Shown here: in pieces, positions 1 through 46,849 of the stretch
How the letters are laid out: every line of letters starts with the position of its first letter
Position numbering within the stretch: the first letter of the stretch is position 1
Origin: Syntrophomonadaceae bacterium
GTDB lineage: Bacteria; Bacillota; Syntrophomonadia; Syntrophomonadales; DTU052
DNA length: 46,849 nucleotides
Reading direction: 5' to 3'
NCBI GenBank assembly: GCA_012728655.1
Contig: JAAYEQ010000022.1
Location: 1-46,849, forward strand
Position numbers and translations under genes: made by a program
The notes under the pieces: model-generated
The model's database searches: none
What the model was told of the DNA's origin: nothing
What the model saw: only the letters and a program-made list of their open reading frames with translations

Positions 1-32
1 AATATCGATACCAATTGTTGAATCTTAAACAC
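1..32 (-). CDS. possible 5' end of a gene leaving the left edge
   Basis: On the minus strand a GTG codon at 32-30 opens ten sense codons (MFKIQQLVSI) up to the window edge. An AAAGGAGG Shine-Dalgarno (SD) match lies at 43-50, ten bases upstream. The stretch is too short to identify, and the call rests only on the ribosome binding site and the open frame. Confidence 0.22.
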   Translation of the reverse strand, partial: MFKIQQLVSI

Positions 33-95
33 GAGACCTCATCCTCCTTTGCGCGGGAGTTGGACGTTCTTCGGAACATCCTCGTTGAGGTCTCA
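32..95. other. compact three-way-junction-like hairpin
   Basis: An outer 9-bp stem (GAGACCTCA 33-41 with TGAGGTCTC 86-94) encloses two smaller hairpins. One pairs CTCC with GGAG around 46-60. The other is a GGACGTTC/GAACATCC stem capped by TTCG, a classic UUCG tetraloop when read on the plus strand. If the minus strand is transcribed, the inner stem would cover the AGGAGG of the possible left-edge gene. No known RNA family was recognised. Confidence 0.35.
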
Positions 96-204
96 TTTCT
101 CTTCTTGACCCCTTTTTACCTACTTAAACTTTACAGTGCCTCGAACAGCGGCAGAAGCCCGGAAAATACTACAGTTAGCTCGCATTTCCAATAAGTGTTT
201 ATGC

Positions 205-233
205 TTGTGAAAACAATTACTAAGTTGTATAAT
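205..233 (+). promoter_or_regulatory. sigma-A type promoter for the hydrogenase maturation operon
   Basis: TTGTGA (205-210) and a perfect TATAAT (228-233) are separated by 17 bases. Transcription should start near 240 and read into the structured leader ahead of the TM1266-like gene. Confidence 0.6.
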
Positions 234-239
234 TAAATC

Positions 240-424
240 AGCAGTGAAGGAGTGCAGGTATCAACAATTGTTAAACCTGTACCGGTAAGCTGTCGGAGTT
301 TCAACAATCGAATACTTGAAATATGCCTGAGGGAAGGATGTTTCTGACCCAGGGGCTGTCGACAGATTGCCTGAGAACAAGGTTTGCCTGAGTTTGAGGG
401 GAGGTGGAAGTGATGCTGCATGTC
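240..424 (+). ncRNA. structured leader / candidate attenuator or small RNA
   Basis: About 185 bases lie between the promoter and an intrinsic terminator, with no convincing ORF. By eye there is a CAGGT/ACCTG hairpin (254-280), a TTTCAA/TTGAAA hairpin (about 299-320), and three copies of GCCTGAG followed a few bases later by AGG (325-337, 369-382, 386-399). GGTAAGCT at 284-291 can pair over 8 bp with AGCTTATC at 426-433, the left arm of the terminator, so an antiterminator conformation is possible. I did not recognise a known riboswitch class. An independent small RNA such as 6S RNA is an alternative. Confidence 0.45.
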
Positions 425-467
425 AAGCTTATCCTGGGAAACCTACGCAGGATAGGCTTTTATTTTT
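425..467 (+). terminator. intrinsic terminator abutting the hyd operon RBS
   Basis: A 12-bp stem (AAGCTTATCCTG 425-436 with CAGGATAGGCTT 448-459, one G-U pair) is followed by TTTTATTTTT. The U tract ends next to the GGAGGTG ribosome binding site at 470-476, so termination here decides whether the operon is transcribed. Confidence 0.8.
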
Positions 468-482
468 ATGGAGGTGTCGGAA

Positions 483-746
483 ATGCCAAGTCGTTTGGGA
501 GTAATAGGCATAGTGGTGGAAGATATGGAGGTCGTTCCTCGGGTTAATCAGATACTGTCCCATCACTCCCAGATAATTGTAGGAAGGATGGGAATACCAT
601 ATCGCCAGCGCGGAGTCTCAGTGATCGCATTGATTATCGACGGGGACACTGATGAGATCGGATCACTTACCGGCAAGCTCGGTTCTTTAAAAGGGGTCAG
701 CGTCAAGAGCGCTTTGACGACCAGACAATACCCGGACGGAGGTTAG
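483..746 (+). CDS. TM1266-family iron-only hydrogenase system regulator
   Basis: This 87-residue protein with a ferredoxin-like (ACT/NikR C-domain type) fold pattern matches the TM1266 family, which is repeatedly found beside HydE/F/G and presumed to be regulatory. It opens SRLGVIGIVVED, has the central RMGIPYRQRGV segment, and ends in a GSLKGVSVKSALT stretch. There is no DNA-binding helix-turn-helix. I chose the ATG at 483 because GGAGGTG ends seven bases upstream; the earlier ATG at 468 overlaps that site. Its stop lies four bases before hydE, so it is the first gene of the maturation operon. The ligand or target is unknown. Confidence 0.85.
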   Translation: MPSRLGVIGIVVEDMEVVPRVNQILSHHSQIIVGRMGIPYRQRGVSVIALIIDGDTDEIGSLTGKLGSLKGVSVKSALTTRQYPDGG

Positions 747-749
747 AGT

Positions 750-1841
750 TTGCGTTATTACCAATTACTGCAAAACCCGGACCAGGATGTGGTCCAACAG
801 CAATTGAACACCCTTTTGGCGGACGACCGCCCGGAGGTCCTGGAGGAACTAAGGCGGGAAGCCGACCAGGTGCGCTGGCGGTGGGTGGGGGATAAGGTTC
901 ATGTCCGCGGCATAATAGAATTCTCCAATTATTGCATACGCAGCTGCCATTACTGCGGTCTGAACCGCACCAATACCCGGATACAGCGTTACCGCATCCC
1001 TCTCGATGAGATTGTTGAGGTCGCACGGGAGGCGGTGGCTATGGGTTTAAAAACCATAGTCCTGCAATCGGGGGATGATTTTTACTACACCCGGGAAATG
1101 ATAGCCGATATTGTTCGCGAGATAAAAGCCACCGGTGCAGCCGTCACCCTTTCCGTGGGTGAAAGGCCGGCAGAAGATTACCGGGCCTGGCGCGAAGCCG
1201 GTGCCGATCGTTACCTTTTAAAGTTTGAAACTTCGGATCCCGGGCTGTATAAACGCCTCCACCCCGGCACCAGTCTTGATATCCGGCTGAGGTGCCTGCG
1301 CGATCTACGTGAACTTGGATACCAGGTGGGTTCGGGATTTATGATCGGACTGCCCGGACAGACCACCGAAATCCTGGCGCGGGACCTGATGCTTATGAGA
1401 ACCCTGCATTTGGAGATGGCCGGAATCGGACCGTTTATCCCCCATCCGGCTACCCCTCTAAGCCAGGCTCCCGCAGGTGATGTAACCTTAAGCCTGAAGG
1501 CCCTGGCACTAAGCCGACTGCTGTTGCCATGGGCACACCTCCCGGCCACTACCGCCCTGTCCAGTCTGGATACAGACGGGCGACGACTGGGACTTACCGG
1601 TGGTGCCAATGTAGTGATGCCGAATATAACGCCCCCGGAGTATCGTCGCCTTTATGAGATCTACCCTCATAAGGCCGAGGTGAAAGACAGCCCCCAGGAA
1701 CTGTACCGGGCCACCTTGAAGCTGATCCGCGAACTGGGACGGGAAGTGGCAGATGACCCGGGACACGCTCTGTCAGCAGAAAAAATCTCATCAATATATA
1801 AGGAGGAATTCGTTTATGACTGCAACCAACTTTATCAATGA
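750..1841 (+). CDS. hydE: [FeFe]-hydrogenase maturase HydE (radical SAM)
   Basis: This 363-residue radical SAM enzyme helps assemble the di-iron subcluster of the [FeFe]-hydrogenase H-cluster, together with HydG and HydF. The CX3CX2C motif CIRSCHYC sits near residue 64, after an N-terminal helical region. It is followed by the TIM-barrel strands, and LSVGERP and GSGFMIGLPGQT are typical of HydE. Length is normal for the family. The start is a TTG at 750 with GGAGG at 738-742, inside the end of the preceding gene. The 3' end overlaps hydG by 26 bases, implying translational coupling. Confidence 0.93.
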   Translation: MRYYQLLQNPDQDVVQQQLNTLLADDRPEVLEELRREADQVRWRWVGDKVHVRGIIEFSNYCIRSCHYCGLNRTNTRIQRYRIPLDEIVEVAREAVAMGLKTIVLQSGDDFYYTREMIADIVREIKATGAAVTLSVGERPAEDYRAWREAGADRYLLKFETSDPGLYKRLHPGTSLDIRLRCLRDLRELGYQVGSGFMIGLPGQTTEILARDLMLMRTLHLEMAGIGPFIPHPATPLSQAPAGDVTLSLKALALSRLLLPWAHLPATTALSSLDTDGRRLGLTGGANVVMPNITPPEYRRLYEIYPHKAEVKDSPQELYRATLKLIRELGREVADDPGHALSAEKISSIYKEEFVYDCNQLYQ

Positions 1842-3222
1842 ACAGGAGATATGGGCACTGCTTGATGCCAATCGCAATCTGCCCCGTGAGCAGATTGAAG
1901 CCATCATAGATAAGGCCGCTCAGGCCAAGGGTTTGGAACCCTGGGAAGTGGCGGCCCTGATCCAGGTAGAAGACCCGGAGCTTTTACAAAAGATGTTTGC
2001 CGTCGCCAAGCAGGTGAAAGAAAAGATATACGGCCGGCGCATGGTTTTCTTTGCCCCGCTCTACATCAGCAATTACTGTGTTAACGACTGCGTTTACTGC
2101 GGTTATCACCGCTCCAATACCGATATGGTCCGCCGCAAGCTGACGATGGAGGAGATAGCCTGTGAAGTCAAGGCGTTGGAGGAAATGGGCCACAAGCGCA
2201 TTGCGCTGGAGACCGGTGAGGACCCGAAAAACAACCCCATTGAATACATCGTGGAAGCAATGAAAACCATCTACAGCGTTCGGGAAAAACACGGCAATAT
2301 CCGGCGAATCAACGTGAATATAGCAGCCACCACCGTTGACAATTACCGCAAGCTTAAAGAAGCCGGCATCGGTACTTATGTGCTGTTTCAGGAAACCTAC
2401 CATAAAGAAACCTATGAGAAGATGCACCCCTCGGGTCCCAAGTCCGATTACCTGTGGCACCTGACGGCCATGGACCGGGCCATGGAAGCCGGCATTGACG
2501 ACGTCGGTCTGGGGGTCTTGTTTGGGCTTTTCGACTACCGCTTCGAGGTGCTGGGACTCTTGATGCACAGCCGCCATCTGGAGGAAAAATTCGGAGTCGG
2601 CTGCCATACAATCTCCGTCCCCAGGCTGCGCCCGGCGGAAGGGGTGGACCTCAGCAACTTCCCGTATCTGGTTAACGATGATGACTTCAAGAAGGTCATT
2701 GCGGTTATCCGGCTGGCGGTGCCTTATACCGGGATTATTATGTCCACCCGGGAAAGGGCCGGTTATCGAGATGAACTGTTTGAACTGGGCGTCAGCCAGA
2801 TCAGCGCCGGTTCCTGCACGGGTGTAGGCGGTTATTGCAAGGATAAGGATGAGGAAACTGAGGAAAAACCCAATACCGCCCAATTCCAGGTAGAGGATGA
2901 GCGCACGCCCGAGGAGCTGATCCACAGCCTGTGCCTCAGCGGCTACATTCCCAGTTACTGCACCGCCTGCTATCGCAGCGGTCGTACCGGCGACCGATTT
3001 ATGGCCCTGGCCAAGAGCGGTCAGATCGGCAATGTCTGTCAGCCCAATGCCATCCTCACTTTTAAGGAATACCTGGAGGACTACGCCGGACCGGAAAACA
3101 AGGCCCTGGGAGAAAAGGTGATCGAAGAACACCTGCAGGAGATCGCCAACGATAAGATCCGGGCCAAGACCAGGGAGTACTTGAAGCTGATTGAACAAGG
3201 GCAGCGCGACTTGTATTTCTAG
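1816..3222 (+). CDS. hydG: [FeFe]-hydrogenase maturase HydG (tyrosine lyase)
   Basis: This 468-residue radical SAM enzyme cleaves tyrosine to give the CO and CN ligands of the H-cluster. YCVNDCVYC carries the CX3CX2C SAM-cluster motif. The C-terminal CX2CX22C motif (CTAC, then a cysteine exactly 22 residues on, in GNVC) binds the auxiliary cluster, so both Fe-S sites are intact. The start is the ATG at 1816, preceded by AGGAGG at 1801-1806; a longer in-frame reading from 1753 has no such site. It overlaps hydE and is followed 19 bases later by hydF. Confidence 0.95.
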   Translation: MTATNFINEQEIWALLDANRNLPREQIEAIIDKAAQAKGLEPWEVAALIQVEDPELLQKMFAVAKQVKEKIYGRRMVFFAPLYISNYCVNDCVYCGYHRSNTDMVRRKLTMEEIACEVKALEEMGHKRIALETGEDPKNNPIEYIVEAMKTIYSVREKHGNIRRINVNIAATTVDNYRKLKEAGIGTYVLFQETYHKETYEKMHPSGPKSDYLWHLTAMDRAMEAGIDDVGLGVLFGLFDYRFEVLGLLMHSRHLEEKFGVGCHTISVPRLRPAEGVDLSNFPYLVNDDDFKKVIAVIRLAVPYTGIIMSTRERAGYRDELFELGVSQISAGSCTGVGGYCKDKDEETEEKPNTAQFQVEDERTPEELIHSLCLSGYIPSYCTACYRSGRTGDRFMALAKSGQIGNVCQPNAILTFKEYLEDYAGPENKALGEKVIEEHLQEIANDKIRAKTREYLKLIEQGQRDLYF

Positions 3223-3241
3223 CGGAAAATGAGGTGAAAAC

Positions 3242-4456
3242 ATGCAGGACACTCCCCGGGCCAATCGCCTGCACATCGCAATTGTAGGCAGGCGCAATGC
3301 GGGAAAATCCAGTTTGATCAATGCCCTGACCAACCAGGATATCGCTCTGGTTTCCGAGGTTCCGGGAACCACTACCGACCCGGTTTTCAAGGCCATGGAG
3401 ATACTGCCCATCGGGCCCTGTATGATAATCGATACCGCCGGGCTGGATGATACCGGTGATTTGGGAGAGCTGCGCGTCAAAAAAACCCTGGAGGTTTTAA
3501 ACCAGGCGGACCTGGTGGTGCTCGTAATTGATCCTCTGCTGGGAATAACCGACTTCGACCTGGAGATAAAGAACGAAATTGAAGACCGCAACCTGCCCCT
3601 GGTCGGGGTTGTCAATAAAGCGGATCTGGTTGACATCGATCTTGGCGTCCTGGAAAAACAGTTGGGGCTTACCCTGATAAAAGTAAGCGCCGCTACCGGA
3701 GAAGGCATCGAAGAACTTAAAAAACGCATCATCCAGGAAGCCCCCTTTGATTTTGAAGAACCTCACATAGTGGGTGATCTGATTGAACCCGGTGACATCT
3801 GCGTCCTGGTAATCCCCATTGATTCGGCGGCCCCCAAGGGCCGAATTATTCTGCCGCAGGTGCAGACCATAAGAGACATCCTGGACCACGCGGCGGTGGC
3901 GGTTGCGGTTCAGCATACTGAGCTGCGGGAAACCTTGAATAAATTAACCGAAAAGCCGAAAATAGTAATAACCGATTCCCAGGCTTTTGCCCGGGTGGCT
4001 GCGGACACCCCGGATGATGTTTGGATGACCTCCTTTTCCATCCTTTACGCGCGGTATAAAGGAGATTTGGCGGAACTGGTTCGGGGAGCCAAAGCTATTA
4101 AATCTCTGCAGCCCGGCGACAAGGTGCTGATCGCGGAAGCCTGCACCCACCACCGCCAGCCCGATGATATCGGCACCAAACAAATTCCGCGCCGGCTCGA
4201 GCAGTTGGTGGGAGGGGAGCTGGACATCAGCTGGTCCAGCGGAATGGGCTATCCTGAAAACCTGGAGGAGTTTAAGCTCATCATCCACTGCGGTGCCTGT
4301 ATGATAAACCGCAAGCAGATGCTTAACCGCATCCGCAGGGCCCGGAATCGGGGGGTTCCCATTGTAAATTACGGGGTATTCCTGGCCTACGCCAACGGCA
4401 TCCTGGAGCGGGCCTTGAAACCTTTCCCGGAGGTTGATAGGATATTTCGGGAATAA
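3242..4456 (+). CDS. hydF: [FeFe]-hydrogenase maturation GTPase HydF
   Basis: This 404-residue scaffold and GTPase carries the H-cluster precursor and hands it to the hydrogenase. The N-terminal G domain shows the P-loop GRRNAGKSS, DTAGLDD and the NKAD specificity motif. After a dimerisation domain, the C-terminal cluster-binding domain has CTH (in EACTHH) and HCGAC, the HydF Fe-S ligand set. The ATG follows a GAGGTGAAAAC site. Hydrogenase structural genes are not in the window, so the maturases must act on enzymes encoded elsewhere. Confidence 0.95.
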   Translation: MQDTPRANRLHIAIVGRRNAGKSSLINALTNQDIALVSEVPGTTTDPVFKAMEILPIGPCMIIDTAGLDDTGDLGELRVKKTLEVLNQADLVVLVIDPLLGITDFDLEIKNEIEDRNLPLVGVVNKADLVDIDLGVLEKQLGLTLIKVSAATGEGIEELKKRIIQEAPFDFEEPHIVGDLIEPGDICVLVIPIDSAAPKGRIILPQVQTIRDILDHAAVAVAVQHTELRETLNKLTEKPKIVITDSQAFARVAADTPDDVWMTSFSILYARYKGDLAELVRGAKAIKSLQPGDKVLIAEACTHHRQPDDIGTKQIPRRLEQLVGGELDISWSSGMGYPENLEEFKLIIHCGACMINRKQMLNRIRRARNRGVPIVNYGVFLAYANGILERALKPFPEVDRIFRE

Positions 4457-4491
4457 CCCGGACTACATTCAGGCAATTGGGAGGTAGTGGC

Positions 4492-5040
4492 ATGTATTGG
4501 GAAAAACCAGGTCCTGAGAACACCGGAAATACAATTGACCTGGCCATAAAACGCGGCCGGGAACTGGGATTAAAGCATGTGGTCGTGGCTTCCTGTACGG
4601 GGGATACGGCTCTTAAAGTCGTCAACCAGGGCTTCGACGTTACCTGCGTAACCCATCACGTTGGGTTTGCCGGTCCCGGCGAGGATGAGATGCCGATGGA
4701 AACCAGGCAAGAACTGATCCGCCTTGGGGTTAAGGTCCTGACTTCCACCCATCTCCTGGCCGGAGTCGACCGGGCAGTACGCAATCATTTCGGAGGGGTT
4801 TACCCGGCAGAGATCATCGCCCAAACCCTGCGGATGTTCGGACAGGGGGTCAAGGTGGCCATCGAGATAGCAGTCATGGCCAAGGATGCAGGTATGATCC
4901 CCCACGACACCGAGGTAATTTCCATAGGGGGAACGGTGAGCGGTGCCGACTCCGCCATCGTCGTTCTTCCGGCTCACTCCAACCGTTTCTGGGATACCCA
5001 GATCAGGGAGATCATCTGCATGCCCCGGGCAAAGAAATAA
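4492..5040 (+). CDS. stand-alone pyruvate kinase alpha/beta (C-terminal) domain protein
   Basis: This 182-residue protein resembles only the C-terminal alpha/beta domain of pyruvate kinase. It has no catalytic barrel, so it cannot be a pyruvate kinase. Visible motifs are VVVASCTGDTALK near the N-terminus, VTHHVGF, and a late ISIGGTVSGADSA segment. The ATG at 4492 has TTGGGAGGTAG upstream. It is the last gene before the operon terminator and 35 bases after hydF, so it is probably co-transcribed with the maturases. Its function is unknown; small-molecule sensing is a guess from the fold. Confidence 0.8.
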   Translation: MYWEKPGPENTGNTIDLAIKRGRELGLKHVVVASCTGDTALKVVNQGFDVTCVTHHVGFAGPGEDEMPMETRQELIRLGVKVLTSTHLLAGVDRAVRNHFGGVYPAEIIAQTLRMFGQGVKVAIEIAVMAKDAGMIPHDTEVISIGGTVSGADSAIVVLPAHSNRFWDTQIREIICMPRAKK

Positions 5041-5102
5041 CCGGAGGCCTTTGTTCCTCGATACAAGGGAGCGCTTTGCAACAGCGATGACTGCGGATTG
5101 AC

Positions 5103-5127
5103 GGCCGGGTTTCTCCGGCCTGATTTT
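5103..5127 (+). terminator. terminator of the hydrogenase maturation operon
   Basis: A GGCCGG/CCGGCC stem with a GTTTCT loop is followed by TGATTTT, 60 bases after the stop of the pyruvate-kinase-domain gene. Confidence 0.6.
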
Positions 5128-5259
5128 CGTATCGGAAAGTAATGCTCTCACCTGCTGGCAGGCGGCTTCGAGGTTACATCACCCGGCATGGGCAAATCAA
5201 GGTACCCGGTTATACCTGTTTTCGAAGGAAATTGAGCCCGTCGCTAGCAAAAGGTAACA

Positions 5260-5317
5260 AACCTCCTTTCCTCATATTTCCCGGTTTATACGCGAAGAAT
5301 ATGAGGAAAAGGAGGTT
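5260..5317 (+). promoter_or_regulatory. long hairpin sequestering a ribosome binding site
   Basis: Left arm 5260-5278 and right arm 5298-5317 pair over 19 bp with a single bulged A, around a 19-base loop. The right arm contains AGGAGG (5310-5315), the Shine-Dalgarno of the 47-residue ORF starting at 5324. In RNA the site would be fully buried, so translation should need melting, processing or a trans-acting factor. Confidence 0.65.
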
Positions 5318-5323
5318 GTCATA

Positions 5324-5467
5324 ATGAGAATATTCGGCAGTGAACCGCGGAAGGGTTTCCACTTTGAAATGCTGGCCATCCCCTGGGCATTCTTGAACGG
5401 CCTGTTCCTGGGCGGTTGGATCCTGCGTAAGGGCCGTAAATTCTGGGAAGAGGGTCCCCGGGACTAA
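5324..5467 (+). CDS. 47-residue single-span membrane peptide, unknown
   Basis: Short ORF reading MRIFGSEPRKGFHFEM and then a hydrophobic stretch, AIPWAFLNGLFLGGWIL, ending in a basic and acidic tail (RKGRKFWEEGPRD). It looks like one transmembrane helix with a positively charged flank. AGGAGG lies eight bases before the ATG, within the hairpin described at 5260-5317. I do not recognise a family. It stands alone between the hyd operon terminator and a convergent flavin reductase cluster. Confidence 0.55.
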   Translation: MRIFGSEPRKGFHFEMLAIPWAFLNGLFLGGWILRKGRKFWEEGPRD

Positions 5468-5555
5468 TCTCCCATAACCCACCCCTAAGCGGACGGAACG
5501 GCATGGCCGGCGGTCTTAGTTATAACGTATCTTCATGCGGGGTCCGGTCGGGAAA

Positions 5556-5787
5556 CTAGGCCCCATGTCCCGCAGCCGGACTCCCGTTTTCCGGTTTAAT
5601 TCTATGCTCCGCCTGGCGCTCATTCTCTTCCAGGATTATCCTGACAGCCATCCGCGCCACCTCCCCCACAAGGGTCGAACACTTGTCGGGCATACCGGCC
5701 TTGATAGCAGCCTCCACATCTCCCGGGTCACACAGGTTAAAGAACCTTCCAAAGGCCTGTTTTTGGATTCAGAACCTCTTCCACCAT
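5556..5787 (-). pseudogene. frameshifted small gene downstream of the flavin reductase
   Basis: On the minus strand an ATG at 5787, with GAGGGGAGGAATTG just upstream, reads MVEEVLNPKTGLWKVL and stops. A neighbouring frame is open just after the first six codons and reads QAFGRFFNLCDPGDVEAAIK and onward through GEVARMAVRIILEENERQ to a TAG at 5556. Removing one A after the sixth codon joins the two frames into a protein of about 76 residues. The downstream frame has sensible composition and ends at a normal stop, so this is a real gene with an indel, or a sequencing error. It lies 90 bases downstream of the 662-residue oxidoreductase and on the same strand. The family is not recognised. Confidence 0.5.
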
Positions 5788-5877
5788 CAATTCCTCCCCT
5801 CACCTGTGTCACCGAGCTGTGGAAATCCCGCCTGCGTGCATCAAGGGGACCTTACCCATGATGCAGTATTGCGGTTG

Positions 5878-7866
5878 CTATATCGTGTTCCCCACCCGAA
5901 AACCTTCGTGTATGGCTTCCATGGCTTTGCGGGGCTCCCGGGCATCGCCGATCAGGTAAACTTCGGGGGCGGTCCCCTCCAATTGATAGAACAAATCGTT
6001 TTTCGATCTCGCTCCTACCGCCAGAACCACGGTGTCCGCCTTGATTTTTTCTGTGGTGTTATCCGTTTCAACCACCACTCCATCATCCTCAATGGCTGTT
6101 ACCCTGGCAGAGGTTCTGAGATCCACCCCGTACCGCAAGAGGTCGTGGTAGAGCACCCAGCGGGTGGAGCGACCCACATCCTGGGCTGCACGCGGCTGCT
6201 GTTCAATCAAGGTCACATGCTTTATCCCCCGGGTGCTCAACCGGTAAAGCCGCTCCGGATCCTCGACCCTGTGAACCATAAGAAATCTTAAGGTGTTTGC
6301 ATCAATGGTCCCGGCATGGGCCAGGAATAAAGCGGTTTCACAGCCTACCGCTCCCCCTCCGATAACCGCTATTTCATCTCCCAGGTCCAAATCGCCCTTC
6401 AACACCTCCCAAGCCTGGATCACGTGAGGCTTGTCGGCTCCCGGGATGGGCGGAACCACGGGAACGGCGCCGGTAGCGACTACGACCGCATCAGGGTTAA
6501 ATTCCTTTACCTTCTGCGCATCGGCTTTTTGATTCAGGGTTACGTCAACCCCTAAATCCTGCAGGCGGCCCACCAGGTAGTCTATCAGATACCGAAAATC
6601 GGATCTCCCCGGAGGAACGGCTGCCAGGTGCAACTGGCCTCCCAGGCGATCCGCCTTCTCCCACAGGGACACCTTATGTCCGCGCTCAGCCGCCACCCGG
6701 GCGGCTTCCATCCCGGCCGGACCTCCACCGATTACCAGGACCCGTTTCGGCGTTGCCGCCGGGACCGTCTCCATCTCGCATTCGTGACCGGCCCGGGCGT
6801 TAACCAGGCACTCCACAATCCCCATTCCGAAAGTATGGTCCATACAGCCCTGGTTGCAGGCAATACAGCGGCGAATCTCGCCAATCCTGCCTTCCCGCAC
6901 TTTTAGCGGCAGCTCGGGGTCCGCGATCAGCCCCCGGGCGATGGAGATCATGTCCGCCTGCCGGTTGAGGAGTACCCTCTCCGCCAACCTCACATCATTC
7001 AAGCGGTTGCTGGCCACCACCTTGACATTAACCGCTCTTTTGATAGCCTGAGCCAGGTAGACAAAGGCACCCTCGGGAACATTCATGGTTATCTGCGGCA
7101 CCCGGCTCTCATGCCAGCCGCCGGTAACATTGATCAGGTCCACCCCGGCCTTTTCCAGTTCACGGGCGAAGGCAATTATCTCTTCATGCGGCGTACCCCC
7201 GGGTACCAGTTCATGACCTGCCAGGCGAATGCCCACCGGGTAATCATCTCCTACCTGCCGCCTGACCTCCCGTACCACTTCCAAGCCAAACCGCATGCGG
7301 TTTTCCAGGCTTCCCCCAAACTCATCAGTGCGAAAATTGGTAAGCGGCGAAAGGAACTGGCTCACCAGGTAACCGGCGCTCCCAATGACTTCCACCAAGT
7401 CAAAGCCGGCTTCCCGGGCCCGCCTGGCCGCCTGTCCAAAACTGGTTATGACCTGGTACACCTCATCCGTTGACATCTCCCGGGGTACCTCCCGGGTGAG
7501 CGGAGAATAGACCGCCGAGGGAGCAATTGATTGTACTCCGGACAAGGATGAAAAGGAATATCGCCCCGCCTGGAACAACTGACACCCGATCTTGCTCCCA
7601 TACCGCTGTATCCGCGAAGTCAATACCCTGAGCTTGGGAATGTATTTATCATCGCTTATGGATATCATGCTGTTGTATCCATGACGGTCTATCCGGCAGC
7701 CCCCAACCATAATCAGCCCCGCACCGCCCTGAGCCCGTTCTTCGTAAAACCGGTAAATCCGTTCATTGACATAACCATCGTCCGCATATCCAAGGTGCAT
7801 GGCCGACATGACAATACGGTTCGGGATTTCCGTATTTCTGATGGTGATTGGCGTCAGAAGTTTCAC
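5878..7866 (-). CDS. Old-Yellow-Enzyme/2,4-dienoyl-CoA reductase-type FMN-FeS-FAD oxidoreductase
   Basis: This 662-residue protein has the domain order of FadH and trimethylamine dehydrogenase relatives. Residues 1 to about 330 form an FMN-binding TIM barrel with HLGY and HYGYNS-type active-site segments. A [4Fe-4S] motif follows near 337 (CIACNQGC, then a further Cys in ECLVN). Then come two dinucleotide-binding folds (VIGGGPAGMEAARVA and AVIGGGAVGCE). Members reduce activated C=C bonds of enoyl compounds with NAD(P)H. The GTG start at 7866 has GGAGGAG about ten bases upstream. The neighbouring acyl-CoA dehydrogenase suggests acyl-CoA metabolism, but the true substrate cannot be read from sequence. 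Confidence 0.85.
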   Translation of the reverse strand: MKLLTPITIRNTEIPNRIVMSAMHLGYADDGYVNERIYRFYEERAQGGAGLIMVGGCRIDRHGYNSMISISDDKYIPKLRVLTSRIQRYGSKIGCQLFQAGRYSFSSLSGVQSIAPSAVYSPLTREVPREMSTDEVYQVITSFGQAARRAREAGFDLVEVIGSAGYLVSQFLSPLTNFRTDEFGGSLENRMRFGLEVVREVRRQVGDDYPVGIRLAGHELVPGGTPHEEIIAFARELEKAGVDLINVTGGWHESRVPQITMNVPEGAFVYLAQAIKRAVNVKVVASNRLNDVRLAERVLLNRQADMISIARGLIADPELPLKVREGRIGEIRRCIACNQGCMDHTFGMGIVECLVNARAGHECEMETVPAATPKRVLVIGGGPAGMEAARVAAERGHKVSLWEKADRLGGQLHLAAVPPGRSDFRYLIDYLVGRLQDLGVDVTLNQKADAQKVKEFNPDAVVVATGAVPVVPPIPGADKPHVIQAWEVLKGDLDLGDEIAVIGGGAVGCETALFLAHAGTIDANTLRFLMVHRVEDPERLYRLSTRGIKHVTLIEQQPRAAQDVGRSTRWVLYHDLLRYGVDLRTSARVTAIEDDGVVVETDNTTEKIKADTVVLAVGARSKNDLFYQLEGTAPEVYLIGDAREPRKAMEAIHEGFRVGNTI

Positions 7867-7976
7867 CGGCTACACTCCTCCCCCACATGTTTTTTGGCCG
7901 TATATTCCTATTTTGAAATAATTCAACGCCGCCGATCTCCTTTCCTTCAATCCTGTGCACTAAATAGTCCGATCGC

Positions 7977-8011
7977 AAAAAACCAGGGAACCCGCAGGTC
8001 CCCTGGTTTTT
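7977..8011 (-). terminator. terminator after the acyl-CoA dehydrogenase
   Basis: AAAACCAGGG and CCCTGGTTTT form a stem with A and T runs on both sides. It can act in both directions and lies 21 bases downstream of the minus-strand acyl-CoA dehydrogenase stop, separating it from the flavin reductase. Confidence 0.75.
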
Positions 8012-8031
8012 ACTCGGTTATATTGTTTTGG

Positions 8032-9834
8032 CTATTCTTCGTCGAACAGGCTGATATCCATGTTGGCCGTCAGCCCCTGACTGGTCTTCATGACATGAGC
8101 CAGGGTATTGGCTTTGGGCAGTTCATAGGTAAAGAAGTATTTCATGGTTACCAGCTTGCCGCGATAGAATTTGGTGTCGCCCTCCGAAGGCTGATTTTGC
8201 AGGGCCCTGTAAGCAACAATCCCTTGCAGGAGCCACTGCCAACCGATGGCCAGCAGGCCGGTCATCTCCAGATAGAGATTGGCATCTGCCAAGAACTCCT
8301 CCGGTCCCTTCTCCTTCCGTACATTAAGCAGGTAGGCGGTGACATCGTCCATGACCTCCAACCCTTTGGCGAGTGCTTCCGCCTGGGGTTTGAGTTCAGG
8401 GATCTCGACCGCCTCGGCGATGGTCCGTTTGACTTCCTCCATAAACAACCGGTAGGCTGCACCGTTTTTCATGGTGGCCTTGCGTCCCAGCAAGTCCTGA
8501 GCCTGAATCCCGCTGGTTCCCTCATGGATGGGGTCTATGCGGATATCACGGAAATGCTGTTCGACCGGAAAGTCCTGGCAGTAACCGTACCCGCCCAGGC
8601 ACTGCATGGCGGCGCTGGTTGACAGTATGCCGTATTCCGAAGGGAAGGTCTTCACAATGGGTACCAGGAAATCCACCAGGAGTTCATGCTTCTCCGGTTC
8701 CACTCCTACTTTGGCGAGATCAACGTACTTGCTGAGCTGCAGGGCCAGGGACAGGCCTCCCTCGCAGACCGCACGTTGGAAGAGCAGCATCCGGCGGATA
8801 TCGGCATGCTCAATCAACGGCACCTGTGGAGTGGTGGGATCCTTCTGACTGGGTTTCCTTCCCTGCAGGCGCTGTTTGGTGTATTCCAGGGCATCGTAGT
8901 AGGCGGCGGTAGCTTTACCTACAGCAGCTATTCCTACACCGATGCGGGCTTCGTTCATCATCTGGAACATGTAGGAGAGTCCCATATGGGGCTCACCCAC
9001 CAGGTAGCCGTGACAGTCGTTGTTTTCGCCCATAACCAAGGTACAGATAGGGGAACCCTTGAAGCCCATCTTGTGCTCAATCCCGGTACACCAGATGTCA
9101 TTTCGTTCCAGGCTCCCATCCTTGGCATAACGGTACTTGGGAACCACAAACAGGGATATTCCCCTTACTCCGGGCGGTGCTCCTTCGATCTTGGCCAGCA
9201 TAAGGTGAATGGTATTATCGGTGGCATCGGTGTCACCGGCTGATATAAATATCTTCTGGCCCTTTATCTTGTAGTAACCCTCACCGGTATCTACAGCCGT
9301 GGTCTTGATATCCGCCAATGAACTCCCGGCATCGGGTTCCGTCAGGGCCATGGTTCCCTGCCACTCACCGCTTACCATCTTCTCCAGGTATAAGTCCTTC
9401 AATTCCTGGGATCCGAAGTTAAGAATGAGGTTGGCCGCTCCGGTGGTGAGAGCCGGGAACCCGGAGAGACCGCAGTTGGCTGCGGCCATGATCAGGGAGT
9501 TGACAAAGGTGATCAGCAGCGGCACCTGCTGTCCCCCATCCTCGTAGGACCAGTTGGCGTTGATCCATCCGCCCTCACCACACATCCTCATGAACTGACG
9601 GGTGGCTGGATGGACCTTGGCCTGACCATCAACGAACTGCGGCGGGTTCTTGTCAAGTTCCTGGTACAGGGGATAGAGGAAGTCGACCCCCATCTTCCAG
9701 ATGGTATCGATAATCATGTCAAAAGTCTCGCGGCTGTGGTCCTGGTAGAACTCATATTGAGTAAGCTCTTCGGCATTAAAAACCTCGTACAACATGAACC
9801 TAATGTTTCTCTTGCTTGCAAACTGTTCTGCCAC
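8032..9834 (-). CDS. long-form acyl-CoA dehydrogenase
   Basis: This 600-residue FAD enzyme oxidises an acyl-CoA to the trans-2-enoyl-CoA. It is of the longer class, with an extra C-terminal acyl-CoA dehydrogenase-like helical domain after about residue 460. Recognisable segments are MALTEPDAGSSLADIKT (FAD/substrate loop), GMSNG-free middle domain, QCLGGYGYCQDFPVE, and IHEGTSGIQAQDLLGRK carrying the expected catalytic Glu. The GTG start at 9834 has GGAGGT seven bases upstream. It is transcribed alone between clear gaps; electrons would normally pass to an ETF not present here. Confidence 0.9.
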   Translation of the reverse strand: MAEQFASKRNIRFMLYEVFNAEELTQYEFYQDHSRETFDMIIDTIWKMGVDFLYPLYQELDKNPPQFVDGQAKVHPATRQFMRMCGEGGWINANWSYEDGGQQVPLLITFVNSLIMAAANCGLSGFPALTTGAANLILNFGSQELKDLYLEKMVSGEWQGTMALTEPDAGSSLADIKTTAVDTGEGYYKIKGQKIFISAGDTDATDNTIHLMLAKIEGAPPGVRGISLFVVPKYRYAKDGSLERNDIWCTGIEHKMGFKGSPICTLVMGENNDCHGYLVGEPHMGLSYMFQMMNEARIGVGIAAVGKATAAYYDALEYTKQRLQGRKPSQKDPTTPQVPLIEHADIRRMLLFQRAVCEGGLSLALQLSKYVDLAKVGVEPEKHELLVDFLVPIVKTFPSEYGILSTSAAMQCLGGYGYCQDFPVEQHFRDIRIDPIHEGTSGIQAQDLLGRKATMKNGAAYRLFMEEVKRTIAEAVEIPELKPQAEALAKGLEVMDDVTAYLLNVRKEKGPEEFLADANLYLEMTGLLAIGWQWLLQGIVAYRALQNQPSEGDTKFYRGKLVTMKYFFTYELPKANTLAHVMKTSQGLTANMDISLFDEE

Positions 9835-10064
9835 AACTGTACCTCCAATCTGTAGTACTATTGCCTCGAATACTGCTTCATTACAACTATGAATACTGCA
9901 AATCCGTCCTGAATTCAGCTCCTTTCACCCTTCAACTATCGCCTCCCCGTTAAGCATGATAGCCTGTTAAACAAATGCTGTTATTCAACTGCGCGCTGAC
10001 AGCGGCACATCTGAATAACCGGCTCCCGGTTAACCCAACTGCCAAAAGATCCAACGCCGCCCTT

Positions 10065-10490
10065 CTACTGCCGGTTACCTCCGGTCTCATCCGCCTGAAT
10101 TGCGTCCAGTTCGTAGCTGTACGGTTTTATATCCAAGAGGGGGCTCCCGTCCAGAGCATCCATCCCTCTAACCACCAAACGGTTGCCTTCCCGCCGGATC
10201 AGGTCCACCACATCAAACGCAATAGGGTTGGGACGGTTAGGAGAGCGGGTGGAAAACACCCCCCGCACCCGGTCATCCATGGGGGTGGTCGTCAACAACT
10301 GGTCGCGGGTTCCGCGGTCACACCAGTACAGAACAATCAGGTGGGAGTTTTTTTCTATATCCTTGAGTCCCTCCCCAAACTCCGGGAAAACTTCGATCTC
10401 GGAGATCTCCAACTGCAGCCGCCCCTGACGGGGAGCCTGTCCCTGTTCTTTGTAGGGAGAGTGAATAACCCCAATTGGCCTCAACTGCAT
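10065..10490 (-). CDS. trmO: tRNA (N6-threonylcarbamoyladenosine37-N6)-methyltransferase TrmO
   Basis: This 141-residue protein of the TrmO/UPF0066 family makes m6t6A37 in tRNA from SAM. It shows the N-terminal IGVIHSPYKEQGQAP motif, FEEGLKDIE-like and HLIVLYWCDR segments, and RSPNRPNPIAFDVV, the family signature. Short versions of about 130-160 residues lacking the enterobacterial C-terminal domain are common in Gram-positives and archaea. The start ATG has AGAGGCG upstream. It lies 67 bases upstream of purC's stop region on the same strand but appears to be a separate unit. Confidence 0.85.
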   Translation of the reverse strand: MQLRPIGVIHSPYKEQGQAPRQGRLQLEISEIEVFPEFGEGLKDIEKNSHLIVLYWCDRGTRDQLLTTTPMDDRVRGVFSTRSPNRPNPIAFDVVDLIRREGNRLVVRGMDALDGSPLLDIKPYSYELDAIQADETGGNRQ

Positions 10491-10557
10491 TAAATCGCCT
10501 CTTTATAATTTGGATACCTGGACCCGGTACGCTCGGCGTCCCTAAAGCTCGGGCCGC

Positions 10558-11244
10558 TTATTCGCCCAGCACCAGTTTTTCCAGCTCCAGCGGCTGGAGC
10601 TGCCGACCGTCCTTGTAGGCTCTCATATTACCGCCGGAAATCTCGTCAATCAAAATGATTTCCCGGTTTTCACCGGCGCGTCCAAACTCAAACTTAATAT
10701 CGTAGAGTTCGATTCCCTTTTTGCCCAATGCCTCCTTGACCAATTGCCCGATTCTGCGGGTCAGGTCTTTTAGGACCTGGTATTCACTGCGAGAGAGAAT
10801 TCCCAACATCTCCAAGGCATCTTCCGAAATGGGAGGATCTCCGCGCTCGTCATCTTTCAGGGTGATCTCCACAAAGGCATCCAATGCCTGTCCTTCCTCC
10901 ACATAGGCTCCGTACCGGCGGTAAAAGCTGCCTACCGCCCGGTAGCGGCAAATTACTTCCAACCCCCTGCCGAAAACGGTGGCGGCCTTCACCGTCATGG
11001 TGGCGTTCTCAATGTCGGCGTCCAGGTAATGAGTGGGTATTCCGTTTTCTTCCAATATCTCAAAAAAGTACTTGGTCAACCTGAGGCCGGCGCACCCCGC
11101 ACCTTCGATGGTCAATCCCACCGTGTTGGCTCCCGGGTCGAATACCCCGTCCACGCCGGTAGCGTCATCCTTGAATTTTAATAAATACCTGCCATCCCCC
11201 AGGTCGTAAACGTCCTTGGTCTTACCTGTATAAATCAGTTTCAT
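10558..11244 (-). CDS. purC: SAICAR synthetase PurC
   Basis: This 228-residue phosphoribosylaminoimidazole-succinocarboxamide synthase catalyses an ATP-dependent ligation of aspartate in purine synthesis. KLIYTGKTKDVYDLGDG opens the glycine-rich ATP-binding part. EVICRYRAVGSFYRRYG and YDIKFEFGR with LIDEISGGNMR follow, as in bacterial PurC. The chosen ATG at 11244 has AAGGGGA upstream; a longer GTG start at 11262 lacks a site. It stands apart from other pur genes. Confidence 0.93.
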   Translation of the reverse strand: MKLIYTGKTKDVYDLGDGRYLLKFKDDATGVDGVFDPGANTVGLTIEGAGCAGLRLTKYFFEILEENGIPTHYLDADIENATMTVKAATVFGRGLEVICRYRAVGSFYRRYGAYVEEGQALDAFVEITLKDDERGDPPISEDALEMLGILSRSEYQVLKDLTRRIGQLVKEALGKKGIELYDIKFEFGRAGENREIILIDEISGGNMRAYKDGRQLQPLELEKLVLGE

Positions 11245-11462
11245 CGCCTTAATCCCCTTCACGCATAATAGACGGTTAATACTATATCATTATACCGGAT
11301 GGATTCCCTTGAAAAAAGGCGCAGCGGCAAGAAGAGAAGCGAAATGGCGCATCTTACGCGGCCACAACGACCTGGTGTTGTATGGAAGGACCAAGCCCGC
11401 TGCGTGGAGAATAACCCCGTAGTCGTAACCGGCTGTCGGAGTTCCGGGAAAGGAGGAAAACC

Positions 11463-12269
11463 ATGCTGGAGAAAACAATGCATGGTCCGGTTAAGGTCTT
11501 CCGCTCCGGCCGGAGCATAGGAGATTTCGTGCCTTACCATGTTCATTTCTTTTTGGTGGAGGATGTATTGATCGACACCAGCTGCGCCTGGGTGAGGTCC
11601 GAGATCCTTAACGCACTTGAAGGTGAATCCATTTCCCGGATAGTAAACACTCACCACCATGAGGACCATACTGGAAACAACCGCGCCGTGCAGGAGAGAT
11701 TCGGGGCCGAGATATACGCCCATCACCTCGCCCTTCCTTTCCTGGAGAATCCGGGGGCGCTCAACCTTCGGCCCTACCAGCTTGAGGTATGGGATTATCC
11801 CGAGCCGTCCCGGGGGCTGCCGCTGGGGGATCATTTCCAGGCCGGGAGGTACAGGTTCGAGGTCATTCCCACCCCCGGACATTGCGATTCCCACGTCTGT
11901 TTTTACGAACCGGAGCAGCGCTGGCTCTTTACCGGGGATGTATTCTGCGGGAAGGGCTTCAAGTATCTGCGGGCAGATGAAAACTACCATCTGATCGTCG
12001 AGTCCCTGAAAAAACTGGCCCAACTCCCGGTGGACACAATTTTCTGCAGTCTTTTGGGCGTGGTCCCCAACGGGCAGGAAGTATTAATCGCCAAGCTTGA
12101 CTTCATGGAAAGGCTGCGAGATCGGGTTCTAACTCTTAACCGCCAGGGGCTCTCCCCGGCGGAGATTCGTGCCGAAGTGCTGGGCGAGGAAGAAGCCATG
12201 ACCCGGCTTACCGCCGGACATTACTCCAAACAGAATACGGTGGACAGCATTCTGGGAATTCTTAAATGA
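11463..12269 (+). CDS. MBL-fold metallo-hydrolase
   Basis: This 268-residue metallo-beta-lactamase-fold hydrolase resembles glyoxalase II-like proteins. The zinc-site motif THHHEDHTG lies near residue 65, followed by TPGHCDSH and LFTGDVF, giving a full set of metal ligands. AAAGGAGGAAAACC precedes the ATG. It is divergent from purC and convergent with pheA, so it is a single-gene unit. The substrate is not predictable. Confidence 0.85.
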   Translation: MLEKTMHGPVKVFRSGRSIGDFVPYHVHFFLVEDVLIDTSCAWVRSEILNALEGESISRIVNTHHHEDHTGNNRAVQERFGAEIYAHHLALPFLENPGALNLRPYQLEVWDYPEPSRGLPLGDHFQAGRYRFEVIPTPGHCDSHVCFYEPEQRWLFTGDVFCGKGFKYLRADENYHLIVESLKKLAQLPVDTIFCSLLGVVPNGQEVLIAKLDFMERLRDRVLTLNRQGLSPAEIRAEVLGEEEAMTRLTAGHYSKQNTVDSILGILK

Positions 12270-12488
12270 ACCCTTCCTTTCCGACTGAAAGACAGTAACC
12301 GCCCTATTCTACCGAGAAACACCCAATCCCCCGGAAGCCGCGTCGACTAAGGCCTGACCCGTCGTTTTTCCTCGATCGTGTAAACCTAAAACATGCGATT
12401 AAACAGGATCGTTCATTGGATAATGGCGGGATCGGACGAGCGGCAGCCCGGTCGGCGGCGGTGAAGCGTTGCCGAAGCTCCGGCCCGC

Positions 12489-12513
12489 GGCCGGTTTCAT
12501 TATGAAACCGGCC
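12489..12513. repeat. perfect 25-base palindrome over the pheA stop codon
   Basis: Arms GGCCGGTTTCAT and ATGAAACCGGCC flank a single T. It covers the last codons and stop of pheA on the minus strand. There is no U tract, so it would be a 3'-end stabilising hairpin rather than a standard terminator. Confidence 0.5.
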
Positions 12514-13336
12514 GGACCGCCGGACAACGGCGCCGTGAATACGAACCCAGAAAGCGATAATATGCCACTTTGCCGGAAAGTTCGTGTAAGGCCTCCATTA
12601 TGTGTGGTTCCTGACTTCCGCCCTCAATCACGGCATAAAAAACATAGTCGTGATTAACCAGGCCCCCGGGACGCGACTCCAATTGGGAGAGGTTTATCTC
12701 ACGCCGGGCGAAGACCTCCAAAGCCCGGTAAAGAGCTCCGGGCCGGTCCTGGAGGCCAAACAGGATCGAGGTTCTGTCACCCTCGCTCCGGGGAGTCCTC
12801 CTTATGTTGATGAAGGTAGTCTGGTTTTCCTCGTTATCCTCAAGGGAGCTGGCGATAACATACAAACCGTAAACCTCTGCCGCCCGATGCGACCCGATGG
12901 CGGCGGCCCGGCGCTGTTCCTGCCTGATGTAGCTGGCCGCCTGTCCGGTGCTGTTTACGATCTCCCGGCGGGCCCGGGGCAGCTCACGGGCCAGAAATCC
13001 CTGGCACTGCAGAAACGCTTCCGGTTGAGAAATAACAAGTTCCACGTGATCCAGTTCTATCGGCTCCCTGGCCATGAGGCAGTGCCTCACCGGCAGGACG
13101 TACTCCCCGCCGATGAAGAGTTCATGGCGCAGCAGGTTGTTCATGGTAACTCCGATGGAACCGCCCAGGCTGTTATAGAATGGGACCAGCCCTTCTTCCA
13201 CGCTGCCTTCACTGACCAATTCAAACACCCGGCCAATATCGGGAGCGTAAATCAGCTCCGACGTATCCTGCCAGTAATACCGGGCCGCATCCTCGGAGTA
13301 GGTGCCCGGAGGTCCCAATATCGCGTATCGACTCAT
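12500..13336 (-). CDS. pheA: prephenate dehydratase PheA (PDT-ACT)
   Basis: This 278-residue enzyme converts prephenate to phenylpyruvate in phenylalanine synthesis. It starts [30 protein letters not shown] and NSTGQAAS contribute the catalytic dehydratase region. The C-terminal ACT domain ([14 protein letters not shown], then [10 protein letters not shown]) is the phenylalanine-sensing site, so feedback inhibition is expected. Its ATG overlaps the aroF stop (ATGA), showing translational coupling, and both genes lie behind the phenylalanine T-box. Confidence 0.93.
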
Positions 13337-14133
13337 ACTGTAGGCCTCCCCACCGCAGCGGCTACCCGTGACACTTCCAGCATCATCTCCCGGAACTGTG
13401 CCGGAGTCAGGGACTGCTGCCCATCGGACATGGCTTTCTCCGGACAGGGATGGACCTCGATCATCAAACCGTCGGCACCGGCGGCTACGGCTGCTTTGGC
13501 CATTGGCGCCACCAGGTGGGTATGGCCGGTGGCATGACTGGGATCCACGATAACCGGCAGATTTGAACGACTCTTAACCACAGCCACCGCCGACAGGTCC
13601 AGGGTATTGCGAGTCCAGCGTTCATGGGTGCGGATTCCCCGCTCACACAGGATTACCTTTTTATTGCCCCCCACCATGATGTATTCCGCCGCCAGCAGCC
13701 ACTCCTCGATGGTGGCGGCGAGACCCCGTTTCAGTACCACCGGTTTATCTATGGTCCCCAGCTTCCTGAGCAGGGGGTAGTTCTGCATATTGCGGGCTCC
13801 AACCTGAAAGACATCAACATATTCGGCCATTACCTCAACATCCCCGCTGTCCATAACCTCACTGATCACGGGAACTCCCAGTTCCTGGCCCACACGGTGG
13901 AGCATTTTCAGCCCCGGGAGCCCCAGACCCTGGAAGCTGTAGGGAGAAGTGCGAGGCTTGAATGCACCCCCGCGAATCATCCGGGCACCGGATTCAACCA
14001 CCAGCCAGGCCGTTTCCCGCAACATCTCCTCGTTCTCGATGGCGCAGGGACCGGCTATGACCGCCAGGGGAGCATCCTTCCCAATACGCAGCGGGCCAAT
14101 GCTCACACAATTTCCGGCACCGGTGGAAGACAT
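13333..14133 (-). CDS. aroF: DAHP synthase (3-deoxy-7-phosphoheptulonate synthase), short type I-beta
   Basis: It condenses PEP and erythrose-4-phosphate, the entry step of aromatic synthesis. Visible motifs are [46 protein letters not shown] and VDPSHATGH, all standard for the KDPG-like type I-beta enzymes. From the ATG at 14133 it is 266 residues and lacks the N-terminal ferredoxin-like regulatory domain of Thermotoga-type enzymes, so feedback control probably falls on PheA and the T-box. The start is uncertain. The strong AGGAGGGG at 14175-14182 points to an ATG at 14168 in another frame; in-frame alternatives are TTG at 14160 or 14157. Confidence 0.88.
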
Positions 14134-14168
14134 GGATTCAATTTTGTTTTCGGCCAACAAAACCCCAT
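14103..14168 (-). CDS. possible upstream ORF overlapping the aroF start
   Basis: An ATG six bases after AGGAGGGG opens a 21-codon ORF beginning MGFCWPKTKL and stopping at 14103, in a different frame from aroF and spanning the aroF ATG. It may couple translation to aroF. Alternatively, a missing base in the GGGGTTTT run hides the true aroF start. Low confidence. Confidence 0.25.
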   Translation of the reverse strand: MGFCWPKTKLNPCLPPVPEIV

Positions 14169-14203
14169 TAATAACCCCTCCTAAGCTTTTTAAATATATA
14201 TAA

Positions 14204-14570
14204 AGGCCTCTCATCCAACCAAGGGACGAGAGGCCTGTGCTGCCCGCGGTACCACCCTTATTGGGCACATTTGGTGCCCCGCTCAATGAGGTACGGGATG
14301 AAACAACAAAGCCTTTGGTCCACAAGGGACGAAAGGCTTTTTCCTTTCGCTATACCACCCTTCGGGGCAAGCAAAGGTACGGGATTGTTCATCCGATACC
14401 CCCTTCCTTTTAACGGCGGAAGCTCCGCCCCAGCCTACTTGCACCATGGTTTCAGCCGGGAGTTCCAGAGGGAACTTCAATTCCTTCCTTCTGGAGATGC
14501 TTCCAGTCGCGGCATCTCCTCCCTGTAAGAAGTACCCGGAATCTACTTTCCTCTTTCATCACTTCTCTTG
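14204..14570 (-). promoter_or_regulatory. phenylalanine T-box leader with duplicated antiterminator/terminator
   Basis: Read on the minus strand, Stem I begins AAGTGATGAAAGAGG. AGAGG/CCTCT and ATTCC/GGAAT helices bracket a specifier loop with AAAGTA opposite GAAG-TTC. The specifier TTC (14472-14474) reads phenylalanine. Two T-box antiterminator sequences follow: AAGGGTGGTATAGCG (14348-14362) and AAGGGTGGTACCGCGGG (14243-14259). Both have a UGGU bulge fitting a tRNA with discriminator A, as tRNA-Phe has. Each has its own terminator: AAAGCCTTT/AAAGGCTTT (14309-14341) and AGGCCTCTC/GAGAGGCCT (14204-14237). Uncharged tRNA-Phe should permit aroF-pheA expression. Confidence 0.92.
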
Positions 14571-14586
14571 ATATGAAATTAATCAG

Positions 14587-14616
14587 ATTTTATCATATGC
14601 CCTGAAACCGTGTAAA
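14587..14616 (-). promoter_or_regulatory. promoter of the T-box/aroF/pheA transcript
   Basis: On the minus strand TTTACA (14616-14611) and TAAAAT (14592-14587) are 18 bases apart, placing the start shortly before the T-box Stem I. Confidence 0.5.
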
Positions 14617-14720
14617 GTACCGCCAGGGGAAATTTTTTTGCAAATGAATTGGGCGCCGCATCACGTAATAATTGGCGTCCTCCTGAGACATATTATGAGA
14701 AAACGAAAGGAGCAAGGAAG

Positions 14721-14960
14721 ATGGATCTCGAAAGGCTGACTGAAATTATGGAATCATCGGACCCTCCCGCACTGGTTCACAATACCGCTGCGATAAGGGT
14801 TGAATCAGTAAGCGGCAGCTCGGCCCGTATCCGTTACCTTAACAGCAACCAGGAAGCGGTGGTTCCGATATCCGAGTTGGTGGAAGTCGATCTTCCCGAC
14901 CTGGAAGACCAGTACCCGACCGGGTGGATCAGCCGGCAGTCACCGGTAATAAGAGCGTAA
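14721..14960 (+). CDS. sspH: probable H-type small acid-soluble spore protein
   Basis: This 79-residue protein has the pattern of SspH-type SASPs: an MDLERLTEIMES start, a central RVESVSGSSARIRYL beta-rich segment and VPISELVEV near residue 57. The last 20 residues extend beyond the usual family length. AGGAGCAAGGAAG precedes the ATG. H-type SASPs are made late in sporulation in the forespore; if right, this marks the host as a spore former. No strong sigma-G promoter was identified by eye. Confidence 0.62.
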   Translation: MDLERLTEIMESSDPPALVHNTAAIRVESVSGSSARIRYLNSNQEAVVPISELVEVDLPDLEDQYPTGWISRQSPVIRA

Positions 14961-14984
14961 TCACCCGCATCCGTCTGCCTTATA

Positions 14985-15020
14985 AAACCGGCGGCCCAGA
15001 CTACGTACGGCCGCCGGTTT
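14985..15020 (-). terminator. terminator between sspH and citrate synthase
   Basis: A 12-bp perfect stem (AAACCGGCGGCC with GGCCGCCGGTTT) has a TTTTAT tract on the minus strand. It should end the citrate synthase transcript and may also stop sspH. Confidence 0.65.
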
Positions 15021-15132
15021 GCTTCGCAGGTAACGGGGATGGATCAAAGCCGGAACGGATGAATGAGTGCTCCGGGATGCCGGTTGGCCTTGGATAGGGC
15101 CGCGGGCCCCGGGCATCTGACATGACCGTTCA

Positions 15133-16503
15133 TCACCGGCGCTCATCCAAAGGCAGGTAATCCCTTCTTTTCGCAACGCTCTTATAGGCAGGTCTGATGA
15201 TTTTCCCTGCATTAACCAATTCTTCAATTCGGTGCGCACTCCAGCCGGCGATTCTGGCGACGGCAAAGAGGGGGGTATACAATTCCTGGGGGATGTCCAG
15301 CATCCGGTAAACAAAACCCGAATAAAAATCAACGTTGGTACTGACGCCTTTGTATATCTTGCGAAACTTGCCGATAACCTGCGGGGCCAGTTTCTCGACC
15401 TTTTGATACAGCCGGAACTCATCTTCCAGGCCCTTCTCCGCCGCCAGCCGGGCTACCTGGTTTCTGAGAATGATCGACCGCGGATCGGAGATTGAATATA
15501 CCGCATGTCCCACCCCATATATCAGGCCGCTGCGATCGAAGGCTTCCTTGTTCAGCAGTTTGGTGAGATAGGATTCAATCTCTTGATCATCATCCCAGTC
15601 CTTTACCTGCCGCTTCAGGTCCTCAAACATCTGCACCACTTTGATATTGGCTCCCCCATGCCGGGGCCCTTTCAGCGATCCCAAGGCCGCCGCAATCGTC
15701 GAATAGGTATCGGTCCCGGAGGATGTCAGTACATGGGTGACAAAAGAAGAGTTGTTCCCTCCGCCGTGTTCCGCATGCAGCACCAAAGCCAGATCCAGCA
15801 TCTTCGCCTCCATGGGCGTATACCGGTTGTCCGGCCTGAGCATATAAAGGATGTTTTCGGCCAGGCTCAGTTCGGGACGGGGGCTGTGCAGGTGCATGCT
15901 CCGGTTCTGGTAGTGATGGCGGTATGCCTGATACCCGTAAACCGCCAGCAATGGGAAACAGGCAATCAACGATAGGCACTGCCTTACCGTATTCTTCAGG
16001 GAGGTGTCGTCCGCCCGCTCGTCATAGCTGTAAAGAGCCAGTACACTTCGGGCCATCACGTTCATTATGTTCCTGCTGGGTATTCTCAAGATTACATCAC
16101 GGACAAAATCATCCGGCAGTTTTTGCCTGCCTGCCAGCAGGTTTTTGAACTCCTCCAGTTCCTCCCGGTTCGGCAAATTGCCGAACAGCAGCAGATAACA
16201 GGTCTCTTCGAAACCGAAGCGGTCTTCCTTGATAAACCCGTCTACTATATCGTTGATGTCAATACCCCGGTACAATAGCCGGCCCGGCACCGGAATTATC
16301 TCATTCTCATCGATTATATAAGAATGCACCTCACCGATCCGGGTCAGTCCCACCAGCACACCGCGTCCGTCAACATCGCGCAGACCCCGCTTGACGACAT
16401 ACTTTTTGTAAAGATAGGGATTTATGAAACTGTTTTTTCGGGCCAGTTCGGTCAATCTGGCAAGGGTAATGTCTTCGTGTTCCTGAAAAGTATTGATTCC
16501 CAT
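15133..16503 (-). CDS. citrate synthase (citrate/2-methylcitrate synthase family)
   Basis: This 456-residue enzyme condenses acetyl-CoA with oxaloacetate. RLLYRGIDINDIV, LHAEHGGGNNSS, GSLKGPRHGGAN and GVGHAVYSISDPR are the family's substrate-binding and catalytic segments, with both active-site His regions present. It belongs to the Si-type fold and has an N-terminal extension of about 70 residues. Selectivity for acetyl- over propionyl-CoA cannot be decided. GGGAGATAGC precedes the ATG at 16503; a longer start at 16542 lacks a site. It is divergent from the crotonase gene. Confidence 0.9.
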   Translation of the reverse strand: MGINTFQEHEDITLARLTELARKNSFINPYLYKKYVVKRGLRDVDGRGVLVGLTRIGEVHSYIIDENEIIPVPGRLLYRGIDINDIVDGFIKEDRFGFEETCYLLLFGNLPNREELEEFKNLLAGRQKLPDDFVRDVILRIPSRNIMNVMARSVLALYSYDERADDTSLKNTVRQCLSLIACFPLLAVYGYQAYRHHYQNRSMHLHSPRPELSLAENILYMLRPDNRYTPMEAKMLDLALVLHAEHGGGNNSSFVTHVLTSSGTDTYSTIAAALGSLKGPRHGGANIKVVQMFEDLKRQVKDWDDDQEIESYLTKLLNKEAFDRSGLIYGVGHAVYSISDPRSIILRNQVARLAAEKGLEDEFRLYQKVEKLAPQVIGKFRKIYKGVSTNVDFYSGFVYRMLDIPQELYTPLFAVARIAGWSAHRIEELVNAGKIIRPAYKSVAKRRDYLPLDERR

Positions 16504-16705
16504 GCTATCTCCCTGATTGCTCGAGGTGTATTTGCTTATCATTTATTTCACCAGTTTGCCGGTCGCTTTTCAAGCTTTTCCGGGAATTCTTCCCGTACCC
16601 TTTTCCGATATCAGTATGCCGGCCCTGGGGATTTTTGATTCTGCAAAACCGTCGTTGTACAGTAAAATAAAATAAGTGCAACAAAATACAAAGGAGCTGA
16701 CCATC

Positions 16706-17488
16706 ATGGCGGAATTCAAGCATCTACTCATCAACCGGGAAGACAAGGTGGCAATTGTAACCTTAAACCGGGCGGAACATTTTAACACATTGAATTATGA
16801 AGTGTGGCAGGAGATCCATGATGCCGCCCAGGCGGTGGAGGACATGGGCGATATCCGGGCCGTTATCATCAACGCCGCCGGGGAGCACTTTTCCGCAGGT
16901 CTCGACGTCAAATACCTGGGGGAAGGCAGTTCGGAAGCGGTGCTGAAAAAGGCCAACTGGCTGCAGTCCATCTACACGGTATGGGAAGACTTCCCCGTTC
17001 CGGTAATTGCAGCCGTACAGGGGATCTGCTACGGCGGGGGTACGGAGTTCATCCTGGCATGTGACATCAGGGTAGCGGCTTCAAATTTGCGTATTGCCAT
17101 TCCCGAAGTACGCTTTGGCCTGGCACCGGATATGGGGGGAACTACACGCCTGCCCAGGCTGGTCGGTCCCGGTCAGGCAAAACGGTTGATTATCGCCTGC
17201 GAGGAAATCGACGCCTACGAAGCCAAAGCCATCGGCTTGGTAGAGATTGTTGTGGAGCCGGACAAGCTGATGGATGAAGCCATGAGACTGGCGAAAAAGA
17301 TCGCCGACATGCCCCCGGTGGCGGTTCGCATGGCCAAGAAGGGCATCAACTTGGCGGTGGAAAGCAGTCGCATGGCCGGTTTGCTTTTCGAAGGCGCTCA
17401 ATCCGTATACTGCTGTGGAACCGAAGATATGAAGGAAGCGGTGCGCGCGTTCTTTGAAAAGAGAAAGCCCGTGTTCCACGGCCGTTAA
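16706..17488 (+). CDS. enoyl-CoA hydratase/isomerase (crotonase family)
   Basis: This 260-residue crotonase-fold protein has an oxyanion-hole segment with HFSAGLDVKYL, and GICYGGGTEFILACD and IPEVRFGLAPDMGGTTRL. The two Glu positions used by hydratases (in GGGTE and PEVRF) are both present, so 2-enoyl-CoA hydration is plausible. AAGGAGCTGACC sits before the ATG at 16706. With the acyl-CoA dehydrogenase and flavin reductase at 6-10 kb it may serve fatty-acid or branched-acid oxidation, though the genes are not adjacent. Confidence 0.88.
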   Translation: MAEFKHLLINREDKVAIVTLNRAEHFNTLNYEVWQEIHDAAQAVEDMGDIRAVIINAAGEHFSAGLDVKYLGEGSSEAVLKKANWLQSIYTVWEDFPVPVIAAVQGICYGGGTEFILACDIRVAASNLRIAIPEVRFGLAPDMGGTTRLPRLVGPGQAKRLIIACEEIDAYEAKAIGLVEIVVEPDKLMDEAMRLAKKIADMPPVAVRMAKKGINLAVESSRMAGLLFEGAQSVYCCGTEDMKEAVRAFFEKRKPVFHGR

Positions 17489-17489
17489 G

Positions 17490-17581
17490 ACCAACATATA
17501 CTTAGTCGGACAGAATTCTTCTTCCTCAAAATACTCATCTCTTCTTTTGGTTAGCACCACCATATTCTTGGTCGGACCGAA
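17490..17581. repeat. imperfect direct repeat, two 26-base copies
   Basis: Copies at 17490-17515 and 17556-17581 match at 22 of 26 positions and start 66 bases apart. Both carry the core CATAT-CTT-GTCGGAC. They lie in the gap between the crotonase stop and the terminator. Confidence 0.6.
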
Positions 17582-17582
17582 G

Positions 17583-17626
17583 AAAACGGGAGCACCGGGA
17601 ATTGAGTTCCCTGATGCTCCCGTTTT
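17583..17626. terminator. bidirectional terminator between convergent genes
   Basis: AAAACGGGAGCA pairs with TGCTCCCGTTTT over 12 bp, with A and T runs at both ends. It serves the crotonase (+) and the MBL-fold gene (-), which converge here. Confidence 0.85.
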
Positions 17627-17637
17627 AAGTTTCTCAT

Positions 17638-18516
17638 TTATCTGGTGCTGCGGTACTTCCCTTCCACCTCTTCCACCCATCCCAGGTTTAGCAGCCTTCT
17701 CAGATGGGTATAGACGTGCACTCTTTCGAAAAAGCCCTGAACCAGTTCGGCAGGCTGGTATCCGTAAAGAAACTTTTGGGCGGCAATCTCTTCCAGCGTA
17801 TGTGCGTTCCGCAGGTATTTCATCAGCTTTTCCTCACGCTCGAATATCACTTCCAGGTACCGGTCGAACTCTTCGTCAATATTCTTTTCAATCAGGGAAC
17901 GGTGTGAAGATACCACCACCTGGGGTTTTAGAGCCTTCAACCGCTTTATAGAAGCGATGAATTCATCCACATCGCTGGTCATGTTGCCGTACCACGGACC
18001 AGTGGGAGTAAGGGCCACATCGGCTGCAAACAGAATCCGTTCCTTTTCTATCCAGAATGAATAGTGTCCCTTGGTATGACCAGGGGTATGCAAGGCCTGC
18101 ACGGTCGTATTCCCAAGTTCCCACTTGTACCCCTCCGTAAACATGTTGTCCGTATGATACTCCCGCCAGTCAAATGCCTCGAATATCCAGTCCTGAACCG
18201 CCTGCCCGTCAAGAACCTGAAAACCGTACCAATCGATGTAGGTCTGGCGTGAGCTTATTCCCTCCGCATCTTCCAGGGGCACAAAGAGCTTGGCCTTTGG
18301 AAAAAGCCAATTAAACATTACGTGGTCTTCGTGAAAATGAGAATTAACAAGATAGTCTACAGGGATGTCCTTAAGGGTGTCGACATTCCCGTGGCCAAAA
18401 CCGGCATCAATCAGGAGAATCTGATCATCCTCTACCAACAGCGAATTGGCCACCAGCAGTTTTACATGGGTCGAAGCCTTAACCATTTTTATCCGTTCGG
18501 TAATGGGTATCAGCAT
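17638..18516 (-). CDS. MBL-fold metallo-hydrolase with C-terminal helical extension
   Basis: This 292-residue metallo-beta-lactamase-fold protein has NSHFHEDHV as the first metal motif, then LHTPGHTKGHYSF and LFAADVALT. A C-terminal part of about 90 residues (EIAAQKFLYGYQ, VYTHLRRLLNLGWV) looks like a small winged-helix-type cap, as in some glyoxalase II-like proteins. AAGGAGAAGC precedes the ATG at 18516. It lies 19 bases downstream of the secreted stalk-domain gene on the same strand, so the two may be co-transcribed. Substrate unknown. Confidence 0.82.
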   Translation of the reverse strand: MLIPITERIKMVKASTHVKLLVANSLLVEDDQILLIDAGFGHGNVDTLKDIPVDYLVNSHFHEDHVMFNWLFPKAKLFVPLEDAEGISSRQTYIDWYGFQVLDGQAVQDWIFEAFDWREYHTDNMFTEGYKWELGNTTVQALHTPGHTKGHYSFWIEKERILFAADVALTPTGPWYGNMTSDVDEFIASIKRLKALKPQVVVSSHRSLIEKNIDEEFDRYLEVIFEREEKLMKYLRNAHTLEEIAAQKFLYGYQPAELVQGFFERVHVYTHLRRLLNLGWVEEVEGKYRSTR

Positions 18517-18535
18517 TTGCTTCTCCTTGGTACCG

Positions 18536-19885
18536 TTATCTGCATCCCGTCCGGAAGTAGTAGGCCAGAATCGTCTGCCCATAAGTGCGCCCGTCAGCGA
18601 AGGCTGCGGCGAAAGGATCCGGCATGTTTTCATAATAGTATGGTGCTCCTCGCGGATAACCGGGCACCGCCCATTTGCCCCCCAGGTCTTCCCAGTTGGG
18701 AGCAATCCCCCTGGTCACCAAACTGAAACGGGGACTTAACAGGTCAACTCCCGGCGGCAGGTCCCGGGTGGTGGCATATGCAAACAGGTGCTGTATTTGC
18801 GCTTCAATCCCGGTGGCCGGCGTATCGAAGAATGCTCCGTGCTTACCTTCAACAAACCAGACCCGGGACGGATTGGCTCCCCGAAGCGGTTCATCCGCGG
18901 CTGCAGCTCTGCCGGTGGCCCCCAGGCCGCAATAGTTGTTCTGCTCCGGGATCACCAGCCCGCCGAACCTCCACCATCCGGTTTCATGGGCGGCCTGGAA
19001 AAAGGCGATATCACCGCGTATACCGTACTTCTGCCCTATCTCCAGGTAGAGCCGGGCAAGTTTATAATAAGTACAGGCCACAAACTCAAGAATCTGATCC
19101 CTCTCCGCCGATGACAACTGCCTTAACTCCGCCGTGCTCCTGTTCAGTACCGAAGTCAGGTTTACCACTTCCAGGGTTGTAACCTCATGGTACCGGCTTT
19201 CCACGCTGTTCCTGGCCCGGCTTATGTACCTCGCGGAATCGGATTCGGTTATTCCGGGATCAATCCGGGAAGCTACTGCCTCAAAGGCCACACGAGCCAT
19301 GTCGGCAGGACCGGCCTGGGACTGTCCCATTATCGGAATCCCCAGGTATTGGTGTGCCGGGGACTCCGGTTCGGACGGTTCTTCATCTTCGGCAGGCTCC
19401 TCCGGAACCTCTGCCGGCGGCTGAATTCTTGTTATATGAACCTGGCGGGCATCCCCATCCCAGGTAACATTCATTCCCAGGTATTCGGTGACAACCCGTA
19501 TCGGTATCATGATGCGATTGTTGACTATCACCGGATTCACATCGGACGGAACCTGAACATCATCCACAAAAATCAGGGGACTGGCAAGGGAGTCTCGCTC
19601 CGGCAGCGGCGGCAGGATTATGCCGGGGCCCTTCTCACCGGTAATTATCCACGCCACCCTTACATCCGGCAGCCATTGCACATCCATCCCCAGTTGCTCA
19701 CCCACTGCGCGCAGGGGAACCATTGTTCGTCCGTTGAGAATAAACGGAGCCGGGTCGCATATCAATTCCTGTCCATCAACAAAGCATGTAACCGTAGATT
19801 GGGCGCCGGCGGGATAAGAAGAAAAAACAAGCAGGACGGCAAGAACAAGTGCAGCAACAACACCAAGATTCCTAAAGCTCAACAA
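18536..19885 (-). CDS. secreted protein: stalk (copper amine oxidase N-like) domain plus glucosaminidase-like domain
   Basis: A 449-residue exported protein. Residues 1-28 are a signal peptide (VVAALVLAVLLVFSSYPAGA). Two copies of the stalk-domain pattern follow (LNGRTMVPLRAVGEQLGM at about 50 and VNNRIMIPIRVVTEYLGM at about 122), then a Pro/Glu-rich linker near 160-178. The C-terminal half contains FQAAHETGWW and NNYCGLGATG, as in mannosyl-glycoprotein endo-beta-N-acetylglucosaminidase-type peptidoglycan hydrolases, with a Glu in AHETGW as the likely acid. A TTG start at 19885 has GAGGGGG upstream. It probably acts on the cell wall, for growth or spore release. Confidence 0.8.
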   Translation of the reverse strand: MLSFRNLGVVAALVLAVLLVFSSYPAGAQSTVTCFVDGQELICDPAPFILNGRTMVPLRAVGEQLGMDVQWLPDVRVAWIITGEKGPGIILPPLPERDSLASPLIFVDDVQVPSDVNPVIVNNRIMIPIRVVTEYLGMNVTWDGDARQVHITRIQPPAEVPEEPAEDEEPSEPESPAHQYLGIPIMGQSQAGPADMARVAFEAVASRIDPGITESDSARYISRARNSVESRYHEVTTLEVVNLTSVLNRSTAELRQLSSAERDQILEFVACTYYKLARLYLEIGQKYGIRGDIAFFQAAHETGWWRFGGLVIPEQNNYCGLGATGRAAAADEPLRGANPSRVWFVEGKHGAFFDTPATGIEAQIQHLFAYATTRDLPPGVDLLSPRFSLVTRGIAPNWEDLGGKWAVPGYPRGAPYYYENMPDPFAAAFADGRTYGQTILAYYFRTGCR

Positions 19886-20186
19886 AAAACAAACCCCCTC
19901 AACCAGGGGACGGACTTCTTTATGTATCCAGTCCCCAAAAACTCAACCTCTTTTCCCAAATCTCATGAATCAAATTTGTCAAAAAAATAGTAATAATCAA
20001 TAGAGGTAGATTATTGTCGTTATCTTGCGTAATATCCGTAATATTCGCGCATTCTTCATTAATTTTAGCTTACCTTTTAATATCCAACAAGAGAATGTCA
20101 GCAGGAAATCCAAACGTCAGGGCGAACATCCATAACAATATCAAGTATTCACGGTAAGAATTGGTTGGAGAACAAGGAGAAGCCAT
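19886..20186. other. AT-rich intergenic region, no gene seen
   Basis: About 300 bases between divergent genes. It must hold both promoters, but none could be assigned with confidence. It contains a near-repeat CGTAATATCCGTAATATTCGCGC at about 20027-20049. The SD for the downstream REC-GGDEF gene is AAGGAGAAGCC. Confidence 0.4.
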
Positions 20187-21125
20187 ATGGAAGTACCGAG
20201 GCAGACGGTTTTAGCTGTTGACGACAGCCTCCTTAATCTGCAAATAATAGCCGATATTTTGAAAGACGAGTGCGACGTATTGACGGCCAGGAACGGGGCA
20301 GAGGCTATCCGCGCGGCTTGTTCCGATCCCCCTCCGGATTTGATACTGCTGGATATTGTAATGCCCGACATGGATGGATTCGAGGTATGCAAGCGGATTA
20401 AAACTATTGAAAAGACCAAAGATATACCGATTATCTATCTAACCGGGATGAACAATGAATATGATGAGGAATATGGGCTCAGTCTTGGGGCTATTGATTA
20501 CATTACCAAACCTTTCAAACCCTCCATATTGCGAGCCCGGGTCAGAAACCACCTGCAGTTAAAATATTATCGGGATCGTTTGGCACGAATCGGCATGATA
20601 GACGGTGTGACAGGCATTCCCAACCGCAGACGGTTTGATGAGGTTATATCGTTGGAGTGGAGGCGGGCCACCCGTTCCAGCCAGCCGTTGTCTTTGATTA
20701 TGGGCGACATCGACTACTTCAAGAATTACAATGATACCTACGGGCACCTGGAAGGTGATGCCTGTTTACGCAAGGTAGCCAACAGGTTCTGTGAAATCTT
20801 GAAAAGGCCCGGCGACCTCGTCGGCAGGTGGGGTGGCGAGGAATTCGCCTGCATCCTTCCGGAGACTGAAATTGGCGGTGCCGTAACCGTTGCCGAGCGA
20901 ATAAGAAAGGGAATAATTGACCTCGCCATTCCGCACCTGAGTTCGCCCATAGCTCCGGTTGTCACCGTAAGCCTGGGAGTTACCACCATGGTGCCAAAAC
21001 CGGGGCAAGACCCTATTGAACTGATAAGGCGTTCCGATGAGGCCCTGTATAAGGCAAAGAAAGCCGGAAGAAACCGGGTTGCCGTGTTCGATGATCAACA
21101 GCTCCTGCTCCCACAGACTTCATAG
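20187..21125 (+). CDS. response regulator with diguanylate cyclase output (REC-GGDEF)
   Basis: This 312-residue cytosolic signalling protein joins a receiver domain to a GGDEF domain. The receiver (1-120) has the acidic pair VDDS, phosphoacceptor D56 in LILLDIVMPDMDG and K108 in ITKPF. The cyclase (about 135-305) has the active GGEEF at 216-220 and an intact I-site RPGD at 207-210, so it should make c-di-GMP with product inhibition. It resembles PleD-like or WspR-like proteins with one REC. No histidine kinase is adjacent, so its input is unknown. Confidence 0.93.
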   Translation: MEVPRQTVLAVDDSLLNLQIIADILKDECDVLTARNGAEAIRAACSDPPPDLILLDIVMPDMDGFEVCKRIKTIEKTKDIPIIYLTGMNNEYDEEYGLSLGAIDYITKPFKPSILRARVRNHLQLKYYRDRLARIGMIDGVTGIPNRRRFDEVISLEWRRATRSSQPLSLIMGDIDYFKNYNDTYGHLEGDACLRKVANRFCEILKRPGDLVGRWGGEEFACILPETEIGGAVTVAERIRKGIIDLAIPHLSSPIAPVVTVSLGVTTMVPKPGQDPIELIRRSDEALYKAKKAGRNRVAVFDDQQLLLPQTS

Positions 21126-21136
21126 CAGAGATGCCA

Positions 21137-21219
21137 TCCTGACTCATATATCGCAGGGAAACACCACCAGGGCCATATCCTCATCGCTGCGCGTTCCTGA
21201 CTCATATATCGCGGGGAAA
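21137..21219. repeat. 25-base direct repeat, two copies
   Basis: TCCTGACTCATATATCGC followed by A or G and GGGAAA occurs at 21137-21161 and 21195-21219, 58 bases apart, with one mismatch. It lies just after the REC-GGDEF stop. Confidence 0.7.
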
Positions 21220-21372
21220 TGCTTTCCTACTGTGACCCCGACAAACATCAAGCGAGCACCCCGGTTCCATCGCTAGGGTGAGGCTCCCGATATACGTTGG
21301 ATCCACCGGTTGTATCCCAATTTGTTAAGACCGGCAAACCAGGTTCTGGATAACAACAATTGGTTTATAATT

Positions 21373-21404
21373 ATTGCAATAAGGAGTTCATGAGATTGCA
21401 ATAA
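21373..21404. promoter_or_regulatory. paired ATTGCAATAA operator-like repeats
   Basis: ATTGCAATAA occurs at 21373-21382 and 21395-21404, 22 bases apart, about two helical turns. The core ATTGCAAT is itself palindromic. A TATAAT-like element lies immediately upstream at about 21365, so a regulator could block a promoter here. The nearest regulator gene is the TetR at 22038, but this link is inference. Confidence 0.4.
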
Positions 21405-21531
21405 TCGATAAATCCTCGTTAGCCCGGCGTTATCGGAACTTTACCGTCGGGCAGACTGCAATAGGTCTAAAACCGCAAAAACTAATACCCAATTTACGGG
21501 AGGTTGAAACCAAGCGACAACCGTCCCGGGT

Positions 21532-21849
21532 ATGGACTCCCATCAAGACCTCATTTTCGATTATAATAACATGATGAAAGGTCTTTTTCAGAATATTAAG
21601 GCCGATTTGGTTTACCGGGTTTGGGCGGATCAAGCCGGAATGGTACCAACTTTTATTGACTTGGACGCCCTAATAGCGATGTATATTCCTGCGGGTATTT
21701 TAGACGATGGTACCTCCGAACCGTTAGTAATGAGCATGACCGAAAAAGCAATCTACGAGATCTACGACCTCGGAAAGCCGTTCCCGGTCCCCGATGTAAG
21801 CCAGGCCAAAGATCTGTCCGAGTATTTTCAATACAGGGAGCAAGTCTGA
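21532..21849 (+). CDS. hypothetical protein, 105 residues
   Basis: The ORF starts MDSHQDLIFDYNNMMKG and contains a hydrophobic-acidic middle (FIDLDALIAMYIPAGILDDG). Codon composition is gene-like and nothing opposite looks better. The ATG at 21532 lacks a close ribosome binding site: GGGAGGT lies 26 bases upstream and is cut off by an in-frame TGA, so the true start may be damaged or non-standard. It could be a remnant. Family not recognised. Confidence 0.4.
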   Translation: MDSHQDLIFDYNNMMKGLFQNIKADLVYRVWADQAGMVPTFIDLDALIAMYIPAGILDDGTSEPLVMSMTEKAIYEIYDLGKPFPVPDVSQAKDLSEYFQYREQV

Positions 21850-22037
21850 AGGTTGCCTGAATCCGGCATATGGACCCAATCCCGAAATGCTGCTCCTCCT
21901 GTACCGCCGGAGAGACAGCATTTCGATTCGCCGCAAGCGTCGCATCACCGATAGATTATCTTATTTGCAGCCCGGCACCATCGTTTCTCTCCAATCAACA
22001 ATTTACATCAGGTTCCTGAGGAGTTTATTTAACCGGT

Positions 22038-22640
22038 ATGATTCCAAAAACGCAAGCGGGTATGGAAAACAAAAAAACCAAGATCCTTAAAGCGGCATTA
22101 AAGCTGTTCACGAAGTATGGTTTCCGGGAGACTACTACCTCTCAGATCGCCAGGGAAGCCGGTGTCGCCAACGGCACCTTGTTTCACTATTTTCCGACCA
22201 AAGACGACATAATAGAAACCCTGTTTCTGCTGTGCAGTTTAAATGCCGAGAGCTACTACCGGAGAGGTCTGGAAAATTACAAGTCGATCAAGGGCAAATT
22301 CATGCAATTGCTGCACAACTGGCTGAACTTTGCCCTGGAGCACACTGAGCAGTACCTGTTTATAAACATGTACTTGACCTCATCCTATCTGCCACAGGAT
22401 GAAAAAATCCTGGTTTTCAGCGAATTTATCGAAAAAATTATTGAACCCGGGGAGCGACAGAAACTCTTTAAGGACGGCCCCCCGGAGCTCATCCTGGAGG
22501 TAACCTGCAATCTTCTTCACATTCTAATCGTTCATTTTCTGAACAACCGTCAAAAAGCGTCGGATCCCGAGTATGTGGAACGCGCGCTGAGCTTTATTTG
22601 GGACAGTGTGAGCAACCCTCATGCCCTCTCTCATAAATAA
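22038..22640 (+). CDS. TetR/AcrR-family transcriptional regulator
   Basis: This 200-residue repressor-type protein has the TetR helix-turn-helix near residues 15-60 (ILKAALKLFTKYGFRETTTS, then GTLFHYFPTKDDI) and an all-helical ligand-binding C-terminal part with no obvious ligand. The start at 22038 has GAGGAG 15 bases upstream; a shorter start at 22062 (MENKKTK) is possible. Its gene converges with the esterase. Its target could be itself, the 21.4-kb operator pair, or acyl-CoA genes. Confidence 0.88.
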   Translation: MIPKTQAGMENKKTKILKAALKLFTKYGFRETTTSQIAREAGVANGTLFHYFPTKDDIIETLFLLCSLNAESYYRRGLENYKSIKGKFMQLLHNWLNFALEHTEQYLFINMYLTSSYLPQDEKILVFSEFIEKIIEPGERQKLFKDGPPELILEVTCNLLHILIVHFLNNRQKASDPEYVERALSFIWDSVSNPHALSHK

Positions 22641-22738
22641 TGCCTGATGCTATGCCTTCAAGCTTGACCACTTCGGTGTCACATCATGCCCCTATCGACC
22701 TCAGCCTCGTCCTGCCAGGCGTTGCCTGCAGTTATCCT

Positions 22739-24001
22739 TTATTTGGGAAGCCGAACATCCTTAATGTCATTCCATATGGCCTGGTTCAAATCTATCTGAT
22801 GGCAGACATTGCCAATAAGAGGTATCGGCAGGTACTGAGGACCCATCGGCCAAGTATGCCCCATCTGGCTGATCTTGTACAGTATCACTTTGGTGTTGTT
22901 GATGCCCCCGGAGTATGTATACTTGGTCACTCTGGTGGGATCGTCGGGCACTGTGACCGGGTATTCCTCTACCACCGGGGTTTCGGAGGTCCGGTTGACC
23001 TTCTTCCACCAGGCGATGGTGTCATCCACCGAGAGCGTCCCCAGCGTATCGTTTCCATTCCAGGGGAGGATCGGGTCCGCATCCCCGCTGGCCTGGATCA
23101 CGGTGATGGGGCGGGCAGGTACCTTGTCAGTCAGAACCTTGGCCAACGGACCGGTAACACAGGCCACTGCTGCAATCTTGTCGGAGAGTTCAATCGCCAG
23201 TTTATGACTGAATATGCCTCCATTGGACATGCCGGTGGCATAGATGCGGCTGCGATCAATATTAAACTCTCCTGCGGTGGTATCGGTGCCGGCCAGTTTG
23301 TCAATCAAAACGGAAACGAAATTCAGGTCGCTGATGCCAAAGTCGGTAAAATTCCACAAACCCTGATACCCGACGATCATGGAACTGTCCTGCAGGATTC
23401 CTACCCCTTCCGGTATGGGCTGACCGTCCGGGTAAACGACAATGAAACCTTCCTTCTCGGCCAGAATTTCCAACTTGGTGAGGCTCTGTTGACCATAACC
23501 GCTGCTGTGGATTCCGTGGAATGAAAAAACAAGCGGGACCGGGGTCTTACCATCGTATGACGAAGGCACATAATAATAGTAGTTACGCGTCAGCCCGTCC
23601 AACTCCAGGCTCCCGTGCTGCAAGGGGTAGGAAGCAATCCCCAATGAGCCGTCCTCCTTGAGGTAGCGGTCAAAGGGATATGACGGAATCAGTTTTGAAA
23701 AATCGCCGGCTGTCAGTGCGGCCATCATTTCACTGCGCATCTGATCCCAATCAACCGGTGCACCTGACCTCACGTTTTTGCCCCAGTCATACATGAACCC
23801 CATAGAGTCCTGGAAGTATACTGCCCCTGATGAACTGGAAAGAGCGTCGGCATAACCCTGCTGCAACCCTGCCAGCATGGCCCCCCCCGTTGCCACCGCC
23901 TTTCCATAGTCGGCTCTAACCAGGTGCTCATCGTTGGTTGAGAAAAAAACATACTTAAGTTGTGAAAGATCCGTTCTTAGCTCCTTGTCAACACTACCCA
24001 C
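22739..24001 (-). CDS. PHB-depolymerase/LpqC-type esterase, possibly lacking its N-terminus
   Basis: This 420-residue alpha/beta hydrolase has YYYYVPSSYDGKTPVPLVF and HGIHSSG (oxyanion region). The nucleophile motif GMSNGG, with FSHKLA after it, is as in poly(3-hydroxybutyrate) depolymerase-like carboxyl esterases. The catalytic Asp in GDADPILPW and His in GHTWP are present. The GTG at 24001 follows GGGAGGG. There is no signal peptide, although relatives are usually secreted. The frame stays open with gene-like residues (GSIAQLKTLRLGGS) for about 17 codons upstream until a TAA, hinting at a lost 5' end. Confidence 0.78.
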   Translation of the reverse strand: MGSVDKELRTDLSQLKYVFFSTNDEHLVRADYGKAVATGGAMLAGLQQGYADALSSSSGAVYFQDSMGFMYDWGKNVRSGAPVDWDQMRSEMMAALTAGDFSKLIPSYPFDRYLKEDGSLGIASYPLQHGSLELDGLTRNYYYYVPSSYDGKTPVPLVFSFHGIHSSGYGQQSLTKLEILAEKEGFIVVYPDGQPIPEGVGILQDSSMIVGYQGLWNFTDFGISDLNFVSVLIDKLAGTDTTAGEFNIDRSRIYATGMSNGGIFSHKLAIELSDKIAAVACVTGPLAKVLTDKVPARPITVIQASGDADPILPWNGNDTLGTLSVDDTIAWWKKVNRTSETPVVEEYPVTVPDDPTRVTKYTYSGGINNTKVILYKISQMGHTWPMGPQYLPIPLIGNVCHQIDLNQAIWNDIKDVRLPK

Positions 24002-24180
24002 TATCGACCCTCCCAATCTTAATGTTTTGAGCTGTGCAATACTCCCCTTGAAAGGAAAGGATTACCTGCACTTTTATAGTAATCAATTTATTTCATCGCT
24101 CTGGAGTAAGCAGTCGATAGGGAGAATTCATGAAGATGGATAACTGCCGCCCGTAACGGCAGCATCCTTGATAAAGCAAA

Positions 24181-24224
24181 CCCATGCCGGGGAATGAGCC
24201 ACACATTATCTCCCCTGGCATGGG
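24181..24224 (-). terminator. hairpin downstream of the DUF2935 gene
   Basis: CCCATGCC...GGCATGGG with an inner GGGGA/TCCCC stem. On the minus strand it is followed by TTTGCTTT, a modest U tract. Confidence 0.5.
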
Positions 24225-24257
24225 ATTGTTGAATCGCGGTTGGTCCGAGCTTCTATT

Positions 24258-25181
24258 CTACCGGTTAACCAGAACCGCCAGAAAATGATTGGCTTCCCGC
24301 AGTATATGATCGGCCAGCAGCGGAATAATGACGGATCGAACCTGACAGCCCAGAATCATGTCTTCACCGGTTCTCTTGAAATCGCGAATGTCTCTGACAG
24401 TTCTGATTTCTTCCTGAATCAGCGCTCGCAGGTAGCGGTCAAACCTCCCTCTGGAGTTGGCCCACTCAGCCTCTCGGGCAAGCCCGAAAAACCTTTCGGC
24501 GAAGCGGTTTGCCTGCCGGATAAGCTTTGCTTCGGAAGGATCCAAGAGGTGGGCAACAAACTGTGCATGCTCGGCCATGATGTGATCCCAGAAGGCTTTG
24601 GTCTCCATAATTTGCATCTCCCGATACGGATCCGATCCTTGCTGAAGCTTTTCCAGGTATTCAATGTAGGTATCCGCTTCCTCCCGCAGGTGTTCAATCA
24701 TGCTGGGCAGGACAAAGGTGAAGAGGTTGCAGTCCAGTACTTCGTTGAGGACTGTGGTTTTAAAATCAGCCAGAGAACGAGTCAGATTGATAGCCTGTGA
24801 ATTAAGCCGCCGGACCGCGTCCTCCAAACCGGGATCCTCCCGCCCCGGGCGGAGCATCATTTCCATTTTCGTCAGGGCCGTGTCGATGTCAATCCCCGAG
24901 AGCTCCTCGGTTTTCTCTTCCGCCTCCAGGGTTCGGTCGGTGACGATCTCCTGTGACTCGAGCACGGTACGGCTCACATTGCCATCAGCCATTCTTACGG
25001 CTTCGTTAAGCAGGTTGTTGAATCCCCTCCTGAACCCACCGGCCGCCTCGACCAATTCGGTGTTCCCGGGCGCAATGCCGGCCTCCAGAATAAGAGAATG
25101 CTCCTTCATAATCCTCAAAAAGAAAAGGTTAAGACCCAGCGACTTCTGGATAAACTCCATGGTTTCCAGTTGTCGATCCAA
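24258..25181 (-). CDS. DUF2935 family protein
   Basis: This 307-residue, mostly helical protein matches DUF2935, a Firmicute family. SLGLNLFFLRIMKEHSLILE opens the first repeat and FWDHIMAEHAQFVAHLLDP the second, so it looks like an internal duplication of a four-helix unit. The recurrent E, H and D positions suggest a ferritin-like metal site, but function is not known. I chose the TTG at 25181 because GGGGAGG lies just upstream; the ATG at 25205 would place that site inside the gene. It stands alone. Confidence 0.8.
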   Translation of the reverse strand: MDRQLETMEFIQKSLGLNLFFLRIMKEHSLILEAGIAPGNTELVEAAGGFRRGFNNLLNEAVRMADGNVSRTVLESQEIVTDRTLEAEEKTEELSGIDIDTALTKMEMMLRPGREDPGLEDAVRRLNSQAINLTRSLADFKTTVLNEVLDCNLFTFVLPSMIEHLREEADTYIEYLEKLQQGSDPYREMQIMETKAFWDHIMAEHAQFVAHLLDPSEAKLIRQANRFAERFFGLAREAEWANSRGRFDRYLRALIQEEIRTVRDIRDFKRTGEDMILGCQVRSVIIPLLADHILREANHFLAVLVNR

Positions 25182-25394
25182 AATAATACCTCCCCGGTGT
25201 TTCATATGTTATCTTATTCATCTCATCAACATTTGCTTCACTATTCGGATAATCAAACCGGAGGAGGTAAAAATAAAAATCCGGCTTAAGGGCCGGTGAA
25301 AGCAGACAGCTTTATTATTTTGTTGATAGCCGGCAGGAAACGGGCTTTTGCAACCAGTTCCAAACAACTCTGTTTTCTATTTGGTGTCCGGCAC

Positions 25395-26132
25395 CTACTG
25401 ATCCAGAATCCGCCTGAGGAACTCCCTGGTCCGCTCGTTGGCAGGGTTGTTGAAAATCACCTCGGGAACGTTTTCCTCCACAATCACCCCGGCGTCCATA
25501 AATACCACCCGGTTGGCCACCTCGCGGGCGAAACCCATCTCGTGAGTAACCACCAGCATGGTCATTCCGCTGCGGGCCAGGTCTTTCATAACCTTCAGGA
25601 CCTCTCCCACCAGTTCAGGGTCCAGGGCGCTGGTCGGTTCATCAAATAAAAGCGCTTCCGGTTCCATCGACAGGGCGCGGGCAATGGCCACCCGCTGTTT
25701 CTGCCCCCCTGAAATCTGATCGGGTTTGGCGTTAATATACTGGACCATGCCCACGAGCTCCAGGTATTTCATGGCGGTTTTCCGGGCGGACTCTTTATCC
25801 TTCTTCAGGACCTTGATCTGGCCAACCATACAGTTGTCCAAAACCGAAAGGTTATTGAAGAGATTGAACTGCTGAAAGACCATGCCCAGCTTGGTCCGGT
25901 AAACCGCATTGGACATTTTCTGTTCAAGGATGTTTACACCGTGAAACAGTATCTCCCCGCTGGTGGGGTATTCGAGCAGGTTCAGGCAGCGGAGCAGAGT
26001 CGACTTTCCCGACCCGCTGGCGCCGATGATGCAAACCACCTCACCCTTGCTGACGGAGAAGTTTATATCTTTTAAGACCTCATTGTTGCCAAAGACTTTT
26101 CGTAAATGCCTTACTTCAATAATCTTGTCCAT
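25395..26132 (-). CDS. polar amino acid ABC transporter ATPase (GlnQ/HisP-like)
   Basis: This 245-residue cytoplasmic ATPase drives import with the adjacent permease and binding protein. Walker A is GASGSGKST, signature SGGQKQR, and Walker [14 protein letters not shown], followed by the H-loop LVVTHEMGF. The ATG at 26132 follows the permease stop, and the SD AAGGAG overlaps that stop. It is the last gene of a three-gene operon. Confidence 0.92.
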
Positions 26133-26139
26133 AGCCTGC

Positions 26140-26919
26140 TTACTCCTTGCCCACAATCCTTATTTGCGCCTCGGGTACCGTCTGTGAACCGTGAATAATA
26201 TAGACGGACGGGCCTTCCAGTTTTACCTCAAGATACCGGAGCAGCCTGGTAACCGTAAAAGTCATAATAAAATAGATGATACAGGTGATTAGAAACACTT
26301 CAAAGTACCGGTAATTAATACCCGCCACCGAATTGGAATTGAAAAACAGCTCCGTTACCGAGATAACGCTCAGCACCGAGGTGTCTTTTATATTGATAAC
26401 AAACTCATTGCTGGTTGCGGGCAGAATACTCCGCAAGGCCTGGGGCAGCACGATAAAAGCCATGGTCTGGGTATGAGTCATACCAATGGAGTGGGCCGCT
26501 TCAAACTGGCCCTTGTCCACAGCGAGTATACCGCCCCGCACTATCTCCGCCATATAGGCTCCGGTATTTATGGAAACAATAAATATCCCGGCGGGAATCG
26601 GGTCCAGATGTATACCGTATACCATGGCGGCTCCGTAAAAGATAACCATGGCCTGGCACATCATGGGAGTGCCGCGGAATACCTCAATATAGCTGAGCAG
26701 TATGAAGTTAACGACGCTATAGAGCGTTCTGAGCAGCGGATGGGTCTTATGATCAATAGGAATAGTCCGTATAATCCCGATCAGGATCCCAATAAAAAAT
26801 CCGATAATAGTACCGGATAATGCGATTATAATAGTATTCCTGGCCCCTACCAGGAATAGGGGCCAGTAATGCTGCCATATATAATAAACCCATTCGAAAA
26901 ACGTATTATCCGCAGTCAC
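26140..26919 (-). CDS. polar amino acid ABC transporter permease
   Basis: This 259-residue inner-membrane permease of the HisMQ/GlnP family has about five transmembrane spans. It has the [14 protein letters not shown] loop near residue 78 and the [21 protein letters not shown] coupling loop that contacts the ATPase. One permease gene is present, so it probably forms a homodimer. It lies 32 bases downstream of the binding-protein gene. Confidence 0.9.
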
Positions 26920-26951
26920 AAGTTATTACACCTCGACAGCCATATGTCCCG

Positions 26952-27779
26952 TTATTGCGCAGAAGGCTGGTTCTTGATGGCTTCATCCATCAGCCTTATT
27001 CTCTCTTCCTCGGAAATTCCGGCCAGGATCTGGTTTATCTTCTCCAGATCGGGGTTGCCCTTCTTAAGACCTACGGCTACGGCTACGTCCTCATCCGAGG
27101 CCTGGAACCCCTTGCCTTCGGCGAACTCAACCATCACAAAATTGGGGTTGGCGGCCGACGCCGAAATTCCTTCCGGTCTTTCAGATACGTACCCGTCAAT
27201 AATACCAGATTCCAGTGCAACGCGCATGGCGGGAAAATCATCCATGGCCGTCTGTTTTTGTACACCCTGGATCTGATCAATTACTGTGTAGTGGAAAGTA
27301 TTTTGCTGGGCGGTAATCTTGGCTCCGGCAAAGTCCTGAATACTGGTGGCATTTTCATAAGGGGAGCCCTTTTTCACCACCATTACCAGTTCCGATCTGT
27401 AGTAGGGGTCCGAAAAATCGAGGGTCTTCTTCCGCTCGGCAGTGGGTGACATGCCGGCGATGATGGCGTCAATGGTACCCGCTTGCACTGCGGCCGGCAG
27501 GCCTTTCCAGGAGGTCTTTACAATAACCAGTTCTCGGCCCAGACCTTCGGCAATGCGTTTCGCAATCTCAACATCGTAGCCACCTGCATACTGGTTGGTA
27601 CCGGCAATCGGAACAGCGCCGTTGCTGTCGTCGGCCTGGGTCCAGTTAAACGGGGGGTATCCACATTCAAGGCCGACCTTGAACTGCTTGGGCTGATCAT
27701 CCCCGCCGCAGCCGGCAGCGGCGACCAGCAACCCCAGGGCCAGGACTGCACACAAGGCCAAAGTCAACATCCTTCTCAT
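26952..27779 (-). CDS. amino acid ABC transporter substrate-binding lipoprotein
   Basis: This 275-residue secreted lipoprotein has a lipobox, VAAAGCGG, at about residue 23 after a hydrophobic signal, so it is anchored outside the membrane. The mature part reads as a family 3 solute-binding protein (VGLECGYPPFNW, GGYDVEIAKRIAEGLG, IDAIIAGMSPTAERKKTLDF). GGAGGGG lies before the ATG at 27779; a GTG six bases upstream is possible. The ligand is probably a polar amino acid. Confidence 0.9.
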   Translation of the reverse strand: MRRMLTLALCAVLALGLLVAAAGCGGDDQPKQFKVGLECGYPPFNWTQADDSNGAVPIAGTNQYAGGYDVEIAKRIAEGLGRELVIVKTSWKGLPAAVQAGTIDAIIAGMSPTAERKKTLDFSDPYYRSELVMVVKKGSPYENATSIQDFAGAKITAQQNTFHYTVIDQIQGVQKQTAMDDFPAMRVALESGIIDGYVSERPEGISASAANPNFVMVEFAEGKGFQASDEDVAVAVGLKKGNPDLEKINQILAGISEEERIRLMDEAIKNQPSAQ

Positions 27780-28051
27780 TACCACTATCCCCTCCACCAA
27801 TTTAAAAATTATGATTCGTCCGCTTGCATCCTGGCCATCAGCCGCTACCGCGAAAGGGAAGAGCAGACCGATGAACAGGGAATGCCTCTGTCTAATATTA
27901 TCATAAATGCTACAATGTTTGTCCCATCTAATCACAAGTAGCACACAAAAAGATCGACTCCAGTGGGAATTTGAGATGGCGGTGGTGTAATTCTCCTGGC
28001 GCTATAAGTGCGGGGATATGGTTGTGTCCGGCTGAGGAAGCCGGAAATCGT

Positions 28052-28801
28052 TCAACGCCAGGGGCTAAGACGCTTCTCTGCCACGTCAATCAGTGTGAAA
28101 AGGAGAAAGCCCATCAAACTTAAGACCACAATCCCCCCGTACATATCCAGGTAGTCCACCCGCAGCCAGGCGTCCATTATAAAATAACCCATTCCAAATT
28201 CGGTACCGAAGGTTTCAGTAAAGAATAAAATCGACACCGCAGTCCCTAGAGCGAGTCTGGTTGCGGTCAAAACCTCGGGAAGCGTGGCCGGCAGTATTAT
28301 CTCGGTCAGCATCTGTATCCGGCTGGCGCCCATTGATTGGAGGGAACGAAAGATCTCGGGAGGAATATTCACTACCGCATCCCGGGAGGAGACGATGATC
28401 TGGAACACGACGATGAGCACAATCATTATCAATTTGGACGCCTCCCCCAGTCCAAACAGCAGCATGACCACCGGAAGCAGGGCCAGTTTAGGCACCGGGT
28501 AGGTAAAATACACCAGGGGGGATAGAAGACGGTTGACCCGTTCATAGGTTCCCATTAAATAACCCAGGGGAACACCGATAATTATGGACAGCCCGATCCC
28601 TCCGAAAATCCGTCCCAGGCTGTACAGCACATGGTTCTCCATTTTTGTGAAAAAATCCTGACCTATATTTATAAACACATCCACCGGGGAGGGAACAATC
28701 GGCAGTCTTATAATCCAGGAAATCAACCACCAGGCAACCAGCACTACCGCCAGGCTACAAAAAGCCCCCCGCCAACTCTCTTTCGACTGCATCGGGATCA
28801 T
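28052..28801 (-). CDS. TauC/SsuC-type ABC transporter permease
   Basis: This 249-residue membrane protein with about six spans belongs to the nitrate/sulfonate/taurine permease family. The coupling loop is IFRSLQSMGASRIQMLTEI. Its ATG overlaps the ATPase stop by four bases, so the two are translated together. It is the last gene of the transporter operon, and a weak hairpin (28028-28046) follows. Confidence 0.9.
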   Translation of the reverse strand: MIPMQSKESWRGAFCSLAVVLVAWWLISWIIRLPIVPSPVDVFINIGQDFFTKMENHVLYSLGRIFGGIGLSIIIGVPLGYLMGTYERVNRLLSPLVYFTYPVPKLALLPVVMLLFGLGEASKLIMIVLIVVFQIIVSSRDAVVNIPPEIFRSLQSMGASRIQMLTEIILPATLPEVLTATRLALGTAVSILFFTETFGTEFGMGYFIMDAWLRVDYLDMYGGIVVLSLMGFLLFTLIDVAEKRLSPWR

Positions 28802-29541
28802 CCTCTGGTCAGCAGATTGCGCAAATAGCTCGACATTTCTATATAATAATCATTCCTTGACCGCAGGTTGTCCTGGTTGAAGCACGGGTTGTCAACAACT
28901 TCCAGTATCCTGCCGGGAGAAGGTGAAAATACTGCGATTTTGCGCCCCAAGTACAGGGCTTCATCAACGCTGTGAGTAACAAATACCGTATTAACCGGAT
29001 TCTGGTGCCAGGCTTTCAGGAAAAGCTCCTGCACCTCTTCCCGGGTGATGGCATCCAAAGCCGAAAAAGGCTCGTCCATCAGCAGCAGATCAGGCTTCAT
29101 CATGAAAGCCCGGGCCAAAGCCACCCGCTGCTGCTGGCCGCCGCTGAGCTCTCTGGGATACCGGTGCAGCAGGTCCTCTATTCCGAGCTGTTTCAGCAAC
29201 CAGCTTCCGTAATCATCCAGCTCGGCACGCCCCTGTTTAATTTTCAGCCCCAGCACAACATTCTGGTAAACCGTCTTCCACGGCAGCAGCCCATAGTTTT
29301 GGAGGACCAAACCAATACGCTGATTCCGTGGATCAATCCCTTTACCGTCTATCAAAACGCTGCCCTCAAAATCAGTCAGTATGCCGGACAGAACATGGAG
29401 CAGGGTGGACTTGCCACAGCCGGAAGGCCCGATGACGGTATAGAGTTCCCTGGTATCCATGGAAATGTTGACTTTATTCAGCGCCAGGATCTCCCCGCGG
29501 CGGGTTTTATATTTTACCGACAGATCCCTGATGGTAATCAC
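28798..29541 (-). CDS. TauB/SsuB-type ABC transporter ATPase
   Basis: This 247-residue ATPase has Walker A GPSGCGKST, signature ELSGGQQQR, Walker B LLLMDEPFSALD and switch FVTHSVDEALYL. I use the GTG at 29541, which overlaps the binding-protein stop (GTGA) and has GGGAG upstream, rather than the longer frame from 29622 that would run deep into the previous gene. The last residues overlap the permease start. Substrate is set by the partner binding protein. Confidence 0.9.
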   Translation of the reverse strand: MITIRDLSVKYKTRRGEILALNKVNISMDTRELYTVIGPSGCGKSTLLHVLSGILTDFEGSVLIDGKGIDPRNQRIGLVLQNYGLLPWKTVYQNVVLGLKIKQGRAELDDYGSWLLKQLGIEDLLHRYPRELSGGQQQRVALARAFMMKPDLLLMDEPFSALDAITREEVQELFLKAWHQNPVNTVFVTHSVDEALYLGRKIAVFSPSPGRILEVVDNPCFNQDNLRSRNDYYIEMSSYLRNLLTRG

Positions 29542-30497
29542 TGTATCTCCCTCAGAATCTCTTGATCCACCAGGTCCGAGTATTGATAATCCCTCTGGAT
29601 CAGGTTCTTTTCCTTCATCCACTTAACGACATCCGCTACCACCTGCGGATCGGGGAGACTCGCCTTGTCATAGGCAGGAAGCTGTATGGATTCCTGCAAC
29701 CCGGCCGGGAAACTTTGAACTTCGACAACATAATCGATATAGCTGGATGCAGGTGCCGTTTTCAGGTACTCTACCGCCCGGTTGTAGGCACGGAAGACTG
29801 CCTTGATCTCCTCCCGGTTCCGCCTCAGGCTCTCGGAGGTAAACGCAATGGCCCCGGCTTTACCGATTACCTCACTGGTGCTGGCCAGAACCCGGGCTCC
29901 GTTCTTCACCCCCAAACCTGCCAGGGGGTGCGGAAGGATGGCGGCATCAATCTTGCCGCCTTGGAGCATCTCCAGGCGGTTAGACAGCGCCGGAATGTCC
30001 ACTTTCTTTACATCATCATCTGAAATTCCGGCCGATTCCAACATCCGGTCGGCAGTGTACTCCATGATGGTATTGTAGGAAAGGCCGAGGCTTTTGCCCT
30101 TGATGTCAGCCATCATTTCGATATCGGATCCCTTCCCCGCCATCAGTTCAATATCGCCATCGTTCTTGGATACTATCTTTAGATCAATACCCCCCTCATT
30201 GGAAAAAACAACGGCCACAATATCGGTGATAACGCCATCCAGCCGACCTGCCTGCAGGGCACTGTCTCTGTCGCGGGCACTCTTGAAATGCTCTATCTCA
30301 ACCGTAACTCCCTCATCTTCAAAGTAGCCGTTCCTGTCGGCTATGATAAGCGGGATCGACTCCACATCCGGCATCACGCCGATAGTAATGGTTTTCTTCG
30401 CCTCTCGGTTTACTTCTGACGGGTTTGTTCCGCGGTCACAACCGGTCACGCCCAGGCCAATAACGGCGGCAATGATAAATATCATTACTCTTTTCAC
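29538..30497 (-). CDS. TauA/NMT1-type ABC transporter substrate-binding lipoprotein
   Basis: This 319-residue lipoprotein has lipobox GVTGCDRG near residue 20. It follows the NMT1/SsuA-like pattern (TIGVMPDVESIPLIIADRNG, YFEDEGVTVEIEHF, RDSALQAGRLDGVITD). Family ligands include sulfonates, taurine, nitrate and pyrimidine precursors; sequence alone does not choose. GTG start at 30497 with GGGGGATT upstream. First gene of the A-B-C operon. Confidence 0.88.
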   Translation of the reverse strand: MKRVMIFIIAAVIGLGVTGCDRGTNPSEVNREAKKTITIGVMPDVESIPLIIADRNGYFEDEGVTVEIEHFKSARDRDSALQAGRLDGVITDIVAVVFSNEGGIDLKIVSKNDGDIELMAGKGSDIEMMADIKGKSLGLSYNTIMEYTADRMLESAGISDDDVKKVDIPALSNRLEMLQGGKIDAAILPHPLAGLGVKNGARVLASTSEVIGKAGAIAFTSESLRRNREEIKAVFRAYNRAVEYLKTAPASSYIDYVVEVQSFPAGLQESIQLPAYDKASLPDPQVVADVVKWMKEKNLIQRDYQYSDLVDQEILREIQ

Positions 30498-30561
30498 TGC
30501 AATCCCCCTCTCTGCGTTACGATTTTTGGGCCTGTCTCTAAAGATTATAGCTTATCTTTGT

Positions 30562-31455
30562 TCAAAGCTGCACCTGATTTGCTTCCCTGCGCAGGCTGCC
30601 GATCTGAGCGGTCAGCATCCCCGACAGCATCAGAGCGCATCCCATTATCTCGGTTCCGCTCATCCTCTCTCCCAGTATCAAATAACCGCCGACAGCGGCA
30701 AACACCGTTTCCATGCTTAGAATTATGGCGGCGTTGGCGGGCGGGGCGTATTTCTGAGCGACAACCTGCAGGGTGTAGGCAATCCCCGTCGAGAATACCC
30801 CGCCATATATTATGACGATGTAAGCGGCGAGTATATCAGCCCATACTATGGTTTCGGCCACCACCGCCACCGCCATGCTTAGCACCGAACAGACCAAATA
30901 CTGGAGGCATGACAGCTTCAACGCATCAATCCGGCGGGAGAAATACCCGATGAGCAGGATGTGAACCGCCCAGAAAAACGCTCCCATAAACTGCAGCATA
31001 TCCCCGAAATTTATAGTCAAGGCTTCCTTGATGCACAGGAGGTAGAGCCCGCTTGCAGCCAGAACGCTACCCAGGAGACTGCTTGTACCTATTTTCCGGC
31101 CCAGCAGTATACTGATTAACGGCACCAGAACCACATACAGACCGGTGATAAATGCCGCCTTTCCTGCGGTAGTATAAACGAGACCTACCTGCTGCAGGGA
31201 TACCCCGCCAAACAGCACCGAACCGGCAATAATTCCCGGCACTACTGCATTCTTAAACTCCCGGCGCGAGCTCTGTGCATCACGGCGAAAATAGAATATA
31301 AGCGGAACCAGGGACAAACTGCCGAGAAAAAACCTCACACCGTTGAATGTAAAAGGGCCGACATAATCCATGCCAACCCTTTGAGCAACAAATGCGAGCC
31401 CCCAGATCGCCGCGGCAATCAGCAACAACAAGTTTGATTTAAAGACACTCATCAT
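30562..31455 (-). CDS. EamA/DMT-family transporter
   Basis: This 297-residue inner-membrane protein has about ten helices arranged as two EamA repeats (starting LLLIAAAIWGLAFVAQRVG at 8 and FMGAFFWAVHILLIGYF near 155). Family members export amino acids and other metabolites. It lies 64 bases upstream of the Tau-type operon on the same strand. No strong SD was found at the first ATG. Substrate unknown. Confidence 0.85.
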   Translation of the reverse strand: MMSVFKSNLLLLIAAAIWGLAFVAQRVGMDYVGPFTFNGVRFFLGSLSLVPLIFYFRRDAQSSRREFKNAVVPGIIAGSVLFGGVSLQQVGLVYTTAGKAAFITGLYVVLVPLISILLGRKIGTSSLLGSVLAASGLYLLCIKEALTINFGDMLQFMGAFFWAVHILLIGYFSRRIDALKLSCLQYLVCSVLSMAVAVVAETIVWADILAAYIVIIYGGVFSTGIAYTLQVVAQKYAPPANAAIILSMETVFAAVGGYLILGERMSGTEIMGCALMLSGMLTAQIGSLRREANQVQL

Positions 31456-31913
31456 TCAACTCCTGTTGGCACGACTCACGGTTTAAATCCTTCTGTGAAA
31501 CTTGCATCTCTCGAACGAACTGCCATGCCGCCGGGCAAATAATTAAGGACGGCCGCCCGGCCGGCATTTTCTCACCGGGTGACCCACCCTTCTCTATCCG
31601 CCGCCGGTCCTGATCCTTTGCCGGTCCGGGGCGGCACTGTGTTTACATTCACCCGGGGTCATATCCGGGCTCGTGCGAGTAACTATTCTTTTACTTTAAC
31701 ACTTAATACGCTTTTTTTAAATCTCCCGGCTCTATCCTCAAGTCATTATTCCATACAACGAGTGCATCTTGATTCTGCTGAGCCTTTTGCGCTCCCTCCA
31801 ATCCCCCCAAGCCATCATTCCGAATGTTTTGGGCCTTAATTGGGCAACCAGTTTCTTTGCCCTCCATTCTCCTCCAGCCGTCATTCCGAACAATAAGCCC
31901 ATCTGTTGCCTGA
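31456..31913. repeat. intergenic region with degenerate ATTCCGAA-type repeats
   Basis: No gene is seen in this gap. Two 30-base copies, 31795-31824 and 31861-31890, start CCTCCA and end TCATTCCGAA and are 66 bases apart. A weaker third copy begins AGTCATTATTCC at about 31741. GTCATTCCGAA also recurs at 40111. They look like remnants of a dispersed repeat family. Confidence 0.5.
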
Positions 31914-32990
31914 TTATCTCTCTTCTTCTATAACCTCGGCTATCGTTCCTCCGGCCAGGACCTGTTCTCCTTCATATAAGACCACCGCCTGCCCGGGGGT
32001 AACGGCTCTCTGGGGCTGTTCAAATACCACCTTCAGCCGCCGGTTTTCCAGGGGTATAGCGGTGGCATTAACCCGCGGAGCGGTATACCTGATTTTCGCG
32101 GTCACCTTCCTGGGTTCCGGGAACGGTTTGCCGGAAACATAATTAACCTGATCGGCAACCAGACCGGGTTTGAAAAGCTCCTGCTGCGCCCCCACCCAGA
32201 CCTCATGTGTTTCGGGGTCGATCCTGGTAACAAAGACCGGTTTCCCCAGAGCCAGTCCCAGTCCCCGGCGCTGTCCAATGGTGTAGCGGTGAATGCCCCG
32301 GTGCCAACCCAGGTAATCCCCTTTGGCGGATCGGAACCGCCCTGGGGGAGGCACCTCTCCCGTATACTTCTCAACGAAGTCCCCATAATCACCGTCGGAG
32401 ATGAAGCAGATTTCCTGGCTTTCAGCCTTATAAGCAACCGGTAAACCGGCCCTCTCCGCCATGGCCCGCACCTGCGATTTATGGTATTCTCCCAAAGGCA
32501 GGAGGGTATGGGCCAACTGGTGCTGGTTCATGGTATACAGGAAGTAGCTCTGGTCCTTCCTCGGATCCAGGCCGGTTAACAATACATACTCCCCGTCCCG
32601 GCGCTGAATGCGGGCATAGTGACCGGTAGCAATATAGTCAAAGCCCATGGCCAGGGCTTTGTCAAGGAGGGAACCAAATTTCAGCCGGCGGTTGCACTCG
32701 ACGCAGGGGTTGGGGGTCCTGCCGGCCAGGTACTCCTGAACGAACGGGTCAATAACCTGCGCCTGAAACTCATCCCTAAAGTTCATAACGTAATGAGGTA
32801 TCTGCAGATGGGCCGCCACCCGGCGGGCGTCATTTACGGCACTCAGGCTGCAGCAGGCTTTGGAATCATCGTCCTCCCGGGGCCAGATCTGCATGGTCAT
32901 TCCCACCACTTCATACCCCCGGTTCTTGAGCAGCCAGGCTGTTACCGAGCTGTCAACCCCCCCGCTCATCGCAACCAATACCCTGGACAT
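31914..32990 (-). CDS. mnmA: tRNA-specific 2-thiouridylase MnmA
   Basis: This 358-residue enzyme thiolates U34 of Lys, Glu and Gln tRNAs using sulfur relayed from a cysteine desulfurase, here plausibly IscS at 37.3 kb. The PP-loop [15 protein letters not shown] is at the N-terminus. The catalytic cysteines are in NPCVECNRR (about 99) and SQEICFI (about 196). The C-terminal beta-barrel ends normally. No strong SD precedes the ATG. It is a monocistronic-looking gene convergent with nothing close by. Confidence 0.94.
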
Positions 32991-33302
32991 GTGTTAACAC
33001 CATCCCATTTCCTTCGATCATCCGGAAGCTGCGCGTTGCCTCACTCCAGGCATTATTATCCGGCAGCCTCCCACAATAAATCCATTTTGGCAAGGGTCCC
33101 GGCCGGATTGGCCCTCACTCGCCCGGGTAAAGACCCGTCATCGCGCGGCGAGAGCCATCCCTTCCACATCGCCGGGACCATCCGGTAATAACATTTTAGA
33201 ACAAACCTGCGGCCACGTCGAACCCGGGCGGCACTGTTGTCCAGGACTGCAGGGTGCCTTACTGTTCCAAGGAGCGGGAGCGTACGCACGGGCGTTAACG
33301 GC
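32991..33302. other. intergenic region, no gene or motif recognised
   Basis: About 310 GC-rich bases between mnmA and metA. No supported ORF, no S-box or T-box consensus, and no strong terminator could be seen. Confidence 0.4.
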
Positions 33303-34220
33303 TCACTTTATTTCATTCAAATCGTACGGGGTTTCCTGATATACGTGGTAGTTCAGCCAGTTGGAGAACAGCAGGAAACCATGGCTGCGCCACAAAACCC
33401 GGGGAGGTTTTGTGGGGTCGTTGTCGGGAAAGTAATTTACAGGCATTTGTATGGGCAACCCCTTGGCAAGATCCCGCTCATACTCGTACTTCAAGGTAAG
33501 CGGATCATACTCGGAGTGGCCGGTCACAAAAACCTGCCGTCCATCCAGGCTGCTGACGATGTAGATTCCAGCCACTTCGGATTCAGCCAGAATCTCCAGT
33601 TCGGGAACCTTTTCTATGTCGCTTTTCAGAACCTCGGTATGCCGGGAATGGGGCGCATAGAATATGTCATCGAACCCGCGCAGTAAAGGCTTGTTTTTCA
33701 CGCAAACCCGGTGTTCGAATACGCCAAACATCTTCTGCGGCAACGGATATTTGGGTATGCCGTAATGATAGTATAAACCGGCCTGCGCTCCCACACAGAT
33801 ATGGAAGGTTGAAAAGACATGGGTTCGAGTCCATTTCATTATTTCCTTCAATTCCTCCCAGTAATTCCACTGCTCAAAATCAAGCAGTTCTACCGGAGCG
33901 CCGGTGATGATCATCCCGTCAAATTTTTGATCACAAACCTCTGAAATCGTCTGGTAAAAGTTATCCAGGTGAGCTTGGGATGTATTCTTGCTCTGGTGAG
34001 TTTCCGGATGCAAGAGAACGATTTCCACCTGCAGAGGCGTGTTGGCCAGCAAGCGCAGCAGCTGAGTTTCCGTAATCTCCTTCCGGGGCATGATGTTGAG
34101 TATGGCAATTCTCAACGGCCTGATATCCTGGTGCAGTGCCCGCTTCTCGTGCATTACGAAAACATTCTCGTTTTGTAAGATGCTGCTGGCAGGCAGATCA
34201 TCCGGAATAATAATGGGCAT
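33303..34220 (-). CDS. metA: homoserine O-acetyltransferase MetA
   Basis: This 305-residue enzyme of the MetA family activates homoserine for methionine synthesis. The catalytic Cys is in [10 protein letters not shown], and His and Glu of the triad in VTGHSEYD. The specificity segment reads [11 protein letters not shown] Glu where E. coli MetA has Gly is the known marker for acetyl-CoA rather than succinyl-CoA use, which fits the neighbouring O-acetylhomoserine-type enzyme. The start at 34220 ([11 protein letters not shown]) fits the family, with GAAAGGA upstream. Divergent from metY. Confidence 0.92.
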
Positions 34221-34339
34221 GGACATCATCCTTTCTTGAAATAGGGATAAATCTTACTATTTTTATAGTTTTTATTGGTATTATAGGATATGGTCAAATA
34301 ACATTGCAAGAGTAACGACGATTGCCAAATACTTAATCG

Positions 34340-34368
34340 TTGACAATGCTGCGGTAAAGTGATTTAAT
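34340..34368 (+). promoter_or_regulatory. consensus promoter for metY-cysK
   Basis: TTGACA (34340-34345), a 17-base spacer and TTTAAT (34363-34368) precede metY. No S-box riboswitch is present in the leader, so control by SAM would need a protein regulator. Confidence 0.65.
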
Positions 34369-34392
34369 CAATAAAGTATATCGGTTTACTAG

Positions 34393-35739
<1,347 letters not shown>

Positions 35740-35816
35740 AAAAGGTTGGGAGCCGCTGTTTTCCATAAACCTCAGGCCTATGCCGACTTTTATTATCGAG
35801 AACGGAGGTAAAAACC

Positions 35817-36752
35817 ATGTCCAGAATTGCGCGGAGTCTTACCGACTTGATAGGTAATACACCGCTCCTCGAACCCGTTAACTACAGCCGGTCGCAGAAC
35901 ATCACCGCCCGGCTGCTGTTTAAGCTGGAGTATTTCAATCCGGCCGGCAGCGTCAAGGACCGCATCGGGTATGCCATGATCAAGGATGCCGAGGACAACG
36001 GGATATTGCGCCCGGATTCCGTTATTATCGAACCTACCAGCGGCAATACCGGGATCGCTCTTGCCTTCGTGGCCGCGGCCAAAGGCTACCGGCTTATCCT
36101 TACTATGCCGGAAACCATGAGCCTGGAACGCCGCAACCTGTTGAAAGCCCTGGGAGCGGAGCTGGTATTGACTCCCGGAGCGGAGGGAATGGCGGGCGCC
36201 ATCAGGAAGGCCCAGGAACTGGCGGCCGAGATTCCCCATTCATTCATACCCCAGCAGTTTGAAAACCCCGCCAACCCGGAGATTCACCGCCGGACCACCG
36301 CCGAGGAGATATGGCGTGATACCGAGGGTGAGGTTGACATGTTCGTTGCCGGAGTTGGAACCGGAGGTACTCTGACCGGGGTGGGTGAAGTCCTTAAGTC
36401 CAGGAAGCCGGGGTTCAAACTGGTCGCGGTAGAGCCCTACGACTCGCCGGTACTCTCCGGAGGCAGCCCGGGGCCTCACGGAATACAGGGAATTGGAGCC
36501 GGGTTTGTTCCGAAGGTTCTCAATACCGGTATTATTGACGAGATCGTTAAGGTAAAGACCGACGAAGCATTTGACACTGCGCGCAAGCTTGCCAATACCG
36601 AGGGACTCCTGGTTGGTATATCCTCCGGGGCTGCAGCGTTTGCCGCCACCCAGATTGCCAGACGACCTGAAAACAGCGGCAAAACCATTGTAGCTTTGCT
36701 TCCCGACACCGGTGAAAGATATCTGTCCACGCAGTTGTTTCAAGGTACGTAA
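35817..36752 (+). CDS. cysK: cysteine synthase A
   Basis: This 311-residue PLP enzyme forms cysteine from O-acetylserine and sulfide. It has the Lys in GSVKDRIGY, the substrate loop [11 protein letters not shown], the QFENPANP segment, and [15 protein letters not shown] for PLP phosphate. ACGGAGGTAAAAACC precedes the ATG. It is probably co-transcribed with metY as a direct sulfhydrylation unit and ends at a strong terminator. Confidence 0.95.
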
Positions 36753-36774
36753 GTCAAAAAGGATCAAGAATGCA

Positions 36775-36817
36775 GGGGAGGTACATTCCGTAAATCCGGA
36801 GATGTACCTCCCCTTTT
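36775..36817 (+). terminator. terminator after cysK
   Basis: A perfect 12-bp stem (GGGGAGGTACAT with ATGTACCTCCCC) is followed by TTTT, 23 bases past the cysK stop. Confidence 0.88.
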
Positions 36818-36898
36818 ATAACTTGTGTAAGCGGGATCAGCAGCTTAAGGTTCCAAGCCGACCCGCCATCTCGCGCCAATGCGTTCCCAATTACGCCG

Positions 36899-37285
36899 TT
36901 AATTATTATTTGATCTGACCTTCTCCTGGTACTGGTTGATGGCTTCATGAAGCGCTTCGGCAGCCAGGTTGGAACAGTGCATCTTAACCGGCGGCAGCCC
37001 ATCCAGGGCTTCAGCCACGGCTTTATTGGTGATGGCACGGGCTTCTTCCAGGGTCTTGCCCTTCACCATCTCGGTGACCATGCTGCTGGTGGCTATAGCA
37101 GCGGCACAACCGAAGGTCTTAAATTTGATGTCCTCGATTCGGTTATCCTCCACCTTGATCTCGATCTGCATCACATCGCCGCAGACCGGGTTCCCTACTT
37201 TACCGACTCCGCTCGGGTTTTCGATTGTGCCCACATTCCGCGGGTTAAGAAAATGATCCATCACCTTCTCAGAATACAACGCCAT
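36899..37285 (-). CDS. iscU: Fe-S cluster assembly scaffold IscU/NifU-N
   Basis: This 128-residue scaffold builds Fe-S clusters with sulfur from IscS. The three conserved Cys are visible: NPVCGD, FGCAAAIA and KMHCSNLA. The aspartate after the first Cys is kept. Its ATG directly follows the iscS stop (TAGATG), so they are co-translated. No hscA, hscB or fdx genes follow, as is usual in Clostridia. Confidence 0.94.
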   Translation of the reverse strand: MALYSEKVMDHFLNPRNVGTIENPSGVGKVGNPVCGDVMQIEIKVEDNRIEDIKFKTFGCAAAIATSSMVTEMVKGKTLEEARAITNKAVAEALDGLPPVKMHCSNLAAEALHEAINQYQEKVRSNNN

Positions 37286-38458
37286 CTACATTACCCCCTC
37301 TCCAGTCATAGGAGACATCATTCGCAGCCGCTCAATTATACCCGGCAGGACTTGTACCACGTAGTCCACGTCTTCCTGGGTATTGGTTCGACCGAGACTC
37401 AGGCGGACGGACCCGTGGGCAATCTCATGCGGGAGTCCGATAGCCAGCAGCACGTGAGAAGGATCCAGAGATCCCGAAGTGCAAGCCGAGCCGCTGGAGG
37501 CCATGATGCCCAATTGGTCCAGCATCAACAGGATGGACTCGCCCTCGACATATCTGAAACAAAGGCTGACATGCCCGGGCAAGCGGTTAACCGGGTCACC
37601 GGTCAGGATGGTATCCGGAATCAGCCTCAGCAAACTTCCGGACAGGTTACGGCCCAACTTAGTCAGATGCTCTATTGATTCACTCATTACTTCACCGGCA
37701 ATTTCCGCCGCCGCCCCAAAACCGACAATACCGGGTACATTCTCGGTTCCGGATCTCAGTTTGCGCTCCTGGGCTCCACCAAACAAGCGCCGGGCCAGGC
37801 GGATTCCCTTCTTTTTATACAGGCATCCCACCCCTTTTGGTCCGTAAAGCTTGTGGGCAGAACAGGAGAGCATATCCACTCCCATGTCCTTTACATCAAC
37901 CGGGATACGGCCCACTGTCTGAACGGCGTCGGTATGGAACACGGCTCCTCCTTCATGGGCTATAGCCGCCAGCTTTTTTATGGGCTGGATGGTGCCGATC
38001 TCATTGTTGGCATGCATGATCGAAACCAGTGCCGTATTCGGTTTCATCGCGCGTTCCAGCGTTTCCGGCTCCACCATCCCGTACTCGTTTACGGGAAGAA
38101 ACGTCACCTGGTAACCTTTCCGCTCCAGGTAGGCGAAAACGTCCAGAACCGCATGGTGCTCAATCGCCGAGGTGATTATATGCTGTCCCCGGGGCGGCAT
38201 CGCTTCCATCAGCCCCAGTATCGCCAGATTGTCAGCCTCGGTCCCGCCGCTGGTAAATATGATCTCCTCGGGTGCGGCATTGATTAAGCGGGCCACCTGC
38301 TCCCGAGCGGTTTCCACCCCGTTACGGGCGATCTGCCCCATCCGGTGAATACTGGAGGGGTTGCCGTACTCCTCGGTCAAATACGGCTCCATCGCCTTAA
38401 GAACCCGGGGATCGAGCGGAGTAGTCGCACTATGATCCATGTAGACTCGTTTCACCAT
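37286..38458 (-). CDS. iscS: cysteine desulfurase IscS/NifS
   Basis: This 390-residue PLP enzyme removes sulfur from cysteine for Fe-S clusters and tRNA thiolation. YMDHSATTPLDP opens the protein. The PLP Lys is in SAHKLYGPKGVG, and the catalytic Cys in SGSACTSGSLDP near residue 325. The ATG at 38458 has AAGGAGACAG upstream; the longer frame from 38623 would run into iscR. It sits between iscR and iscU. Confidence 0.95.
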   Translation of the reverse strand: MVKRVYMDHSATTPLDPRVLKAMEPYLTEEYGNPSSIHRMGQIARNGVETAREQVARLINAAPEEIIFTSGGTEADNLAILGLMEAMPPRGQHIITSAIEHHAVLDVFAYLERKGYQVTFLPVNEYGMVEPETLERAMKPNTALVSIMHANNEIGTIQPIKKLAAIAHEGGAVFHTDAVQTVGRIPVDVKDMGVDMLSCSAHKLYGPKGVGCLYKKKGIRLARRLFGGAQERKLRSGTENVPGIVGFGAAAEIAGEVMSESIEHLTKLGRNLSGSLLRLIPDTILTGDPVNRLPGHVSLCFRYVEGESILLMLDQLGIMASSGSACTSGSLDPSHVLLAIGLPHEIAHGSVRLSLGRTNTQEDVDYVVQVLPGIIERLRMMSPMTGEGVM

Positions 38459-38477
38459 GACTGTCTCCTTTCCAATC

Positions 38478-38924
38478 CTATTCTGCGGATCCGTTGCCGT
38501 TGAGTTTCTTCCGTTTCGCTTCTTCGACCAGATCCTGCAAGCTGTAAGAATCCAGGACTCCTGCGATGGAATCCCGAACTTTGGCCCATAGCACCCGGGT
38601 AACACAATAATCGGCTCGTTCACATTCCTCCGGATACTCTTCGCTTACGCAGTCGACCGGAGCTATGGGTCCTTCCAGAGCCCGGATTATCTCACCCACC
38701 GTGATCTCGGCCGGTTCTCTGGTCAGTACATACCCTCCCTGGGGTCCGCGTATGCTTTTAATCAGCCCCGCTCGTTTGAGTGACGTCATTATCTGCTCCA
38801 GGTAACGATCCGATATCCCTTCCCGCTCCGCAACCTGATAAACTGCATTCGGTCCTTCATCCTTATGGACGGCGAGGTTGACCATGGCTCTTAATCCGTA
38901 TCGTCCTTTGGTAGATAACTTCAT
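38478..38924 (-). CDS. iscR: Rrf2-family regulator IscR
   Basis: This 148-residue winged-helix regulator has KLSTKGRYGLRAMVNLA at the start, and a recognition region including SDRYLEQIM and IKSIRGPQGGYVL. Three Cys in the C-terminal part (VDCVSEEYPEECERADYC) suit Fe-S ligation as in IscR. It probably senses cluster status and controls its own operon; GGAGGT precedes the ATG. Confidence 0.92.
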   Translation of the reverse strand: MKLSTKGRYGLRAMVNLAVHKDEGPNAVYQVAEREGISDRYLEQIMTSLKRAGLIKSIRGPQGGYVLTREPAEITVGEIIRALEGPIAPVDCVSEEYPEECERADYCVTRVLWAKVRDSIAGVLDSYSLQDLVEEAKRKKLNGNGSAE

Positions 38925-38976
38925 ACTGTACCTCCATTTCTCCTGACATTCTTGGATATAGGCGAAATAAGGAAGA

Positions 38977-39004
38977 ATTATACCGCCTTACGTCGAATAC
39001 TCAA
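38977..39004 (-). promoter_or_regulatory. internal promoter for iscR-iscS-iscU
   Basis: On the minus strand TTGAGT (39004-38999) and TATAAT (38982-38977) are 16 bases apart, at the very end of nadA. It could let IscR regulate the isc genes separately from nadA. Confidence 0.45.
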
Positions 39005-39908
39005 TCATCCGCTCCAAAGCTATCCGAGCCCGGTCTCGAATCGACTCCTCCACCGTCACCCGGGTTTCCAGGTGTTCGAGCGAGTAAATCATCTTTTCCA
39101 GGGTGATGCTCTTCATGTTGGGGCATATCAAATCTTCGGTGGCCAGGATAAACTCCTTGCCGGGGTAAGCCTTTTGGAGGGGATGAAGGATTCCACATTC
39201 GGTCCCGATGATAAACGAATTCGCTTCCGAAGCCCCCGCATATTCAATAATGGCCCGGGTGCTGCCCGCAAAATCAGCCACATCCACCACTTCCGGGCGA
39301 CACTCCGGGTGCACCAGGATCTTGGCATCAGGATATCTTTGTTTCAGTTCCAGCAGTTCGTGGAGCCTGACCTCCTCATGGGTGGGACAACACGAGTGAA
39401 AAAGATCCAGGTCGCGATTCAGCCGGCGGGCGATGTTGCAGCCCAGATAGCGATCAGGTACGAAGAATACCCTGGCGTCAGGGGGCATCTTTTCCAGTAT
39501 TTTGGCGGCATTTGATGAGGTACAGCAGACATCGCTCACCGCCTTGACCTCGGCCGGGGTGTTCACGTAGCAGACTACGATGCTGTCCGGGTAGCGCTCC
39601 TTGTACTCCAGAACATCCCGCGCCGTTATATCGTTGGCCATAGGGCAGGTGGCGTCCGGCTCCGGGGTCAGTACAGTTTTGTCCGGACATAGAATGACAG
39701 CCGTCTCGGCCATGAAATCGACTCCGGCCACCAGTATGGTTTCGCACGGAGCTTCCCGGGCCGCCAGGGCCATGCTGTAAGAATCGCCCACGAAGTCGGC
39801 CACATCCTGAACCTCGGGCCGCTGGTAATAATGAGCTATTACATAGGCGGAACGTTCTTCTTTAAGCTTTAGGAACCTGTCGATCAGGTTTCCATCAGGA
39901 TTTCTCAT
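38988..39908 (-). CDS. nadA: quinolinate synthase NadA
   Basis: This 306-residue [4Fe-4S] enzyme condenses iminoaspartate with dihydroxyacetone phosphate to quinolinate for NAD synthesis. AHYYQRPEVQDVADFVGDS is the family N-terminal signature. The cluster cysteines fall in DVCCTSSNA, GTECGIL and EDLICPNM. GGAGGC precedes the ATG. nadB and nadC are not adjacent. It lies 63 bases upstream of iscR on the same strand, coupling an Fe-S enzyme to cluster assembly genes. Confidence 0.94.
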   Translation of the reverse strand: MRNPDGNLIDRFLKLKEERSAYVIAHYYQRPEVQDVADFVGDSYSMALAAREAPCETILVAGVDFMAETAVILCPDKTVLTPEPDATCPMANDITARDVLEYKERYPDSIVVCYVNTPAEVKAVSDVCCTSSNAAKILEKMPPDARVFFVPDRYLGCNIARRLNRDLDLFHSCCPTHEEVRLHELLELKQRYPDAKILVHPECRPEVVDVADFAGSTRAIIEYAGASEANSFIIGTECGILHPLQKAYPGKEFILATEDLICPNMKSITLEKMIYSLEHLETRVTVEESIRDRARIALERMIEYST

Positions 39909-40113
39909 TCAAGGATGCCTCCACTGATATTTAAGTCTGAGTGTATAATAACATAATTCCAATGGTTTTACTAGACTATTATGAAATAATTTCGTTTTCT
40001 CCCTTACCGTCCCCCTCACCGAAGCCGTCCTTTTGTTTTCTCTGTTTGACCACCCGGTTCGTACTGCGGGAGGGTGGGTCCCATCTTTTCTAACAGGGCC
40101 ATAATAATCGGTC

Positions 40114-40151
40114 ATTCCGAACCCAGCACAACCAGATCACCCATTCGGAAT
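40114..40151. repeat. inverted repeat ATTCCGAA / TTCGGAAT
   Basis: Arms 40114-40121 and 40144-40151 are perfect, 22 bases apart. The left half also shares GTCATTCCGAA with repeats at 31.8 kb, so it may be repeat debris or an operator for the RuBisCO-like operon. Confidence 0.4.
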
Positions 40152-40179
40152 AAAGGACTGGCAATATGCACAACCTTTT

Positions 40180-40282
40180 AAAGGTATCGATCTCCGCAAG
40201 TGAGCACTCCCGACAAGGAGGTGGTGAACCTTAAATCAGGGGCGTCGTTCTCCAACACTTCTTACGTAAGGAGGAGTCCAAG
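40180..40282 (+). promoter_or_regulatory. structured leader of the RuBisCO-like operon
   Basis: AAGGT (about 40179) with ACCTT (40228-40232) and CTCC with GGAG form a nested stem. CTTCTT at 40259-40266 can pair with AAGGAG around the loop ACGT, hiding the SD of the TTG at 40283. A short frame from GTG 40224 to the stop at 40301, with AAGGAGG just upstream, overlaps the start and might couple translation. No known riboswitch was recognised. Confidence 0.35.
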
Positions 40283-41599
40283 TTGTCTGAGCTGGATATG
40301 ATGGTCATCCCGGAACATATCGAAGCAACCGGCGAATATGTAATCGCTACCTATTATCTGCAAACCGGACGCAACCTGGATATCGTAAAGAAGATAAGCT
40401 CCATCGCCATTGAACAAACCACCGGCACCTGGGTAGCCGTTCCCGAAGAAACCCCGGAAGTTCGGGAAAGACATGTGGCGAAAGTGGTGAGCATATATGA
40501 AGTCCCGGGGAATGAATACGAGGTGCCGGAGAGCCAGGATAAACGCCAGTGGGTGTTTCAATTGGCTTACCCGGCTGTGAACTTCGGCCCCCAAATCCCC
40601 ATGATGCTGTCGACCATAATCGGCAATATTTCGATGATAGGACCCCTGAAACTCTTGGATATTAAATTCCCTCCCGGTTTTCTGTCCCAGTTTAAAGGTC
40701 CCAAATTCGGGGTTGAAGGTGTGCGCCAGCTGCTGGGAGTATATGACCGACCGCTGTTGAACAATATGATTAAACCCTGCACCGGCTATACTCCCGAAGT
40801 CGGCTGCAAGCTGTTTACCCGGGCGGTTGAAGGCGGTGTGGATATTGTCAAGGACGACGAGTTGATCGCCGACCCTCCTTTCAATCCCATCGAGAAGAGA
40901 ATCAAGCTGTATATGGAGGCTGTTCGCAAGCACTACGAAGAAACCGGTCACCGGGTGTTGTATACCCCCAACATTACCGACGGAGCCTTGAAAGTGCTGG
41001 ATAATGCACGGCGGGCTATTGATGCCGGAGCCAATGCATTGATGATCAACTTCCTGACCGTAGGTATTTCCGCTTTGCAGGGTTTGGCGGAACACCCAGA
41101 TATTAATGTCCCGATAATGGCCCACCTGGATTTCGCCGGAACCATGTATGAATCACCTACATCCGGCATGAGCTCCCACCTTATTCTGGGCAAACTCGCA
41201 CGTTTGGCGGGGGCAGATATGGTAGTCTACCCCAGTCCTTACGGCAAGTTCCCCTTCCTGCGGGAACGTTACCTGCAGATAGGACATCACCTGAACAGCC
41301 CATGGTGTAATATCAACCAGGCTTTCCCCATGCCCGGCGGCGGGGTAATGCCCAACTGCGTTGAGGCCATTTATCGCGATCTGGGACCTGACTGCATTAT
41401 GGGAGCCGGGGGAGCAATTCACGGCCATCCTATGGGACCGGTAGCCGGAGCCAGAGCCATGCGCCAGGCGATAGACGCAGCCGTGGCCGGAATACCCATC
41501 GTGGAAGCAGCCAAAGAACACCCTGAACTGCAGGCGGCAATTGACGCCTGGGGACTCCTGGAAGACGAGGAAAGCAGACTTTTTGATATCAAAGAATAA
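40283..41599 (+). CDS. RuBisCO-like protein (form IV type), function unknown
   Basis: This 438-residue protein aligns along the RuBisCO large chain. Against R. rubrum form II numbering the metal site is kept: K190, D192 and E193 (K191, D193, E194). So are E44 (E48), N115 (N111), K164 (K166), H281 (H287), the loop-6 Lys K322 (K329) and the Gly-Gly at 376-377. The second active-site Lys is Cys (C166 for K168), R288 is Leu, S368 is Gly, and no His fits H321. So carboxylation of RuBP is unlikely; other family members are enolases, isomerases, decarboxylases or transcarboxylases. TTG start at 40283 with AAGGAGGAG upstream. It leads an operon with two PEP-hydrolase-like barrels. Confidence 0.85.
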   Translation: MSELDMMVIPEHIEATGEYVIATYYLQTGRNLDIVKKISSIAIEQTTGTWVAVPEETPEVRERHVAKVVSIYEVPGNEYEVPESQDKRQWVFQLAYPAVNFGPQIPMMLSTIIGNISMIGPLKLLDIKFPPGFLSQFKGPKFGVEGVRQLLGVYDRPLLNNMIKPCTGYTPEVGCKLFTRAVEGGVDIVKDDELIADPPFNPIEKRIKLYMEAVRKHYEETGHRVLYTPNITDGALKVLDNARRAIDAGANALMINFLTVGISALQGLAEHPDINVPIMAHLDFAGTMYESPTSGMSSHLILGKLARLAGADMVVYPSPYGKFPFLRERYLQIGHHLNSPWCNINQAFPMPGGGVMPNCVEAIYRDLGPDCIMGAGGAIHGHPMGPVAGARAMRQAIDAAVAGIPIVEAAKEHPELQAAIDAWGLLEDEESRLFDIKE

Positions 41600-41613
41600 A
41601 AGGAGGAATTGCT

Positions 41614-42462
41614 ATGGCCAAACAGTACACCCGCGATGAAGTCAAAGCCAGGTTACAAGCGGAAATTGCAAAAGGTAAACCGATCATCATTGCCGGGGCC
41701 GGAACCGGCATATCCGGCAAGTTTGCGGAACAGGGAGGAGTTGACCTGATCGGGGTCTACAACTCCGGGCTGTTCCGTATGGATGGTAAAGGTTCCCTGG
41801 CCGGGCTTATGCCTTATGGCGATGCCAATCAGATCGTCATCGATCTGGCACACCGAGTATTCCCGGTAATTAAGGAAACTCCCATGATTGCCGGTATATG
41901 CGGAACTGACCCCACCAGGGAGATGCGTCCCTACCTCCAGCACCTGCAGCATCTGGGTTTCTCAGCCGTTATGAACTTCCCTACCGTCGGTTTGATTGAC
42001 GGCCGTTTCCGCCAGGAACTGGAGGATACCGGTATGGGATACGCGGTGGAAATTGAGACCCTTAAAATCGCCAAGGAACAGGGTCTGTTCACCCTGGGGT
42101 ATGCTTTCAACGTGGACGAGGCCCGGATGGTCGGCGAAGCCCAACTTGACGTGCTGATATGCCACATGGGTCTGACCGCCGGCGGTTCCATCGGCTCCAA
42201 ATATGCGGAGGATAAGCTTACCCTAGAAAAATGTGCGGACTTGATTAACGAAATGACCCAGGCGGCCCGCAGTAAGTACAAGGATATCATGATCTTTGCC
42301 CATGGCGGACCGATAGCCTATCCTGAAGACACCCGCTACATTTATGAACACACGGAAGCAGTAGGCTTTTTGGGTGCGTCCAGTATTGAACGCATACCCA
42401 TCGAAGTACCGCTTAAGGAAGCCTGTCAGCAATTTAAGAATATCCCGCTCAAAAAGAAATAA
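41614..42462 (+). CDS. PEP-hydrolase-like TIM barrel (Tm-1 C-domain family), canonical copy
   Basis: This 282-residue protein of the family annotated 'phosphoenolpyruvate hydrolase' (PF09370) also forms the C-terminal half of the plant Tm-1 protein. It keeps the common segments: IIAGAGTGISGK, YNSGLFRMDGKGSLAG, ICGTDPTR, MNFPTVGLIDGRF, CHMGLTAGG and AHGGPI, with GASSIER near the end. It lies 14 bases after the RuBisCO-like gene, with AAAGGAGGAATT as SD. The reaction is unproven despite the family name. A terminator follows. Confidence 0.85.
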   Translation: MAKQYTRDEVKARLQAEIAKGKPIIIAGAGTGISGKFAEQGGVDLIGVYNSGLFRMDGKGSLAGLMPYGDANQIVIDLAHRVFPVIKETPMIAGICGTDPTREMRPYLQHLQHLGFSAVMNFPTVGLIDGRFRQELEDTGMGYAVEIETLKIAKEQGLFTLGYAFNVDEARMVGEAQLDVLICHMGLTAGGSIGSKYAEDKLTLEKCADLINEMTQAARSKYKDIMIFAHGGPIAYPEDTRYIYEHTEAVGFLGASSIERIPIEVPLKEACQQFKNIPLKKK

Positions 42463-42471
42463 GCGCCGTTT

Positions 42472-42505
42472 CTCCCTGTTGTCCGTCCGGACAACAGGGA
42501 GTTTT
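42472..42505 (+). terminator. terminator splitting the RuBisCO-like operon
   Basis: A 13-bp perfect stem (CTCCCTGTTGTCC with GGACAACAGGGAG) with a GTCC loop is followed by TTTTC. It should reduce, not necessarily abolish, read-through into comB. Confidence 0.8.
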
Positions 42506-42508
42506 CAA

Positions 42509-42601
42509 ATGCGAACAGTAACGGGAATGTCTGGTCACATCCTTGCCCGGTGCTCTGGTGAAACCGGTTTTAAATGCGAAAAAGAACTGGAATGTCGTTG
42601 A
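42509..42601 (+). CDS. possible 30-residue upstream ORF abutting comB
   Basis: It reads MRTVTGMSGHILARCSGETG and ends FKCEKELECR, with three cysteines. Its ATG is seven bases from GGGAG, which lies in the terminator's right arm. Its stop touches the comB ATG (TGAATG), and comB has only a weak SD of its own, so coupling is possible. The AAATGCGAA-to-GGAATGTC segment is repeated at 42507 and 42572. It may be non-coding. Confidence 0.25.
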   Translation: MRTVTGMSGHILARCSGETGFKCEKELECR

Positions 42602-43399
42602 ATGAGCAAGGTTATCGAGGTGGATACCGCCCTCTCAATAAGAGAATATGCTCCCGAAGCAGACAACACCGTCTGTCTGTTGATAGACGTGCTGCGGGCC
42701 AGCAGTACGATTGTGTCGTTCCTGGATAACGGCTGCCGTTGGGTTTATACCGTGGCCAAGGAGGAACTGGCCCGCCAGTTGGGTGCTCAGAGGCAGATGG
42801 TTACCAGCGGTGAATGGCAGGGACGGAAACTGCCTGGATTTGACATGGACAACTCACCGGCGGAAGCCGGAAGGTATCCGGTTAAAGGCCGGGATGTGGC
42901 CCTGTGCACCAGCAACGGCACGCGGGCGATAGACAAAGCCAAGGGGTGTGTCAGCCTGTTTATCGCCAGCCTCCTTAATGCCAGGGCCTGCGCCCGGGCC
43001 GGTTTGACCGCGGCCGAGGCTGCATCCTGCGGAATAACCATAGTATGTGCGGGGCAGTACGGCAAATTTGTGCTGGATGATGCATACTGCGCCGGATACC
43101 TCCTGCAAGAGCTGGAAGACCTGGCCCGGGATCGGGGAATTTCGCTCCGTATTTCGGATTCATCTCGAGCGGCCAAAGCTTTGCTCGCCGCCTACCCCGA
43201 TGCACGGGCCGCTTTTCTCGAATCCGCCAGCGGTCAGGTACTCCTGGCAGAGGGCGGAAGAGAAGATTTTGAGGTCTGCCTGCAGATAAACACCTCGCAA
43301 GTCGTTCCTCATATGCAGTTGGATAACGGTCTGATCCGATTTTCCAACTGGGAAGGCAAAAACATCAACCAATTGAGGAGGGAAAACCATGACGGTTAA
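42602..43399 (+). CDS. 2-phosphosulfolactate phosphatase homologue (ComB family)
   Basis: This 265-residue protein of the ComB family has the conserved LLIDVLRASST near 26, GFDMDNSPAE near 79, LCTSNGTRA near 101 and CAGQYGKFVLDDAYCAGYLL near 149. ComB dephosphorylates 2-phospho-3-sulfolactate in coenzyme M synthesis, but homologues occur widely in bacteria without CoM. Here no comA, comC, comD or comE is nearby. The gene overlaps the next by 11 bases, so a role on another phospho-acid from this operon is more likely. Confidence 0.82.
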   Translation: MSKVIEVDTALSIREYAPEADNTVCLLIDVLRASSTIVSFLDNGCRWVYTVAKEELARQLGAQRQMVTSGEWQGRKLPGFDMDNSPAEAGRYPVKGRDVALCTSNGTRAIDKAKGCVSLFIASLLNARACARAGLTAAEAASCGITIVCAGQYGKFVLDDAYCAGYLLQELEDLARDRGISLRISDSSRAAKALLAAYPDARAAFLESASGQVLLAEGGREDFEVCLQINTSQVVPHMQLDNGLIRFSNWEGKNINQLRRENHDG

Positions 43400-44738
43400 A
43401 GAGATACTGGTAACCGGGATCCTCGATACCAAAGGAGATGAGATCAAGTTCCTGGCCGAACGGGTCAAAGCAGCGGGCGGCAACCCCACCATTTTGGAGC
43501 TGAGCGTCGGTCGTGAAGTCGGATGGGCCGATATCGGCCTGAGCGAAGTGCTTACCCGGGTAGGAAAAAAACCGGGAGACATATTTGCCCTGGACCGCAA
43601 AGCCGCCTCCGACCTGGTGGCGGAAGGAGCCATCAGGCTGGTAAATGAAATGGTGGCCGCGGGCAAGGTGCACGGCATCATTGCCTACGGCGGCTCCATG
43701 GGAGCCAGTATTGCTACCCGGATAATGCAGACGCTGCCCATCGGATTCCCCAAGTTCATGCTCACCACCATGGCCTCCGGCGACGTCGCTCCCTATGTGG
43801 GCACCTCCGACATCTGCATGATATACCCCATTGCCGAGGCCGGCCTTAATAAGGTCACCCGGGGGATACTCAACAACGCCGCCGGAGCTGTGGTGGGAAT
43901 GGCCAACGCACCGGCCTTGAAAGGGATCGAGGAAAAACCGCTGATCGGCTGCATGATGTTCGGCGTCACCACCCCCTGTGTACTGCGGGCCTCCTCCATC
44001 ATGGAAAAGGCCGGTTACGACGTTATGATCAACCATGCGGTCGGCAGCGGAGGCCGCTCCATGGAGGACCTGATCCGAAACGGTTTTATCGCCGGGATGC
44101 TTGATATAACCACGCATGAAATCGCCGATGAAATGCTGGGCGGGGTGCTGAGTGCCGGTCCCGACCGCCTGACCGCCGCCGGGGATATGGGCATTCCCCA
44201 GGTAGTGGCTCCGGGCGGATTGGACCTGATTAACTTTGGTCCCAAGCATACCGTGCCGGAAAGGCTCTTAAAGGAGACCGACCAGCCCGGACGGGGTCTG
44301 TATGAGCATAATCCCACGGTAACCTGCATCGGGGTGTCCATGGATGAGGCCTACCGAATCGGCGAACACATGGCGGAAAAGCTCAATCGAGCCAAAGGCC
44401 CCAGTGTTCTGTGCGTGCCCATGCGGGGATGGGGCGCCTGCGATCTCGCGACCCCCGACATAAAACTGGGTTGGTCCGGACCCGGACCCGGACCGGTGTG
44501 GGCCCCCGATGAACAGAATCCCCAGTGGTCACGGCGTTCAGTGCGGTATGTAAAAGCTCTCCGGGACAAGATCGACCCCACCAAGGACAATCTGGAGGTT
44601 ATTGTGGTCGATCGGCACATGAATGAGCCCGAATTTGCCGATTTGCTGGCTGAACTGCTCCTGGAAATGCTCAACGGGACCTGGGTCAAAGGCAACAAAA
44701 AGGGCCGCCCGGACGTGATTCCTTTTGAGAACTTTTAG
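43389..44738 (+). CDS. Tm-1-like ATP-binding protein (UPF0261)
   Basis: This 449-residue UPF0261 protein matches the N-terminal half of tomato Tm-1. ILVTGILDTKGDEIKFLAERV opens it, with GIIAYGGSMGASIATRIM and GVTTPCVLRA inside and VPMRGWGACDLAT and a Gly-Pro repeat (PGPGPVWAPDEQNP) later. The plant domain binds ATP; the bacterial reaction is unknown. GGAGGGAAAACC lies before the ATG. It is coupled to comB and sits 15 bases before the second TIM barrel. In eukaryotes these two halves are one fused protein, which supports a shared pathway. Confidence 0.87.
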   Translation: MTVKEILVTGILDTKGDEIKFLAERVKAAGGNPTILELSVGREVGWADIGLSEVLTRVGKKPGDIFALDRKAASDLVAEGAIRLVNEMVAAGKVHGIIAYGGSMGASIATRIMQTLPIGFPKFMLTTMASGDVAPYVGTSDICMIYPIAEAGLNKVTRGILNNAAGAVVGMANAPALKGIEEKPLIGCMMFGVTTPCVLRASSIMEKAGYDVMINHAVGSGGRSMEDLIRNGFIAGMLDITTHEIADEMLGGVLSAGPDRLTAAGDMGIPQVVAPGGLDLINFGPKHTVPERLLKETDQPGRGLYEHNPTVTCIGVSMDEAYRIGEHMAEKLNRAKGPSVLCVPMRGWGACDLATPDIKLGWSGPGPGPVWAPDEQNPQWSRRSVRYVKALRDKIDPTKDNLEVIVVDRHMNEPEFADLLAELLLEMLNGTWVKGNKKGRPDVIPFENF

Positions 44739-44753
44739 CTCGGAGGTTCATCT

Positions 44754-45587
44754 ATGGCGGTACAGTATAAGCGGAGTGAAATAATCGCCAGGCTTAGGGA
44801 GCAGGTCAACAACAACCGGGCCATCTTGATGTTCGGAGCCGGAACCGGCTTAACCGCCAAGTGCGCCGACCTGGGCGGAGCCGACCTGGTGGCCGTCTAT
44901 TCTACAGCCATATGGCGCATGATGGGGCTCCCCACCCTCCTGGCCTGGATGCCGTACGAAGACTGCAATGCCCGGGTTAAAGCGATGGCCAGGGAAATAC
45001 TCCCGGTGGTCAAAACTGCACCCTGCATCGCCGGTATCGGGGCTCACAACCCGGCCATAAACCTGGAGCGGATCATCGATGAAATGATGGAACTGGGCTT
45101 TTCCGGCATCACCAACGAGCCCTTTGCCGGGCTTTATGGGGAATACTTTGCCCGGCAGCTTGAAAGTGCGGGGATCGGCTTTTCCCGCGAGGTTGAGCTT
45201 ATAAAAACCGCACACAAAAAGGATATCTTCACCGTAGCCTGGGCGTTTAACGAAGGCGAGGCCCGAACCATGGCCGAGGCGGGTGCCGATGTTATCGGAG
45301 CCATCGTCGGAGTAACCGGCGGCGGTCTAACCGGCGCCAAAGAGGTCATGACCCTGGAGGAAGCCACCGCCGAGGTGCAGAAAATGTGCCTGGCTGCTCG
45401 CTCGGTAAACCCCGATGTGTTCGTGCTGACACATGGCGGGCCCTTTGCGGACGTGGAAACAGCACAGTACTCCGTCGCCAACTCCGATGCCGACGGCTAT
45501 GCTTCCGGCTCCAGCGGAGAGCGGACACCAACTGAGAATGCCGTAATTGCGATAACCAGAGAGTATAAGGCAATAAAGGTGAAATAG
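44754..45587 (+). CDS. PEP-hydrolase-like TIM barrel (Tm-1 C-domain family), divergent copy
   Basis: This 277-residue paralogue of the protein at 41614 is collinear with it residue for residue over most of its length. It keeps FGAGTGLTAK, AGADV and THGGPF. The segments that are conserved in the other copy are changed: CGTDP to GAHNP (96-100), NFPTVGLIDG to NEPFAGLYGE, the His in CHMGLT to Ile (184), and GASSIER to GSSGERT. It may bind a different ligand or form a mixed complex. CTCGGAGGTTC precedes the ATG. It is the last gene before the intron. Confidence 0.82.
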   Translation: MAVQYKRSEIIARLREQVNNNRAILMFGAGTGLTAKCADLGGADLVAVYSTAIWRMMGLPTLLAWMPYEDCNARVKAMAREILPVVKTAPCIAGIGAHNPAINLERIIDEMMELGFSGITNEPFAGLYGEYFARQLESAGIGFSREVELIKTAHKKDIFTVAWAFNEGEARTMAEAGADVIGAIVGVTGGGLTGAKEVMTLEEATAEVQKMCLAARSVNPDVFVLTHGGPFADVETAQYSVANSDADGYASGSSGERTPTENAVIAITREYKAIKVK

Positions 45588-45640
45588 GTCTCGAATACAC
45601 CAATCGAGTAGGAGGGGGCGGCTAACCCCCGTCCTCTCAC

Positions 45641-45674
45641 ACCACCGTACGTACCGTTCGGTATACGGCGGTTC
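45641..45674 (-). ncRNA. group II intron domain V
   Basis: This 34-base catalytic hairpin has stem ACCGCCGTA/TACGGTGGT with a G-U pair, a two-base bulge region, and a TACC-GAAC-GGTA tip. The CGC in the 5' strand corresponds to the catalytic triad of class C introns (AGC in most others). Confidence 0.85.
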
Positions 45675-46849
45675 ACGCTGCGGAACGAAGTTGGTCATAG
45701 CGCTCGGTTAAACTCCTAAGCCCTTTGTCGCGCCAAAAGGCGAGGCCGAGGGCTTTATTTACCTGTGGGGTATTTGACAGACGCCAGTACCCTTTGCGCG
45801 ACCCGCTGATTAGTGCCGCCCATTCCGGAGGAATACCCAGGGCAACCAGGCGTCGCTTCCTTGTCTTGGGCTTCTTCCACTGCTTGAGGTAGCACATACG
45901 TAGTCTGCGGCGTATCCATTCGTCAAGTGCTTGGATATTGCTTCGGGTATCGGCGAGTTGGAAGTATCCTATCCATCCCACCATATAGGTGTTTAGAAGC
46001 TCAATCCTATTTTCCATGGATTTGCCGTCGCTACGTCTGGTCAGTTGGCGGATTTTGTCCTTAAAACGCTTGATGGTCTCTGACGCTAGCCTGATTCTTG
46101 GTTCCCTGTTGTGAGTAAAGGAAAATCCAAGAAACTTTCGCTTCCACGGGCGGTCAACAGCGCTTTTCTGTATGTTGACCTTGAGTTTTAACCTACCCTC
46201 TACAAATCTCTGAACGCTTGCCATTACCCGTTCTCCCGCTCTCCGGCTCTTTACGTAGATGTTGCAGTCATCAGCGTATCTTACGTACTTGTGCCCGCGG
46301 CGCAGCAACTCCCAGTCCAGTTCGTCCAGCATTATGTTCGCCAGAAGGGGGCTTAACGGCCCACCCTGCGGGGTGCCTTCTTCGGATCTTACCTTTACAC
46401 CGTTTATCATTATTCCGGCTTGAAGGTAGCGTCTAATCAGGCGTAGGATACGTTTGTCGGAGATTCTTCGGGCTAAACGTGACATTAGGATGTCGTGGTT
46501 GACTTTGTCGAAGAACTTCTCCAAGTCGATATCCACTACCCACCGGTTTCCTTCCTGGATGTATTGCCGGGCCTTCTTTACGGCCATATGGGCTTTGCGT
46601 CCAGGCCGAAAACCGTAGCTGAAAGGGGAGAACGTTGGGTCATAGTAGGGACTCAGCACTTGTAGGAGGGCCTGTTGAATCAGGCGGTCGAGCACCGTCG
46701 GAATACCCAACAGCCGAACTCCACCGCCGGGTTTCGGGATTTCGACTCGACGTACGGGTTGGGGCTGGTAGGTTCCGTTAAGGAGTTCATCCTTAATCCG
46801 GGGCCAGTGTTCGACGAGAAATGGCCGCAGGTCTTTTGTGGTCATTCCG
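45673..46849 (-). CDS. ltrA: group II intron reverse transcriptase/maturase, 5'-truncated by the window
   Basis: 390 residues are visible from a Met at the right edge; the frame remains open there, and LtrA-type proteins start further upstream. RT blocks include RRVEIPKPGGGVRLLGIPT, SYGFRPGRKAH, DIDLEKFFD, GTPQGGPLSPLL and YADD in RYADDCN. The maturase (X) domain is at GWIGYFQLADTR and onward. No HNH endonuclease domain follows, consistent with a class C or ORF-less-endonuclease type. It stops at 45673, overlapping the start of domain V. Confidence 0.93.
   Translation of the reverse strand, partial: GMTTKDLRPFLVEHWPRIKDELLNGTYQPQPVRRVEIPKPGGGVRLLGIPTVLDRLIQQALLQVLSPYYDPTFSPFSYGFRPGRKAHMAVKKARQYIQEGNRWVVDIDLEKFFDKVNHDILMSRLARRISDKRILRLIRRYLQAGIMINGVKVRSEEGTPQGGPLSPLLANIMLDELDWELLRRGHKYVRYADDCNIYVKSRRAGERVMASVQRFVEGRLKLKVNIQKSAVDRPWKRKFLGFSFTHNREPRIRLASETIKRFKDKIRQLTRRSDGKSMENRIELLNTYMVGWIGYFQLADTRSNIQALDEWIRRRLRMCYLKQWKKPKTRKRRLVALGIPPEWAALISGSRKGYWRLSNTPQVNKALGLAFWRDKGLRSLTERYDQLRSAA

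Follow-up and report, generated by a model that had tools for sequence, protein, structure and literature searches.

Few reactions are known for RuBisCO-like proteins (RLPs). In the apionate pathway the RLP decarboxylase OiaX works together with a kinase, OiaK, which belongs to DUF1537, and DUF1537 kinases are the ones used in threonate/apionate-type pathways. Two further families, UPF0261 and PF09370, are widespread and largely uncharacterised, and plants have fused them into Tm-1. In our literature search we found no characterised PF09370 enzyme and no biochemical study of UPF0261 function, also not under the term 'Tm-1-like ATP-binding'. Likewise, nothing was found on an RLP together with Tm-1 or a PEP hydrolase, and the chemistry of a module combining them is not described in the literature searched.

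Such a module is present in the window, a stretch of 46,849 nt from an anaerobic Syntrophomonadaceae bacterium, as a cassette of five genes on the + strand at 40283-45587 (Table 1). From 5' to 3' they are spaced by 14 nt, 139 nt, an 11-nt overlap and 15 nt, and good Shine-Dalgarno sequences precede the RLP, P1, U and P2, not ComB. A preliminary description had reported five genes in one direction with gaps of 14-15 bases or overlaps except for one 139-base gap, which the ORF coordinates confirm. Its family calls held in Pfam for the RLP, the two PF09370 barrels (cut-off 33.8 bits) and ComB (cut-off 26.4 bits); the RLP is placed in the RuBisCO superfamily by PF00016, PF02788 and its carbamate/Mg ligand residues. 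The fourth gene had been described as a UPF0261/Tm-1 N-domain protein. It encodes more than that, a complete two-domain UPF0261 protein, whose fold matched 9mpy and Tm-1.

Table 1 Features of the cassette with their positions in the window.
Feature	Position	Strand	Evidence
RuBisCO-like protein (RLP), KPCTG clade, 438 aa, TTG start	40283..41599	+	PF00016 178 bits, PF02788
P1, PF09370 'PEP hydrolase-like' TIM barrel, 282 aa	41614..42462	+	PF09370 367 bits; 2p10 E=1.6e-85; clade; fold search
13-bp hairpin and short T-rich tail, between P1 and ComB	42472..42501	+	paired changes in related loci; fold z
ComB-family (2-phosphosulfolactate phosphatase-like) phosphatase, 265 aa	42602..43399	+	PF04029 198 bits
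U, UPF0261/Tm-1-like, probable small-molecule kinase, 449 aa	43389..44738	+	PF06792+PF23189; matches to 9mpy, Tm-1; clade; insertion
P2, second PF09370 barrel, divergent paralogue, 277 aa	44754..45587	+	PF09370 313 bits; own clade in RLP operons

Around 15 bases past P2 lies a group II intron on the - strand (45603-46849), with its Rfam domain at 45603-45673 and a reverse transcriptase/maturase that runs from 45673 to the contig end, where it is cut. The intron is outside the cassette and is the sole Rfam match; no RNA element was found by Rfam 5' of the RLP. Within the window the block has no transporter, dehydrogenase or regulator of its own, and its substrate could thus be an internal one. 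At other loci, regulators do accompany the RLP operon: SorC is found 5' of it at L058, L064-L067, L073 and L075, DeoR close by at L109 and L178, and a GlpP-type antiterminator 5' of it at L049, L180 and L182 (by Pfam) and at L052, L053, L055 and L056 (by cluster). None of the three types stands beside the window copy.

The gap between P1 and ComB, with a fold z of -2.6 over its whole length, holds a perfect hairpin that close relatives keep with compensatory changes. Seven sequences from related loci, picked because they fold and with pairs counted from the loop as anchor, show changes on both sides in 11 of the 13 pairs, and 88 of 91 cells are paired; a MAFFT alignment shifted the hairpin register. 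Loci L044, L049, L053 and L054 have no such hairpin. It may be an attenuator or a stabiliser of the RNA end, and it suggests that RLP-P1 and ComB-U-P2 are expressed unequally.

Do these genes belong together beyond this one genome? In a sample of 61 genomes from the order, 15 carry an RLP at ≥50% identity; UPF0261 and PF09370 occur in all 15 and ComB in 13. ComB is single copy and is restricted to RLP carriers, being found in 0 of the 46 RLP-less genomes. Both associations are strong across the 61 relatives, with a 15/0/2/44 table for RLP and UPF0261 (Fisher p ~2e-12) and a 13/2/0/46 table for RLP and ComB (p ~2e-11); counted by genus, the values are p ~2e-5 and ~3e-6. In a 398-genome sample of the phylum the co-occurrence reaches p ~1.5e-4 after leaving aside the window's order, and UPF0261 adjoins the RLP in 18 of the 38 RLP carriers, some of these RLPs being just 41-46% identical. 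A wider scan of the genomes of 84,980 species, seeded with the window's clade and thus over-sampling close kin, kept 80 loci. Within 9 kb of the RLP, 31 loci, counting the window, have both UPF0261 and PF09370, 18 of them together with ComB; two further loci are cut by contig ends. Among the carriers are Syntrophomonadaceae-type genomes, Thermoanaerobacterales, Ca. Formimonas warabiya, Desulfoscipio, Oscillospiraceae and Clostridia MAGs, and variant layouts occur in Caldisericota (L058) and Petroclostridium X23 (L109). Genes flanking the cassette vary between genera.

The block is therefore a conserved cassette, met again in more than one Bacillota family and in surroundings that change. The neighbourhood search that had been proposed as a check thus finds it beyond close relatives, and the notion of a single module is borne out by co-occurrence, by recurrence across unlike flanks and taxa, and by the dedicated subfamilies described below. 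At L057 (G031 C3:297947-299237) the RLP is split by a frameshift or stops while the other cassette genes are intact, which is either decay or an assembly error.

In RuBisCO numbering the RLP keeps K175, K201, D203, E204 and H294, and with them the carbamate/Mg site. K177 is changed to C, giving the KPCTG motif, and R295 to L; the KPC motif is found throughout the wider RLP clade. With these two replacements the protein should not fix CO2; its residues fit Mg-enolate chemistry with some ligand that is not RuBP. A form III-like, true RuBisCO serving nucleotide salvage would share the carbamate lysine and the Mg ligands, but the active-site loss at K177 and R295 speaks against this function. The score lies far under the RuBisCO NCBIfam cut-offs and AMP-pathway genes are absent from the block, so that we assign this reading a negligible probability.

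The RLP tree places the window within a clade of 21 (100/100), in which PF09370 adjoins the RLP in 21/21 cases, and sets the Bacillus/Geobacillus MtnW pair apart; RLPs linked to UPF0261 are not confined to this clade, others falling in a second one or on isolated branches. A role in methionine salvage or 5'-deoxyadenosine disposal would have the RLP act on 5-methylthioribulose-1-P or DK-MTP-1P. DK-MTP-1P enolases are indeed the nearest solved relatives, and MtnA is present in the genome. However, a MTAP-MtnA-class II aldolase-deaminase cluster lies on another contig (C73) and likewise in the RLP-less family mate G004, so the RLP is not needed for methionine salvage, and 57 of the 61 genomes have MtnA irrespective of the RLP. 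Both MtnW NCBIfam cut-offs are missed (400.9 vs 409; 351.9 vs 513.6). In contrast to B. velezensis, cupin, MtnB, MtnX and MtnD were not found beside the RLP; a cupin methylsulfurylase of the DeepYkr/MTA-isoprenoid shunt is absent from the window block, and none was recognised at the related loci examined. Methionine salvage was accordingly rejected as the main reading, given a cluster that sits elsewhere and occurs without the RLP too, and as a role for the RLP it is quite unlikely.

The wider clade has other surroundings. At L098 and ~20 deltaproteobacterial loci the RLP stands without UPF0261, and its neighbours are an FGGY kinase and a class III aminotransferase of GSAM-like type; no pathway is known for this RLP neighbourhood either. 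In Bacillota (L084, L085, L092, L113, L183-L186) RLPs are found with a galactitol-type PTS, a SorC regulator and a class II aldolase, and also with a 2-hydroxyacid or Zn dehydrogenase, perhaps as a PTS-fed RLP pathway. Both are sugar- or polyol-phosphate settings.

The UPF0261 proteins of the 31 RLP+PF09370 operons form one clade (100/100) and share a private insertion of ~25 residues, GW..GP..GP.W..WS.R, which is absent from the other 26 rows compared. Three more RLP-linked UPF0261 proteins (L175-L177) fall outside this clade and group with those beside class II aldolases in Thermus and G073, so RLP and UPF0261 were joined at least twice. A fold search with U returned 9mpy as the best solved match: this is Saro_1862 of Novosphingobium aromaticivorans with acetovanillone bound, the only solved bacterial member of UPF0261. 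Acetovanillone breakdown in this species begins with the one-component kinase MarK, according to PMC13101465. We infer that Saro_1862 is MarK, and since 9mpy binds the very compound whose breakdown starts with this kinase, UPF0261 is probably an ATP-dependent kinase family. This assignment is the most useful new proposal of the analysis. The preliminary description had counted three enzyme-like families without a settled reaction, and for UPF0261 9mpy and the MarK literature now give a clue to it.

Taken literally, the match might suggest aromatic catabolism, with U phosphorylating an aryl ketone or phenol as Saro_1862/MarK does. Acetovanillone in the 9mpy structure and the UPF0261 genes near PEP-synthase-like genes at L203 and L204 agree with this, but the cassette has no recurring carboxylase or other aromatic gene beside it, its neighbours being sugar-phosphate enzymes and regulators, and we consider the idea highly improbable. 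L203 and L204 also have neighbours that by eye are UbiD/UbiX-like or carboxyltransferase-like, and they perhaps represent a phosphorylate-then-carboxylate route. At L200 (G265) two near-identical UPF0261 genes stand in tandem.

Operon layouts point independently to a kinase role of U. Operons in Thermus (L119) and G073 (L199) combine ADH, an AP2 isomerase, UPF0261 and a class II aldolase, while a further RLP branch with a separately joined UPF0261 (G381/G402) has lactonase, UPF0261, RLP, class II aldolase, RpiB and TpiA; no other sugar kinase was recognised in the G381/G402 loci. By layout alone, UPF0261 stands where threonate/apionate-type pathways have their DUF1537 kinase. Homology between the two was not seen: the 50 fold matches listed include no structure from DUF1537, and U has no DUF1537 domain.

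A branched-carbon substrate had also been considered, and the lactonase/RpiB/TpiA context of these distant relatives does bring the chemistry of apionate and erythrulose to mind. An apionate-type route would lead from a sugar lactone to the acid, followed by phosphorylation, RLP decarboxylation to L-erythrulose-1-P and TpiA/RpiB-like isomerases, with UPF0261 replacing OiaK and the RLP doing the job of OiaX. The G381/G402 operons fit this sequence, as do G174 and Petroclostridium, which combine TpiA, RpiB, PF09370, UPF0261, amidohydrolase_2 and RLP. Against it, the window RLP scores 209 vs a cut-off of 700 for the OiaX NCBIfam equivalog, it has lost R295, which OiaX-like references keep, and the window block is without RpiB/TpiA and lactonase. 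For the window we therefore regard this route as rather unlikely.

Linkage of UPF0261 and PF09370 is seen across bacteria, in keeping with the association of Tm-1 halves that had been suggested. In RLP operons P1 and P2 each make up a clade of their own, distinct from the barrels that canonically partner UPF0261; the variant loci L058, L109 and L178 branch deep in the barrel tree. Of the two, P1 is closer to the usual partner barrel, and the CH(M/x)G motif of P1 is missing in P2, which with its motifs lost may be non-catalytic. Beside UPF0261-PF09370 pairs at two other loci, PF09370 is fused to a sigma-54 activator or AraC domain (L195:7954-9762, L196:6207-7547), where the barrel is perhaps used as a sensor.

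ComB is the least conserved gene, with 36-43% identity outside close kin, and is missing at L047/L064-L075; it is optional in the cassette. Its family name might hint to sulfonates, with 2-phosphosulfolactate as the substrate of ComB, like in the biosynthesis of coenzyme M, and with the RLP and barrels acting on sulfolactate-like acids. Family membership and the presence of ComB among relatives only together with the RLP speak for such a route. Its score, though, is under every 2-phosphosulfolactate phosphatase equivalog cut-off in NCBIfam (TIGR00298, 128 vs 175), the gene is poorly conserved and missing at the loci just named, and the block has no other CoM or sulfonate genes, which leaves this route very doubtful. 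Nothing was found in support of a sulfur-containing substrate, as had been considered.

Starting from what is observed directly, namely the genes, their co-occurrence, the dedicated subfamilies and the active-site residues, the following pathway can be proposed. U, whose role as kinase is well supported, would phosphorylate the substrate with ATP as donor. The RLP, with its carbamylated lysine, Mg2+ and K175, would then enolise the phosphorylated compound, as its superfamily suggests, and isomerise or decarboxylate it. P1/P2, TIM barrels whose fold is akin to that of PEP mutase/isocitrate lyase and TIM, might cleave the RLP product, and the dispensable ComB might take the phosphate off a 2-phospho-hydroxyacid product. 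The order of steps is the one we infer; what P1, P2 and ComB do is assigned only tentatively. The chances are about even that the block is a self-contained cytosolic cassette which phosphorylates, rearranges or decarboxylates, cleaves and dephosphorylates a small compound of hydroxy/keto type, with a phospho-compound of the sugar-acid or polyol kind as the most likely candidate. The SorC, DeoR and GlpP-type regulators of related operons are in line with this. The earlier suggestion, catabolism of a small (phospho)acid, is supported to the extent that the module probably breaks down some small phosphorylated compound, unrelated to methionine salvage.

A bolder version, possible though short of an even chance, is a new pathway centred on the RLP, with UPF0261 as its substrate kinase and with P1/P2 as founders of a class of C-C lyases for phospho-acids that is itself new. 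If true, plant Tm-1 would combine such a kinase and lyase in one fused protein with the same chemistry, so that a virus-resistance protein would gain an enzymatic basis and the RLPs a new reaction. One RLP clade with dedicated UPF0261 and PF09370 subfamilies is a small testable system for such a reaction, and also for the partner barrel of the UPF0261 kinase and the ancestral chemistry of Tm-1.

How does the cassette relate to the known systems? Among solved structures, the DK-MTP-1P enolase MtnW (YkrW-type RLP; 2oek, 2oej) comes nearest to the RLP (325 bits), with the same carbamate/Mg site and an enolase chemistry, but the window RLP is under the family cut-offs, carries KPCTG, has other neighbours and stands apart in the tree. 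Saro_1862 shares family, fold and ~32% identity over most of the chain with U, whereas it lacks the insertion, as judged from its length, acts in an aromatic pathway and has no RLP. The OiaK-OiaX apionate and L-threonate pathways follow a similar logic of kinase plus decarboxylase/isomerase; they use a DUF1537 kinase where UPF0261 is found here, and the window RLP is not OiaX by score. Mll9387 (2p10) is a PF09370 protein like P1 and P2, 48% identical to P1 in the structural alignment, yet belongs to the canonical UPF0261-partner clade. Plant Tm-1/Tm-1L are fused, linked to virus resistance and without an RLP partner, but their two halves, UPF0261 and PF09370, correspond to the U- and P-type proteins of the cassette.
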